From: Orbilia blumenaviensis
Taxonomy: Eukaryota; Ascomycota; Orbiliomycetes; Orbiliales; Orbiliaceae
Length of the DNA stretch: 64,000 nt
Direction of reading: 5' to 3'
Assembly (NCBI GenBank): GCA_036872755.1
Contig: JAVHNS010000007.1
Coordinates: 310,001-374,000 of the forward strand
Of this stretch, positions 1 to 64,000 are shown piece by piece. Position numbers and translations under genes: made by a program. The notes beneath the pieces are model-generated. The model saw only the letters and a list, made by a program, of their open reading frames with translations. It had not been told where the DNA came from and made no database searches. Each line of letters begins with the position of its first letter. The stretch's first letter is position 1.

Positions 1-170
1 ATGATGTGTGGCGAAATGTAAATCCAAAATATATTATGCTGCGCTGAAGATACTACATAGAAATGATAGGACAAAGTTTTAGTCTACAGGAAAGATAATT
101 CGGACAGTAATCATGATAACCAACGCGCACTTCCCAATTGAAAACAAGCAAGAAAACAAACAGAAATCTA

Positions 171-1729
171 TTATCGACCCCCAATTTGGCCCTTGGGGAT
201 TGGTCTAATCCATGCAGTAACAACATTCATACCAATCATGATAGCGCCAATGATCCAGAACACCTTTGGATAGTTAGTTCCATTGTATCGGAAAATAACG
301 GCGAAAATAATGCCACCTAAGTTTCCAAATGCCCCCACAAGTCCAGACAGGATACCATTAGCATGAGGGTGGACATGTGGTACAAGCGAGAAGTTGGATC
401 CGTTACCCATCTCCATTGGAATGGCAAGGAGAGCAACGAGTGCCACCAATGTGGGACGGTGATGAGGGTCAAGAACTCCAATTATGATGGCGAAGACACC
501 AGCAAGAACATTGAGACCAGTGTTGAACAACTTCTTAACCCAGAGCGAGGGCCATCTCTTGTATAGGGCGTCAGAGACAAAGCCACCAAGGGGACGAGTA
601 ACCACGTTAAGGAGGCCGAACATGGCAGCCCAATTTGCCGCACCAGTTTGGCCAAGTTCAGGGAAGTTTTTGAGGTAGTAGGCACCGAGGATTGAATTGA
701 TAGCTAGCTCGGCACCAAAACTGTTGAAGTAGCCAAAGCAAAGGTTGAGCGTCTCGAGCGAAAGTACGACCGGAACAGCTTCTCTCAGGGATGGTTTTTG
801 AATGACCTCGTGTGAAGCAACGGCCACAGCGTCGATTTGTGGGTCAGAAGCAACCTCAATGTCTCCCTTCTTCTCATCGGAGACGGAACTCTCTCGGCTG
901 ACTTTAGTTGCGGTCGGGGGCTCGATTGCATCAACGATAATTCCTTCACCTTCTCCAGTAGTATCAACACCATTGACGATACCACGGTTCTTCCATGGAC
1001 CATTAGGAGTATCTTCTCCAAAAGCGAGAATTGCAAGAGCCATCGCCACAATAAGAATACCTGGGACGACATAGGAAACCCTCCAAGCGACATGAGAGGA
1101 AAGGCCTCGATCACGAACGAATGAATCGTATATGGCTGGCATTACAAAGTAGGTAATGCCGCCACCAGCGTTGCCAATGCCGGCAGTGATTGCGTTTGCT
1201 GCACCAACAACGTTCTTATCAAAGAAGCCAGTAGACCAAACCTGGCAGGGAACGAAAGCGCCTCCGAGAATACCGATGAAAAATCGGATGAGCATGAGCC
1301 CAGTGGCATTCTGGACGGTGCCAGCAAGGAAAGTGGGGATGGCACCCACTAAGAGGGTTCCAACGAAGACATATCGGGGACCGAACTTGTCGCACAGAGG
1401 GCCGACAACAAGACGAACGAGCAGGGTAGCGGTCAACGCCAGCACGTTCGAGTTCGCAACTTCAGCAGGTGATAGATGTAGGTCCTTCTTGATGCTGACG
1501 GAAAGTAACGGCGAGAAAGCATACCATGAAAGAAATGCAATCATGAAGCCGAAGGTGCTAAACCAAAGTGTCCGGCCATATTTGTCGATCTATTTAATGA
1601 ATGTTAGCAAGGCTAAGTGGCACGCGTAATAAGGATATTACATACGGGGTTGAGATACGGGATTGTTCGCGCTTTCTTGTTGATGGGGTTTACTTCGGGG
1701 GCAGCAAACCAGAACTTAAGTGAAGCCAT
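171..1729 (-). CDS. nrtA: High-affinity nitrate transporter, MFS NNP family
   Basis: Takes up nitrate at the plasma membrane by proton symport, the entry step of nitrate assimilation. Model: complement(171..1589, 1646..1729), 500 aa, one 56-nt intron (GTATGT...TAG) after codon 28. The length matches Aspergillus NrtA/CrnA (507 aa). Visible: about 12 hydrophobic helices, a hydrophilic loop of roughly 90 residues between helices 6 and 7 (typical of fungal members), nitrate signature AGIGNAGGG at about 164-172, second signature GLVGAFGNLGG at about 444-454, Arg87 in helix 2 (LLVRLVVGP) and Arg360 in helix 8 (VVTRPLGG), which match the substrate-binding arginines known from NrtA. The ATG at 1729 gives the usual short soluble N-terminus. 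It lies divergent from a nirA homologue, and its upstream region has a perfect NirA-type site and GATA motifs, so nitrate induction and nitrogen repression are likely (inference). Confidence 0.95.
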
Positions 1730-1847
1730 CTTTGTTCAGGCTGTAAGAAACAGTCTTGGGTCAAGAGTACGAGAGTGTGGTCTGCCAACTTATGGTTATT
1801 TATTGAGAATAGAGGGTAATTTTAATAATCCGTTGGTGATCTGGGCT

Positions 1848-1860
1848 ATCAAATTTATCC
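1848..1860 (-). promoter_or_regulatory. Paired GATA motifs upstream of nrtA
   Basis: Read on the minus strand, GGATAAATTTGATAG carries two GATA cores about 8 nt apart, some 120-130 bp upstream of the nrtA start codon. TGATAG fits the HGATAR consensus bound by AreA/NIT2-type nitrogen regulators; GGATAA is a weaker match. Closely paired sites are the arrangement NIT2 prefers (established knowledge). Function is inferred. Confidence 0.4.
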
Positions 1861-1974
1861 GGTCTCACGATGGGAACGTATTCTTATAGAAATTTCTCAG
1901 GTTAGCTTGTAAAGTCTATTTTGCTAATGGTTGGTTCCTATGGACTTGAAATCATAGCTTGGATGGCCAGTTGG

Positions 1975-1982
1975 CCACGGAG
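1975..1982 (-). promoter_or_regulatory. NirA-type site CTCCGTGG upstream of nrtA
   Basis: Plus-strand CCACGGAG reads CTCCGTGG on the minus strand, a perfect match to the CTCCGHGG element bound by Aspergillus NirA. It lies about 246 bp upstream of the nitrate transporter start, and a NirA homologue is the adjacent gene. An 8-bp match can arise by chance, so binding is inferred from context. Confidence 0.5.
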
Positions 1983-4070
1983 AAAATCTCCATTGAATCC
2001 GGCTGTGATAGATGGTATAACACTAAACAAGCATCTTGGATATCTGGAGACACTTTCCGTGGAGTGGGGTTTTTCTTTCCTCGGAAATTTGAAAATGTGT
2101 CGTTATGAAAAGGTTTCGCTGGGGGGCATAGGGTGGGATGCCGCTACGGAACCATATATGCATGGAGGGTAAACCGACATGCGCAATACATGCTTACCTA
2201 GATGAACAGATGGATCTCAGCCCACGAAGCGAGATCTCTAAGGGAGATGCGTTAACGCCCCAAAATCGTTTCGCCCGTTCCTTGTTGTGAAACAATCTCG
2301 ATATTGGTATTGGGAATTTGAAGTAAGGAGCTTTGCGGGAGCCCACTTATAACAGGTGGTCAGGCGAGCGATAGCAGTAATTCGAGGTGCCTCATTAACG
2401 AATCATGGGTACGTGAGTATGCCTTGATGTCCCCGGGCGAAAGGCCCAAGCTCGGGAGTCCCTTTGTCGATAACCAGAGATATAGTGATATCGCATGCGT
2501 AGGTTGAGAAAAGCATGCTCGGCGGGTGTGGTTCGCTCATAGCCCGGCACTTGGCAATCTTGCAGTCGATGACCCGAGACTTGGGTTTACAAGGCCTTAT
2601 CTTTCGGGCGCCCCCACGCCCACACATCCCCTTCTGGGTATAGATGTGTTGGGTATGTTTGGCCCTTATCAGAAAACTTCGGATGTTCAGAGCCATGGTC
2701 TGGCCCGTCATTTTCATGGTCATTTTGATATTGCGGGACAGGAACCAAGTTAGAGTTTTTCTTGGTGAATTCGCCCTTCTTTATCGACTAATAATGATTC
2801 TGAGGTCGATATATTTTTTCCGCATGTCGCTGATCTATCTTCGAACATGACCGGACGGCGGGTCAACTCGGCGGCGGAATCGGCTAGAGAAGATATCGAT
2901 TGCACAACGCTAAGTATTAAGGCGACAGAGTTTGAGGTCGCACAAAGTCAAGGTGCAGGTTTCAGCCCAAGAACAGTTGTCCCCTTGATGGTTGGTGATG
3001 CAGATAGTAGGTCATTTTCTTGGTGTGAATCCTATCAATCCCAGGTATATGTAATGTTGAAGCGTTTATTGGAGTGGGGCCTGGTCTCGAAAAAGATGTT
3101 CAGGCAAAGAGTTTGTGCCTCCAGGTCAGATAAGGATGCATGACCGGGCTATCGTTAAATAAGCCATTTCCTCGTTTTGGGAAAGCGGGACGGCCACAGG
3201 TAACTCGGACGCCTGCCAATGCAAGATTGTGACGCCGCGACGACCTAAAAGATACCTCTTGCATGCGACAGAAGACCGGATTCATTGCCCCTCTGAAGTG
3301 CCTGGCCGGACCTGGTCAACCAGTTAGCCACTTAGTAGTTAGTTGCATGCATCGAGACCTGGGGTCTATGTTCCGAAGCGCTCTGGGAGAATATTGATTA
3401 ATAAGGACTACACTTACTGAGAACTAAGATTAATTTGAAGAGATATCGAAGTATCTAAATCCGAGTGCCACCTCTCTTGATAACCTGCGATGTTTAATAA
3501 ATTAACGTTGATGGGTGATATAGATAGGCCGCATGGTGGTCGGTTTAACCGTTCCCAACTGTCCATACGACATCAACATCGTGGTTGGGCGAAGCGTTTG
3601 CGTTGTGCTGTGTGTGTTGTGGTGTTATAATCCGGGAGGATCCAACACAACACCCCAACATCGATTCTCCTGTCGGTGCCAAGGCGAAGGTCTTCCATAA
3701 GAAACACTGCTGAAACGGCTCCTTCGAGCTTCATATCAGCTTATTGTCGGCGACGATATCCCGCTCGGAAAGTTTAGAGCCAAGACCAGTTTTACCTTAG
3801 TTTGCGTACCGAGTATATGGCATTCTGGGCCCGAGATGGCGCAGTTACTGACTTGGCGGCTTGCATTCTATCCATTGAATCCATCCATCGAAAAGTTAGG
3901 ATTTGTCGTTTGACATTTTGCCGAATTTCCTCAGCTGGTTAGCGGCGTGAGTGGCTGGCCAAACGGTGCGCTCTGGATTGCCTTGGCCTTGCTTGCTTGC
4001 CTGCTCCTAAGATATCGATAGCAGCCAGACCCTGCCCGCCCTGGTTCTCTTTTTGCTGAATCGCTTAGGT

Positions 4071-4078
4071 CCTCGGAG
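4071..4078 (-). promoter_or_regulatory. NirA-type site CTCCGAGG upstream of nirA
   Basis: Plus-strand CCTCGGAG reads CTCCGAGG on the minus strand and matches CTCCGHGG. It sits about 160 bp upstream of the nirA start codon, so autoregulation or action on the divergent transporter is possible. Chance occurrence cannot be excluded. Confidence 0.35.
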
Positions 4079-4150
4079 ATGCTTTGACTGTTCATATTAG
4101 AAATCTATGGATTGGCCGGATACTGATTTGCTCGCATGCACAATCTTGGT

Positions 4151-4230
4151 CGATAGCATCAGGTCCTTATCCTTTCCTCCAGTTTACGGAATCTTAATCG
4201 GACCCTGCCAGGCCTTGTTGCTTTCTTATC
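4151..4230. promoter_or_regulatory. GATA motif cluster upstream of nirA
   Basis: Three GATA cores occur in the last 90 bp before the nirA start: CGATAG (4151-4156), the reverse of CTTATC within CCTTATCC (4165-4172), and TTATC near 4226-4230, which reads TGATAAG on the minus strand. They are candidate AreA/NIT2 sites. The positions are seen; the function is inferred. Confidence 0.35.
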
Positions 4231-4236
4231 AAAGCT

Positions 4237-7200
4237 ATGCCTCAGGCCCAGAAGCACTTTAAGGCTGAGGCGGAGGACCTGGACCTAGCCGTCGATGAAG
4301 TTTTCAAGTCAACCTCAACCGCCACCGGGTCCACAGCTCCGCCTACGTCGGGGTCGAATACTCCTCAGAAGAAGAAGGATGATGATCCCAATCGGAAACG
4401 ACGGAAAGTTGTCAGCAGCGCATGTTTAGCCTGCCGTAAGCGAAAGTCGAAGGTTTGTCGATATGTCTTCCGCCTCCCGCCCTCAGAATTCTTGAATGCA
4501 TCTACCCGGAGGAAGTGGATATAGCGAAGTTGCACATGCACAACATAAAATATCAAATAACTATTCCCAGTTCGAGAGAGTATGATGATATTATACCGTT
4601 GTTCAATCTGTCAACTGAGCTGCGAGTATTGAATTTTGCTGGAGGGAACCAACTTGATCCTTTTGCCGATACCAGTGACGATGCTGAGATTTCTTCTTTC
4701 TTTCGATACTGTGATTGCAGTGCGATGGAAACCTACCGGCTTGTGCAGCCTGTGCTTCAGTCTACCTCACCGAGTGTATATACGACCCCTCATCGGACCA
4801 TCGTCGGAAAGGTGTATACAAAAAGGATATCGACAACCTTAAAACCCGGAACTCGACATTACAAACCCTTATACAAGCAATTCTTAACTATCCTGAAGAC
4901 AAAGTTCTTCAATTGGTTTATGACATTCGGAATTGTGAGAGTTTGGACGATGTTGCTACCAAAATCATGGCCCAGGCTAACGAGGAAAGCGGTGCTGAGG
5001 ACGAATCGGACCTGGAGGAACGTACTGGTTGGGATGATACGCTCTCCGATGCACCACCAAGTTTGGAATCAGATATATCTGAAAAGATCGGGGCCCTAAG
5101 CATGAACTCCCATGGTCAAGTGAAATTCATAGGAGCAACCTCAAGCTTAAGCTTGCTCCCGATGGGGATGGCGAGCAGTGCGATGACTGGCGATGCAACA
5201 GCGCTTCCCGAAGACCCAGTGCTGAATGACCAAGACCCAATGACTTCGTGGACTGAGGTTACCAAGGACAGAGACTTGGTTATTCACCTCATGAACATGT
5301 ATTTCACATGGCATTATCCGTATTTTACGACATTGTCGAAACGACTTTTCTTCAGGGATTTCTTAAAGGGAAACCCGGGCAGAAACTCCCCTAAAAGCAA
5401 GATCTCCCACTGTACCCCATTGCTTGTCAATGCAATGCTCGCCCTTGGCTGCCATTTTACTACAGTGCCGGGGTCTCGAAGGAATCCCTCCAAGTCAGAG
5501 ACTGCCGGTGATCACTTTTTCCAAGAAGCGAAGAGGTTAATAATGGAAAACGATGAACATGAACATCCTAGGCTCACGACCACCCAGGCACTTGCTCTTA
5601 TGTCTGTGAGAGAAGCTGGATGTGGTCGAGAGGCTCGGGGCTGGGTGTACAGGTAAGATTTCCGCTCACAACCAATGGCCTGGAGCCTATCCGCTGACGA
5701 TTTTGAAGTGGGATGAGCTTCCGTATGGCGTGTGACCTTGGTCTACAGTGGAGCCCTGACGGCTTGCCAGGGATGAGCGATGAGGAGATTGATGCCAGGA
5801 AGATCACCTTCTGGGGCTGTTTCCTTTTTGACAAGTATGATTTATGGTTAAACTTTAACTAAGTAATTGATATTGCTAGTGCTGACGGTTAACCAATCAG
5901 GTGCTGGAGTAATTATACCGGAAGGCTGCCACAACTGCCAAGTTCATCTACGACGACACCCAAGTATGATGTCTTCCCAGACGAAGACTCGGAAATATGG
6001 ACACCATACACAGATTGCGGGCTTACACCAGAACTATCCCAACCGGGGAGGACGAGAGCAGTGAATTCTTACCTGATCGGTTTGTGCGAAATTAGTAATG
6101 ATATATTGTTGGGTTTTTATCAACCGGTTAGGGGCGGTACGACGAAGGAGTCGAAGCTGGGGAAAGGGAGAGGCGGTAAAGATGCAGAAATGAAGAAACT
6201 CCTTGAACTGTATAACCGACTAGAGGATTGGAATCAAAAGCTGCCTGCGGAAATGGTGGCGAAGGAGGGGGCTTTGATGAGCGTCCTGTTGATGCAGTAA
6301 GTCCCCCGTAATATTCGACAGACTGTTGTACCGTCGGGTGCTAATGCCATTCCCAGCATGTTTGGCCAAGTACTCTACTTGTTGCTGTTTAGGCCCTTCC
6401 TCAAGGTAAACCCTGGGTCTGCATCGTTTCCCGCGAACTTGTCACCGAAGAGAATATGCATCAATGCTTCGACAACCATATCGAAGCTGCTGCGTCTCTA
6501 CAAGCGGACGTATGGGTTGAAACAGATTTGCAACATTGCGGTCTACATTGCCTTATCCGCTTGCACAATCCACCTGATGAATATGCCAACCAAAACTGCG
6601 AAGAGAGATATAGTCCAGGGCGTTAAGTGTCTTGAAGAAATTGCAGAGTATTGGCTGTGTGCTAAGCGAGCACTGATTATCATCAAAGTCATCTCGACGA
6701 AGTATGCGATAGAGTTGCCTCCGGAGGCAGAAGTCGTCTTTTCGCGGATAGATACGACTGGAGAGATGTTCGGGTTTTCGGTCAGGGATTTGTTCGGCAC
6801 GACTCAGAAATCCGAGTCCCCACCTGGGCAAACAGGGAGACCTCCTTCCGCCCGAGCCCCGCTACTAGGAGCCCCACCAGGCCCTGCTACCACGCTTATT
6901 ATGCAGCCCATATCAAATGCCAAGCCGGTAGCGACCCTGCCTACAGCAGACTATGGGAGCCCGTATGTTAGTTCGGGTGGATCTATCGTTGCATCGCCAC
7001 CCCAACTAGTCGCACAGTCGACCGCCTCAGCGGCCCAGACAGTCCCTACATCGAGTCTTTTCACACCATATTTTGATCCCGGTGCTAGCCCCGCCAGTTC
7101 GTATGGCAAAGCCCCTGCCAGCACCGGCTCTCCTCCACAAGCAACAACGGCTGCACCTGCAGTAGCTATCGCTGCTAATGCAAATAGCCCAAGTATGTAT

Positions 7201-7461
7201 TCGGGATATGGGCAACTTGAGGAGCAAACGCAAGACTGGTGGCTTCGAGACCAGGCAGAACTTGCTCAGGATTTTGGAAGTTGGGACTTTTCGTCTCATG
7301 GTACGATTAGTCCGGAACCCTTTGAGACGCAGTACTCACCACCCCCACCTGTGCCAGTGAATATGCAGCCATATGTGAGGCAAATCCAAACGACAGAACC
7401 ACAGCAGCAGCAAAATTTCCCGGCAGGAAATAGCTACGACACAAATATGTATTGGCCTTAG
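4237..7461 (+). CDS. nirA: Nitrate-responsive Zn(II)2Cys6 transcription activator (NirA/NIT4)
   Basis: Pathway-specific activator of nitrate assimilation genes in the nucleus. Model: join(4237..4452, 4721..5652, 5709..5834, 5901..6296, 6357..7461), 924 aa; NirA is 892 aa and NIT4 1090. The zinc cluster is Cys63, 66, 73, 80, 83, 91 (C-X2-C-X6-C-X6-C-X2-C-X7-C), followed by the typical ECIYDP and DHRRKGVY linker and a leucine-rich helical stretch. The fungal TF middle homology region runs from about residue 250 to 560 (for example FDKCWSNYTGRLPQL), and the C-terminus is Pro/Ala/Ser/Gln-rich, as expected for an activation domain. Intron 1 (268 nt) splits the zinc cluster between Lys72 and Cys73 and is unusually long for this window; phase and the KSKCDG junction support it. 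The adjacent divergent nitrate transporter strengthens the assignment. Confidence 0.93.
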
Positions 7462-9092
7462 GCTATTATATCCAATGTCCAGTTAACTTCCAAAACTATA
7501 ATTTGTGTAGGTATTCTCGGGTGTCATGGCGTTCGGGATCCTTGGAATGGCAAAGTTCGTTTCCTGAGTTTCTCGTTATTGTAAGATGTGTGAGTAGACT
7601 GATATGTTCGAAATATACTTCAGTATGAAATTCGAAAGTGATGTTCAGGTTAGCGATTCTGATTACATAAGGCGTCCCACAGACAAAATGCTTGGCAGCC
7701 CTAACAAATGCAGATGAGCCGCTAGCTTAGATAGCTTGTGTCCTATTCGTAGGTCTGCATCAAGGGAAAGAAGTGTGATCGCGGATGGGCCTTGCTTTTT
7801 GTTGAATGTCATCGTTCTAGCTCAAATCGTGGGGTCAGGCCGGATTCCGAATCCATATATCTAGCGGAACCGACCCTTTTTTTTTGCCGGACGTCGATAT
7901 CGTGATACTCCATTTCGATGAGGTAATTCTTCCAGAATGTGGTTCTTCGGCCTTAACTAGAGGATCAAAGGAGGGCTTTTCTTTCTTTTTTTTTTTTAGA
8001 ATAACAATCAGTGTCGAGGCATTTGACAATTCTTACATACAGTCTACGCGGGGCAGTATCGAGATCTTATAGTATTTTACTTTTGTATCCACTTCTGATT
8101 AGGGGCCAGAGTTTAATTCCTCCGTGCCGATAGAACAGCCACTGGGGCAAGCACTTATTTACATGAGGAAGATCGCGTATTGAAAAGTCTTCTCATCCGC
8201 GGAAAAAGAGACATGTACGGGTACGACAACAAATTCAGACGAGAAAGGGCTACAGCAGATTCCGTTTATTTTAATAATTTATATGTAAACTGTTAAGTAA
8301 TATTCCGGTAACACACTGCCGTTTTGAGCATTTCTGTGTGTCACAGAAAAACCATAAACCACAAATCCAACAAGGGCAGCCTCTTGGCCCCTTCTGACGA
8401 CACCTGCAGGCGCACACCCGACTGGCAAACGGCTAGGGCGTGAGAGATGCGAGATCCACAATGTGCAGGAATTCGATGTTGACATCGGTTGGAGGACTTT
8501 TCCGAGGCCGCCTTGGCAGGTCTGAGACCCGTCTATAGATAGTACGGGATCTATCGATGGTGATATCGATTCTACCGAATACGTAGACCAGATCAGCTAA
8601 TATAGGGGTGGTGTTGCATACCCCAGAAATTCCCCAATTTGAAACGAAGCCTCGGCTTTAAGTCCAGCTGGTTTGGGATGGACCAGGTTCACCAGCTAAA
8701 CAACACAGGGCTTTGTGGTATTTAAGTTAGTCCTTTCAACTGTAATGTTGGGGTAGATTGCAAGACCGATGTTAGATACCTACTGCATACACCAAAGAAG
8801 AGGAGCTTGAAGCGGGCGTTGGGTGCATGGCATTGACTTAGGGTCGATACGACGAAAAATTTACCCCTGTTGTTATGAGTTTATGACAGCTGTGGCTGAC
8901 TGGCATCTGGGACTGGGGCTAGAATTCAGGTATCGGTATCCCTAATCCCTTAAAGGGTGGTACTATCTACAGATTGGAAGGTTACACATTCAGATACGTC
9001 GACTTTTTAATTTTGAGGAAATCTCCCCACCAAGCCCCGCTAATATACAATGGCAGTGCCTAAACCTGCTGCTATAGATGATGTTATACATA
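7462..9092. other. Intergenic, 3' of nirA and of rok1
   Basis: About 1.6 kb between convergent genes. I see no supportable gene. It has oligo-T runs near 7875-7885 and 7980-8000 and otherwise nondescript sequence; 3' UTRs of both flanking genes are expected at the edges. Confidence 0.5.
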
Positions 9093-10254
9093 TTATGCAA
9101 AGCCTTCCCATTCGCTCCCACTACCACCGTCACTGTCATCATTTCCCTTAATCATCTTCTGCTTGCTCACGTCTATTGCGGCCTTCCTTCTCATCTCGAT
9201 TTTTCTATCGTACCCACTCTTCGTGCTAATTCTACTTTTCTTGCTTTCCACAGCCCCGACTCCAGCTCGCCTCTCCTTGACTCCCTTCTTCTTGAGTTCC
9301 TTCTTCTCCTCTTTAGTAGCCTTTGGCAGACTATTCAGCATCCACTTCTGTAGACCTTCCGCTCCTCCGCTCTTCTCCATAACGCCTACAATTCCCCTCA
9401 CATATTTAACATCCTCTTCAGTGTAATACGTGATTGCCATACCACCCTCCCTACCAGCTCTGCCTGTCCTTCCAACACGGTGAATATAGCTAGCCACACT
9501 AGTAGGAATATCGTAATTGATTACAAGATTCACGCCTCTAAAGTCTACTCCGCGGGATAAAAGATCGGTTGTGATCAACACCCAAATTTCACCGGCTCTG
9601 AAGGAGTCCATGACCTTCGATCTCGCTGTTTCCGACAGGTTTGAATGTAACACGGCTATCCGGTTTGGGGTGGGGAGGTCGTACATGATTTCTGCATGTA
9701 GCGCCTGTGCGCGGGGTATCGTTTGTAGGAATATCAAACATGGGGTTTTGAGAGATGAGCTGAAGAGCTGGCGGAGGGCAGTGAGCTTTCCTCTTTCTGA
9801 AGCGGTGTAGGTTATTGTTTGGCGAATCGTTGGAAGCGAACTATCCTTTATACCCGCGATTAACCTGACTAGCTTTCGAGTTTTATCGCCGCAAAGTACA
9901 GACGGGTGCGAGGATATAAGTTTTGTGGCAAGTGTTTCGGAATTGGAAGGCATTGTCGCTGACCAAAATGAAAAAGAGAGAGAAGGAGATGTTAAGTGTG
10001 AGATTATCGAGGTCGTTTGAGATAGGAAAAGGTCATCGAGGAGAACATCAGCTTCGTCAAGAATGATCCGGGAGACTTTAGAGACTGGGAAGAGATCTGG
10101 GCAAAGTTGTATTGCATGAAGGAGCAAGAGGGGCGTTGCCACCATGATCTCGGATTTTACAGCGATTCCCTTCGTAGACCTGGTAAGAGTCCCATTGGTT
10201 ATTTCAGCTCCGCCTTCATCATCCTCACTGTCGTCTTCCTCACTTGATTCGCTG

Positions 10255-10287
<33 letters not shown>

Positions 10288-11342
10288 TCGTCTGCAATAT
10301 CCTTCACCCTTCGTCGCTCTTTAGGTATTAGAGTCTTTTTCATGCCCACGACTTTGATACCTGTCCCTAGCAGCAACTTTCTAAACTCATTCACAATTTG
10401 GTCCGCCAATTCCCTAGTAGGCGAGAGAACGATCACTCTGATGCCTTTTTTGTAGTTCCCACCATCCTCATGTTTCGTACGTATTAGGTGATCAATGGCA
10501 GGTATAGCATATGCTAAAGTCTTTCCGGACCCCGTTGGCGCAATGGTCATCAGATCAACATCACACTCTTCCAGGCCAGACACTAAATGGCGTGTTCCAT
10601 CGAGTAGGAGAGGCAAGCTTCCCATTTGTACCTCCGTAGGTGTGGTAAATTTCTGTGCAACAACATTATCGTATAATCGTTTGGAGATATTGTAATTTGT
10701 GCGTAGTTCTTCGAAAGTTTGTATCGGAGTAGGGAATATTTGGTCCAGCTTTGTCGATGCTGAAGCTTTTATAGCTGCAGATTCGTCGCCATTTCCCTCT
10801 TTCCCCTCCTTGCCCCCCTCGCTTTTCTTCCCCTCTTTCCCCTTCTTCTTGGTTTTCGCCTTTTTCGAAGCTGGTTTTACACCTTCGGCCTCCCCTTCCC
10901 CCTGTGCGGCCTTCAATATTTCCTTCCGAGACCCTAGTGTCGCCAGAATAGTGTATTTCAACTTATGCTGCTTCAACAAGGACCTAACTTCTGCAGGACC
11001 CAAGGTGAGAGGACCATCTGAGGTTGCAACTATATCGACCTTCTCCACTTCATCGCGCTTCCGCTTCTTGCTCTTTTTCTTTTCCTCCCTGCTGCTTTCT
11101 GTCGTCTGAGATCCGTCGGCCTCTGGAGGCGCGGTAACTAGTGTGATAGGGCTTCCGGACGGTTCATTGGCAGCATTGGCAGCGTTCGCAGCAGCCCTTC
11201 GTTTCTGTTCCCGTCTTCGAGCGGCTGTTGTCAGCTTTACTTCAGCGACAGGTGCCGGGGCAGCTGGCTGCTTTGGCTTTAAAGGTGCCGTGGCCTTCGA
11301 GACCGATGTTGATCGCGCGAGTAGGCGTAGGATGTCTGACAT
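9093..11342 (-). CDS. rok1: DEAD-box ATP-dependent RNA helicase Rok1/DDX52
   Basis: Nucleolar RNA helicase for 18S rRNA processing and 40S subunit assembly. Single exon, 749 aa. The chosen start gives MSDILRLLARST, which fits the conserved start of Rok1 proteins; an in-frame ATG lies 39 nt further upstream. Helicase motifs in order: Q region (FTTPTEVQMGSLP), motif I APTGSGKT at about 268-275, Ia SPTRELA, Ib ATPLL, II DEAD at 429-432, III SAT at 461-463, V TTDLLSRGVDFRGVN and VI HRVGRTGRAGR. The LSRGVDFRGVNLVINYD stretch is characteristic of Rok1. The first 200 residues are Lys-rich with nucleolar-type basic runs. A polyacidic insert (about 15 Asp plus Glu/Ser) lies between motifs Ia and Ib and is encoded by a GTC/GAC repeat. 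The C-terminal tail is basic. Confidence 0.93.
10254..10292. repeat. CGT/ACG trinucleotide repeat in rok1
   Basis: An almost pure (CGT)n run, read as GAC on the coding strand, encodes a poly-Asp stretch between helicase motifs Ia and Ib. It is likely to vary in length between strains (inference). Confidence 0.85.
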
Positions 11343-11962
11343 GACAAGATATTGGTGACTGTAGTTCCCAAATACTACCACAATGCCATGACGATGTATT
11401 ATAATATTGCCGGTATTATTTTGGATGGTTGGTGATTACCTATACTGGTGCCTGCATGATGGTGGAGTTTTTAACAAATTTAGCGTCGCAGAATTGGCAT
11501 TGGACTATTTTTTGCCATGCATCGCAGCGCCACAGTACAACGCCGCAGCGCAACGAATCCATTTGAGCCATGGCAATACATTGATTCGATTCTGAGTCAG
11601 TTGCAATTATCTTCGTCGAAGTGGTGAACCCTGTGATTGTAGGGAATTAAACACTTTACAGGCTTCAATACTTCTAAATATTTTACGGTCGGCACGAGTA
11701 GCTAGAGAGATACGAGATCTCAGATATTAGATATCATGCATGATGCTATCAGATAAAAAATTCACGCACCAGCCACAGTTCTGGCGAGCTTTGAAATTTT
11801 TTTCGCCAAAAGTTCGGAAAGCGTTCGGCAGAAAGGAGAGCCTTCGAATTCACGACTCGGACATTCCAAACCCTCCAGAAACCCTTCAATTGCCCTCCAC
11901 ACCTCCTCCAACCTCCTTCTCCCATCGACGACGACCTCCATCGACGGCTTCATATCCCCGCA
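11343..11962. other. Divergent promoter region rok1/atp20
   Basis: About 620 bp separate the divergent rok1 and ATP synthase subunit g genes. No gene or clear regulatory element was recognised; a shared bidirectional promoter is plausible. Confidence 0.5.
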
Positions 11963-12824
11963 ATGTCGTCCGTAACTCTCCGACCACTTGCCAGGCGGCA
12001 CCACCAGATCATCCGTTCCGCCTTCAGACGATACGCCACTGAATCTGCCGCCAAACCCACAGCTGAGTCTGCTGCCTCGAAGGCCCAGGAGACTGCCTCC
12101 AATGTCGCCGCTAAGGCCCAGGAAATCTTCAACAAGGGAGTTGCTGCTGCAGGCCCAATGGCTGCTAAGCTGGGCGAGAGCATCAACAGTGCACCTGCTA
12201 GCAGCAACAAGATTGTCGGCGCCGTTCAGGGTATGTGTACTGTCGATATATCCCTCTTTCTCCCACTGATAAGACAATTATCGGAATATTCGTTACCCTC
12301 AGGTCTCACAAGCAAGATGACTAACGTATATATACATTGCCTCCTCTACAGGCCTAATTCCTCATGTTGTCTACTACTCCAAGGTTGCCGCTGAACTGGC
12401 GAAGCATGTCTACCGTGGACAGCAGATGAGCCCTCCGTAAGCACCCGTCTTCAAAACATAATTGCGTACTATACAGTCTTTCGCGGCAATGATGGCTATG
12501 GTGCCGACGGTAGATAACATCATGCTAATATTTTAAATTGGATTTTACAGATCGTTACAGACTTTCCAGAATTTCTACCGTCCGTACGTCGGACCCCTCC
12601 TCAACCCATCTTCATGGTGGGGTCACATCAAGTCCATCCGTCCAAGGATATCCGCCCTTCCAGACCCAGAAACCGCCTACCAGAGCGTACAGGCTACCTC
12701 GAGGAAGGAATTGGCCGGGTACGCTGTCCTGGCCGCTGAGTGCCTTGGTTTCTTTACCGTTGGCACAATGATCGGTAGGAGAAAGATCGTGGGGTACCGT
12801 GGTGGGGTTAAAGAGCACCATTAG
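11963..12824 (+). CDS. atp20: Mitochondrial F1Fo-ATP synthase subunit g
   Basis: Small Fo subunit of the inner mitochondrial membrane, needed with subunit e for ATP synthase dimerisation and crista shape. Model: join(11963..12230, 12352..12436, 12551..12824), 208 aa; phases 1 and 2 close correctly. The N-terminus is Arg/Ser/Ala-rich without acidic residues (MSSVTLRPLARRHHQIIRS), a typical presequence, followed by an Ala-rich linker. The conserved domain starts at GLIPHVVYYSKVAAELAK, continues with LQTFQNFYRPYVGPLLNP and ends with the single membrane helix LAAECLGFFTVGTMIGRRK, which holds the GxxxG-type dimer motif (GFFTVGTMIG). Subunit g of yeast is shorter (about 115 aa); the N-terminal extension is common in filamentous fungi. 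Confidence 0.9.
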
Positions 12825-13863
12825 ACGGATAATTGTTATGGCAGGCCCATATACCATCTTCTCGGAAAAGTAGATGGATATCGGTGTATCACGAAAATAT
12901 GATTTCGGGAACGGGAACCTCATATTGAAGATTCATTCGGGAAGCCGCCCCTCCACGAGGATAGATATCATACCATAATATATCCCTCGACATCATATGC
13001 AAAAGTTAATCTTGCGAACAACATTCCATCCGGCTGTCTTCTTTTCTTTTCTTTTCTTTTTTTTGCTCCGTCCTCTATCCTGTTAATTAGGAGCAGGAAC
13101 AAAGACAGCCTCTTCAATAGTACATAGTAGTTTGCCCTTTAAGAACTCTCCCTGTTGTCTTCATTTTTTTATACTCTTTTATGATGTCTACACTTCGGGT
13201 TCATGTTTATATCAATCATCCCTTCTCCCTTGCTCTCCTAAGTTCCCTTCCGGACTCTTGTACGATATAAAAATACTTCTTACATAGAGTTTTTTCTTTC
13301 ATCCTTTCATCCCACGCCATCCCAACAATCCACTGCCGGTCACATGTGCTGGGATCCCACAAGGACTAATCTCACGTTCATCTGCAGGCAGTAATATTGT
13401 TTTTCTGTGGTTCGACCTGCCTCGAAAAATCAAGCTTGGCTGCGTTCACATGGCGAAAAAGTGGCCGCGGCATTGTGCCGGCGTGCCTGCCAAAAGTCTA
13501 AGTCTCCTTCTTCCTTCGTCATGTCTTCACTCGCTTCCCCGGATTCAAACCACTTCCAAATCTTCTCTCTCCAAAAACCCGCTCGCCATAAAACTCAGCG
13601 GTTCCCCGTATTCTCTGTGCAAGTTGCATGTCTATCTAGAGTACGGACACGCCCTGTAGCTGCCTGCTCTAAAATGCGCTAAAGGCCACAGCGCTGCACC
13701 CGCCACAGCGCTACGAGCTACGCACGACCTCGACGGCCACCAACAACAAATATATCCTTACAAGTACGTTCGTCCTGAGAAATCTACCGACTTAGGCTGT
13801 GGTTACTGGTCAGGACCGTTTGCTCTCCCCGAGAGCATAAACCGGGTTTGATAATACACACCC
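12825..13863. other. Intergenic atp20-pxa1
   Basis: About 1 kb, pyrimidine-rich in places (a TTTTC run near 13040-13065, CT-rich blocks near 13140-13310). No gene was recognised. It should contain the atp20 3' UTR and the promoter of the downstream ABC transporter. Confidence 0.5.
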
Positions 13864-16562
13864 ATGGCTGCGCAATCTACTTTACGTACCCGGATCTCAA
13901 AGTTCCTCGCCGGGTACTTCCGTCTGCTCGCCCAGTCTCCCAAATCCCAGCGTCTGGTCGGGGCTGCTATTCTCTGCGCACTTGTTATCGCAGGATTCGA
14001 CAGGCGTCGCAGATGGAAGCAGCAAGATGAGGAACAGAAGCGTGGGAGGGAACTGGTCCGACGTAATTCTGGGATTATAGGCAAGGATGGTAGCTACACT
14101 ATCTATGTCCCACACCCCAGATATGGCACCACAAAAGTCGTTATAAAGCCCACAAAGAAGACAACATTTGAGGCCCATAGGCGACTGTTCTTAAGTGGAC
14201 CAAGAGGCAAAGGGCAACATGGTATGTTATAACAAGTTATCCTGAAATTTCTTTTACATATTTTATGATGTCGACTGACATATGAAATTAAGTATCTGGT
14301 ACACCACCACCTAATACAAAACCCGGCCTCAACCTTGCCTTCCTACACCAGTTTCTCTCCCTTCTCTCTATTTGCTTACCTCGTATTGATTCCCGTGGTA
14401 CCCTTCTCCTGGTACTTCACACTATCGCCTTAATTTCTCGTACATATCTTTCTCTTGTAATCGCCCGTCTTGACGGTAGCATCGTCCGCGACCTTGTTGC
14501 CGGAAATGGCAAGGCTTTCTCGGTCGGTGTTTTGAAATGGCTCGGTGTCGGCGCGGTCGCCAGCTACACCAACGCTGGTATCAAATATCTACAATCCAAG
14601 ATCTCTATCGAGTTCCGCACAAGATTGACTAGATACATCCACGATCTATACCTCAATGACCGCCTTGGTTACTATAAGCTTACCAATCTCGACGGTGGCG
14701 TTGGGACTGGAGCTGACCAATTCATTACCACCGACTTAACACGCTTTTGCGATGAAGCTTCTGCAATCTACTCGTCCCTTGGAAAGCCCTTCCTTGATCT
14801 TGTGGTCTTCAACTGGCAGCTCATGCGCAGTCTCGGTTTGGCCGGTGTTGGTGGTCTTTTGAGCAACTACTTCCTCACTGCCTACGTCCTCAAGAAATAC
14901 TCACCACCATTCGGTAAACTTGCTGCGGTGCAGGCTAAGAAAGAGGGTGAATTCCGCGGCCTTCATTCCCGTCTAATCACCAATGCCGAGGAAATTGCCT
15001 TCTATGGTGGATCCGAGATGGAAGGTGTATACCTCCACCGCGGCTTCGGGGAGCTTAAAAACTGGATGGAAAACATCTACAGCATGAAGATTAGATACAA
15101 TATGCTTGAGGACTTCATTCTCAAGTACTCTTGGTCTGCATTTGGATTCGTCATCACCTCTCTCCCAGTTTTCATGCCCGCATGGGCAGGCCTCGGCGGC
15201 CTGCTAGAAATGGCAAGCAACAAGGAGACACCATCGGAAGACCATGAGCGTCGTCGTGGTGAGGACCGAATGAAGGGCTTCATTACCAACAAGCGTCTCA
15301 TGTTGAGCTTGGCAGATGCCGGTGGTAGAATGATGTACAGCTTCAAAGACCTCAGTGAACTCGCTGGTTACACTTCGCGGGTGTACACTTTGATCTCAAC
15401 CCTCCACAGAGTCCACTCGAACGCTTACCCCATCCCGTCAAAGGGACATGCGGAACTTTACTCCATGGCCGATGTCCAAGGCACCATACACAAGGGTTTC
15501 GACGGTGTGCGTCTGGAGAGCGTACCAATCGTCGCACCGGCACTCTACCCACGAGGCGGTGAGGAAATCATCGAAGATCTATCGGTCATCATCAAAGAAG
15601 GAGAACATCTCCTCATCATCGGACCCAACGGTTCCGGTAAGAGTAGCGTTGCCCGTGTTGTCGCCGGTTTATGGCCCGTCTTCCGCGGGTTGGTCAGCTT
15701 GCCACGAAACAGAGGTGAAGATGGCATCATGTTCCTACCACAGAGGACATACTTGTCCATGGGCACTCTCCGTGACCAGGTCATCTACCCACACACCGAA
15801 ATGGAAATGAGGACTTCTACCAAGAATGACGCAGAACTCCAGAGGATTCTGGAAGCCGTCAGGCTAGGGTATTTGAGAGACAGAGAGGGTGGTTGGGATA
15901 CACAGAAGGATTGGTCCAACGTTCTCAGTGGAGGTGAGAGACAAAGGATGGCATTTGCCAGGCTTTTGTACCATGAGCCCAGATATGCGTTCGTTGATGA
16001 GGGTACTAGTGCCGTCAGCAGCGATGTTGAAGGGTTGCTGTACGAGACAGCGAAAGAGAGGGGCATCAGTAAGTTATTTTTTTCCAGATTACCCATTTCA
16101 TTGTTATATTTGGATTTGATGGCTAACAACGAAACCGCAGCTCTAATCACCATCTCAACCCGTGCTCAGTTGAAGAAGTACCATACTTACCAACTCCGCC
16201 TGGGTATGGGCGAGTACGGTGCTGAGTGGGAATTCGATCGCATTGGCGCCGAACGTGAGAGAATGAGCATTGAGAAGGAGATCAAGGAACTCGAAGAGAA
16301 ACTCGCCAAGGTCGATGACATGGAACAAAGGAAGCAGGCAATCGAGGCCGAGTTAAAGAATGTCCTCATCGAGGGCGGTGACTTGGGTGTTATAGAAGCC
16401 GAAAGCCTCCCTGAAGAGGAAGAAGAGGAGGAACCGAAGCAGATTTCAGGCCCTGAGGTTGAGGTTGTGCCTGTTTTGGCGGAAGAAGGTTACGCTGCAT
16501 CAACTAATGACGATATCGCTATTATCGAAGATGAGAGCAGCAGTGGCGCGGAAGCTAAGTAA
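13864..16562 (+). CDS. pxa1: Peroxisomal long-chain acyl-CoA ABC half-transporter (ABCD/Pxa1 type)
   Basis: Imports very-long/long-chain acyl-CoA into peroxisomes for beta-oxidation, usually as a heterodimer of half-transporters. Model: join(13864..14221, 14293..16068, 16141..16562), 851 aa. An N-terminal membrane segment is followed by the ABC_membrane_2 domain with the ALDP-type EAA-like motif NAEEIAFYGGSEMEG (about 349-363). The nucleotide-binding domain has Walker A GPNGSGKSS (563 onward), signature LSGGERQRM (664 onward) and Walker B YAFVDEG (Asp688, Glu689). The H-loop position reads ITISTR where ALDP has SITHR, so the switch histidine is Thr. The last intron (72 nt, GTAAGT...CAG) is a multiple of three without a stop; the spliced form GITLITIS matches the family, so it is treated as an intron. 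The C-terminal tail is a coiled coil followed by acidic residues. Confidence 0.9.
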
Positions 16563-17297
16563 TCGGATTGTCAGAATACTTGCTTGCTTACTGAGTACCT
16601 AAGTGCTTACGGTGGATTTGGAGTACTATCATTTTTCATCCTTTTGGATTCATCTATCTGGAGACGGGGCGACGTCGCGCTTCTTCATTTTCGTTCACAT
16701 CTGTACTATATACCCTGTACTTCTATATAGAGGGATCATACATTCTCAAGCGGTATCTATATTTAAGAGCATATATAGACTTCTCATAAAAATCCAACCC
16801 AGCATTATTCAGATATCAATCTTGAGCAAAAGCAATATTTTTGATAAATAATACATCGAAGAGCTTCTTTCCCCTCTTCTGGATAACTCTGCTCGTCTGT
16901 AAGTGGTGAATGAGTGATTATAATTAATCCCTTTTTGTTCGTAAGCTTCATGCGACGTCGAAATCGTGACAAATCCAAAGATAAAGTAAAAGGAAAGAAA
17001 GTAGGAAAATGGAATATCCCATGGGTATCTTGAATCCCTTTTCCACATTTTCCAGACCCGAAAAGAAAAAAAGAAAAAGGTACCTCCAAAATATGCTCTC
17101 GAGCTGACATGCAATAGAACAAAATAAAAAAAAATAGTGTTCATATACAATCGAATACCGGACGTTCTTAGATTCATACAGGAACATTGCAGTATCGGTC
17201 TTGCTTTTCGCCCCCCCACTCATCAATAAATGATCTTGCGTCTTCGTCCCAACACACGATCTAATCATTTAATTACGCCTCTAGATCTGTCAAAAGT
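16563..17297. other. Intergenic, convergent 3' ends
   Basis: About 735 bp of AT-rich sequence between the convergent pxa1 and the wall/membrane protein gene. Only 3' UTRs are expected; no other feature was recognised. Confidence 0.5.
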
Positions 17298-18879
17298 CTA
17301 CCTTGGCGCTCGTTCTTCGAACCGGTCGCTAAACGGGTTTCCAGGCAAGCTCTCACCGCTTCTGGCCTTGATATTGGGCGGGCTGGTCGGCTCGTCCTGG
17401 TATGGCCCCAAATTCCTGGGGGTATCCGGGCTCTTCATATTTCCCATCTCCCAGGCCGCAGCCTTCGCGTCAACGTCGTCTCTGTATCCCGAAGTACGGT
17501 TGCCACGTTGTGCCTTAGAGCGTCGGGAAACATAACCTCCTTCGGCTCTCCTTCTGCGCATCGATGGGATGACAATTCCACCGATGGAACGCTTGTCCCT
17601 GTTGCAGAAATGAAGTCCGACGAGGACGGCAACGATAAAGAGAATGGCCAGCGGCAATCCCACCGCCAAACCAACGGTGGAAACTGGAGGGCGCACAGAT
17701 GGTTGAGCATGTTGGATCGGTTCCCTTGAGACCTTGACCCACGGACCGAAACGGAAGGATTTTTCCGTATTAGCAAGGGCCCCGATTCTCTTCATATTCC
17801 ATTGAATGATCGCGCCCTCTGAATATTTGGCTGGATCGACAAAGAAGGTTATGAAACCGAGCTTATTAAGCGTGATTCCGGACTACAACGGAGATTATTA
17901 TTATTTTGTTTCCCAAACACGCGACTCCCGGACAAGATAGCTATTTTAGAATGGAGTTAAAATGGTACTTACGTCGAAAGCGACACGTCCTCTTTCCGGG
18001 ACATTGGGATCTGGCAGGTAATTGGCGATGATTTCGACAGTGTTATTGCTACCGCCTTCGCCCCAGTAGAGTGGATCCCAGGTGACATAATAGCTGCATT
18101 GAACGACAAAGTTAACAATTACATTCTACGGATAGCCTTCTTTCGTTGAAATGGAATCAAAAGAAAAATATATCAAGAACTTACGTTTCTCCAAGGTATA
18201 AATTCGTCTCGTTGTTTGGCAGACAGAATGGCGCATATTTTCCACCACCCTGGTACTTGCTCTCGTCGCAAGTGGGGAGGAAAGAGGTTGGTTCTCCGTC
18301 CTCGGATTCAGAAGGTCCGGTATGATTCGGATCCGGGAGGTTGACGGTCCTGGTCATACCATCGCTTTCAGTGGTCACTCCTGGAACGATAGTAGAAATT
18401 CTACCGTCCGTTTCGTTGACAGAAATCCAGGCCGATGGAGTTGCTTCACCAGTGGTCGAAGATTCGGTTCCAGTTATGGAAGCGGATTCGTCGGTAGCAG
18501 TTGGAGAGCTTTCCTCAGCGCTTGTTTCCGAAGAGGCGGCATCAGTGGGGGAAGGAGCATCAGTAGATGAAGAAACCTCGGTTCCCGTCTCGGCGGGGAG
18601 AACCGAGCTGCTATCAGTTGGGGTAGCTGCCTCATCGGTCGAAGCTGGAGAATGACCATGTTAGAAATTTTTTTATGCTTCCTTCTCCGACTGCGAACAG
18701 AACCCCAAGCCAATTGGATAGGCTTGTGCAGGAGGCAAAGAAAGAATATGCAGCTTACACGAGAGATCCGTCGAGGACTCGGAGACGTCTTGCCTGGGAG
18801 CTACGGCGGGAATAGCCTGAACGAGGGCGCAAAGAAGCAGCACTGGGGCAAGAGTGCGCTTGAAGCTCAACCGAACCAT
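17298..18879 (-). CDS. Single-pass wall/plasma-membrane protein with Ser/Thr-rich stalk
   Basis: Function unknown; the architecture suggests a cell-surface glycoprotein or sensor. Model: complement(17298..17882, 17973..18093, 18185..18644, 18759..18879), 428 aa, all phases consistent. Order: signal peptide (hydrophobic run APVLLLCALVQAIPA), a Ser/Thr/Glu-rich stretch of about 120 residues that is probably O-mannosylated, an extracellular domain of about 120 residues with conserved-looking NNETNLYLGETYYVTWDP and several N-glycosylation sequons, one membrane helix (GLAVGLPLAILFIVAVLVGL, about 303-327), and a cytoplasmic tail of about 100 residues that is basic near the membrane. Similar proteins are widespread in Pezizomycotina, but I cannot attach a function. 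It is not a WSC or CFEM protein by its cysteine pattern. Confidence 0.8.
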
Positions 18880-20147
18880 CTTGGCGTCGCAGGCGGCACT
18901 ACCGGGTGCAGACAGTACAGGCGAATGAAAGAAAGAAAGAGACGGGTGGTGGATAGGACTGAGCCTTCAGGGAACCATGCGACCAATATATATATATTGA
19001 GCAGGGTAGGAAGGGAAGGAAGAGAATGGTGACCACGGGAAGGATGAGGAGAAGTGGAGGTAGGAGAAATGGAGGTAGGAAGAGGTGGAGGTTGAGGAGG
19101 AGGAGGAGGAGGGTGGGAAATCCCAATGTTGAATTGCCCCAGCTTCGAGTTTATCTTCAGGTGTGGGCTGGCCAAGCAGAGCAGCACCAGAAGCGAGCGG
19201 GCAGACACGCCGGGATCGATGCTGGCTAAAATGGTTAAATCCCGCCCGGCAAGACGGTACGAGTGTTTATTCGATTGAGTATCTATTCTTGCGATGCCAC
19301 GAGTGAATCCACATTTACATCTACATGCTACCTACCTAGCTCAAATGAAGAGAGAAAGATGTATATCATGTACAGCCAGCTATATATCATGCAGCGGAGA
19401 CTCGATCGAACACGACCTCGTGGGCGCTATCTTCGGCATCAATTGGCGACAAAGCACAAGACGCTATTCGCCGCCGGCCAGTTGGTCTCTTTGTTGAATC
19501 CTTTTTTTACCTTTCCTCCCAGGCACCAACTGCTGCAACTTTCACCCCCAACACCATACTAGTGTTGTATCGTATCATAGCCAGCTGAGAAACTAAGAAA
19601 TTTTCGCCAGTGCATTTCGAGTCCCTACTTATCAGTTGGAACCTGCATATGCCTCGCTGCCAAGGTCATGCAACTGCGGCCTTTTTTGTGCGACACCAAA
19701 CCGCATTCGCCAGTCGACAACGTCCTCAGCTGGAGCTCCGGATCCGGAAGGAGGCGGGTCGGACACGGTGGTATACATGTATACAACTGCGCTTCTGCTA
19801 TTCGCCAATGGAGAGTAGCGTATCGGAAGTTAGGGATTGACAAGGCTCAGAGATTTCGAAATTTAAAGGCGTTGACATCATAGTTTGTCGTCGCTGGCTT
19901 ACTGCCTACTAGTAGTATAGTAGTCGTTCGTTTTATATTCATATTTTACAGACAAAAAACCGTATCGCGCTGGAATTTGACAAAAATATATCTTCTTTTT
20001 GTTGTATACCTACCTGCGCACTGTATTACATCGTGGCGGTAGGCATGAATATAAGCATATACATATATAATTAAGTAATTACATACCAAGCATGTACTTG
20101 TTGTGGTTCGATTCCAGGCTTAAAGTTCATCAGGGTCGGATCGATTT
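18880..20147. other. Intergenic upstream of the membrane protein
   Basis: About 1.27 kb. A purine-rich GGAGG/GGTGGAGG stretch at about 19020-19120 lies directly upstream of the membrane protein gene. The rest shows short ATATAT tracts and no gene. Confidence 0.5.
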
Positions 20148-21803
20148 CTAGTTGGTGTACTGCTTTTGCAGGATCTTCGATATTGTCTCCAGTTGGATGT
20201 TGCTTGTCTATTGATATCGAAACCTGTTAGCATCTCCGTGATAATAACAACAATGGTGATGACAATATATCAGACTGAACATCATTCATCTGTAGCGCAC
20301 TTACCCCTTCGTAGATGGCTCCAATCTTGCTGTCTCGCCAGTACTTCTCAGCCAATCCCTCTCTAACGAATCCCATACCACCCATCCATTCGACAGCCTG
20401 CCCGGCAACCCTGCCCGCAACTTGCGATGCGTACAACTTCGCCATAGCCGCCTCCATCACAAAGTTTGCACCAGTAGCCTTAGTCCTAGCGGCGTTGTAG
20501 ACCAACGCTCTAGCCGCCTCAATTTCTAACCTCGCCTGCGCAAATTGGAACCTCATGCCTTGGTTTTCGCCGATCAACTTCCCAAACTGCTTCCTGTCGT
20601 TCCAGCAGTACTTGACTGCGTTCTCCCAGGCCCCCAAGGCCAAACCGGTCATCTGGGCTCCAATACCAATTCGGCCCTCATTCAAAAGCCCGATGGCATA
20701 TTTGTAACCTTGACCCTCCTCACCCAAAATATTCTCCTTTGGAATGTACAAGTCGTCGAAGTTCAAGACGCAGGTAGAGCTAGCCCTGATACCTAATTTC
20801 TTTTCCTTCTTCGCTATCGAGAAACCGGGGAAGTCCTTCTCAGCAACAAAGGCAGTAATACCCTTATATCCTGCTTCTGGGTTGATGTTGGCGAAAATGA
20901 TAAAAATCTCGGATTCCATGGCATTGGTGATCCACATCTTAGACCCATTAAGAACGTAGCCGTCGCCCTTCTTCACGGCCTTGGTTTGGAGAGCGAAGGC
21001 ATCGGAGCCAGAAGCGGGTTCGGAAAGACAGAAGGATCCTAAGCGGATTGTTTTAGATATGACGCAGACGTATATACCGTTTCATCGGAACCAACATACC
21101 ACAGCTCTGAGTCGCAAGACGAGGAAGGTATTTCTCCTTGATAGCCTTGCTGCCCCACTTCCTAAACGCTTGAACAACGAGGGTATTCTATCTCGACATT
21201 AGATTAATCCATACTTCCGAGACATATTGACAATCGATATATCCTTACGTGAACATCGCAGAGAACCGAAACCTGTGGCCAACTCATTAGTATTTAAGTC
21301 ATCATGCGAACTAAATATAGGTTAGTGTGAAGAATCTTACACTTGGATCAACTCTCGCAAGCTCTTCGATGGCAACAATGGCGGCAGTGAAGCTCATACC
21401 ACTACCACCGTACTCCTCCTCGATTTCAACACCCATAAGTCCCTGCTCGAATAGACCCTCAAGGACGCTCTTGTCCAGGGTCTCAGCCTCGTCCATATCC
21501 CTGACCTTGGGCAGAATCATGTCGTTGGAGAACTTAGAGACAGCCTCCTTGAGCATGCTCTCTTCCTCGGTAAGTTGGAAGACAGGGGTGTGGTGGACAT
21601 CGTCGGTGAATGTGCTATTTTTCAAGATGTTAGGAAATATCTGTCATCGATAATCAAGGGTATGCACAGTGTGATTTGAAATACCGGATCTGCCTGCCAG
21701 CGTTTAATGCGACTGCCGGCGAGAATTGACGGACAGCAGCTGTCCTCGAAGCTCGGGACAAAGTAGAGAGCGCGGGGCGCAAAGCTCGTAGTGAAGACGC
21801 CAT
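20148..21803 (-). CDS. Mitochondrial short/branched-chain acyl-CoA dehydrogenase
   Basis: FAD-dependent dehydrogenation of 2-methyl-branched or short acyl-CoAs, a step of isoleucine/valine and short fatty acid breakdown in the mitochondrion. Model: complement(20148..20207, 20305..21038, 21100..21187, 21249..21272, 21341..21614, 21685..21803), 432 aa. The presequence MASSLRALRPALSTLSRAS is Arg/Ser-rich. Then come the ACAD N-domain (IEEEYGGSGMSFTAA), the middle beta domain (CGSFCLSEPASGSDAFAL, WITNA) and the C-domain (RKQFGKLIGENQGMRFQFA, QAVEWMGGMGFVRE). The ending YEGTSNIQL carries the catalytic Glu412 at the position of MCAD Glu376. The closest family by this ending is ACADSB. Exon 4 is only 24 nt (VSVLCDVH). 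SCAD-type specificity cannot be excluded. Confidence 0.9.
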
Positions 21804-23698
21804 TGTATAGCTATAGTCTATAGTCGGGATTTGGCTGGACAGCTGTGTATTTTAGGCCGCGAACCGCAAAAAGAGAGGACTTGAGAAAAATATGTCAAGG
21901 GTATGATGTCGAACGGAAAGATCGAAGAAAAATTTAAGGCCCTGCTAGACCGAGCTGAGTGCACCCACAGATCAAGACCTTATGATGCTCCTCACTAAGT
22001 CCTTTTGGGCGGGCGGGTTTCTGATATTCACATGCCGAGTGGCCGTGGCTGTCGGGGAAAGTGTGGAGTCGGCTGGAAGCGGCCAGCCCGGCTGCTCGCT
22101 CTCCTGCCGGACTCAGAATGTGGGGGAGCTCGCGCTTGATCATGACCCAACTAAATTAAATTGATATGATATGATATCGATATAATACCTTGGCTTGGAA
22201 TGGAATCTTGGGAGGCGATAGCGTTTATGTAATGCATCTCTAAAAAGGAGCTCCATCGATATTTCATGTTTACGTTGAATTCATACAAGTGGCTCTGTTG
22301 ACCTCATATCGGGTATATAGCCGGATATATAAAGCTTGGTGCTAAATCCGATCTATCACCGATCAGGTATTGCAAAGTGCAACAGGCAACACTATTTCTG
22401 CCAAATCCGCTCAAGGGCGAGAAACTGGTGATTTTCATGAATAAAAAAGCATTCTTGATATAGTATAGGCTTAGTGTGGTCAAGGAATCTGCGGTCAATT
22501 CAAGTCCAAAACTTCACGACCAAGTTTTGGCTTAATCCTCCATCTCCGCCTTGGTAAATTTAGAGAAAACCAGGAAACATGCGACTATTCCCTTTCGTTT
22601 ATGAGCTTAGCGCCCAAATTTAAAACTACAACGTCGGGAGACCTCTTGTTGAAAGAAATTTAAAACACACTATTATTTTGTTTACTATTTTCGCCAAATC
22701 TTCCATATAGCTCTTCTGTCTCCCTTCGAGAACCTCATCTGCATACCAAGCATGCATTGGCGGTCAAATTTCGCCGAAGAAGACGACAAGCCTAAGTTCT
22801 GGGAAAAAACACCCCAGTCCGACATGGGATGACGAGCAAGGATTCCATCCCAGCCAGCCTATATGGACAATATATCCAAACAGCTGTCATAGGAGCAATG
22901 GCCACTACCACCACCGCCACCATATATATAAAAGTACTTTATATGTCAACATATAAGTACGCCAGGCTAAAAACCCCACTAGCAAGCCTTACCCGGGCCG
23001 AAAATCTGCAGCAGACACAAAGGATACAAGCGCCCCTACTCTTTTCTTTTTTGTTTTGGTTTCTTAGCTCACTCTCGTTCAATTGCGACAGTCCTCGGAG
23101 GCATTGGCTCCACGGCTGCTTAAATAGCTTTTCGACGGCTGCTGGGCCGATGCAACCTAGAATATATATACCACCCCCAGCCATCAATCATATTGCATGC
23201 ATACGCAATCGAGGGGAGAAAGAAAAGGACGCAATGCTGTTCCATTAATCCATATGCAAAACTACCAAATGCGCGCGCTGGATATGCGGAGAACAACTGT
23301 GTCCAGGAACCCGGGAACCTCCATCCCTCCCATCGATCTCTCCAGAAACATGCCAACAGTAGCAAGGATTATCGATGTCCCCCCAACACCTGCATGAATG
23401 TAGGTACATACATGGGGGAGGTATCCCTCAAGGTAGATCCGGAATAACTGCTAAACATTCCATACAGGCTCTAAGAGGATATTCCCATGTTAGTACTTTT
23501 TTTACAAATGCTATCCAGGCGAGGAAGGGAGTAGTACATAGAACCAGTATATTTAAACTACTGGATCGTCCCGTGCCAATGTGTACCTGCAATTCTTGGA
23601 TTCCTCCCCCCTCAGCTCCCGATTTCCATTTTAGAATCTGTCGGTTTCTTATCAGTTGTCTATCTTGTATCGATAAGCGTACTCGTATTGCCTAAAAA
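21804..23698. other. Intergenic, divergent ACAD/GDSL esterase
   Basis: About 1.9 kb between divergent genes. A GATATGATATGATATCGATAT stretch near 22164 and AT-rich segments were seen, but no gene could be supported in either strand. Confidence 0.5.
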
Positions 23699-24852
23699 AT
23701 GAAATCGACACTTGCACTCGCTGCCTTCGCTGGCCTTGCGACCCTTTCCGCCGCCGCCCCGCCTGTGGAGAAGAGAGTGTTCGGAAGACACTACAATGGA
23801 TTCGACAGAATCAAATACCTCTTCGTCTTGTATGTATACACACTACCTATATTACTTGTCAAATTTTAAAAATGAATCGAGCTAACTAATATGTTTTTTT
23901 AAACTATAAAGCGGTGACTCCTACACCAGCACCGGCTTCAACATGACCAATGGCTCCCCTCTGCCATCGGCCTCGAACCCAATGGGAAACCCCCCATTCC
24001 CAGGCTGGAACTCTGCCAACGGACCAAACTGGGTTGATTACCTCACATTCACATACAACTCCTCGTTAGTCCAAACCTGGAACCTTGCCTTCGGCGGTGC
24101 CACAATCGACTCTGAGCTCGTCCGTCCGTGGCGCGATGATGTTCTCTCCCTCAAACAACAGGTCCAGGACCTCTACGTTCCATACCTCAGCGTCCCACCA
24201 CCACGGAGCGCCCACTCTCCCTTCCCACGTTGGAAGTCTGATACTTCCCTCTTCCTCACATGGATCGGAATCAACGATATCGGTAACTCCTGGTGGAACC
24301 AGAATACCACCTTCCACGATGTTCTCCTAAACGAATACTTTGACCATATGAACACTCTCTACGAGACTGGTGCCAGGAACTTCGTTTTCATTAATGTCCC
24401 ACCAACCGATAGATCCCCTCTTATCTTGAGCCAGGGCGATTGGTCGACCACCACATTGAAGGCCATGCTTAAGGACTTCAACGATAGACTGGCAAAGAGG
24501 GTTGCCAAGTTCGAGAAGGATCACAGAGGAACCTCCACATGGCTGTTCGATTCTGCCAGTATCTTCAACAACATTCTTGACCACCCAAAGACCGCCCGCT
24601 GGACCTTCAACAACGTAACTGAATACTGCGAGTCTTATCAGAAGTAAGTGAAGAAATATCGATAAATATAGATATAAATTCCTGTCTTCGAAATTTCCGT
24701 ACTAATCCTGAGAAAATAGTGGAACTCCTGAATGGGACACATTCGACCCCGCCTGCGTCTACCCCGTTGACGAGTACTTCTGGTTGAACTCCCTCCACCC
24801 AACCCACTTCGTGCACAAGGAGGTCGCCAGAGTGCTTGCAAAGGCCTTGTAA
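23699..24852 (+). CDS. Secreted GDSL/SGNH esterase (acetylesterase-like, CE16 type)
   Basis: Probable extracellular carbohydrate acetylesterase or lipase-like hydrolase. Model: join(23699..23829, 23912..24643, 24720..24852), 331 aa. A signal peptide (about 1-20, ending AAAAP) is followed by a Kex2-like KR at VEKR. The SGNH blocks are visible: block I FGDSYTSTG with the nucleophile Ser (split by intron 1), block II Gly/Asn in AFGGATID, block III WIGINDIG, and block V LNSLHPTH with the catalytic His. The residue three before this His is Asn rather than the usual Asp of DxxH. There are several N-glycosylation sequons. It is convergent with the spartin-like gene. Substrate is not readable from sequence; the CE16 resemblance (GNPPFPGWNSANGPNWVDYL) is moderate. 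Confidence 0.87.
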
Positions 24853-25269
24853 GCTATGTATAAATACTAGTAAATATAATGAGGTGTAGGGTTCTTGATG
24901 AACGGCATATGTACATATCATCGTGTTTGCTTATCGTTATCGTTATTATTATATTGGAGTGGCGGAGGAAGATTAATCCGCAAGTTTACATAATCATGTG
25001 TGAAAACTCAAGAAATTGGTCTCATTATATATAGTAAATATAACTTCCATCAGACGCATTATGACAGATAGGTAACCCCTTCATCCATAGCTAAACAAAC
25101 GCTTGCAACAGGTAAGAAACGAGAGCGAGAAAAGGATGAAAGATAGAGAAACAAAAAACAAGTTCTCATAAGATAAACTCCCAAGAATATTCACAACGAA
25201 TGTATTACGAAGGACTACAATGTTGCAAAAACCAACAAAGGAACGGGAACAGTCGTGTTCTAAGCCATC
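24853..25269. other. Intergenic, convergent 3' ends
   Basis: About 417 bp between the stop codons of the GDSL esterase and the spartin-like gene, AT-rich. Only 3' UTRs are expected. Confidence 0.5.
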
Positions 25270-27125
25270 TTAAAACCAATTTTCATTGGGTTTCTGTGGG
25301 TGACCTGGTTGCTGCCCTTCATAGCTCGTCGACCTCCCAAATCCACCCCAGCTTCCTCCATTCTGATTCTGCGGCGGGTGCTGCTGCGGGGTATAACCCG
25401 GGGGAGCGGTGGCAGAATGCTGAAGCGGGTAGGGCTGCGGGGTCGTAGGCCGGCTTCCACCAGCCACACTACCCTGCGGCACCCACAATGTTTGCTGACT
25501 CTCGTTCTTCTCAGGTGGGTAAACGATATTTCCATGCGCACCATCCGATGCAGCAACCAACTGGCCGCCTCCCTTAACTTTTCCAAGAACCATGCCCTTT
25601 GCAACTGATTTGACGACTGCACGACGAGATACACCTGTTGCATCAACATAGACCAAACCCACATTCTTGACAGATGAAGTAAGACCGTAGGCCATCTGTC
25701 CGGCTTCGTCACCATATCTGTGCTTTACAACTGTAGTAGCAGCATTACTTCCACTATGGAGCAAGTGCTTCCCGGCAGCATCGATACCATCCGCCAGTGT
25801 TGAGAATGCAATCAAGCTCTTATTCAACAACCCTGGCTTAGTCGGTGTCTTCTTTTGGACTTCGTTACCCTCTCTATCCACCCGCCCTGCCATCTTTGCG
25901 CCGATGTTTTGCGCAACTTCCTGGACCTTTCCGATCGTCTTTGAAGACATCCCGCTAGCGCCATGCGTAAATGTATGGATCTTGCGAACTCGCTCGTGGG
26001 TTGTAGGGTTAAATGTAAGCGGCTCGGCTACCGGATTTGTTTTCTGTGTGAACTTTTGAGCGCCGCTTTCCATCGCTGTGGCTGCATAGGTAGCCGCTGT
26101 GACGATGAATTTGGAGGCCCATGCAGCTCTTGTGACAATGGTGGAGCTGGCGTATGCAGGGTGTTCAGCAGCGCCAAAAATATCATCGTGGTTAATCGGG
26201 GCAACTGGCTTGATGACCAAATCATGGGAATTTGGATCTGTGGGAAGGGAGACCTCAACAGGTGCTGTATCGATGAGATTCTTGTTAGCAGGGAACCCAG
26301 ACACTCGCGAATGGAGAATATCTAACGCATACCTTTACTACCAGGCTGCACGCCCTGGCTCTCTACAACGTTGAACCCTTCGCTGAGTTCTCCAACAATT
26401 CGGCCGTCCTGTTCGTCGACAAGAACCAATCTTCCACCCTGAGAAGCCCGATCCGGAGCCGACATCGTGGGAGCGCCATATGCATAACCATACTGCTCAC
26501 CAGCCATTACGCCACTCCCAGGAACATACCCACCAGCAGACGAGCCTGTCATATCCCTAGTGGTCACGCCCTTCTGCTTCGACCTGGAAGAAGTCGATGA
26601 GCTCTTCCCATTATTACTATTATATCCATAATAGCTATCCGCAGAGCCTCCAGGAGCGCCATACGCCGGAACTGGAGCGGGACTCCTTGACCTGGACCTT
26701 TGTTGTTGGTCAATCTGTGGCGGCTTCGCGTTTTCTAAAAAGGCGGTACACTGCGCCAGAATTGTTTCAAAGGTATCAACATCGTCTTGATTGCGATGTT
26801 CCTGAAACTCAATACGTGTGAAGCAGTTACCTAGGCCACCATCGAGGTCTAGGCGCGGAATAAGGTATGAGCGAGGGTATTGGCGGAATATCTTGGTGGT
26901 GGCAGGGAGCGGTAAGTCGAGATTTGGGAGCTGCTGGACATGCAGGTAGAAGTCCTCTTCTTCGGTAGGGTCCTCAGCGAATGGGTCAACGATTGTGGTA
27001 GAGACCATAAGCATGGTTAATGGGGCCGGGACTTCATTCAAGCGGGTTTCATTGCCGCTGGCAAGGTGGTAGACGTTTATTCCAGGAACCTCATAGAGAA
27101 CCTGGGGAGGGGTTCGCTGGACCAT
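25270..27125 (-). CDS. Spartin-like senescence-domain protein
   Basis: Model: complement(25270..26264, 26333..27125), 595 aa, one 68-nt intron (GTATGC...CAG). The first 130 residues form a folded region with conserved-looking VLYEVPGINVYHLASGNE and RSYLIPRLDLDGG. A Ser/Gly/Tyr-rich low-complexity linker follows, with SRSRSP. The C-terminal half (about 300-520) matches the senescence/spartin domain: Ala-rich amphipathic helices such as STIVTRAAWASKFIVTAATY, LIAFSTLADGIDAAGKHLL and AYGLTSSVKNVGLVYVDATG. Spartin-type proteins bind lipid droplets and endosomes and transfer lipids; here that is inferred from the domain. The tail is Pro/Gln/Gly-rich. The start codon is followed by Pro/Gln-rich residues typical of homologues; a 5' UTR intron may exist upstream. 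Confidence 0.82.
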
Positions 27126-29533
27126 AGCTAGCCGTTATGAGATAAATATTACAATTAGAAGGAGCGTAGGTAGTATCTGCTTTGGAACAAGAGGTTAGCT
27201 ATAAAGTTTACGAGCCGTCGTGATTTAGTGACGAGGAGAAGGCGCAAATAAGAGTAGAAATAGGTAAAAGAGACCGACAGAAGGTGTGCCGATGGGGGAG
27301 AGCAGGTACTAGTAGGCTGTGAATGTCGAAGGGAGGCGAGCGAGAGGCCAAACAACACAGGCACAAGAACGTCACAACTGAACTTACCAAGGAAGCTAAG
27401 AAGCTCTTAAGCACAAGACAAGACCTTGAGGATATTAAGATCCCAATGCAACAATAACTTTCAGGTATTTCAACTAAAGAAGTGGAATGCAATAACTATG
27501 AATGAATAGAAGTAGAGAAGAGGGGAGAAGAGGAAAAGAAAGAACAAAAAAGAAGAGGAGGAGGAAGAGCTAAGCTATGCTAAGGCAGTTGTCTGTACCG
27601 CGAAATAACGGACCTGACCAAAGAGGGGCCGCAATTCGATCGAGGGGTCGCAGATGCTTTAAATATCACAGACAGTGGAGCAGGGAAAGCCGACAAAGAC
27701 CCCGCGAGGATTGGCCACTCACAGAACCTGCCCTTGGCTTCAACTGTTTTAACTTGGTAAGTCAGTGAGCTTCTCTTCGAACCAGTGCCTGTCGTCGGTC
27801 TTGTCTGTCGGTCGGTCAATACTGATCAGTCGCTGGAGGGGTGGTCCCAAATTTCAGGTCGGGTGCATGGGTCCAGCCGGGCGCCAAACCAGGGCAGCCA
27901 ATCAGCTGAACGGACCCACCTGCTCACACCTCTTCGATGTCTTCGAGCTTCAGCTTGGGATGAGGGAAAAGGATAGGGCCTACAGCGATGGGGGCCCCAA
28001 AAAAGAAGCGTGCGCTTGGTGTGGAAAATTCACAATCGGAGCATTGCGTAGACGCCACAATGCCTGTTGTGACCTCTATTACGCAAGCTATGAATAAACA
28101 AATCCCTCTTTGTTCCACGCAGGCTAATCTTCGCATTGTGCGACTTTGGCCCGGGGGGCTTGATGTCAATATCAGATCATCGATCAGGAATGAATTCATT
28201 CAGCCGATGATGGATGCCGGGAAGAGATTGCCACATGGAGAAGCTCGATGGGATGGCAAGGGTGTTCGACTGTGGCTGAATTAACCTTAAAAGCTACCAG
28301 CCAAGCGGTTCTTCCCCTTGAGAATGCTGCAAAATTGTGGCGAAGTAGCTTTCCATGCCACCAACAATGCAATGTGATGAATCCTTTGGTGGGCCTCTTA
28401 GCCTAGGCGGACTGGTTCGGTGTCGCCTTTCGCTAATGCAGCAGTGCCATCTTGATACATTTTTCGGGAATAGTCACGTAAATTACGTATCTTGGGATCG
28501 AATCCAGGATTTTCACATGCTCTTTGAAACTTCGTCACAATATTATGGTGTATCCAGCTTGCAAGTTTAACATCGTTTGCATTTTGCAGGCAGAGGGTGA
28601 CGCTCCTAAAAGTGACGGCAAACTAAGCGCCGTCAACCATGACATTCGTAAGCACCTGCGTAACTCTTGGTTAATATAGCGGTTGATCGATCAATTAGCA
28701 ACTTCACGTGCGCTCCTGCCCGATAGGTATCTATCAAGAAAATTAACCAATTCATGTTAAGTATTACATATGGCACTATCCCGTTTTGAAAGGTTTCAAG
28801 TTAACTAGTTCGAACAAAGTTTTCTAGTTATTCTGAGGCGGACAGAATGGCTCTGGACTACTCTTAGCTATATTATTCTACTTAATCTAGGCCAGTTTAA
28901 TTATAAGTAGTCTCATAGTAAACGATGCTTCAGTAAGGCAAGACCGGGTTATAGGCTGAACTATAGAAGCCAGTCAGTAAGCCTGACCGGGTCAAAATCT
29001 TCCCAAGAAAATCTTTCCAAGATAAGATATTCCATACAATCCGTAAGATACACTGGCATTCCCACTTGTACATGTTATTAAACTATCTTTATGGCGGCCA
29101 AAATGTGTCAAAACAATATATACCTACACAGACCGTGCAATATATATTACAACTTAAGCGAGGCATAATTGTGTTAAATTTTTATAATTATGCTCGACCA
29201 TCAGCCCGTTCCTAGCTTACTATTGGCCTGCCGCCTGCCCGCCTAGTCAGATCTAGAGGCTGGAGAAAAGCCAGACAGCTAGAAGGTAGGTAGACAACAG
29301 GTAGACGGCTAAGCGGCGAAAGGTTTAGGCTACTTCGGTATTTTTCTACTAATAAAATAAATATAACTGTAGCTAATAGTGCTCAATTTCCCCAAGACAG
29401 AAATATAACACTCATCGGCACATACAAAGTACTCATGTATTTATGACAACCGGTAAGTAGCTAGGTAGGTAACCACTGAGAGTGGTACTCCAATTTTCTT
29501 GTTAGGCATATTTCGCGTCCGCACCTTAGACAA

Positions 29534-29572
29534 TAATAGGTATAAAGCATAGGTATAAAGCATAGGTATATA
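29534..29572. repeat. 13-bp tandem repeat
   Basis: The unit ATAGGTATAAAGC is repeated about 2.5 times in tandem. It lies in noncoding DNA and no function is apparent. Confidence 0.7.
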
Positions 29573-29614
29573 TATGCATACTCAAATGAAACCCGAAATC
29601 TGACTTGGAAGAAT

Positions 29615-29630
29615 GGGGGGGGGGGGGGGG
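29615..29630. repeat. Homopolymeric G tract (16 G)
   Basis: An uninterrupted run of 16 G on the plus strand in an otherwise AT-rich intergenic region. It could form G-quadruplex structures or be a sequencing-sensitive homopolymer; its exact length should be treated with caution. Confidence 0.85.
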
Positions 29631-30334
29631 ATGATAGAAAATCCATACATCAATAGACATCATTCATCCATAAGATATAGTAAGAAACCCTCCAAATATC
29701 TTCCTTAAATATTGACGTATAAAAAATGATAAAGTAATAATATAAGAATAAAAGTGAAAAGGTCCGCAAAGGAAAAAGAATAGAAAGGCCAGGGCCTCGT
29801 GGTACAGAGTACAGATATATTAGAAGAAGAATAGAGAAAAGAAGAAAGAGAAAAAACGAAATTCGTAACGAATGACCATAGGTATTCCCAGCATTATCAA
29901 AAAGCAATCCTGACTTTTTCTGATCTTGTCCCCAATACATGTGTGCGTTGCGCGTGCGTGTGCATCTTTTTGTTCGTATAAATGCTCATAAAAAAGTCAA
30001 CTCCCTTACCGGTATACCGCGAGGTGATTGTCACTCTAATGCAAAGATACCCACCTATAACGCCCGCTGAACAGCAAAAATAAAAAAAAATAAAAATCAA
30101 GGGACGACTGAAAGATAAATATAATACAGGTAAACAAAGGACTCCTTGAAAGCATATCCCAGAACGTGGAGGGGTATAAGAAAAGCACACAAAATAAAAA
30201 GAGTAGGCAAAAGAATAACGAAAGCAAAGATAGAAAGAAAACCCAAAGTGGAGAGGTGAGGGGGGAAGGGCTGAGCTGAGCTAATCTATTTCTGAGGTGT
30301 TCGAACGGTAACATTCAAGGCTCCGACGCCGATG

Positions 30335-33300
30335 CTATTCTTCGTCAACCCTGGTAGTGTCACTGTTCTTATACCTAGACATCACAGAGTGAAGTTTGGG
30401 TATTAGCTCTTTGATTCGGTAGGGTTTGGATACGACATCGTCCTATTGAATTGTCGTTAGCAACCAAATCGTTTTCGTGATTCAGAACTATATCAGCCTT
30501 ACCATCCCAGCAGCAAACATTTTGTCGATTTGCGCCTGTCGCGCATTGGCTGTCACCGCAATAATGGGGATATGCCCAAGAATTGAGCCCTCTGCCTGTA
30601 GTTCGCGGATTTGTCTGGAGCCTGTGTACGTCGTCATTTATTAACACCATGACTTGGCCTATTGAGAAACCATATGGACTTACAGGTCAAGCCATCCATC
30701 ACTGGCATCTCAACGTCCATGAGGACCAGTGATAACTCATGCGCACCCTCTTGCGCGTCTTTCCAGAAAACCGACTCTTTTATTCTGTCAAGGGCTTCTC
30801 TGCCATGGTTCGCCACGTAGGTCGTACATCCCGAGTTCTCCAAGGCCTTCCTCAATAACTTCTGATTCACTAGGTTGTCCTCGACGATGAGAACCTTGTA
30901 ATCCAGACTTGGCTTTTCGTCAGAAGATTTCCTAAAGGTCTTGGGTTGCCCCGGGAGTTTGGCGGTGTTGAAACCCGAGTCGTTAACAGGGCTCGGAAGT
31001 GCAGGTGAACTTAGACTACCCTCCCTTCGTTTCGAGGGCCCTGTAGGTCGGAGAACAGGCGCTTGTGGAATTTCGATCTCGGGCCGCGAGCTTCTTCGGC
31101 TTTTGACGTAAAACGAGAAGCAACATCCCTTCCCAGCTTCTGACTGAACGCCAATTTCGCCTGATTGTAGATGCACAAGCTCCTTACAGATAAACAACCC
31201 TAGACCGCTGCCACCATACGAAACCTCAGTCCTCGCAGTGGCCTGGCTAAATTTCTGGAAAAGATTCCTCTTCTCTGCTTCGGTAAGGCCTTTACCAGTA
31301 TCTAACACTGAAAAGGTTAGGAAAACAGATTCACCGTCACCCCAATCCGGACCCGTTGTAAGATCAACTGCCTTTCGCGTCGAAGGGAAGTAAACCAGCG
31401 AGTTTTTCCTGTCCTTCGACGAGGGTCGTTTGGTTGATCCTCCCATGGTAACAATAATGGATTTGGACGGCTCGGTTCGCAGGAACTTCAAGGCGTTAGT
31501 TAAAAGGTTGATCAAAACTTGTAATAACCTTGCAGGGTCCAGTTTGACCCAATCAATGCTCAGATCCCGGTAAGAATCATCAACCTTGAATGCCATTTTA
31601 GTATCTGTTGAGATTGCCTCTTGCTCAAACATCTTAAACGCCCTCTCGACTACAGAAATTGGCTGTACATCAACAGGAGTGACAGTCAAGAGAGCGGAAT
31701 CGAGTTTGCTCATCGTTAGGATATCATCGACAACTCGCTTTTGATGCAGTGCGCAAAGGGATATCGTCTGCGCGACATCGATACTAGACTCAATATCGTC
31801 TAGTAGATCCTGAGACGATGCAATCTCCCTATACCTCTCGAGAGATCCAAGCACAGCGTCTGCACCCTGGAGAATAGCGGACAGTGGATTTCGCATTTCG
31901 TGACTGGCCATATCGACAAAATTATCCTGCTGCCGCTTCAACTCTACGACTTCCTCCACTCGGCGCTTTTGCAAGTCCTCCGCAAATTTTGTTTCTGAGA
32001 TGTTAGTGATCGAGCCGAATACTCCCAGCAACATGCCGTCAGAGTCAAGCTCCGGACTCGCCGAAAATAGAGTCCATCGGTCAACTTGTTCTCCCAAATG
32101 ATTCGGAAGCATCCACGGCGTCTTCCACCTAAACTCCCATGTCTTCCTCTTTTTTCCATGAATGACTTCATTCCAGTTTGCTTCTGTCTTCGCCGCATCT
32201 GCAGGGTGTACACTTTCCAGCCAGCGCGAAACGTCAAGCTCCTTTGGATGACACGAGATCTCCGAAAACATATCGTTGTAGTAGCTAATCTTGCCCTGGA
32301 AATCCGCAATGAAGACACCAACAGGCGCAAACTCCGCTAGGCGTGTGAACTTCAATTCTGAATGCTCAGCTTCCTTCGACTTTATGGCGAGCTGGTGAGA
32401 TAATTCTACTCTGTCGAGGGCGGCCAATCTCACAGCCCTTTGAGCCCGTCGGATCTCCTCCTCATAAAGAACAACGCTTGCTATCGAAGTTGTGAGTTGT
32501 CTCGTCAAGAGTTGAATGAAGAGTCTGTAGTCTTCGTCAAACGGGCGTCGAGGGTTAATTCCGAGGACTAGGAAACCGAGTGGCGTTTCGGAATTAGGGT
32601 TAATTGGGCAGACAACTGCAGATGTGCACATATCATCGGAGAAGCCCTGTATATCAATTCCATCCATCAGGTCGGCTGGTAGAGTCCCAGATTCCACATT
32701 TAAGAAAATGTTTCCCTCAATCTGCAATGCTTCTCTGAAAGCGATTGAAAAGCCTTCGGCATTCGATCTGAGATCAAGTATCGCAGGCGCCGCCGGATGG
32801 CCGTCTGGAACACCAATCGTCCCCTCCAATGTGTAAACCCGCGTATTTGACATGCTCGAGGCGTACGAGGACGAGACCTCGCTATCTGTAGCATCAGCTT
32901 TCTTACAAGAATACAGCACAGCGAATGGGGCATCCCAAGGATTAGTCTCTAACGCCGACAGAACGTGTCTCCAGAAGGCCTTAACGTCTCTCGCACTGCC
33001 ACATCTCTCACCAACCTCTCGCAAAGTAAGCATTCGCCGCTCAGCAATGACACGCCGTGTTTTCTCGAATGCAGGATTGTGCAATCCGATCGTCGTCCCA
33101 TCCTCGCCAATGATAGGACATATCGACCAAGAGAAATACGTTTCTTCCCGGAACCCGTTTCGAAGGATGAACAATCTGTCGTCCTCTTTGTTCGTGGGCT
33201 TGCCAGTGCGGACCGCTTCCATAAAAAACGGTTCAATGGCATCCCAGATTTCAGACCAACCATCTTTGTATTTTTGCCCAAGCAAAGATGGATGTTTTGC

Positions 33301-36105
33301 CCCTATCAAAGGAATATAAGGCTCGTTATAGACAATAGAAAACTCGGGGCCCCAATACATCGCAGCAGGGTGTGGCGAGGATAAAACTAAATTGATCATG
33401 GTGCGAAGACTTTGGGGCCAGCTTTCGATTGCTCCAAATCCTGTAGACGCCCAGTCGACTGCCCTTACTAATTCCAGGTGCGGGTCCGAAGCAATCTCAG
33501 GCGGAAGCCGGCTCCAGTCGAAAAATCCGTAGTCGCTAGGTAGGTGTGGACTATACACCGTCGAGACCACGGGGCCATGGTTCGCCTGGACAACATCATC
33601 GCAGACATCCATCTCTTCGGTTGGAAATTTACCATCCTGATCCTCTTCTTCATTGACGAAGTGTATTTTTGGCTGCATTAATTCCGGCACAGGAGTAGCG
33701 GAAGGACTTATCACCATATCCGAGTCCATTTCCTTTGCTACCTGAGTATAATAGTTAGGAATGTCTATGGCTTCAAAGTACGATCCCTTTGGAACAGATC
33801 CAGCATCGTCGTCGGCTGCCCGTCCTACCCCCACACAACCGGGTTGGTGGCACGCATCGTTAAGCTGTCCCATGACGCCGATAGAAGGAGTCCCAGGGGT
33901 TGTCACAGAGGGCTGCGCATCGCTTACTAAATTTGTTGCATCGTCTTCGTTTCGGAGAGATTCCTTGATAATTGCTGCTTCCAAAGCCGTTTCCCAGACA
34001 TGAGGAGGACATATTTCCCCTTTGCGTATATGTACTTGTTTGGTAGTTGTAGAGGGCAAGGGTACACCGCATATAAGAACCATTCTCGAGCCATCGGGGC
34101 AAGTAAATGCAGTTTGAGTCCACAAGATTCCGTCCGGGCACACATATGGACGACATTTACCACTTTTCACGCTCGTATTCGCAAACGACCTTGATATCCA
34201 ACGATGATACTGGGGGTCTGTTATATTAAAAGTTGTTCTGTAATTCCCTGGCTCGACGGCGGCGGTAGAAAATGCTGCGTCCGGTAATAGGGAGGAAAAT
34301 GCATCGTTATGGTAGACAACTTCCAGTTTAAGCTCATGAATAGTTGTTGATGATACCTGAGATTTCATAGTACTTGTTGTAGAGGCAGTTCCTAGCAGAT
34401 ATGTTGGTCTAGGATCGTTGGCAAGAACCTCGAGCAAGCAAACACTCCGAAGGTTCTTGGGAGGAGAGTCTCTAATTGGCACTGCTAATGACTTGAGAGA
34501 CTGCGAAGGGACCCCGGTGGCAGGAGGAACGACAGTGGGCGGCGACTTGCCCCTAGTAGAAATGGAGAACGTCTGAACGCTCGGAGCTACAACCATGTCG
34601 TATATTTGACAATTGTTTGAAGATTGCTTATCCCACTTCTCGCGAAGACCGTCTGTGAAGAATGTCGGTCGCACAGGCGATGCACTGATCGATTGAAGTG
34701 GAGAATAGAATTCGTCTGCACCTCCAGCTGGTGTGGAGTAGGATCTTCCCTTCAAAGCGGCAGGTCTAACTGGTAAAGGCTGTAAAATATGCAACGGGTC
34801 GGGAGTATGAAGTGATGCCGAAGAAAGAAGCTCTGCAGCAGAGGTGGCAGATAGCGAATGTGAGTGTGAGTGACCCTTGCGAGCATCAGAAGAAGAGGAG
34901 GAGGAGGAGGAGGAGGAGTTAGCAGTGGTAGTAGTGGTAGTAGTAGTAGTTGTTGTTGTTGTTGTAGGGGGAGGAGTGAGGAAGTGGATTTCGGGGAGGT
35001 CGTAGTCGAGACGTCTTCTTCGCTTGTGCAAATGATGATCGTGATGATTATTATGATGTTGATTGTGACGACCAGTATTGTGATCGTTATTATTACAATT
35101 ATTATAATTAGTATTATTGTAAAAGGCAGAGCTGTTGCTCAGAGAATGACGGTGGAAGCCGTTAGGGCTAGCATTATCAGCATCGTGATTGGAATTCAAG
35201 AGTGACGATGAAGACGATGATAATGATGGTCTATGGGTTTGAGTGTTGATAATGGAATCATCATTGACGGAAATATTTGCATGCGGCAGATGCTTTGGGG
35301 TCGACGCTCGAAACAGGCTGGGCGGAGATCGAGATGCTGGGGACGAAGCATGTGCATGTTGCCTGGGGAAACCTAAATTCTGGCTCGAGACAGCAACAGC
35401 TGTGGTGGGAACAAGTCCTCCACCCCCTCCTCCATAGCAAGAGGATACCACACCGGGGCTACCTAGCAACATGCCATCACCATCGACCGATGCGTGAAAA
35501 AGTGCTGGCGCTGGATGTCGGGCTAGCAGGCGACCAGGCTGATTGCGCAGTAGTTTCCGATCTCTAGCCCGCCGCCGTCTCTTTTCCCTGTCTGCTGCCT
35601 TAGACTGAGCTGTCTTCCGACCATTAGCATTCCTGGCTCGTCCATGTCGGTGAGCCGGGTCAGTGCAGCAGCCATGCGACGACGACGACGACGATGATGC
35701 CGAAGAAGACGACGAAGATGTGTATCCCGACGACAAACTATACGAGTTATCATCTGCATCTCCATCCTCTTCCTCAGCTATTCCGTCCTGTTTTCTGCCC
35801 TCGTTGTTTGCATATCTATCCTCCTCCTCCCATTGGTCATCATTTTTGTTGTATTCAGCCGAGGTGAAAGAGACAACGCTGAGCTTTCTTGTCCGGTTGA
35901 GTGTGACAGGAACATCATGAAAGTCGTCGGCCGTCGGAATAACCTGCGGTGAAATCGAAGTTAAGGTCGAAGCTGTAGGTAAGGCCGTACCCGGATGGGT
36001 AACAATGTTGGAAGTTGTATCATTACTGCTTTTCCTAGAGCTGACCACACTAGAGCTGCTGTACGACAACTGTCTGTTGCGCAAGCCCTGGCCAGGCTCT
36101 GCCAT
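30335..36105 (-). CDS. Large PAS-domain hybrid histidine kinase
   Basis: Two-component sensor that passes phosphate from His to its own receiver and on to a phosphotransfer protein. Model: complement(30335..30442, 30503..30621, 30684..36105), 1882 aa. Residues 1 to about 860 are low complexity (Ser, His/Asn and Thr runs). Then come an N-terminal sensory region (VDWASTGFGAIESWPQSLRT...GLHNPAFEKTRRV), a GAF-like region (about 1060-1235), a PAS domain (about 1245-1375, FAPVGVFIADFQGKISYYND), HisKA with His1402 (DMASHEMRNPLSAI), an HATPase with N box (NLLTNALKF), G1 (VLDTGKGL) and G2 (GGSGLGLF), and a receiver with VEDN, phospho-acceptor Asp1797 (LMDVEMPVMDG) and Lys in VSKPYR. The two introns both lie in the receiver. 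All key residues are present. I do not assign a fungal HHK group; the ligand is unknown. Confidence 0.9.
34890..34968. repeat. Trinucleotide repeats in the kinase N-terminus
   Basis: GAG/GGA, GTA and GTT triplet runs on the plus strand encode poly-Ser followed by poly-Thr on the minus-strand reading. Neighbouring low-complexity runs encode His/Asn-rich segments near 35030-35110. Confidence 0.8.
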
Positions 36106-37303
36106 ATTAATCCTCTCGACTTCTGATCCTCTTCTCTATCGATAGCAAGTATCGACAGACAAGGTAAACATAAATGAAAAAAAGAAGAAGAATCCAGTAT
36201 AAAGTGACCCTGCAAGTAGTAAGAACATGCAAGGAAACAAAAAGATTAGATTCCTGAAAAGATAAAAAAAAAAGCAGATAAAACGATAAAGAAAAGACAG
36301 CTAGACAATAGATGGAAAGAGCAGCTATAGGAGAGAACCCGCAGTCCGTCCTATTGAAGAACGCCCAAGAAAGGACCCCAAGCACAGTTGTGCACAATGA
36401 CGACTGGCACTCCTGCGACCTGTCAAAAAATTAAATTAATTCGCAAAAGACCTAAATCCCGAACATCAGCCAGGAAAAACTATAATCTAGCACTATTATT
36501 TCCCCTTCTCACTCCAAAAGACCCGAATGGCGGCCCCACGGCGGATTGAAGGTTTTTCGGTGAGCGAGTCGAGTGTGCTTGCATGTGGACATGGAACATG
36601 GGAAGAGGCCATGCGCGGGCAATCAAGCATTTCGACTATCTTTGGCTGGATTCGGTCATACCACTTGATGGTCCAGACCACCACCGACTCGGTCTTCAGG
36701 GCCGTTCAGGGTCTTAGGAATGCTTCGGGCATGTCTTTCCCCTCTAGCCTGCTCCACGTAGCCGGATCCAGAACTGCCTGGGCTGGGCAATCTTTTTTTA
36801 TTTTATTTTTCCTTCTCTCCCTCGGCTCGAAAAACTGGGCTCTATTCGAGCCAAATTTAAAACATATCGATTCCTGCTCCCATTGGAACTCTCCATTTCC
36901 CCATTCATGCTTCCGGCCCTGCGATTGGTAGGATAATTGGCTCCGTATTTAAAATCCTTCTGCGTTCGCGTGCCTCGCGACTAAGTGGCATCTAGTAAAT
37001 AAGTGGCACCCCTCGTGTTGTCATCAGCAATCCAATATGCTGAAGCTTTTTGGAATTAGAGATTAAAATGTAAGAAATTAAACGACGCTAAACGACGGTG
37101 GCTACTAAAAGACCAGCGTCCAGAACAAAACGTCGATATTTAATGACATCATACAGATATGCACACCATACAGCCAGGCTAATTGTACTTCGAGCTCGCC
37201 TCGAGCAACTTCCTCCAGTAGCGAAGCCAAGCAAGGGAGAGCGATATGGGAAAAAGGGAAGACAAAAAAGAAAAGAAAAAATTAGTTAAGGGAGCGTTTG
37301 GAG
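36106..37303. other. Intergenic upstream of the histidine kinase
   Basis: About 1.2 kb. It holds the kinase 5' leader (A-rich, with a long purine stretch at 36160-36310) and the 3' flank of the Cys-rich membrane protein gene. No additional gene was recognised. Confidence 0.5.
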
Positions 37304-38469
37304 CTAGGTAGCTTGTGCCTGAAGCTCAAGAGCTCGGGACCGCGAATGAAGCTCCTGGACTTCTGTGCCTGGTGGTTTGTACTGCTGTTGCTGCAGTTGA
37401 TATCCATCCCAATCATTATAGGCTGTGTAAGGGGCACCGCTGAACTGTTGATTGCCGTCCTGTGCATTGAACCTCGCGCCAGGAGGTAGTGGAGGCAGCC
37501 CTGGTTCCTCGTAGCGATGCGCCCTCTGGTTGAAAATGAACCAGCCGATACCAACCCCTATCAGCAGGGCCACTATAGCCCCAATGACAATGCCGGCTAT
37601 AGCTCCACCGCTCAACGGGGCGGTTGCCGATGAGCCACTATTTGGTTGAGATGTGGCGGTAGAAGTATCCGAAGTTGTTACGCTGGGATCCGTCGAGGTC
37701 TGAATAGCAGTGCTTGAGGTAGATGTGGTCGCAATTGTCGACCGAGCGCTGCCACTGACCGCTCTGCTGGTCCCAAATACGACTTCTGGAATTAATTCCG
37801 GCCGAATATCACATCTGACCAACTCTCGAGTCTGATTGAAGTTTGTCGCGCAACTCGTGAACTCTATAAGTAAAGTGGAGAAAGAAGATTAGAATGAACA
37901 AAGCTTATCCGAATCCGGGGCAGGGTCGGAGTATCGGATTCTAGATTTTTCCACACGGAGAAAGAGTGAGCATACCTGGACAGCATGCATCGGAATTGCA
38001 TTCGACGCTATTGGGGCGCCCGCAGGTGCTGGAGAGGTCGACGAAGCATGATTGGTGCTCGGTGCAACAAAACCCGTAGCCAAAAATCGAAACACATTTG
38101 GGGCGGTCCTCGTCGGGAATGATGCCTTGAGTTTTTGTATTTTACCATCAATACATGCATACTTAAAATTAAGCAGGAGAAATGAACAAAAAAAAAAAAA
38201 GCCAATGTAAAAAAAAAATCTACAAACATGTGCCGGGTGATAGTATATAACGCACAGCAAAGGGTGTTACTAATAGAATTCGGTTGGCAGATTTCGGAGT
38301 ATCTGCCCGGAAAGGCCTGATTGCAAACATCGCTGGAGTTGTCGCTCTGGCGTTTTAACAGTTCCGCCTGCTGGAAAGTCGGATACGAGATGCCATTGAG
38401 GTCGAGAGCAAAGGTCGCAGATTGCGGGGCAAGGGCGAACAGAAGGAAAAACACCGACACCAGGCGCAT
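37304..38469 (-). CDS. Cys-rich single-pass membrane protein (putative surface protein)
   Basis: Function unknown. Model: complement(37304..37863, 37976..38125, 38256..38469), 307 aa; the intron phases close exactly. A signal peptide (MRLVSVFFLLFALAPQSATFA) precedes an extracellular region of about 120 residues with roughly 14 cysteines, including paired CC in TLCCIIPDEDRPKCV, GYGFCCTEHQSC and DACCPEFTSC. A Ser/Thr-rich stalk (TIATTSTSSTAIQTSTDPS) and one membrane helix (GAIAGIVIGAIVALLIGVGIGW) follow, then a short Gln/Tyr/Pro-rich cytoplasmic tail. Intron 1 uses the donor GTGCGT and contains long T runs on the coding strand. The layout resembles fungal wall-stress or adhesion-type surface proteins, but the cysteine spacing is not CFEM or WSC as far as I can tell. 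Confidence 0.75.
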
Positions 38470-39543
38470 GATGCCGGATCGCCCTTCGCCAACAGAAGTT
38501 CCAATATGACAGTAATATAATACCCAGAAGTTATATAATATATAGGCGCAGGATGAAACGGCACCGTTGCCCGTTGCTTTGACCGTACGTATCCACTCTG
38601 GAACTAGTCTATCCAATTTTTGGCAAAACTGTTGCTGGCTGTTGATGTTGCTGTTGACGTGCAGTGGGCATTTGGATCTGAGCGTCGAGATTACACAGTT
38701 GCCATTATATATATACAATCAGGACAGGTATAAAAGAACAGAGAAGAAGTGCTGATATGTATGGAAGCAGCCTGTTTCAAGATCGAGGGGTGGAAGACGT
38801 CCGAGGACCCTGCCAATATGCGCAGGTCCGTCAATAATATATATGTATGTAATCAGATCAGATCGAAATCTCAGCTCGTGAGCTCAGGAGGCTCGCGCTG
38901 GGCGCCTGCAAGTGGGAGCGAGGGTCCGATTTTTCTGTTGGCTCCTCTCCGGGGGGACATGTACACTGCGGACGGACATGACAGGCAACTAGTACTTCAT
39001 GCTTCATCCAGCTGAACGGGGTCGAAGTTACCATTGGCCAGCCTGCTATTTTGGTCTGTGTGGAAGTTAAGTTAGAGACTTTGAATAGTTAAAGCCTCGC
39101 ACTTGCCTGTTGGCTGTGGTCTCAGCCTCTTGGAAGTTCCCCTATTCTACATACCTAAGTGCTTATTTTTCTTGCAACCTGGACTACTGTGAAGTAATCA
39201 ACTTGGGAGTTTCAGTATACACCAGATATCATTCATCAATATCCTACGGACATCCTGGCCAACTGGCTAATCGTGGGTAAGTGCTTCCTTTAAATACTAT
39301 ACTTATACCTACCTACCTACTGGCTTAGATATATAATAAGCTTGACTCGAGTTCCCCACATCCCGAACCGAAAGCTAAACGATTAAACATTTAAACGTTA
39401 AGGTCCAATCGACCTGGGTCTGATTGTATTGCATTTGGGACAGCGGCAGTCGCAGCATTGCAGCATTGCAACCCCAGCCCGGCTGCTTGCTAGCTAGCAC
39501 CCACCTCCACCTCCACTAAGGCCCTCCACCACGAGCAGAAGCG
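38470..39543. other. Divergent intergenic region
   Basis: About 1.07 kb between the Cys-rich membrane protein gene and the DUF3431 gene. Short TACC tandem repeats occur near 39308-39320; no gene was seen. Confidence 0.5.
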
Positions 39544-40733
39544 ATGATTCGAAACATCAGCCAGTCTCGCTCCCGCCAACTCTATCTCATTATCATCCTC
39601 CTCGTTTTCATCTTCTACTTCCTCCCGTCGTCTCCAACCTCGAAACTAAAATCTCTCGACGTTGTGCCCACGCGAGCATATCCGCCACGTGATATTGTTG
39701 TCGCAGCCGTCAAACGCGACGATGTCTCCTGGATTGACAAGTTTTTGGCCGAATGGCGGCCACGAGTCTACGTCACCGATGCCGCCCTCTACTTCGACAA
39801 GACCAGCTTGACCGTTCCCCAGAATAAAGGCCGGGAAGCAAACGTCTACCTGACCTATATCATCGATAATTATGACAAGCTACCTGATTATATGGTCTTC
39901 ATTCACGCTCTACGATACCAATGGCACAATGAAGATCCCATGTACGGTTCGTTGACAGCGCCCCTTCGAAGCTTCCTACCTCCCCTCCCCGATAAACCTA
40001 TGAAAAATACAGACACATATACTATTCATAATACCCATAACTGCCGGCCATATAGGTACTGACTAAATAATCTGGTAGATGGCGTCCCTGTACTTCGCCA
40101 ACTGCGACTTTCCTACGTTGATAGCGTCGGTTTCGTCCCTCTTCGCTGCACATGGGCTCTCGGCTGCCCCTCCGAACTCAAACCCACAAACCCATTCGCT
40201 ACCCGGGTCGATGACCGTGCACACACCGAGGAAGCATATGCTGAGGCATTCCGACAGCTATTCCCCAACATGACAATCCCTCACGTCGTAGGCGCACCAT
40301 GTGGTGGACAGTTCGCACTGGCCAAATGGAAGGTCCTGGAGCGCCCGTTGGAGGACTATGTACGATATAGAAAGTGGCTGATGGATACGCCTCTTTCGGA
40401 TGCGATCAGCGGGAGAATTTTTGAATACTCGTGGCATAGTATGTCCATAGATCGTCCTTGCGGGCCGATAAAAAGCTGCAATCTATCTATGAACTTCGTC
40501 CCGCTAATTGTATTTTCTAATTTATAGTCATGTTCGGAAAACCGTATGTCAACTGCCCGCCAGCTAAAGAATGCTTCTGTAACGTGTTTGGACTCTGCGA
40601 TCTGGAGTGTAATTCAGAAGGCGAATGCGAAAAGAGATACGTACTGCCCCAGTATGCGACAATGCCACCTGGGTGGCCGGATCACGGTCCAGGAACGGAT
40701 GGCTGGCCGGAGATAGGATGGACGGAAAATTGA
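39544..40733 (+). CDS. DUF3431-family type II membrane protein
   Basis: Model: join(39544..39946, 40079..40438, 40528..40733), 322 aa. The N-terminus has a basic start and one signal-anchor helix (LYLIIILLVFIFYFLP), so the rest probably faces the Golgi/secretory lumen. The body fits DUF3431: VVAAVKRDDVSWIDKFL, NKGREANVYLTYIIDNYDKLPDYMVFIHALRYQWHNEDPMY, GVPVLRQLRL, CTWALGCP and PHVVGAPCGGQFALAK. The splice joins place Asp at MYDGVPVL, as expected for the family. The C-terminus is Cys-rich (CPPAKECFCNVFGLCDLEC). DUF3431 proteins have a glycosyltransferase-like look, but no activity is established here. Intron 1 uses the weaker donor GTTCGT. Confidence 0.87.
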
Positions 40734-40827
40734 ATTCTGCTGGCTTTAGTTCGGTATTCAGGTACTTTCGCATTCATTCAACATGCAATTTGGGTCTGGA
40801 GTTCATTTCATTTTATATTTTTCATAT

Positions 40828-40884
40828 TTCTTCTTCTTCTTCTTCTATTTCTTCTTCTATTCCTTCTATTTTTTTTTTTTTTTT
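40828..40884. repeat. TTC microsatellite and T tract
   Basis: A (TTC)n-rich stretch is followed by a run of about 14 T in the 3' flank of the DUF3431 gene; probably 3' UTR or just beyond. Confidence 0.75.
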
Positions 40885-41242
40885 CTCCATTTTTTATCTG
40901 CTTTGAATGTTGGGTATATGCTTTCTAATGAGAGAGTCTTATGAAGGATGGATAATGTAAATATTCCTATTCGGCCGAACGGCGGAATAAATCACAAAAA
41001 CGACGGGATTATCGATACTTCCTTAGGTATCGATACCGCTCATATGCTCATGCATGATCCTTCATGCTGACACCCGTTTCCGAATCATTCCACCATAGAC
41101 GCCTAGCCAAAGCACCACTACTAACTATGCAACGTGAACAACACAAACCACGACAATCCATCACCCTTCTCGCAACACACTGAAAAAATGGGCGGCGGGG
41201 AATCATCTAATAGCGGGGATGGCGTAGTTGGGAACGCGTCAG

Positions 41243-41311
41243 GTAAATTTGCTCCCGCCAAGCATCGATAATTATAACAGAGCCTCTCACTAATACAAAA
41301 ATTGAATATAG
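41243..41311 (+). other. Spliceosomal-type 69-nt insert inside tRNA-Phe
   Basis: Begins GTAAAT and ends ATATAG, with CACTAATAC about 18 nt before the end, which fits the fungal CTRAY branch site at the usual distance. Size and composition match mRNA introns of this window. Removing it rejoins TCAG to A and restores the five-pair anticodon stem exactly. It does not lie at the canonical 37/38 tRNA intron site, so tRNA splicing endonuclease would not be expected to remove it (established knowledge). Confidence 0.7.
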
Positions 41312-41318
41312 ACTGAAG

Positions 41319-41336
41319 TTAAACTTCGGGAACGAA
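41319..41336 (+). other. Canonical 18-nt tRNA-Phe intron
   Basis: Lies between positions 37 and 38 of the anticodon loop and contains CTTC, complementary to the GAAG of the anticodon, as in the yeast tRNA-Phe intron of similar length. Confidence 0.85.
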
Positions 41337-41369
41337 ATCTGAAGATCGGGTGTTCGATCCACCCTCACC

Positions 41370-41383
41370 GCAAAAATTTTTGC
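41370..41383 (+). terminator. RNA polymerase III T-run terminator
   Basis: Five T at 41377-41381 begin 5 nt after the tRNA discriminator base. They are embedded in the perfect 14-bp palindrome GCAAAAATTTTTGC that overlaps the tRNA 3' end. Confidence 0.7.
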
Positions 41384-42460
41384 TGTTCTTTTGGGTCGAA
41401 TACAGGTCTGGATAGCTAGTTAGGACCCCGGTCTCGGAGCACTAGTCTGGTGCAAGGGTCAGAACTGGGAGATATATATTTTGGAAGTTGAGGATGCTGG
41501 ATGCTGATATTTACGATATAACATATGGGAAGGTGTTATGTTCTGAATTGTGGTTTTCCTATTCTGATTTTATTGTGGATTCACGGTGCGCCTGGGAGGC
41601 TGGTCTCGTCGGCCGGTAGCCTATGCTAGCATCAAGCCTTCACATGGGCCACTGCATCTACAGCGTTACTATAGCCGGTTATTTGAAATGATATAGCTAT
41701 ATAGCTATGCGGGGTCTCGAGCTTTTTAAGCTGTTCGGGATAACTTGGTTTCTGCATTGGATAATCTAGGACATGGCTTTGTGGTCCGTAGTACGCATTT
41801 AGCTTCGATAAGGATCCATATCCTGCGGTATAACTATTTTAGGGTAGCTACCAGATTAGGACATATTAAGTAGCGGTTTATCCCAGACACCAGTCTGGCA
41901 TGGTATCCTGATATCAGGCTTTAGAATCAAGATCCTGAAATCCTGAAACATCACTGGGTGCTACAAGTACTACAAGTAGCTAGAGTTTAAGACCTTAAGA
42001 CGCTGTATCTCTACCTTATTAGCTCGCTGTATCTAAAAATCCTAATATATATTACATTATTCGATATAAATGTTTCCGTTGATTGTCGGATTGGGGACCT
42101 GGGTTCTGGCAAGTGATGGCGCCTAATTATTTATGTATTTTGAAATACTTTCAGCTGAAAATGTCTAAAGAGCGAAATATGAACCATTCTTTAGAACAGA
42201 GGGAGTCCTATTTTCCCTAGGGTAGTCTACCAGTTTGAAAATTCCTGAGAGTGATCTGGGATCGTTTCGTATAGCTTGTTCGCCAGAGGCTCTCCAATTG
42301 AGGCTTAAAAGGAATAGGTGATATAGCGGGATATGTAGCAGCTTACCCCCACTAGGATTCGGGATCATCTGGAGAAGGCTCTCAGGTTATACCTGAATAA
42401 TTATGTTGTATAACATCGCCTCGTTTCAAATATCGAGATAGTCGTAAGATTTTAAGACGG

Positions 42461-42486
42461 GATAGCTATCCTGCATGCGCATGCAG
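42461..42486. repeat. Two adjoining perfect palindromes
   Basis: GATAGCTATC (10 bp) is followed directly by CTGCATGCGCATGCAG (16 bp). Each is a perfect inverted repeat with no spacer. They lie in noncoding DNA. Confidence 0.9.
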
Positions 42487-44178
42487 GCATCTACCTGCAA
42501 AATATGCTAGCAATGCGACGGCATCAACGTCGATAATCCGTAAGCCTTGCAATGGAGGTTGAACTTAACGTGATACCGATTAGCATATACACGATTTTTC
42601 TTGATCAAGAACCTGTGATATCAGATATCAGCTTTCCTGGGTTATCCCGGAAGGATGCGTCATGCACCATCGGTTACATTTCGTCCTCCCAGTACTACTA
42701 TTTTCAAACCACCCACGTGCGAAAGCGCACGGTATAAGCGGCATAGGGAAATGTAATCCATTCCTGGCGGGCGACTATCGATTATGCGTGTTTTACACCG
42801 CAGACACTAAACGAAAGGAAAGGATTGCAAAGAAACATCACATTTGAGAAGCTGAGGTTAATTGGTGAAGAGCGCCGATGAACTTGCGGCTCTGCGCGGC
42901 TCTTATAGAGATCTTGAGAGTTAGGCTGCGCTTGTGGCCGTGGTGTTTTAACTTTCTCGTAGTTTGAATCTGGTGATGTGGATCAAATAAGGCTGACCGT
43001 TTTGTCAGGCGAGCTCCAGGTTACATAGAGTGCAGCTGGCAGGCCGGGTCTAACTCAGGATTCTAGCTAGCGCACAAAGCTTCATATTTCGTCTTTCGAA
43101 AGCCGGGCTTCGAAAGGAAAACCCCCCAAAAAAACAAGATCAAGAAGAGGGGTTTACGTATATTTTAGACGAGGCTATTGATCGAAAGGCCAATGAATCC
43201 AATTGCCACAAGCTTTACTCCCTGTTTGGTGATCGTTCGTCAGAAATACACCCGTTTGCCTTTGGACCGGCGGCTTGTTTTCGTCGATGATCTGCCAAAC
43301 AACAAAAGAGGCCAGCGGACGGGATTTCTTTCAGGGTCGTGTGGACAAGCGATATAGGCGTAAAACTAAAACTATAGTCAAATTCGGTTGGCGGAAAGCT
43401 TTAAGAAAGATTAGAGGCTGAAAATGCAGGCAGGAAGGCAGATTAGTACGGGCGGGTCGAGTCACAACAGCCGGATCCATGCCATGGCCATATTGAGGTG
43501 AGTCCGATTCCCAATGGGACATGAGACCTTCTCGAACTCGACTAAGAATAAACTAGTCTAGGGCCAGCTGGGACAATGTGGCGAACCAAGATCCTTGATG
43601 GACCCTGCACCTACACATACATATGTGTACAGACGGCCGACATGTCCATGGGGGGGTGGAGCCATGTCGACCATCCAGTACAGGTACATTACATCTCAGC
43701 GCAATGTGTCTGTCTCTGTGCAGGATCGAAGTCCTAAGGCAGGTTTGGATTCAAAGATAAAAGACGTCTTTGGCCCACCCTAATTTTTTTAATTTTTTTT
43801 TTTTTTTTTTTAGTCTTCCAAAGAGTTCAATCCCCTAATATTAGTAGTCCTCTCCGCTCCTTTTTACAATTCATAGAAGCTTCTGTTGAACCTGACTCAT
43901 TTGCATTGCAACTCTATCTATCTATCAATCTACCCATCGATCTATCCTTCCCAGTCATATATACCATACATACGTACACATACTTTGGGCGGTTACCCTT
44001 GTGCTTACCCAGCTATCTTACCTGGTAACGTTATCGTCCAATCGTCCAGAAACCCCATCCCATCCCATCCCTCCAGATCCAGCCGGACACCCGCATCTCT
44101 CGAGTCCCCCTTCCCGATCGAGCTCAGGTCCATCCAGTTTGGCTGCGAGGGTCCACCCTTAGCTTAACGAGAGTAAGA

Positions 44179-44232
44179 AGAGAGAGAGCAAGAGAGAGAG
44201 AGAGAGCAAGAGAGAGAGAACAAGAGAGAGAG
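44179..44232. repeat. GA-rich microsatellite in the nma111 leader
   Basis: (GA)n interrupted by CAA units, about 54 nt, ending roughly 80 nt before the nma111 start codon. It is either 5' UTR or core promoter; GAGA-type tracts keep promoters open in some eukaryotes, which is only a possibility here. Confidence 0.85.
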
Positions 44233-44309
44233 CCTCAATCCCCCATCCCTTCTCCAGCCCAGGTCATATCTCCATCTCCAGTCCCAAAAATACAAATATT
44301 ATTGTCACC

Positions 44310-47300
44310 ATGGAGGAACAGCAAGAAACCCCCATATCCGGCGTTAAGCCCACTGTCACATCTGTCAGAACAATCCCTCCCGGACAGAGCCTCATCGCAG
44401 AACGGCGTCGCGTAAGTTAGCTCCCATTCCATTCCTCATTGTTCGATGTTCCATTGTGCATTCTGCTGACCTGCCGAACAGAGCAAGCCGGACATTGTTC
44501 TGCGCTCTGAGATCCCTAGAATCAGCTCCGGACCAGCTGAAATCACCACACCCGTATCGGCCACCTTTCGACCGAGAAGCGATTCTCTTATTAGCATCGA
44601 ACATCCAATACCAGAGTTTCCTCTCGAGGAATCTCTGCTGTTACCTGAAGCCAAAGACCCTCGCCCCGACTCCCTGGGCCCAACACACGACGAGGTCGAG
44701 AACCGGCCTGTTGAAGCTCCCCTGACCAAAACTCCTACACATGAACTCCCTTCATTGATATCTACCAATCCCGTAAAGCCTCTGCCTGAGATAGTGAACG
44801 AACCTCAAGCGACCATTTCTGCGGCCGATAAGGAAACGTGGGACCGGACGCTTCCTCGTGTGATCCGCGGCATTGTATCTATCAAGGCGACTACTGTTCG
44901 CCCATTCGATACCGAAACCGCTGGAGATTATACGGCTACCGGTTTCGTCATTGATGCAAAACGCGGCCTTATTCTCTCGAATCGACATGTGGTCTCACCA
45001 GCGCCGATTACGGCCGTGGGTATCTTCTTCAACTATGAGGAAGTCAAACTAGCGCCCATCTATCGAGACCCTGTCCACGATTTTGGTAAGACAACATAAT
45101 AATCCTCTTTTGTCGCATCAATTGCAATGGCTTTTCTTTAAAAAAATAAAAAAAATACTAAACATCTCAATAGGCATTTTCCGTTACAACCCGGCCGATC
45201 TTAAGCATATTACGGCAACAGAAATCCCTCTAAGGCCCGATTTGGCTCGAGTTGGCCTCGATATCAAAGTCGTTGGCAACGATGCTGGCGAGAAGTTGTC
45301 TATCCTTGGCTCCACTCTGGCTAGACTGGACCGACCTGCACCGGTCTACGGCTCTGATATGTACAATGACTTTAATACATTTTACTTTCAAGCAGCCAGT
45401 GGTACCAGCGGCGGAAGCAGCGGCTCCCCAGTCCTAAATGTGCAAGGTGAAGCTATCGCCCTAAATGCTGGGGGCAGTCGGTCGTCCCAATCTAGCTTCT
45501 ACCTTCCCCTAGATCGGGTTGTTAGAGCAGTCGAGCTGATCAAGGAAGGAAAACATGTTCCCCGTGGAACCCTTCAGACCGAGTTCTTTCATCAGAGCTA
45601 TGACGAGCTGAAGCGGCTCGGTATGTCTGATGAAAATATGATGGCGTGCCGTGAGAGAAACTCCGAAGCAACGGGTCTCCTTACGGTGCGTATGGTTTTG
45701 AAGGGCGGCCCAGCTGCCAGCCCCCAACCTACCGACACTGCCAACAATACGGAAGAAGATCCGAGTGTTCCCATCAAGGGTCTAGAACCTAGTGACATCC
45801 TCCTCACCTGCAATGGGAAGTATATCACAAATTTCCTTGATTTATGGGAAATTATTGACGAGTCGGTCGACAAAGAGGTTCACTTGGAGGTTTACCGAGC
45901 TAAGGTTCTTCGGCAGTGCACGTTGAAGGTTCAAGATTTGCACAGCATCACTCCCGACCGATTTTTCCACTTCGGAGGTGCTATTTTCCATGATGCTTCG
46001 TACCAGGAATGCAGGTGGTACAATGAGGCAATTGGTAACGGAACCTTCTGTGCATCATCTGGCTTCATGATGTGGAGCTCGTACTCTCGCGATTTCCTCG
46101 TAACGAAGGTCGATGGCAAACCAACCCCCAACCTTGAGACGTTCATGCAGGTCATCAAGGAGATACCTGATTATAAACGAATTCAGTGTATGACCAGGGG
46201 TCTTGGCAAATCCGATGATCAGCTCCTGATGGTTGATATAGACTGGCATTTCTATCCTGCTAGCTTGTTTGTCCGGGATGACGATAAAGGTGTTTGGAGG
46301 AGAGAGGATATTTCACCTCCGGCTATTGTTGAGGAAGCGAAGACTCTTGCCCCTCCACCTGTAGACGGTGAGACTGATTCCGCTATCGACGTTGAGTCGG
46401 TGCCTTCATCGCCACAAACCCCAGAGGCGGAGGTGGAGGCGGAGGCCCTCGAGGAACCTAGCTCGCAAATAGAAAACACGGACGAAGAGGAAGAGGAAGT
46501 AGAAGAGGACGAAGAAGACACGCCCTTGGAAGTCGCTATTGAAGAACTTAGGTGCTCTATGGCCTACGTCAGGTGTTTCCTTCCACACACCATTTATGGT
46601 CATACTAGCAACCAGAGTTACACTGGTGTTGGGCTGATTCTCGCCGTTGACCCTATTCCACTCATTTTCTTCGACCGAACTTGCATTCCCACAGACATGG
46701 TTGATATTCGTCTGACTATTGCCAACAAAAATATTGCTGGCCGTATTGTCTACATGGGCGATTTTGTCCTCCTCACTTTTGACAAGACCCTTCTTCCAGA
46801 AGGCAGCAAGATCCTCATCCCGGAGTGGGACTCTAAACCTCTGAAAGTCCGTGAATCAGTCAAAATATTTGGCTTGACTTCGGATCAATTGCTCAGTACT
46901 AAGGAAACGACAATTAGCTCCATCGGCACAAATTCGAATACATGGGCATGCAACCCACCCCGCCACCGATTGATCAATACCGAAAACATCTCCATTGCTG
47001 AGGGTGCTACCTGTTGGGGTGGTGTAATTGTCCGTATGGAACAATTGAAGCATATCAAGCAAGGCGAAAACATCAAAGTCGCTGCCTGGTTGATGACGGT
47101 ATCTTCCCAATCTAATGGAACGGATTCTTACTGGACACAAGGTATCGATATGCATCGTTACGTCCTCCCTGTTGTCAGGGAGATCGAGGAAAAGAAGTTG
47201 ACGAGGTATGATCGTTTGACTTGGGATTTGGGATTCGAGTTCTCGGACGTAGCTCTGCCCACGGTTTCGACGATGGGGTTGTCGCAGAAGAGGTTCAATG

Positions 47301-48207
47301 ACTTCGTTAAACAGGCCAAGAAGATCAGAGGCGTTGCTAGACCGTTGATAGTTGAGACGAGAATGCAGCCTCCAAAAACAACTCTTACAGAAGAAGAGGA
47401 AGCAAAGGGCCTGAAAGTTGGCGACATCTTGCTAGAAATCGATGGTAAACCGATCTACAAGGTCGCACAACTGACAGAATTCCAATTTGAAGGCCGGGAG
47501 ACAGCTTCCGTTCTCATATTAAGGAATAGCCAAGAACTCTTGCTGAACGTTCCCGTTGTGAAGAGTTGGCCGAACACTGGCGACAGAGTGATTCAGATCT
47601 TCGGAGCAATAGTACACGCTTCGCATGCTGCTGCAATCGAGCAAGTTGCCAAGACAGCCAGAAACGTCCCATTGGATTCCGAGGGTTTGTATATCTCTGG
47701 TGTGAGTTACGGGTAAGTTCCATAATTTTCGAGTACTTTCTTTGGTTTGAAACATATGGCTAATCATTATTTTTTTTCTTCCATAGTTCACCGGCTCTTG
47801 ACAAAATGCGGCCAACTTTCTGGATCTTGTCAATTGATGACCACCCCGTCTCTACCATTGATGATGTTCTCCAGCTCGCCCAGGAAAGGAAATGGGCACA
47901 AGGCGAGTATGTTCGGATCAAGCAAGTCAATCGCGTCGGAATCACGAGCATCGCATCTGTAAAGGTCGACGATCGTTTCTGGCCGCTGTATCAGTGGAGG
48001 ATGAATCACGACACTGGAAAATGGAAGATGACAAAGGAGACTGGTTTGCAATATAATAATGAACTGTCTGACAATGGAATGAAGCAGTTCAGGGAGAAGG
48101 TTGTTGCTTCTCCTCCTGCTTTACCGGAGGATATTCAAGTTGTTCAAACTGTTGTGGAGGAAAATAAAGAAACCACGTTGGTTGATGGGACGACTGCGAC
48201 TGCTTAA
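44310..48207 (+). CDS. nma111: HtrA-like nuclear serine protease Nma111
   Basis: Pro-apoptotic HtrA/Omi-like protease of fungi, nuclear in yeast, also linked to lipid homeostasis. Model: join(44310..44411, 44482..45085, 45174..47712, 47787..48207), 1221 aa; the start CACCATGG fits a fungal Kozak context. The catalytic triad is visible: His203 (SNRHVVS), Asp234 (DPVHDFGIFRYNP; the Gly completes across intron 2) and Ser318 ([10 protein letters not shown]). PDZ regions follow ([31 protein letters not shown]). An acidic run ([15 protein letters not shown]) separates the second, degenerate protease-like half ([15 protein letters not shown]...), which lacks the triad and is followed by further PDZ-like units ([31 protein letters not shown]). 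The N-terminal extension of about 140 Pro/Ser-rich residues makes it longer than yeast Nma111 (997 aa). Confidence 0.93.
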
Positions 48208-49196
48208 ATAGACTTTAACGAATTACTGATGGTGGCGAGGTTTTTATGTAGATGGAATAGAAGAATAATTTGTTTAGAAAGAAGGAAAGAGAAGGGAAAA
48301 AATGAAATAAAAGAAAGAGAGACTTAGAGGTGTACAGGTTTGCCATTCCGCTCTGCTTTACACGTTTACTGATCCACTAAATTGCCCCTCGTCCCCGCTT
48401 TGTTTTCTGTTTATACATGTTTTCGTTTCGAAATATCCTGCCGGGAAGGCTGCTGTACAATGGGAGACGGATAAACTGGAGGGGGTGTATATTCTTTTGG
48501 TTTCCTACAAGTGTTTCACCGGCGATTTTCGATATTTCTGGGATATGGAGTGGTGGGTTACGTTTTTCCGTGTGTTCCACGTTACCTAGACTCTACCTTG
48601 GGGATGGTTAGATTCTAGGAGAAGTTATCTTAGCTCATGATGAGGTTTTGTTTCGGGTATATCTCGCTCGACCAACCGATCTCGACTCCTGCTTTCCTTT
48701 GCCTTTGCCTTTGCTTTTTTACTCTTTGTGTATATGGTGTGAATATATACTTTGTTTTCGTTCCTAGAATTTTAGCTACAAGGGCTGGCTTAGCTATAGC
48801 CATAGAAGGAATCCATGCGATTCCTCCTCACCTAGTATAGTCAATAGACTAAATATAAGTAAATTGTCCCGTTTTGTACAGTGTTTATAATAAATTTTTG
48901 GTTTTATGCCCTGCTAGAGTGTCCCCTCCATGGTAAGCCGCTAAGTAAAAGGATGGGTTCTAGAGAGCTTGTGCCTATCATATCATATGGGAGGCTTATT
49001 TTGATACTTGCGGTATCACCCTGCCCCTCATAATGAATAGCTACTTCCCTGGTGATGATAGCTATGGTACAAAAAAAAGCGCTATTGCAAAAACCCCCAT
49101 ATGCTAAAACAGATGGAAAACAAAGTCTATAGCCAACAAAGGGAAGAAAGTGAAAAACAATATAAAGCAGAGAGAGGCCGGCTAACTAGTAGGGAT
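48208..49196. other. Intergenic, convergent 3' ends
   Basis: About 990 bp between the nma111 stop and the stop of the SDR gene. Purine-rich near 48270-48320 (probably 3' UTR of nma111), otherwise AT-rich. No gene recognised. Confidence 0.5.
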
Positions 49197-50191
49197 TTAA
49201 AGTCTGGCAGGCATACGGCTGGCGCCATCAAGCCTGATAACCTCTCCGTTAAGCATGCTGCTCTCAATGCAGGCAATAGCAACCTGCGAGAATTCATGTG
49301 GCTTGCCAGGGCGTTTTGGGAATTCCATGGATCTATATTATTCCCAGGTGATTAAGTTAGCACCACTACTTTAAAGCTGTCTATGACCAACGATAAGGAT
49401 AGAAGGGGGGAAAAAAAAAAGGGGAATATATTCACATACCGCGTCAAGCTCTCCTTAACCTTCGCAGACATCCTCTCAGTCATCGGACTATCGAACATCG
49501 ACGGCGCAAGCGTCATAACCCTGATCCCATAACGGCTTAAATCCCTAGCCATCGGCAACGTCATACTAACGACAGCGCCCTTACTAGCCGAATAAGCCGT
49601 CTGTCCGCTCTGTCCTTCAAATGCAGCTGCAGAAGCGACCATGATAATGACACCTCTCTCCCCATCAGGGCCTGCAGGCTCGACCTTTGTGAGATACTCA
49701 AGCCCGTTACGAACCAAATCGACGGTTCCGGTAACATTGATATCCACAACGAACTTAAACCCATCCAGATCTAGGGGTCCTTGACGTCCGTAGATTAAAC
49801 CAGGGTTGGCAACACCAGCGGCAGCGATAATACCGCCCAGGGGAGCATTTGATGAAACCGCCCATTCGGCGGCGGATTTTACGCTCGAAGCGACTTGTTC
49901 GGTGTTTGTGACGTCGGTTTCAAAGAATTTGACTTTGTCGGCAGAGGTGATTGAGATTACTTCCTGCGCGAGGGTTTCGTTGAGGTCTAGGATTGCGACG
50001 CTGCCGCCTTTGGCGACGATATCGAGGGTGGTGGCGCGGCCTAGGCCGGATGCTCTGGATGATTTATCGATGGTTCGGTTAGTTCGGTAATGTAATCATA
50101 TCATGATGGTTTAAACAATGAGCGAACGGTCATATGAGTGAGTGGGAGTTTACCCGCCGGAGATGAGAAAAGTGCGCTTTTCGATCTTCAT
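49197..50191 (-). CDS. Short-chain dehydrogenase, HSD10 / 3-hydroxyacyl-CoA dehydrogenase type 2-like
   Basis: NAD-dependent oxidation of 2-methyl-3-hydroxyacyl-CoA or related hydroxy substrates. Model: complement(49197..49332, 49440..50054, 50154..50191), 262 aa. The Rossmann nucleotide-binding motif GGASGLGRA spans intron 1. Then follow Asp in AILDLNE (favours NAD), the catalytic Ser in [13 protein letters not shown], and Tyr/Lys in [10 protein letters not shown]. The C-terminus [16 protein letters not shown] is typical of the HSD10 family. Total length fits the family (about 260 aa). There is no clear mitochondrial presequence. Exon 1 is only 38 nt. The overall step complements the acyl-CoA dehydrogenase at 20-22 kb in isoleucine catabolism, though the two are not linked genes. 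Confidence 0.88.
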
Positions 50192-50807
50192 TGTTTTAGT
50201 TTGAATGCTAAGGGATTTACTATTTATTAGGTAGTAGGTAGTTTGGGGGTTTCGTGAAATGAAAGCGATGTCGCGAAGGTTGAGGTCGAGGTTTGACTAC
50301 AATTCACATCCAGATTGTGGTTGCTTGCTGTAGTGGGATGCTCAGTTTCAACCGAGGTAAACCAGGAATCTGGGGAACCTTGCAGCGGGCATGTGCAGGG
50401 GAATAGTTTTGAGTTAGAGGCACATATCTAAAAGCGGTCTGATACTGTGACTACATAATATTTCGTGGTATCGGATTCAACATTGAACGCTTAGGTTCGT
50501 ACTGGATTTATTAAAGCGCTTGCGGATAAAAATGTAACAGCGCTGGCTGGAGTGCCATCGCTTTAGAAGATATTTTGGGGAAGGATATATAGGTAAAATG
50601 CAATGCCGATGGAAGTAGAAACGTAAGAAAGGATCATTTCAGAAGCAAAGACGGCGTGTGCCCACCGGAACTCCCCATACCTCCCACCCCGGTTCTTAGA
50701 AGCTAGTAACGTGGCCTGTAACAAAGAATATGAATAAGATTCAAAGAGAAAACCAGTGCTTTTTCCCCCTCTTGCTTAATTTACGATTAAAACGCATAAA
50801 ATGGAAT
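50192..50807. other. Intergenic SDR promoter / F-box gene 3' flank
   Basis: About 616 bp between the SDR start codon and the stop codon of the large F-box gene. No feature recognised. Confidence 0.5.
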
Positions 50808-53800
50808 TCAGAAGCCGAGAAGGATATCTTCATGGATCGGCGGCGGAGGCGAGAGTTCTGCAGGTGACTTCTTCTCTTCAGCGAGGAATGGCGCCGAGAT
50901 AATGCCAATCGCATGACAATAAAGTCCGAAATTCCCATGCATTCCGATAATTTCGTGCCCCTCCGGACACATGATTGTTTCGTACACCAGCTGTGGTGGG
51001 CATCTTTTGCGGTGTGTCGATTCTCTGGCAGGTGGTGTAAGGGGTAGCATTTCGCCAGATTCGAGAATAAGCTATTGAAAGCCATTGTTAGCTTTCCGGT
51101 CTGAATCACGACAAAATTACTAGAGTTGATATACCTCCAAAGTGACTATCTGGGGTTCGCCACCTTTGTTACGTCTGGCTTTGATAGGCCAGTCCGCAAG
51201 CTTGACATCTCTTGGTGGGGTTCCAGGAGTAGGTGCTGGTATCCTCTGAAAGATATCAGGTACCATGCCAACCTGTAGGCTCTGGTTAGTATTTTCTACT
51301 GTCTTATATTTGGTCCTCTTGCGACTTCCTACCTTCAAGCCAACCATTCTTCGTTCCTTCAGTTTAACGGCATTCTTGGCGGTACTACAGAGGGTTGTCA
51401 TAAACCCGGTCGTTCCAAGCCTCACAACTTCCTGGTTCCGTAATTGGGCGCCCGTTCGCTTGTCTGTCTTGCTGAATTGTGTGAATTCAATTCCATGGAC
51501 ATGGATAAGGCGAGTCGGGAAGCTGTAGTATACGCTAATATCCGTCAACTGAGGCCGGTTAAACGTTGCCCACAATCGCACTGAGCCGATCTGAGCGCCC
51601 ACTTTCTTTGAGAGCACGGCATCACCGGGTAGTTTTTCTGTCGGGTATGACCCCAGCCAAGGCAATGGCGGCATGAATGGTCTTCCACTGAAGGTTTTAA
51701 CTTCAGTCGATGAACTGTCTGCATCAACAAATGGATCAAGAACAGGCTGAATAGATGTCTGTGGAGGGACGAATGTAAGTTCCGAGTAGTCAATCATCGC
51801 CAGTAGAGCGTCCGGGTCGGGCGCAGCGACGACCATCATCCCTAGTTTGAAATCTAAATCAACCTCCTGAAGCCAGAGCCCGGCAAAATCATATCCCAAC
51901 GGTGGCCTTATGTCAACGTATCCGTTTTCGTCCCACTTGAAGGTTCCTTGAACGACATTGGTTTCCAATGCTGTAGCGGTTTGCACCCGAAGGTTGTTCT
52001 GCTGAGTATCATAAGCATCCTCAAGTGGGTGGCGGGTTGAAGTTTGATAGTTGTTGTAATCAGAACTTTCATCAGTGGAGTAGCTGTAATCTCGCTCTGA
52101 GGGCTTAACTTCATCTTCGAAAATGTGTCTCCATGACTTTAAGTCTCTGACATTCTCATTAAGAGGCGGTATGCCAAAACCTGCAACTTCAATCCCGAAA
52201 AGTGGTGTCGACCTCGTGTGAACATCCCCGGTTTCCGGGTCGACCCGAACAGTACAGAACTGACGCCCCAAAAAGACGGTTAATAAAAATATTTTGGATA
52301 CAGCGGTTGGTATATTGGACTTACGTGAAACGAGAAATTGGTGCCTGGGCGGTATCGTAACGCAAAGATCCTTTCACCTGTTTCCAAGTGGAAATCTGCG
52401 CTTGCGCCGATGCACTTCCCGAATGACCGTGTTTCGCCGGATTTGTAGATGAAAGTTATTCCCCGAAACTGATGGTCAAAGAAACCTCTGATAGTCTTGA
52501 TTTGGTCTGGACCAAAGTCTTGAGTATCTGCAGGGTCTGCGAATACTTGGATAACTGATAATGGTCGATTTAAGACGCTCCAGCCAAATGGAATGTAACG
52601 AAGCCTTGGATCAGGCTTTTCTGGAAGGACTTCTTCTGTTTCTTGCCAAATGGGAGAGATCCAATCCGACATATAGTCATACGTCATTCGGAGGCCAACC
52701 TAGTATTTTTTAGTCTCGATTTCTGGCCTAATTCCTTTCCTAATCATCAACTTACGAGCTTTTTCTTCCCAGATGACTCAAAGAAATGGCAGGTGCCGCC
52801 TCTTTCGCCACCAAATATCTTGCTAACTTTTCCTTTATCGGTTCGGAGTCTTAGGGCAGCGATTACATCTGCTCCACGGTGTCCGAATTCATTCACATGT
52901 GACTTACTAACCCGGTTCTTATCGGCACACCAGACCCATATACCATTGATCCGTTCCCCCTTCTCGAGTTCGAAGGAACCAGCGGCACTTTCTTCCCTCA
53001 ATTCTCCTAGTATCTGTGCCGCTCGCGGGCGAAACCCTCCACAGCCGTCTTCGACGAGGTCATCATCGTGGTATTCAAAAATGAGACCAAGGCCATTGGC
53101 AGCCGGCTTGGAATATCCGGTGAAGAACGGCAATGTGGGGCGGCAGAACACTCTGATTCTCGCAATAGGGTCATCAAAGTCAACTTTATTAATGAAATCC
53201 TTGATAACATCATCGTCACCGTGTCGCTTCCAATACTTAGCTCTGTCGAGCTGAGAGAAACAAGCCGTAGGGCCTCCAGATTCGAGCTGGTCAGGTGAGC
53301 TGAGTTGGCTTGTATCCCGAGCATCAAGGACCATTTGCTCTTCTCCGGATGGTGTTTGAGTTACAATGCCAAATGCCCTGCGTCTCCGATTGCTGCATCA
53401 GTAAGATTAGTTGATCGCTTCGAGGGATATGAAAATACTTACTTGAGTCCCTCACCTAGGTATGGTTTACCCTAACGATGTAATCTAGTTAAAGACTGCA
53501 GGCCAAAATATTGGTAGGGAATCTTACATCGGTGCACCCGAAAAAGCCAGTTATGAGCGATTGCGGGCCTGTTTCGAAAAATTCATATACAGTTGACGTT
53601 TCCTGCATATCATCAAGGTCCGGTTTTGTGTCCTCAGATCTGCCTGAGGACATATTTGGCAGGTCGAGACCAAGGTTGTCATCCCAGTTGTCGGGAGATG
53701 TTACACGTTGCGCGTTATCATCGTTTAGAAACACATCGAAGGAATTTTCTCCGGCTTGATTGTTTGGGGTGGCCCCTGAGATATTGCTGGTTTCGCCTTT

Positions 53801-56800
53801 TGTGCTATCGTCCTTTGTGGCGACGTCGCTTTTGGCTTCCTCGTTTGCCTCATTTGTTACGGAGGACTTGTTGCTTTTCGAGTCGTCTTTACTGGTAGAC
53901 GGTGGGGCAAGACTTGGAGTATCATCGGCCTTGCCTTTCTTAGTTTTGGTTGTTTCTCGAGATTTCTTTGGTGAGGCAACTGCGGTGCGGTTGGGCTGGA
54001 ATACTAGGGGCATCAGTATCGGCAAGCCACCGCTGGGGGCTTGCGAGCTGCCGGCGACCATCTGAGGCGGTGGGGGAGGAGGTGGTGGTGGTAGTGAAAA
54101 TGATTGGCCTCCGGGGCTTGGAAGCCAGTAGGACAAAGGAGCGGGACCCGCCCCATCATCACCACCAGGCGGAGCAGGGTTCCCGCCCCGGGAGGGATAA
54201 ACTCTGGGTACTCTTCTCAATCTACGGCGCGACCTCCGTCTAGTAGTTGGAGGAAGGCACGCTGGAAACTCGATTTTCCGCCCAAAGTTTGTGATAAACT
54301 ATTGTTTCAATTAGTACCATAAAGGAATGGAATTTTAAAGTTGAATTCCTTACCATGACACCAAGATAGCTCCGCTCGCTGAGACAGAGATGGTTCGTCC
54401 CGACACGCACAATTCGTTCACCACCTTTGCCATTTACGGTTGCCGCGCAACTGAGATAGTGTAGGTCTACGCCCCCGCGTCTAACTTCAACGAATCGCTC
54501 AGAAGGCGGTGTGTTTTCGGTACGAAGCTTGCACTCGTTTACGTCCTCTTCGTCCATTTCGTATGTAAATTCGAACCCTGACACACCTCTGGCCGCGCCA
54601 TTCGTGTGGCTTGCGTAAAATGCTTTGACGCAGAGCAATCGTCGCAGGTATTTCTGGATTCGCATGTTAGCAGCAATTGCAAGGATCTCAGGAGTTATGT
54701 TGATACTTACCCCGCCTGGTCCTCCAAAATCGAAGTATTCCATGACCTAAATGCATGTTAGTTTGGGTGGGAATATAGTACAAGGGGGGATTCTCACTGT
54801 TAATTCGTCTCTGTTCCTTGGTATTCTTAACGGTGGCGTATTTGGCGGGGGACCAAAATTGGGCCCATTCCAGTATGCGTGCGCTTCTGGAGGGATAGGT
54901 AACCCAGCAGCAAGTAGTGCATCTTGGACATAGGTTTTCGGGAACGCGAATGAAAGATTTCTGGGAGATACTGCGACGTTTGTGGTGTTGTCCTCTTCGT
55001 AGTGAGGTAGTGGAAAGTAAGGCCTCCAGCAGTATCGATCGACGAGACTGGGGACCCCATCGATGTGTTCATCTGATCCAAGGACATTGTCAACAGCGCC
55101 GAGAGGAAGCGGCTCACAGTCAATTTCTTCGCCATCAACTGTGATCTTCTGTCGCATGGACGGATCACCGAGCGAAATAGCTTTGCCTTTACCCTTTTTT
55201 CGTTTCGAAGTGGCCTCGTCATTATGGTATTCAACAAGCGCGATTGAAGTGAAACGGAGTGTGCCTAAGCCAACTGTGATTCCACCGATTGTCCAATTTG
55301 GCGGAGAAACTGTAAGTTTACCTTCAGCCGCCGGGTATGAGAAATCTGAGTAATAGTCATGAACGGGACCAATGACTTTGAAACCTTGAGCTCGACGCTT
55401 GGCTAGTGCTGTTGTTTGCTCCCCGGGTTCATGTTCGTGCCACATGCTCCAGCCTAACTTCGATTCCGTCATCAAGGTCGAGCTTCCAATCCAGCGAGCT
55501 TCTTTCCATGGCGGGTGAGTGAGTGGTTTCAACCTAACTATCCCCGACTCTGTTACGCCGACCATAAAGCCAATCCAGGTGGAATTTTTGGGAAGTGAAA
55601 CAACTATTTCGTCAGGCATAATATAACCAACTTCACCAAGTAATACCGTTGGCGTTTCCACCTCAGGTGCCCCCTCGTCCCATGGGTCGGGTAGCTGGCC
55701 CCAGAACCTAAGACCGCATATGTGTTTTCGATAGTCAACTACGGCTTCTTGTGATTTATCGTCCGCTTTCCCAATAAAACTGAAACCGATGCTTGTAACA
55801 ATGGCATTTGGATCCCAGGTGCATTTCCGGGCACAATTCTCAATACAGGACAGAGCAGAATGAATAAGCTGCCTTTGGTCAGGAGGCTGTTCTTCGAGGT
55901 CTCTCGTTCCCCGCTTTACGTTTGGTCCCCTAACATATTAATATCCGTTAGTAGGTAGTCCATGACCCACGGATTATAGCTCGGGGCGAGCTTTACGGGA
56001 CCGGATCCAGGTAACTTACGCAGAAATGGTTTTTCGGATACGGACACGGGATCTCCCTCTTAGAGGGAGTAGTCTGACTTGCTGCATAGACAGACCAACT
56101 GAACCGAGGATGCTTGCTTGAGCGAATAAACCGCCTTGTTCACCCAAATAGTAGTGTATTCCTTGCCTGCTATCTGGTAGATTCGTTTTGTCAACAAGGA
56201 TAGCCGTGAAATCGTCGAGAAGCGGGCTTGACGATGGGTATCTGTCCAGCTCACTGCTAAGAAATGACAGAATTCCGGTATATACATCCCCTCTCAATGG
56301 TGTATCGACGAGTAGGGAAATACGGTCTATCAACGGCTTCAATATCACATGTATACGGAGCCTATTCGCTAGGCCAGGGGACGATGGATATCGAGGACAA
56401 ATACGATTTCGATAAAACCGGCGCAGATGCCTGGATCGATCATAACGAACCCGCTTTTTGCCATCTTTGCTCTCGATTCGCTCTTCGTCAGAGTCTTCTT
56501 TGATAGCCGGTGAAACTAGGAGCTCCTTAATTGAGACATAAAGATGTCTCCAGTCAATTTTCCCTTCCACGGATCGGGCCGTAGCGCTCTCATAAACAAA
56601 GTGCATCTCATGGGGATCCTTGAACCTCGATCTGAAGAACGAGTTTGTCAAAGGTGATTCCGCGATTGACCTCACCGCAAGCCGGAGGTTTGTGACATCT
56701 CTGCTTCTTAGCTGGCAAAGAACTATATCTAGGATTTCATTTGGAAGTTTGCTGAACAAATCTCTTGGGCCCTGGCTTTGCGAAAATTGATGACGTAGAG

Positions 56801-57677
56801 TGTGGCTTGAAGACGATATTAATGGGGGGTTATCGAGAATTGCTTGTAGTTTCGGAATTTTCAAGGGGTCAGCGGCGATGTACGGCAGCATTCCTCTTCC
56901 ACCGAACGCCTTGCTTATTGGCATTACATAGATTAGTGATTTTGACAAAGCGAACGAACCCATGACGTGAACCTACCCATCCAAGAGCGTTCTTGTGCTT
57001 GACCAACTACTATGGTCAATAAATGAAGGGAAAGTGCCGTCACTGATCGACTGGCGAAACGGTGAGGCACCATCATCCCAACCCGATATATCACCATTCC
57101 CAAATCCCTTGCGAACTAGGCTCAATATCTCCCACAATCTGTCCCTCACTTCCGGTTTGACGTAGTGCGCCCTGCGGCCCTCGGTTGAGTCTTTGAACCT
57201 GTCTGGAAGAAGTGTCCTGAATATCTCGAAACATTTCGCATGAAACACAAATCCACGGCCCGATGTATTGTCGAAAGAAACGTATGATGTGAATATGCTA
57301 AATGTATCGTCGGGGCGGGCATGGAAATCCGGGTCGGAATGTGCAGCGGTCGGGTCAGTGGGAGCTGTTAAGGCTCTCGCATTGGCACTTCTTGGACCAA
57401 ATAGACCAATCCCCGTGAAGAACGGAGAGACGGCACTGTCCTCCCCTAGATCGGATGCTGGTGATATATCGTTGTTTGTACCACGCGAGTCCCGCAGAGC
57501 TCTGAACTCAAAGGCCCAAGCAAGGTCATCGACGGAGACGTATTCTCCAGGGTACCCACCATCCCATCTGGCATCTGGATACGGTTCCTTTGGATGAGAT
57601 CTGGTTCGATAGGCTGCTAAGACAATGCCGCAGAAACAACAATGTGATTCGAAATTATGATATTCGCCGGTCGCCAT
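50808..57677 (-). CDS. Giant F-box protein with repeated beta-rich C-terminal modules
   Basis: One 12-exon gene: complement(50808..51071, 51135..51272, 51333..52259, 52325..52699, 52756..53392, 53443..53471, 53528..54298, 54354..54653, 54711..54746, 54798..55929, 56020..56913, 56977..57677), 2067 aa; every junction closes in phase. The N-terminus has a CCFCG pair, then a roughly 230-residue region. The F-box is at about 286-325 (LFSKLPNEILDIVLCQLRSRD), so an SCF ubiquitin-ligase adaptor role is inferred. From about residue 530 onward beta-rich modules recur with short patterns such as IGFSFIG, ITFIYKSGETRSFG and LRLRTDKGKVSKIFGG, reminiscent of lectin-like folds. A disordered Pro- and Lys/Ser/Asp-rich insert (exon from 53528) contains nine Pro in a row. 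Exons of 36 and 29 nt occur. Splitting into several genes is possible but not favoured, because no internal promoter-sized gaps exist. Confidence 0.75.
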
Positions 57678-58891
57678 CTTTTGAACACGCGATGGGAGAC
57701 CACCCAGCGCTGCCTACAAGCGAGGCCGGTCGTTGGTCCGTGGAATATGGGGGACCTGTATTGGATACCGGAGCTATCGCAGAAGCATTTGTATTCCGAG
57801 AAGTTTCTAGGAGAAAGAGTTCAATCTCAGGCTCGAAACGGTTAATAAGCCGGTCGAGCCGGTCGGATTGGTGCTTCGTTTTGGTAAGATGAGGATTACA
57901 CAGAGAGCGGCTCTAGCTGGGAACCCGGCACAGGCACGTCTAAACTGTAGTATCGAATTGTATTGTATCGTGAGGTGTTGGAATCGGAGTCGACTTGTTA
58001 TCCAAACATTCCCAAGACTTCTAAGATAGTAAGCCTCTCTTTAGCGACGGACACCAAATGGATGAAGCCGGGATAGACCAAGTCGGATATTCTTTTTTTG
58101 CTGTCTTGTTGGAAGGAAGTTGGGTTGGTTTGGTTTGGTTGGTTGGTTGGTTGGTTTGAGAGCGTCGAATGTTGACTGTCGTTGACCAGCCTCGTCCATA
58201 ATAATTCACGCGAACAGCCGAACTAAGCTATTGACAAAGCAGCCAGCCCGCCAGCCCGCCAGCATAAGGCTGAGCTGCATCGCATCCATTCCATGACATC
58301 AATCGAATCACGCACTTAATCATATCAGACGCGAACTATAGCTTCCTCTTACTTACTTACCGCTTACTTATGTAAGCCCGTCTCCGGCTATCGGGCAAGT
58401 TGATTATTCTTTTTTTTCTTCCCCTCCTATATACTCTGCACAGTGCACTGGCGACCAAAACATAACTATCCCGTAGCAGACCGCGACCTAGTCCACATCG
58501 TTGTATCGATCGATAGGCGGGTATTGCTGGTACTTACATTAGCTAGCTTCTGTCCAACCCCGGCTGTCTCTGTTCAGGAACCAACCAAGAAGCCAAACGA
58601 ATCGCCCCTGCCCGTTCGGAACTGGTGCCATCTGCAAGCATTCGACAAGGTGACAAGGTTGGGGTTTAGGGAACGGGTGGCCGGTGTCAGACGCATACAT
58701 AACTACAGATTGCTCGTTGACGGTCTACTAGCCGCAGTACGTCTTAGAGCCACCATTTTCAGCCGACCGTTCTTCTTCTTACAACATCTCTCCGCCTTCG
58801 CCCTGCTAATATTAAACGCTCTGGGTATTGCGCGTAGTGGATATCATTCCATTATTCTCGTTTCCCGAAAAAACCAGGGCCGGTGCGAATC
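57678..58891. other. Divergent intergenic region
   Basis: About 1.2 kb between the divergent F-box gene and the orphan acidic protein gene. It holds a TTGG repeat (58121-58157), an AGCCCGCC repeat near 58240-58262, and an open frame at 58443-58970 that I judge to be 5' leader rather than a gene. Confidence 0.5.
58121..58157. repeat. TTGG/TTTGG microsatellite
   Basis: Short tandem TTGG and TTTGG units in the divergent promoter region; no function apparent. Confidence 0.8.
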
Positions 58892-60200
58892 ATGGTCAGA
58901 TACCACCACCCTCTCAACCGGCGTCGTTACGCCAGAAACGCTTATCTTAACTCCCCTCACGATCCCTTAGGGTTCGGAGCAACGTTGGTCTCCCCGGCTC
59001 TTGCCAAACCTGAAGACTACATCAATCACGCTGCTGTTTCGCAGTGGCTCGTCAGTAAACGCCAGAGCTACCGTTCAAACCTCCAGAATGGGTATGAATT
59101 GTGGGCCGTGAACTGTGTCACTGAGTACTTTACACCACCACGTATGTCGCCAGTGCCGGGCGATGAGGACTATGACGAAGAAGATCATAAAGATTCGAAT
59201 GAAGAACCTATTGACGACAATGACCGGAAGACCGTCAGTGTTCTTTTTTCCAGGGGTGCTCATAAACGGTTTTATCGTCGTAATGGCGGAATCTATTCAG
59301 AACTTCGCCAGAGAGGCGTCGCTGATTTCTACTCCTCGAGAGACAATAGAGACAATCGTATCAATGTAACAGTCATGTCTCTCGACCGAAGTGGGAAAAA
59401 TGCGATGCTTGTTCAGAAGTACTCAAAATCACGTGCCGCTATGGTTGATATTGCCGTCATGGTAGACATCCCAGGGCCAGGTAGCGAAACATGGACAAAA
59501 GAAGGTGGTGGTGGATGGTGGGGCACTGCAAGGGAGACCGAAAAGTTGCTAGCTGTAACTTGCCGACTCCGAATGCAAAGCTCGCCAAACGGACTGGGTG
59601 TGCTTTTTGGTCTTGTTACAGGAGGTAAATATTACACGATCTTCATAAAACATGTGTCTGGAAATGCTGACTGGGAAGGAACCCGTGTGCGATTTTTCAA
59701 ATGGACTGATGACAAGAAAGAGCCCGTTGAGGGGAGATTCGAGGATTTAGGTTTGTAGAATTCGCGCTTGGCTATGAGAAACACACAGGTTTAGCTGACA
59801 ATGCCCGTTTACTACAGCGGTTCTTCTCGGACTAACAGATGACGAGGAGGACTACGACTCTTTCTCCGAGAATGAAGATGAAGAAATGAACTACGGATAT
59901 GAAAACGAACAAGCTGTTAATTCTGACCCTGAGCCAGTAACTAAAGGGAAGGGTAAAGGAAAGGCTAAGATTATGGACGTTGAGCCGATCCAAGAGGACG
60001 ACGGGGTTTCACAGTCGGCCTTTAACCCTGAAGAACCCCCACCACACCATACGTCACAACAGTTCGTAGCAGATCCTAAAAATCTTTTCGACATAAAGCT
60101 GCCTCCAGAGACACCACGAGGTGGTTACTATGATATGCTTTGGCAAGGAGACAAGTGCAGCGAGATGTTCCATCACATCGGAGGCTGGAAGGTGGATTGA
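58892..60200 (+). CDS. Hypothetical protein with acidic C-terminus
   Basis: Not recognised. Model: join(58892..59750, 59818..60200), 413 aa, one 67-nt intron with the donor GTTTGT. The first ATG in frame (58892) follows a leader with no other credible start. Residues about 40-290 look folded (VSQWLVSKRQSYRSNLQNGYELWAVN..., AMVDIAVMVDIPGPGSETW, LGVLFGLVTGGKYYTIFIKH) with an internal acidic loop (DEDYDEEDHKDSNEE). The C-terminal 125 residues are acidic and low complexity, with a KGKGKGKAK patch, and end in GGYYDMLWQGDKCSEMFHHI. No signal peptide or membrane helix. It is divergent from the giant F-box gene and its stop lies 71 nt from the stop of the next, convergent gene, so the 3' UTRs probably overlap. 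Confidence 0.7.
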
Positions 60201-60271
60201 AGCATACCTATTTCATTATTCTTATTTGACGTTTAGCGATATTTGTATACACGGAGGGCCCCATTTTTACT

Positions 60272-61166
60272 TCAGGGCCATAATTCTACTTCCCTCCACT
60301 TGCCATCTACCTTGCCGAAGTTCTCCAGCCTTTCGTTCTTCTCAGCCTCACTTCCAGCCACAACCCAGATCGTCTTGGACGGTATCTCTAAGTCTAGGCA
60401 TTCAACCCTCGTAGGTTCAATAACTGCGACTCGAAAATTTGATAACGCAACTTCTTCATCCAATTGATCGTCTCCAATCGGACTTTTTGGCTTCAACCCA
60501 TTGCTTCCGAGCTCCTTCGGGGCACCAGGTAGTGGGTTCCTAAACGAACCTCGCAGCAGAGGCGACAAGTTTCCAAAGTGCGCCTTATACTCCCTCGCGA
60601 AGTCGAAATCATTACCGCCCCCCTCGCCTTCTTTTGTCAAGTTTTCAAGAAGCCATTTTTTCGTCTCCCTGGCCTCTTCACTCTCGGTTTCCAAATCCCT
60701 TGGTAGCACAAAGCATCTTCCGCGGATCCTCCACTGCTTGCCGACCATCGGGTTCTCTGCAGACGGGATCCAAAAGCAGGCCTCAACATTATTGGTGATC
60801 GTTGATACAGAAGAAGAAGAAGCAAATCCTTCGACCCCGCCCAGGTCTCTGAATTTCTCCATTCTTTTGTCCGTCGTAAAGGTTATCAGGTCTGACGCGA
60901 ACCCTGAATTACCAGACACCGGGTTATACTTGTTGGCCGGGAGCTCAGCGTAAAAGCCCCGGAATACGCTATTAAAACAGGAAAATGATTTAACAACCTG
61001 ATCTGACGAGCTACCGATCTATCGGGAGGGGGTCGGCTTACAGAGTTCTGACGTGGGGTGTCGACACACCTCCAATTTGCGAGGTCGTCGCAAAAGAAAA
61101 TGTCGGACATGCCAAAGCCTGAATGTGGGTTGCAAGAGCTTGTTTCCAGGGAGTAAGCGACGCCAT
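60272..61166 (-). CDS. FMN-binding Alr4036-type pyridoxamine-phosphate-oxidase-like protein
   Basis: Model: complement(60272..60968, 61042..61166), 273 aa, one 73-nt intron. The N-terminus MASLTPWKQALATHIQAL with ATTSQIGGVSTPHVRTLVFRGF fits the split-barrel flavin-binding domain of the Alr4036/PNPOx-like family, with FTTDKRMEKF, WIPSAENPMVGKQWRIRGRCFVL (the usual region for pairing of the barrel) and a C-terminal VAGSEAEKNERLENFGKVDGKW. These proteins probably use FMN; substrate unknown. It does not look like the classical Pdx3 oxidase. Convergent with the upstream orphan gene. Confidence 0.8.
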
Positions 61167-62052
61167 GTTGGGGCCGTGGTTCGGTAGTAACTAGTATTAT
61201 CTAATTGAAAATTTTGGTATTATGAGGGTGTCGTATCCTGACCTAGATATGATATGATATGATGCGTGGTGATATGCATATTTAATATGCGGGCGGTGGT
61301 TGGGAAACGCGAGCTCGGGAGTCAACAACTCAATGTCTTGTTGTATATTTGGTCTTAATAATATAACCCCACCAAAGGACCCGTTCCAGCCTTCGTTACA
61401 CACGACTATTCAACCTATCAGGAGCGGCGGCCGGCTCGAAGGTAGGCTTGATGTAGGCACGGAAACCAGATAGGGGGGTCACGGTATCATTTGATCCACT
61501 TTCTGACCTACCTGGGCAGTTATTCCCACCAATAAGCGGTACAGCATGCAGGCGGGATACTCGAACATGTTCGAACACCTTCAGCAAGCACGGCATGTTG
61601 GCGAGGTTCCCGATTTTCGGCAAGCTACAGCTGAATGATACATTCCCCGAAACATGCATATAGAATATGGTCTCATAAGATGCATATGTACCTCACGACC
61701 GAGATAGTAGTATTCAGATTTGGGCAAAACGGGCCTAGGCTGGAACATACGAACAATGAACCCCGCCTTCTATCGATATTAACATCGATATGTTTCCAAA
61801 TTGGAAATGCGCCGACCCACTTTACATGCAATTCCAAAGCTGTGGGTTTGCCAACCATCGCCCCAAGAAAAATATGAAAATACGATACAGTGGGTTTTCC
61901 AAGGGGTGTATAAAGTAGACCAATACCCAGTGAAGTCTCCAGAATTATCTTCTTTCTTTCAAGGTACAGCGCACGCTTTCAGTTCGATATTGCAACAAAA
62001 TTATAGTCGACTCTATACTGATCTTAATTGATTGATAAACTTATTTCATCTA
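61167..62052. other. Intergenic
   Basis: About 886 bp, with GATATGATATGATATGATG near 61247-61265. No gene is supported; this is the promoter region for the genes on both sides. Confidence 0.5.
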
Positions 62053-64000
62053 ATGGATCCAAAGTTTGGTTTCCGTACCATCTGGTGGATTGTTATTATT
62101 GCACATACCGTCCGTGCCGATGAAGGTAAACAAACCCATTTCCGTATAGAACCGCTCAGGTACGACGATAGCAAAATTGCTAAAAGCTATATATCAAGGC
62201 GACGAATTCAGCAATAATCTTTTTAGCGACCTTGCCCCGATTCTCGCCCTGTTCGGTGAGCAAGTCGCAAGGCAATTCCTTAGTCAGTCAATATCATGGC
62301 TTGACAACATTATCTTTGCTATGGCCCCACTTGGAATAATTACAGCCATCGTATCTGCCATCCGAGTTTCTGGCCCGAGGTGGCTAAAAGCTGCTGTAGG
62401 AAGAGCTCGAGAGGGCAAAGGTGAAGTTGAGATGGAACTCATGTCGAGCACATCCGACAATGTATGCGAACTTTGGAACGGAGAAGCAATAGTTCGCGCA
62501 ATTGGTTCTGCAGATATAACGGAAGTCTTGTGGCTTGAGAAAGTTAAAAAACCAGAAAAAAGAGATCACATACTTTTACGTTTGCTAAAACCGTTTCGGC
62601 AAAGGAATGAAATGAAAGGTGAATATGTGCGTATTATCAGCTTTGACGAAGCATGCAAACAGAAATATCTTCAGGAACCAAGGGCTTTGCCTTGGCTTAT
62701 GCCCAAAGGAGAGAAGAAACGGAATCCTGAAAGAAGGGAGGAGAGAAGTGACCCTGAAACCGGGGAGGAGAAACTGGGCCCTGAAACCGGGGAGGAGAGA
62801 AGTGACCCCGAAAGAGGGGAGGAGAAACTGGGCCCCGAAACAGGTGGACATGGGGACTCGGAGCGCAAAATCCCTTGCCCACCTAATCTCTCTCTAAATC
62901 TTGGGGACGACTCCACTTTGAAGATGGAATCAATGGTTGTCGCATTGATATGCACCATGTTACAAACCAGTGTTATTGCATTTCAGATCGCAATAACATA
63001 TTTATCCCCGCTGAACGAAAGATTTAAAAAAGCAGGAACCCCACCGCCACGGTATGCATGCCCACTCAGTGTTACCGGGACTATATTCCTCGTTGTAGGA
63101 ATGTATATTTGCTCAATGGTTGTGCAGAAGAGGTCGAAGGAAGATATATGGGTCTTCAATAAGCGCAAACTTCGCGAGGACGGCCTCCAGCTGAAAGTCG
63201 CCTGGCTCCAAAAGCGCCAACTTGTGATGGACCAGAATTTTGGAAGTTACTGTCTTTATCAACCGGAGGGGCGGCATCAGTTGGTATATTCTTATATGGA
63301 CAAGAACCACAGAGATAAGCTGCAAAATTTCTGGACAATCATAGGAACTACTGTGAGTGTCATGGGGTTCATACTCCAGTTTACTGGATTAAGAGGGATG
63401 AACTATTCGGCCAGTTTGATCCATTTAGGGGCAACGGGTATCGCTTCAGCGCTTCGAATCATGATCCGAAGGCACTTCGGTACCAAGATAAAAGCCACAC
63501 CCTTCATTGACGGGGATAAATTCGATTGGGTGGCGAAATCTCTAACTGATTGTTCACGGTGGACGGTCAGGAACCGATTGCACGAGTCTGATAATGGGGG
63601 GGATGGGGGTATGGAAGATTCCGAACACTCAGGAACATTTGCTGCTAGGCATAAATTGAGAAAGATTTATCCCGAATTGCTGGAGGGTACGAAAATCGAG
63701 GAAACGGCAAAGTCACTCGCCGATATCATTCAGGAGACATCTGACTACATTTACGACTCGGATATGGATCTTAAAGATCGCGACCGATCGTCGTTCGAGT
63801 TTGCGATCCCAGTTGCATATTCGATATACTCTAGACCCCCCGCTCCCATGGATCCAATCTCCGTTGGTAGCGAAAGACATGCTCCTAGTACAGGTGACCC
63901 TAACTGTAGGCCCGAAGGCCCTTCGAATAACACGGTCATCAAGATTAAAGTCACAAGAGAATTAGCGGATGGTCAGAAGGAATGGAGAGTCGACGTACAC
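62053..64000 (+). CDS. Polytopic protein resembling the N-terminal module of fungal ankyrin-repeat proteins (3' end beyond window)
   Basis: Partial model: join(62053..62125, 62199..>64000), 625 codons up to the window edge, open throughout. Exon 1 encodes a start-proximal hydrophobic segment (TIWWIVIIAHTVRA); the splice gives GDEFSNNLFSDLAPILALFGEQ, followed by IIFAMAPLGIITAIVSAIRVSG and STSDNVCELWNGEAIVR. This pattern is known from the N-terminal part of large Pezizomycotina proteins that often end in ankyrin repeats. Further membrane-like helices occur near 62935 (VVALICTMLQTSVIAFQIAI), 63075, 63325 and 63420. Between them lies a charged repeat of five 9-residue units. No ankyrin repeats are reached before 64000, so that part is expectation only. 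Function unknown; roles in self/non-self recognition have been proposed for related architectures. Confidence 0.7.
62708..62842 (+). repeat. In-frame 27-bp minisatellite (five copies)
   Basis: Units start at 62708, 62735, 62762, 62789 and 62816. Encoded units: GEKKRNPER, REERSDPET, GEEKLGPET, GEERSDPER, GEEKLGPET. The last four alternate in an A-B-A-B pattern, that is a 54-bp higher-order repeat, pointing to recent duplication. Confidence 0.92.

Follow-up and report, generated by a model that had tools for sequence, protein, structure and literature searches.

A probable spliceosomal intron at position 30/31 of a fungal tRNA-Phe(GAA) gene that also carries a canonical 37/38 intron

Within the 64,000-nt stretch of DNA analysed here (the window; G000:C7:310001-374000, in a genome of 42.46 Mb in 23 contigs), we found a tRNA-Phe(GAA) gene that is interrupted twice, once at the canonical 37/38 site and once at 30/31, inside the anticodon stem. 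The longer of the two inserts, 69 nt at 30/31, is probably a spliceosomal (U2-type GT-AG) intron in a nuclear, Pol III-type tRNA gene whose precursor would be processed. This reading is built on the anatomy of the gene, the splice signals of the insert, a tRNA-type constraint on the exons and a second case, a tRNA-Leu(CAA) gene on contig C9, all of which can be seen in the genome sequence itself. The source is an Arthrobotrys-like Orbiliomycete, and so belongs to the nematode-trapping fungi or their close kin: next to the gene, an Nma111-type protein shares 93% identity with one of Arthrobotrys flagrans, and for the Rok1 helicase the identity to its counterparts in six species of Arthrobotrys and Orbilia is 81-84%.

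The exons, both inserts and the terminator that a preliminary description had assigned to the Phe gene were all recovered at the positions given in Table 1, among them the 18-nt insert with its CTTC facing the anticodon and the 69-nt insert with its GTAAAT start, a branch motif about 18 nt from its end and a terminal TAG. That description had also held that exact removal of the longer insert restores five stem pairs, and both in-silico splicing and ARAGORN bore this out, yielding 5/5 anticodon-stem pairs and a GAA loop. In the spliced product the conserved bases are present and 20 of the 21 cloverleaf pairs are formed, G5/A68 being the sole exception. A tRNA search with and without positions 41243-41311, proposed earlier as a check, gave a call of Phe(gaa) from ARAGORN only when the 69 nt were removed: with the 37/38 intron fixed, the program then reported tRNA-Phe(gaa) with an 18-nt intron, and for the unspliced gene it returned Ser, Ile or nothing, according to the intron option. 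The unspliced gene had no Rfam tRNA match, neither when the whole window was scanned at gathering scores nor in a local search at E<=10. The Ser and Ile calls by ARAGORN treat the interruption as a single 87-nt insert, an interpretation that we rejected, its 37/38-fixed form placing an A at position 33; the intact paralogs described below fix the two-insert reading.

Table 1 Features of the split tRNA genes. Positions are those of the window, except in the last row
Feature	Position	Strand	Remarks
tRNA-Phe(GAA) gene, split	41213-41372	+	two inserts: 69 nt at 30/31, 18 nt at 37/38
Exon 1, positions 1-30 (acceptor 5' strand, D arm, 27-30)	41213..41242	+	4/4 D-stem pairs
A box TGGCGTAGTTGG	41220..41231	+	sequence read; fits the A-box consensus TRGYNNARNNGG
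69-nt insert at 30/31, predicted spliceosomal intron, GTAAAT...ACTAAT...TATAG	41243..41311	+	
Predicted branch site CTAAT	41290..41294	+	branch A at 41293, 18 nt from intron end
Exon 2, positions 31-37, ACTGAAG including anticodon GAA	41312..41318	+	
Canonical tRNA intron, 18 nt, 37/38	41319..41336	+	CTTC pairs with anticodon GAAG
Exon 3, positions 38-73	41337..41372	+	one mismatch (G46A) against the two C1 paralogs
B box core GTTCGATCC	41352..41360	+	
T5 run, predicted Pol III terminator	41377..41381	+	4 nt after the Phe gene
tRNA-Leu(CAA) gene, split, 211 nt	L167:187-397 = G000:C9:627386-627596	+	met in the tRNA-gene survey

The signals expected of a Pol III gene are in place, namely an A box, a B box and a terminal T-run, with no TTTT inside the gene. 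T8 and G53 lie 132 nt apart in the split Phe gene and 183 nt apart in the split Leu gene, compared to 62 nt in the intact Phe paralogs, and this long spacing might lower TFIIIC binding or transcription in both split genes. Folding energies of the Phe sequences were uninformative; neither the spliced tRNA nor the intact paralog has a cloverleaf as its minimum-energy fold.

We compared the 69-nt insert with mRNA introns of the same window. Our own coding-potential intron finder was noisy, and two homologous proteins were instead placed on the window by spliced alignment, giving eight homology-supported mRNA introns. These are 61-97 nt long, and all eight start with GTA, end with [CT]AG and have CTRAN 11-23 nt before the end. 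The Phe insert agrees with every one of these rules, its 69 nt falling inside the size range, and the combined rule is passed by 2 of the 127,862 69-mers on both strands of the window, the insert itself counted. Its branch site, ACTAAT, fits RCTRAY and its distance of 18 nt from the end lies within the span of the local introns. Exon-1 lengths of 28, 29 and 30 lead to an identical spliced product, so that the insertion point is free by 2 nt, and GT..AG ends appear only in the last of these three registers (exon 1 = 30). The weakest point of the Phe intron is its donor, GTAAAT, which lacks a G at +5, a base present in 7 of the 8 local mRNA introns (the exception being GTATTT); splicing could for this reason be weak. 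When the insert was replaced by random first-order sequences, an exact full-length GT..CTRAY..AG rescue at 30/31 occurred in 3 of 20,000 cases and some rescue anywhere in the arm in 276 of 20,000. Searched genome-wide for copies such as an introner-type repeat would have, the Phe insert has a single match, itself, and the Phe and Leu inserts have no clear similarity to each other.

Intact relatives of the gene were sought in the genome with the 36-base 3' part of the tRNA-Phe, allowing up to three mismatches. This part occurs three times, at the split locus and at two places on contig C1. The two C1 genes have one and the same sequence, which scores 52.9 bits as tRNA; they fit a 17-nt intron at 37/38, its CTTC placed as in the split gene, and have no further insert; the count of uninterrupted tRNA-Phe(GAA) genes that had been proposed earlier therefore comes to two. 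Because these two genes exist, the split copy need not be essential. Both carry the same G5/A68 mismatch as the split copy, so this mismatch, which the preliminary description had seen as leaving a pseudogene possible, is not a sign of decay, and by comparison of the three copies it is normal for the species.

The mature split tRNA differs from its paralogs at 7 of 73 bases (positions 9, 12, 13, 16, 22, 23 and 46). From paralog to split copy, U12-A23 has become G12-C23 together with A9G, C13-G22 has become U13-A22 together with G46A, and C16 has become U. Both sides of the D-stem pairs 12-23 and 13-22 have thus changed with pairing kept, and positions 9 and 46 are the base-triple partners of these two pairs. 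All 20 standard pairs of the paralog are retained, and in comparison with the intact copies we found no pseudogene decay, that is, no loss of pairing or of promoter elements. In a simulation of seven independent random changes, all pairs were kept in 2.7% of a million trials, pairs were kept with at least two double compensations in 2.7e-4, and the fraction was 7.5e-5 when a list of invariant bases also had to be kept. Triples were tallied in the 18 of 33 distinct tRNAs of the genome that could be numbered (the other 15 were dropped for long variable arms, unresolved introns or a low score). Here U12-A23 goes with A9 in 7 of 8 and G12-C23 with G9 in 5 of 8, proportions that make the position-9 rule a loose one; all 12 tRNAs with G22 have G46, and 2 of the 3 with A22 have A46.

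These D-stem changes may not have been independent. The D arm of a tRNA-Ser(GCT) gene (L028) shares G9, G12, A22 and C23 with that of the split Phe gene, from which it differs at only 4 of 19 bases, as judged among the 25 genes with this arm length out of the 41 surveyed below, the 16 of other length being left out. Partial gene conversion of the Phe D arm from a tRNA-Ser(GCT)-like source is possible, and in that case the simulated odds would count for less; it would leave U13 and A46 to arise afterwards. We set aside the idea that the D arm was borrowed whole: 10 other places in the genome lie within 3 of 19 bases of it, none in a scanner-found gene (surroundings inspected for two of the 10). 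Either way the full D stem is kept, which decay would not give, and the split Phe gene has been maintained as a tRNA, under a constraint that could predate the insertion.

The split tRNA-Leu(CAA) gene has a 100-nt insert, GTATGT...AGCTAACCT...TAG, at 30/31 and a 30-nt intron at 37/38. The boundaries of the longer insert are fixed because an insert-free paralog (L048, on contig C15) sets them; placed by this comparison, it reads GTATGT...AGCTAACCTTCCTCTTAG, with GT..AG within 1 nt of register freedom. The donor GTATGT fits GTRWGT fully, the branch site GCTAAC fits RCTRAY 12 nt from the end, and the intron rule is passed by 4 of 127,800 100-mers of the window. Spliced in silico, the gene is called tRNA-Leu(caa) with a 37/38 intron, and when unspliced it is called by ARAGORN as Asn or as Leu with a wrong anticodon. 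The mature tRNA departs from L048 in its variable-arm loop and at pair 49-65, which is A-U compared to G-C in the paralog and hence compensated. There is no internal TTTT, and a T10 run begins 4 nt after the end of the gene. With random inserts in the Leu gene, exact full-length rescue at 30/31 was seen in 10 of 20,000 and some GT..AG rescue in 5,951 of 20,000, so that the loose criterion proves little for the long Leu arm.

This gene was met among loci fetched for a survey of tRNA genes. For a count under set rules, a scanner requiring an acceptor stem, a D arm and a T arm, with free length between them, was then applied to the fetched loci and the window, mitochondrial loci being left out. 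It returned 41 distinct nuclear tRNA-like genes, of which 8 have a plain anticodon arm, 30 fit a 37/38 intron and 3 fit neither, under a permissive fit for an ordinary arm (4/5 pairs with G-U, T33). For each of the three misfits we tried the removal of every GT..CTRAY..AG segment of 45-140 nt, one at a time. Two were rescued, the Phe and the Leu gene, both at 30/31: the former is restored by one removal only, that of 69 nt, and the latter by removal of 100 nt or of 113 nt, the second having the same start, five pairs and another variable arm. The third misfit (L126; G000:C5:1140732-1141202, - strand) fits neither arm pattern, and no GT-AG segment removal rescues it.

Loci for the scanner came from several sources. 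The Rfam tRNA model RF00005 was scored on 63 of 1649 candidates and missed the intact Phe genes. B-box matches were taken as the first 100 of 191 in one list, and a later list held 214 in total; of 61 B-box regions 60 were fetched, the remaining one lying inside the window, and 12 further places were fetched from the later list. Contigs after C9 were covered through RF00005 hits and gapped patterns only, the latter joining a branch site, AG, an anticodon loop and a T arm and being run genome-wide. The first gapped pattern (5 places) was too strict, missing both the Phe and the Leu gene, and was widened afterwards. Two widened patterns matched at 17 and 20 places, among them the Phe and the Leu gene, compared to 34 and 26 in reversed controls, and no further split tRNA was recognised among these places, judged from the matched strings alone; two places met with the gapped patterns, C3:1166418 and C17:435611, resemble ordinary tRNA genes. 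Since the survey is incomplete, two split tRNA genes is a lower bound. Two scans of viral contigs for relatives returned 0 matches.

The main rival to a spliceosomal intron is that the Phe and Leu genes are retired copies, once working and then silenced by an intron-like insertion (for instance through reverse splicing or repair), with no splicing now. Intact paralogs do exist for both genes, the constraint on the exons could be older than the insertion, and short insertions in D and T arms, mostly in one of many synonymous eukaryotic genes, are supposed marks of pseudogenes (PMC4090602, excerpt). We nevertheless regard this as unlikely: no decay is seen, changes are compensated, no damage is found in the A box, the B box, the pairing of the canonical intron or the terminator, and both inserts retain donor, branch site and acceptor at the right spacing, at a site shared by two genes. 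A location within a Pol II transcript (a long non-coding RNA or UTR), with an ordinary intron in a tRNA-derived exon and any tRNA cut out, would suit the fact that spliceosomal introns normally sit in such transcripts, and the Phe locus is outside long reading frames, because the stretch from 40907 to 43737 holds no stop-to-stop frame of >=90 aa. Against this, the gene comes with an A box, a B box and a T5 run of its own, the intron boundaries are precisely those that restore a tRNA, and the arrangement repeats at a second locus, all of which makes a Pol II origin quite improbable.

We give hardly any credence to an ectopic tRNA-type intron of the archaeal and red algal kind, in which the endonuclease cuts at a bulge-helix-bulge, even though 30/31 is a known archaeal ectopic site (PMC4090602, excerpt) and a 37/38 intron is also present. 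In the three registers of the Phe insert, 0, 1 and 0 of the 4 central helix pairs of a bulge-helix-bulge are formed, and in a relaxed search 98% of shuffled inserts do no worse; the Leu insert forms 2 of 4 in both registers. A missing bulge-helix-bulge is not final, because many ectopic introns of the Guillardia nucleomorph form no defined one (PMC3978253, excerpt), but both inserts have GT..CTRAY..AG signals instead.

If the 30/31 inserts are spliceosomal introns, Pol III would make a precursor carrying both introns, the spliceosome would remove the 30/31 intron first, rebuilding the anticodon stem, and the tRNA splicing endonuclease and ligase would then take out the 18-nt intron at 37/38. 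The eukaryotic endonuclease finds 37/38 through the folded tRNA (PMC3978253, excerpt), and because the 30/31 intron parts the strands of the anticodon stem, this recognition should fail before the spliceosome has acted. From this we infer the order of spliceosome, then endonuclease; the split genes would likewise be transcribed and spliced, and their products used. The earlier suggestion of a precursor needing both the spliceosome and the tRNA endonuclease is strengthened by the structure-keeping substitutions relative to the intact paralogs, and also by the Leu gene, with its same architecture and same 30/31 site. We lean slightly towards a broader view, in which a subset of the nuclear tRNAs of this fungus (at least the Phe-GAA and Leu-CAA copies) could not be made until an mRNA-type intron at a recurrent 30/31 site had been taken out by the spliceosome. 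The split stem would block the endonuclease until then, placing two unrelated machines in a fixed order on one Pol III transcript; tRNA supply would be tied to spliceosome activity; and the shared site would point to site-biased intron gain in structured RNA genes.

U6 RNA is made by Pol III, and U6 introns are a precedent for spliceosomal splicing of a Pol III RNA. The inserts described here are like the introns of U3 snoRNA and U6 snRNA in fungi in being of the mRNA-type GT-AG kind and in interrupting a short structured RNA, and they differ in that the host is a tRNA that also carries an endonuclease-type intron. In the present genome, the two U6 genes over the family cut-off (G000:C7:1420791 and C14:918080) are both contiguous across the model, with no intron. 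For fungal U3 introns, a donor GTRWGT in 88 of 136, a branch site RCTRAY, a YAG end, a mean length of 92 nt and a branch-site distance of 6-36 nt have been described, and eight genomes hold copies with and without the intron next to each other; U6 introns are mentioned there by citation (PMC5832005, excerpt).

Both split genes resemble canonical intron-containing nuclear tRNA genes in having an intron at 37/38, and that of the Phe gene keeps the anticodon-intron pairing seen in its paralog; they depart from them in the extra insert at 30/31, which has no bulge-helix-bulge. Nuclear tRNA introns are generally exclusively at 37/38 (PMC3978253, excerpt), and the exceptions, the ectopic introns of nucleomorphs and C. 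merolae, either serve as substrates of the endonuclease or have an unknown mechanism (PMC4090602, excerpt). Multiple introns per tRNA gene are shared with archaea, nucleomorphs and Cyanidioschyzon merolae, 30/31 being an archaeal site, and in C. merolae the 37/38 intron is removed last (PMC4090602 and PMC3978253, excerpts); unlike the ectopic introns of these systems, those of the split Phe and Leu genes have spliceosomal signals. In Saccharomyces, protointrons indicate that the spliceosome acts on many transcripts with chance splice signals, at ~1% median splicing and in mRNAs and non-coding transcripts, tRNA-mapping reads having been discarded (PMC6726248, excerpt). Searches of open-licence literature, which mostly leaves out subscription journals, pointed to no spliceosomal intron in a tRNA gene; as far as the literature searched goes, the intron type is known, and the tRNA host and the combination with a 37/38 intron are new.

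The spliceosome and the tRNA endonuclease are regarded as separate systems with separate substrates, a separation that two tRNA genes with both intron types would break. Such genes would also test, in a natural setting, whether the spliceosome has access to tRNA transcripts made by Pol III, and with the Phe and Leu genes there would be two intron gains matched in position, in genes whose structure is very strongly constrained. More such genes may go unnoticed, because Rfam and ARAGORN miss or misassign the unspliced Phe gene and ARAGORN misassigns the Leu gene.

Several other tRNA-like loci were noted along the way. Two of them, L088:1418-1522 (G000:C2) and L165:178-383 (G000:C9), share the same T arm and the same two acceptor mismatches and have oversized anticodon regions (105 and 206 nt in all), L088 scoring 34.5 bits as tRNA; both were set aside as further split tRNAs on account of the two acceptor mismatches in each and the TTTTT inside L165, and possibly they are a decayed or tRNA-derived family. 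A tRNA-Thr(AGT) gene (L044; G000:C10:739623-739758, - strand) has a 63-nt insert at 37/38 that by eye shows no GT-AG ends in the register fixed by its paralogs, the copies L002 and L003 being without the insert. On contig C1, eight B-box matches fall within 2.4 kb (L073-L080, mainly L077; G000:C1:2344262-2346700, - strand). These are tRNA-like 3' modules (T arm plus acceptor strand), several of them CCA-ended and most, by eye, lacking a standard 5' half; ARAGORN reads one of them as an intron-containing tRNA-Ser(act), and Rfam found no tRNA in L077 at E<=0.5. Finally, on the 215-kb contig G000:C21, which is likely mitochondrial, several tRNA genes repeat ~185.2 kb apart, and because of this recurrence the contig seems longer than one full circle.
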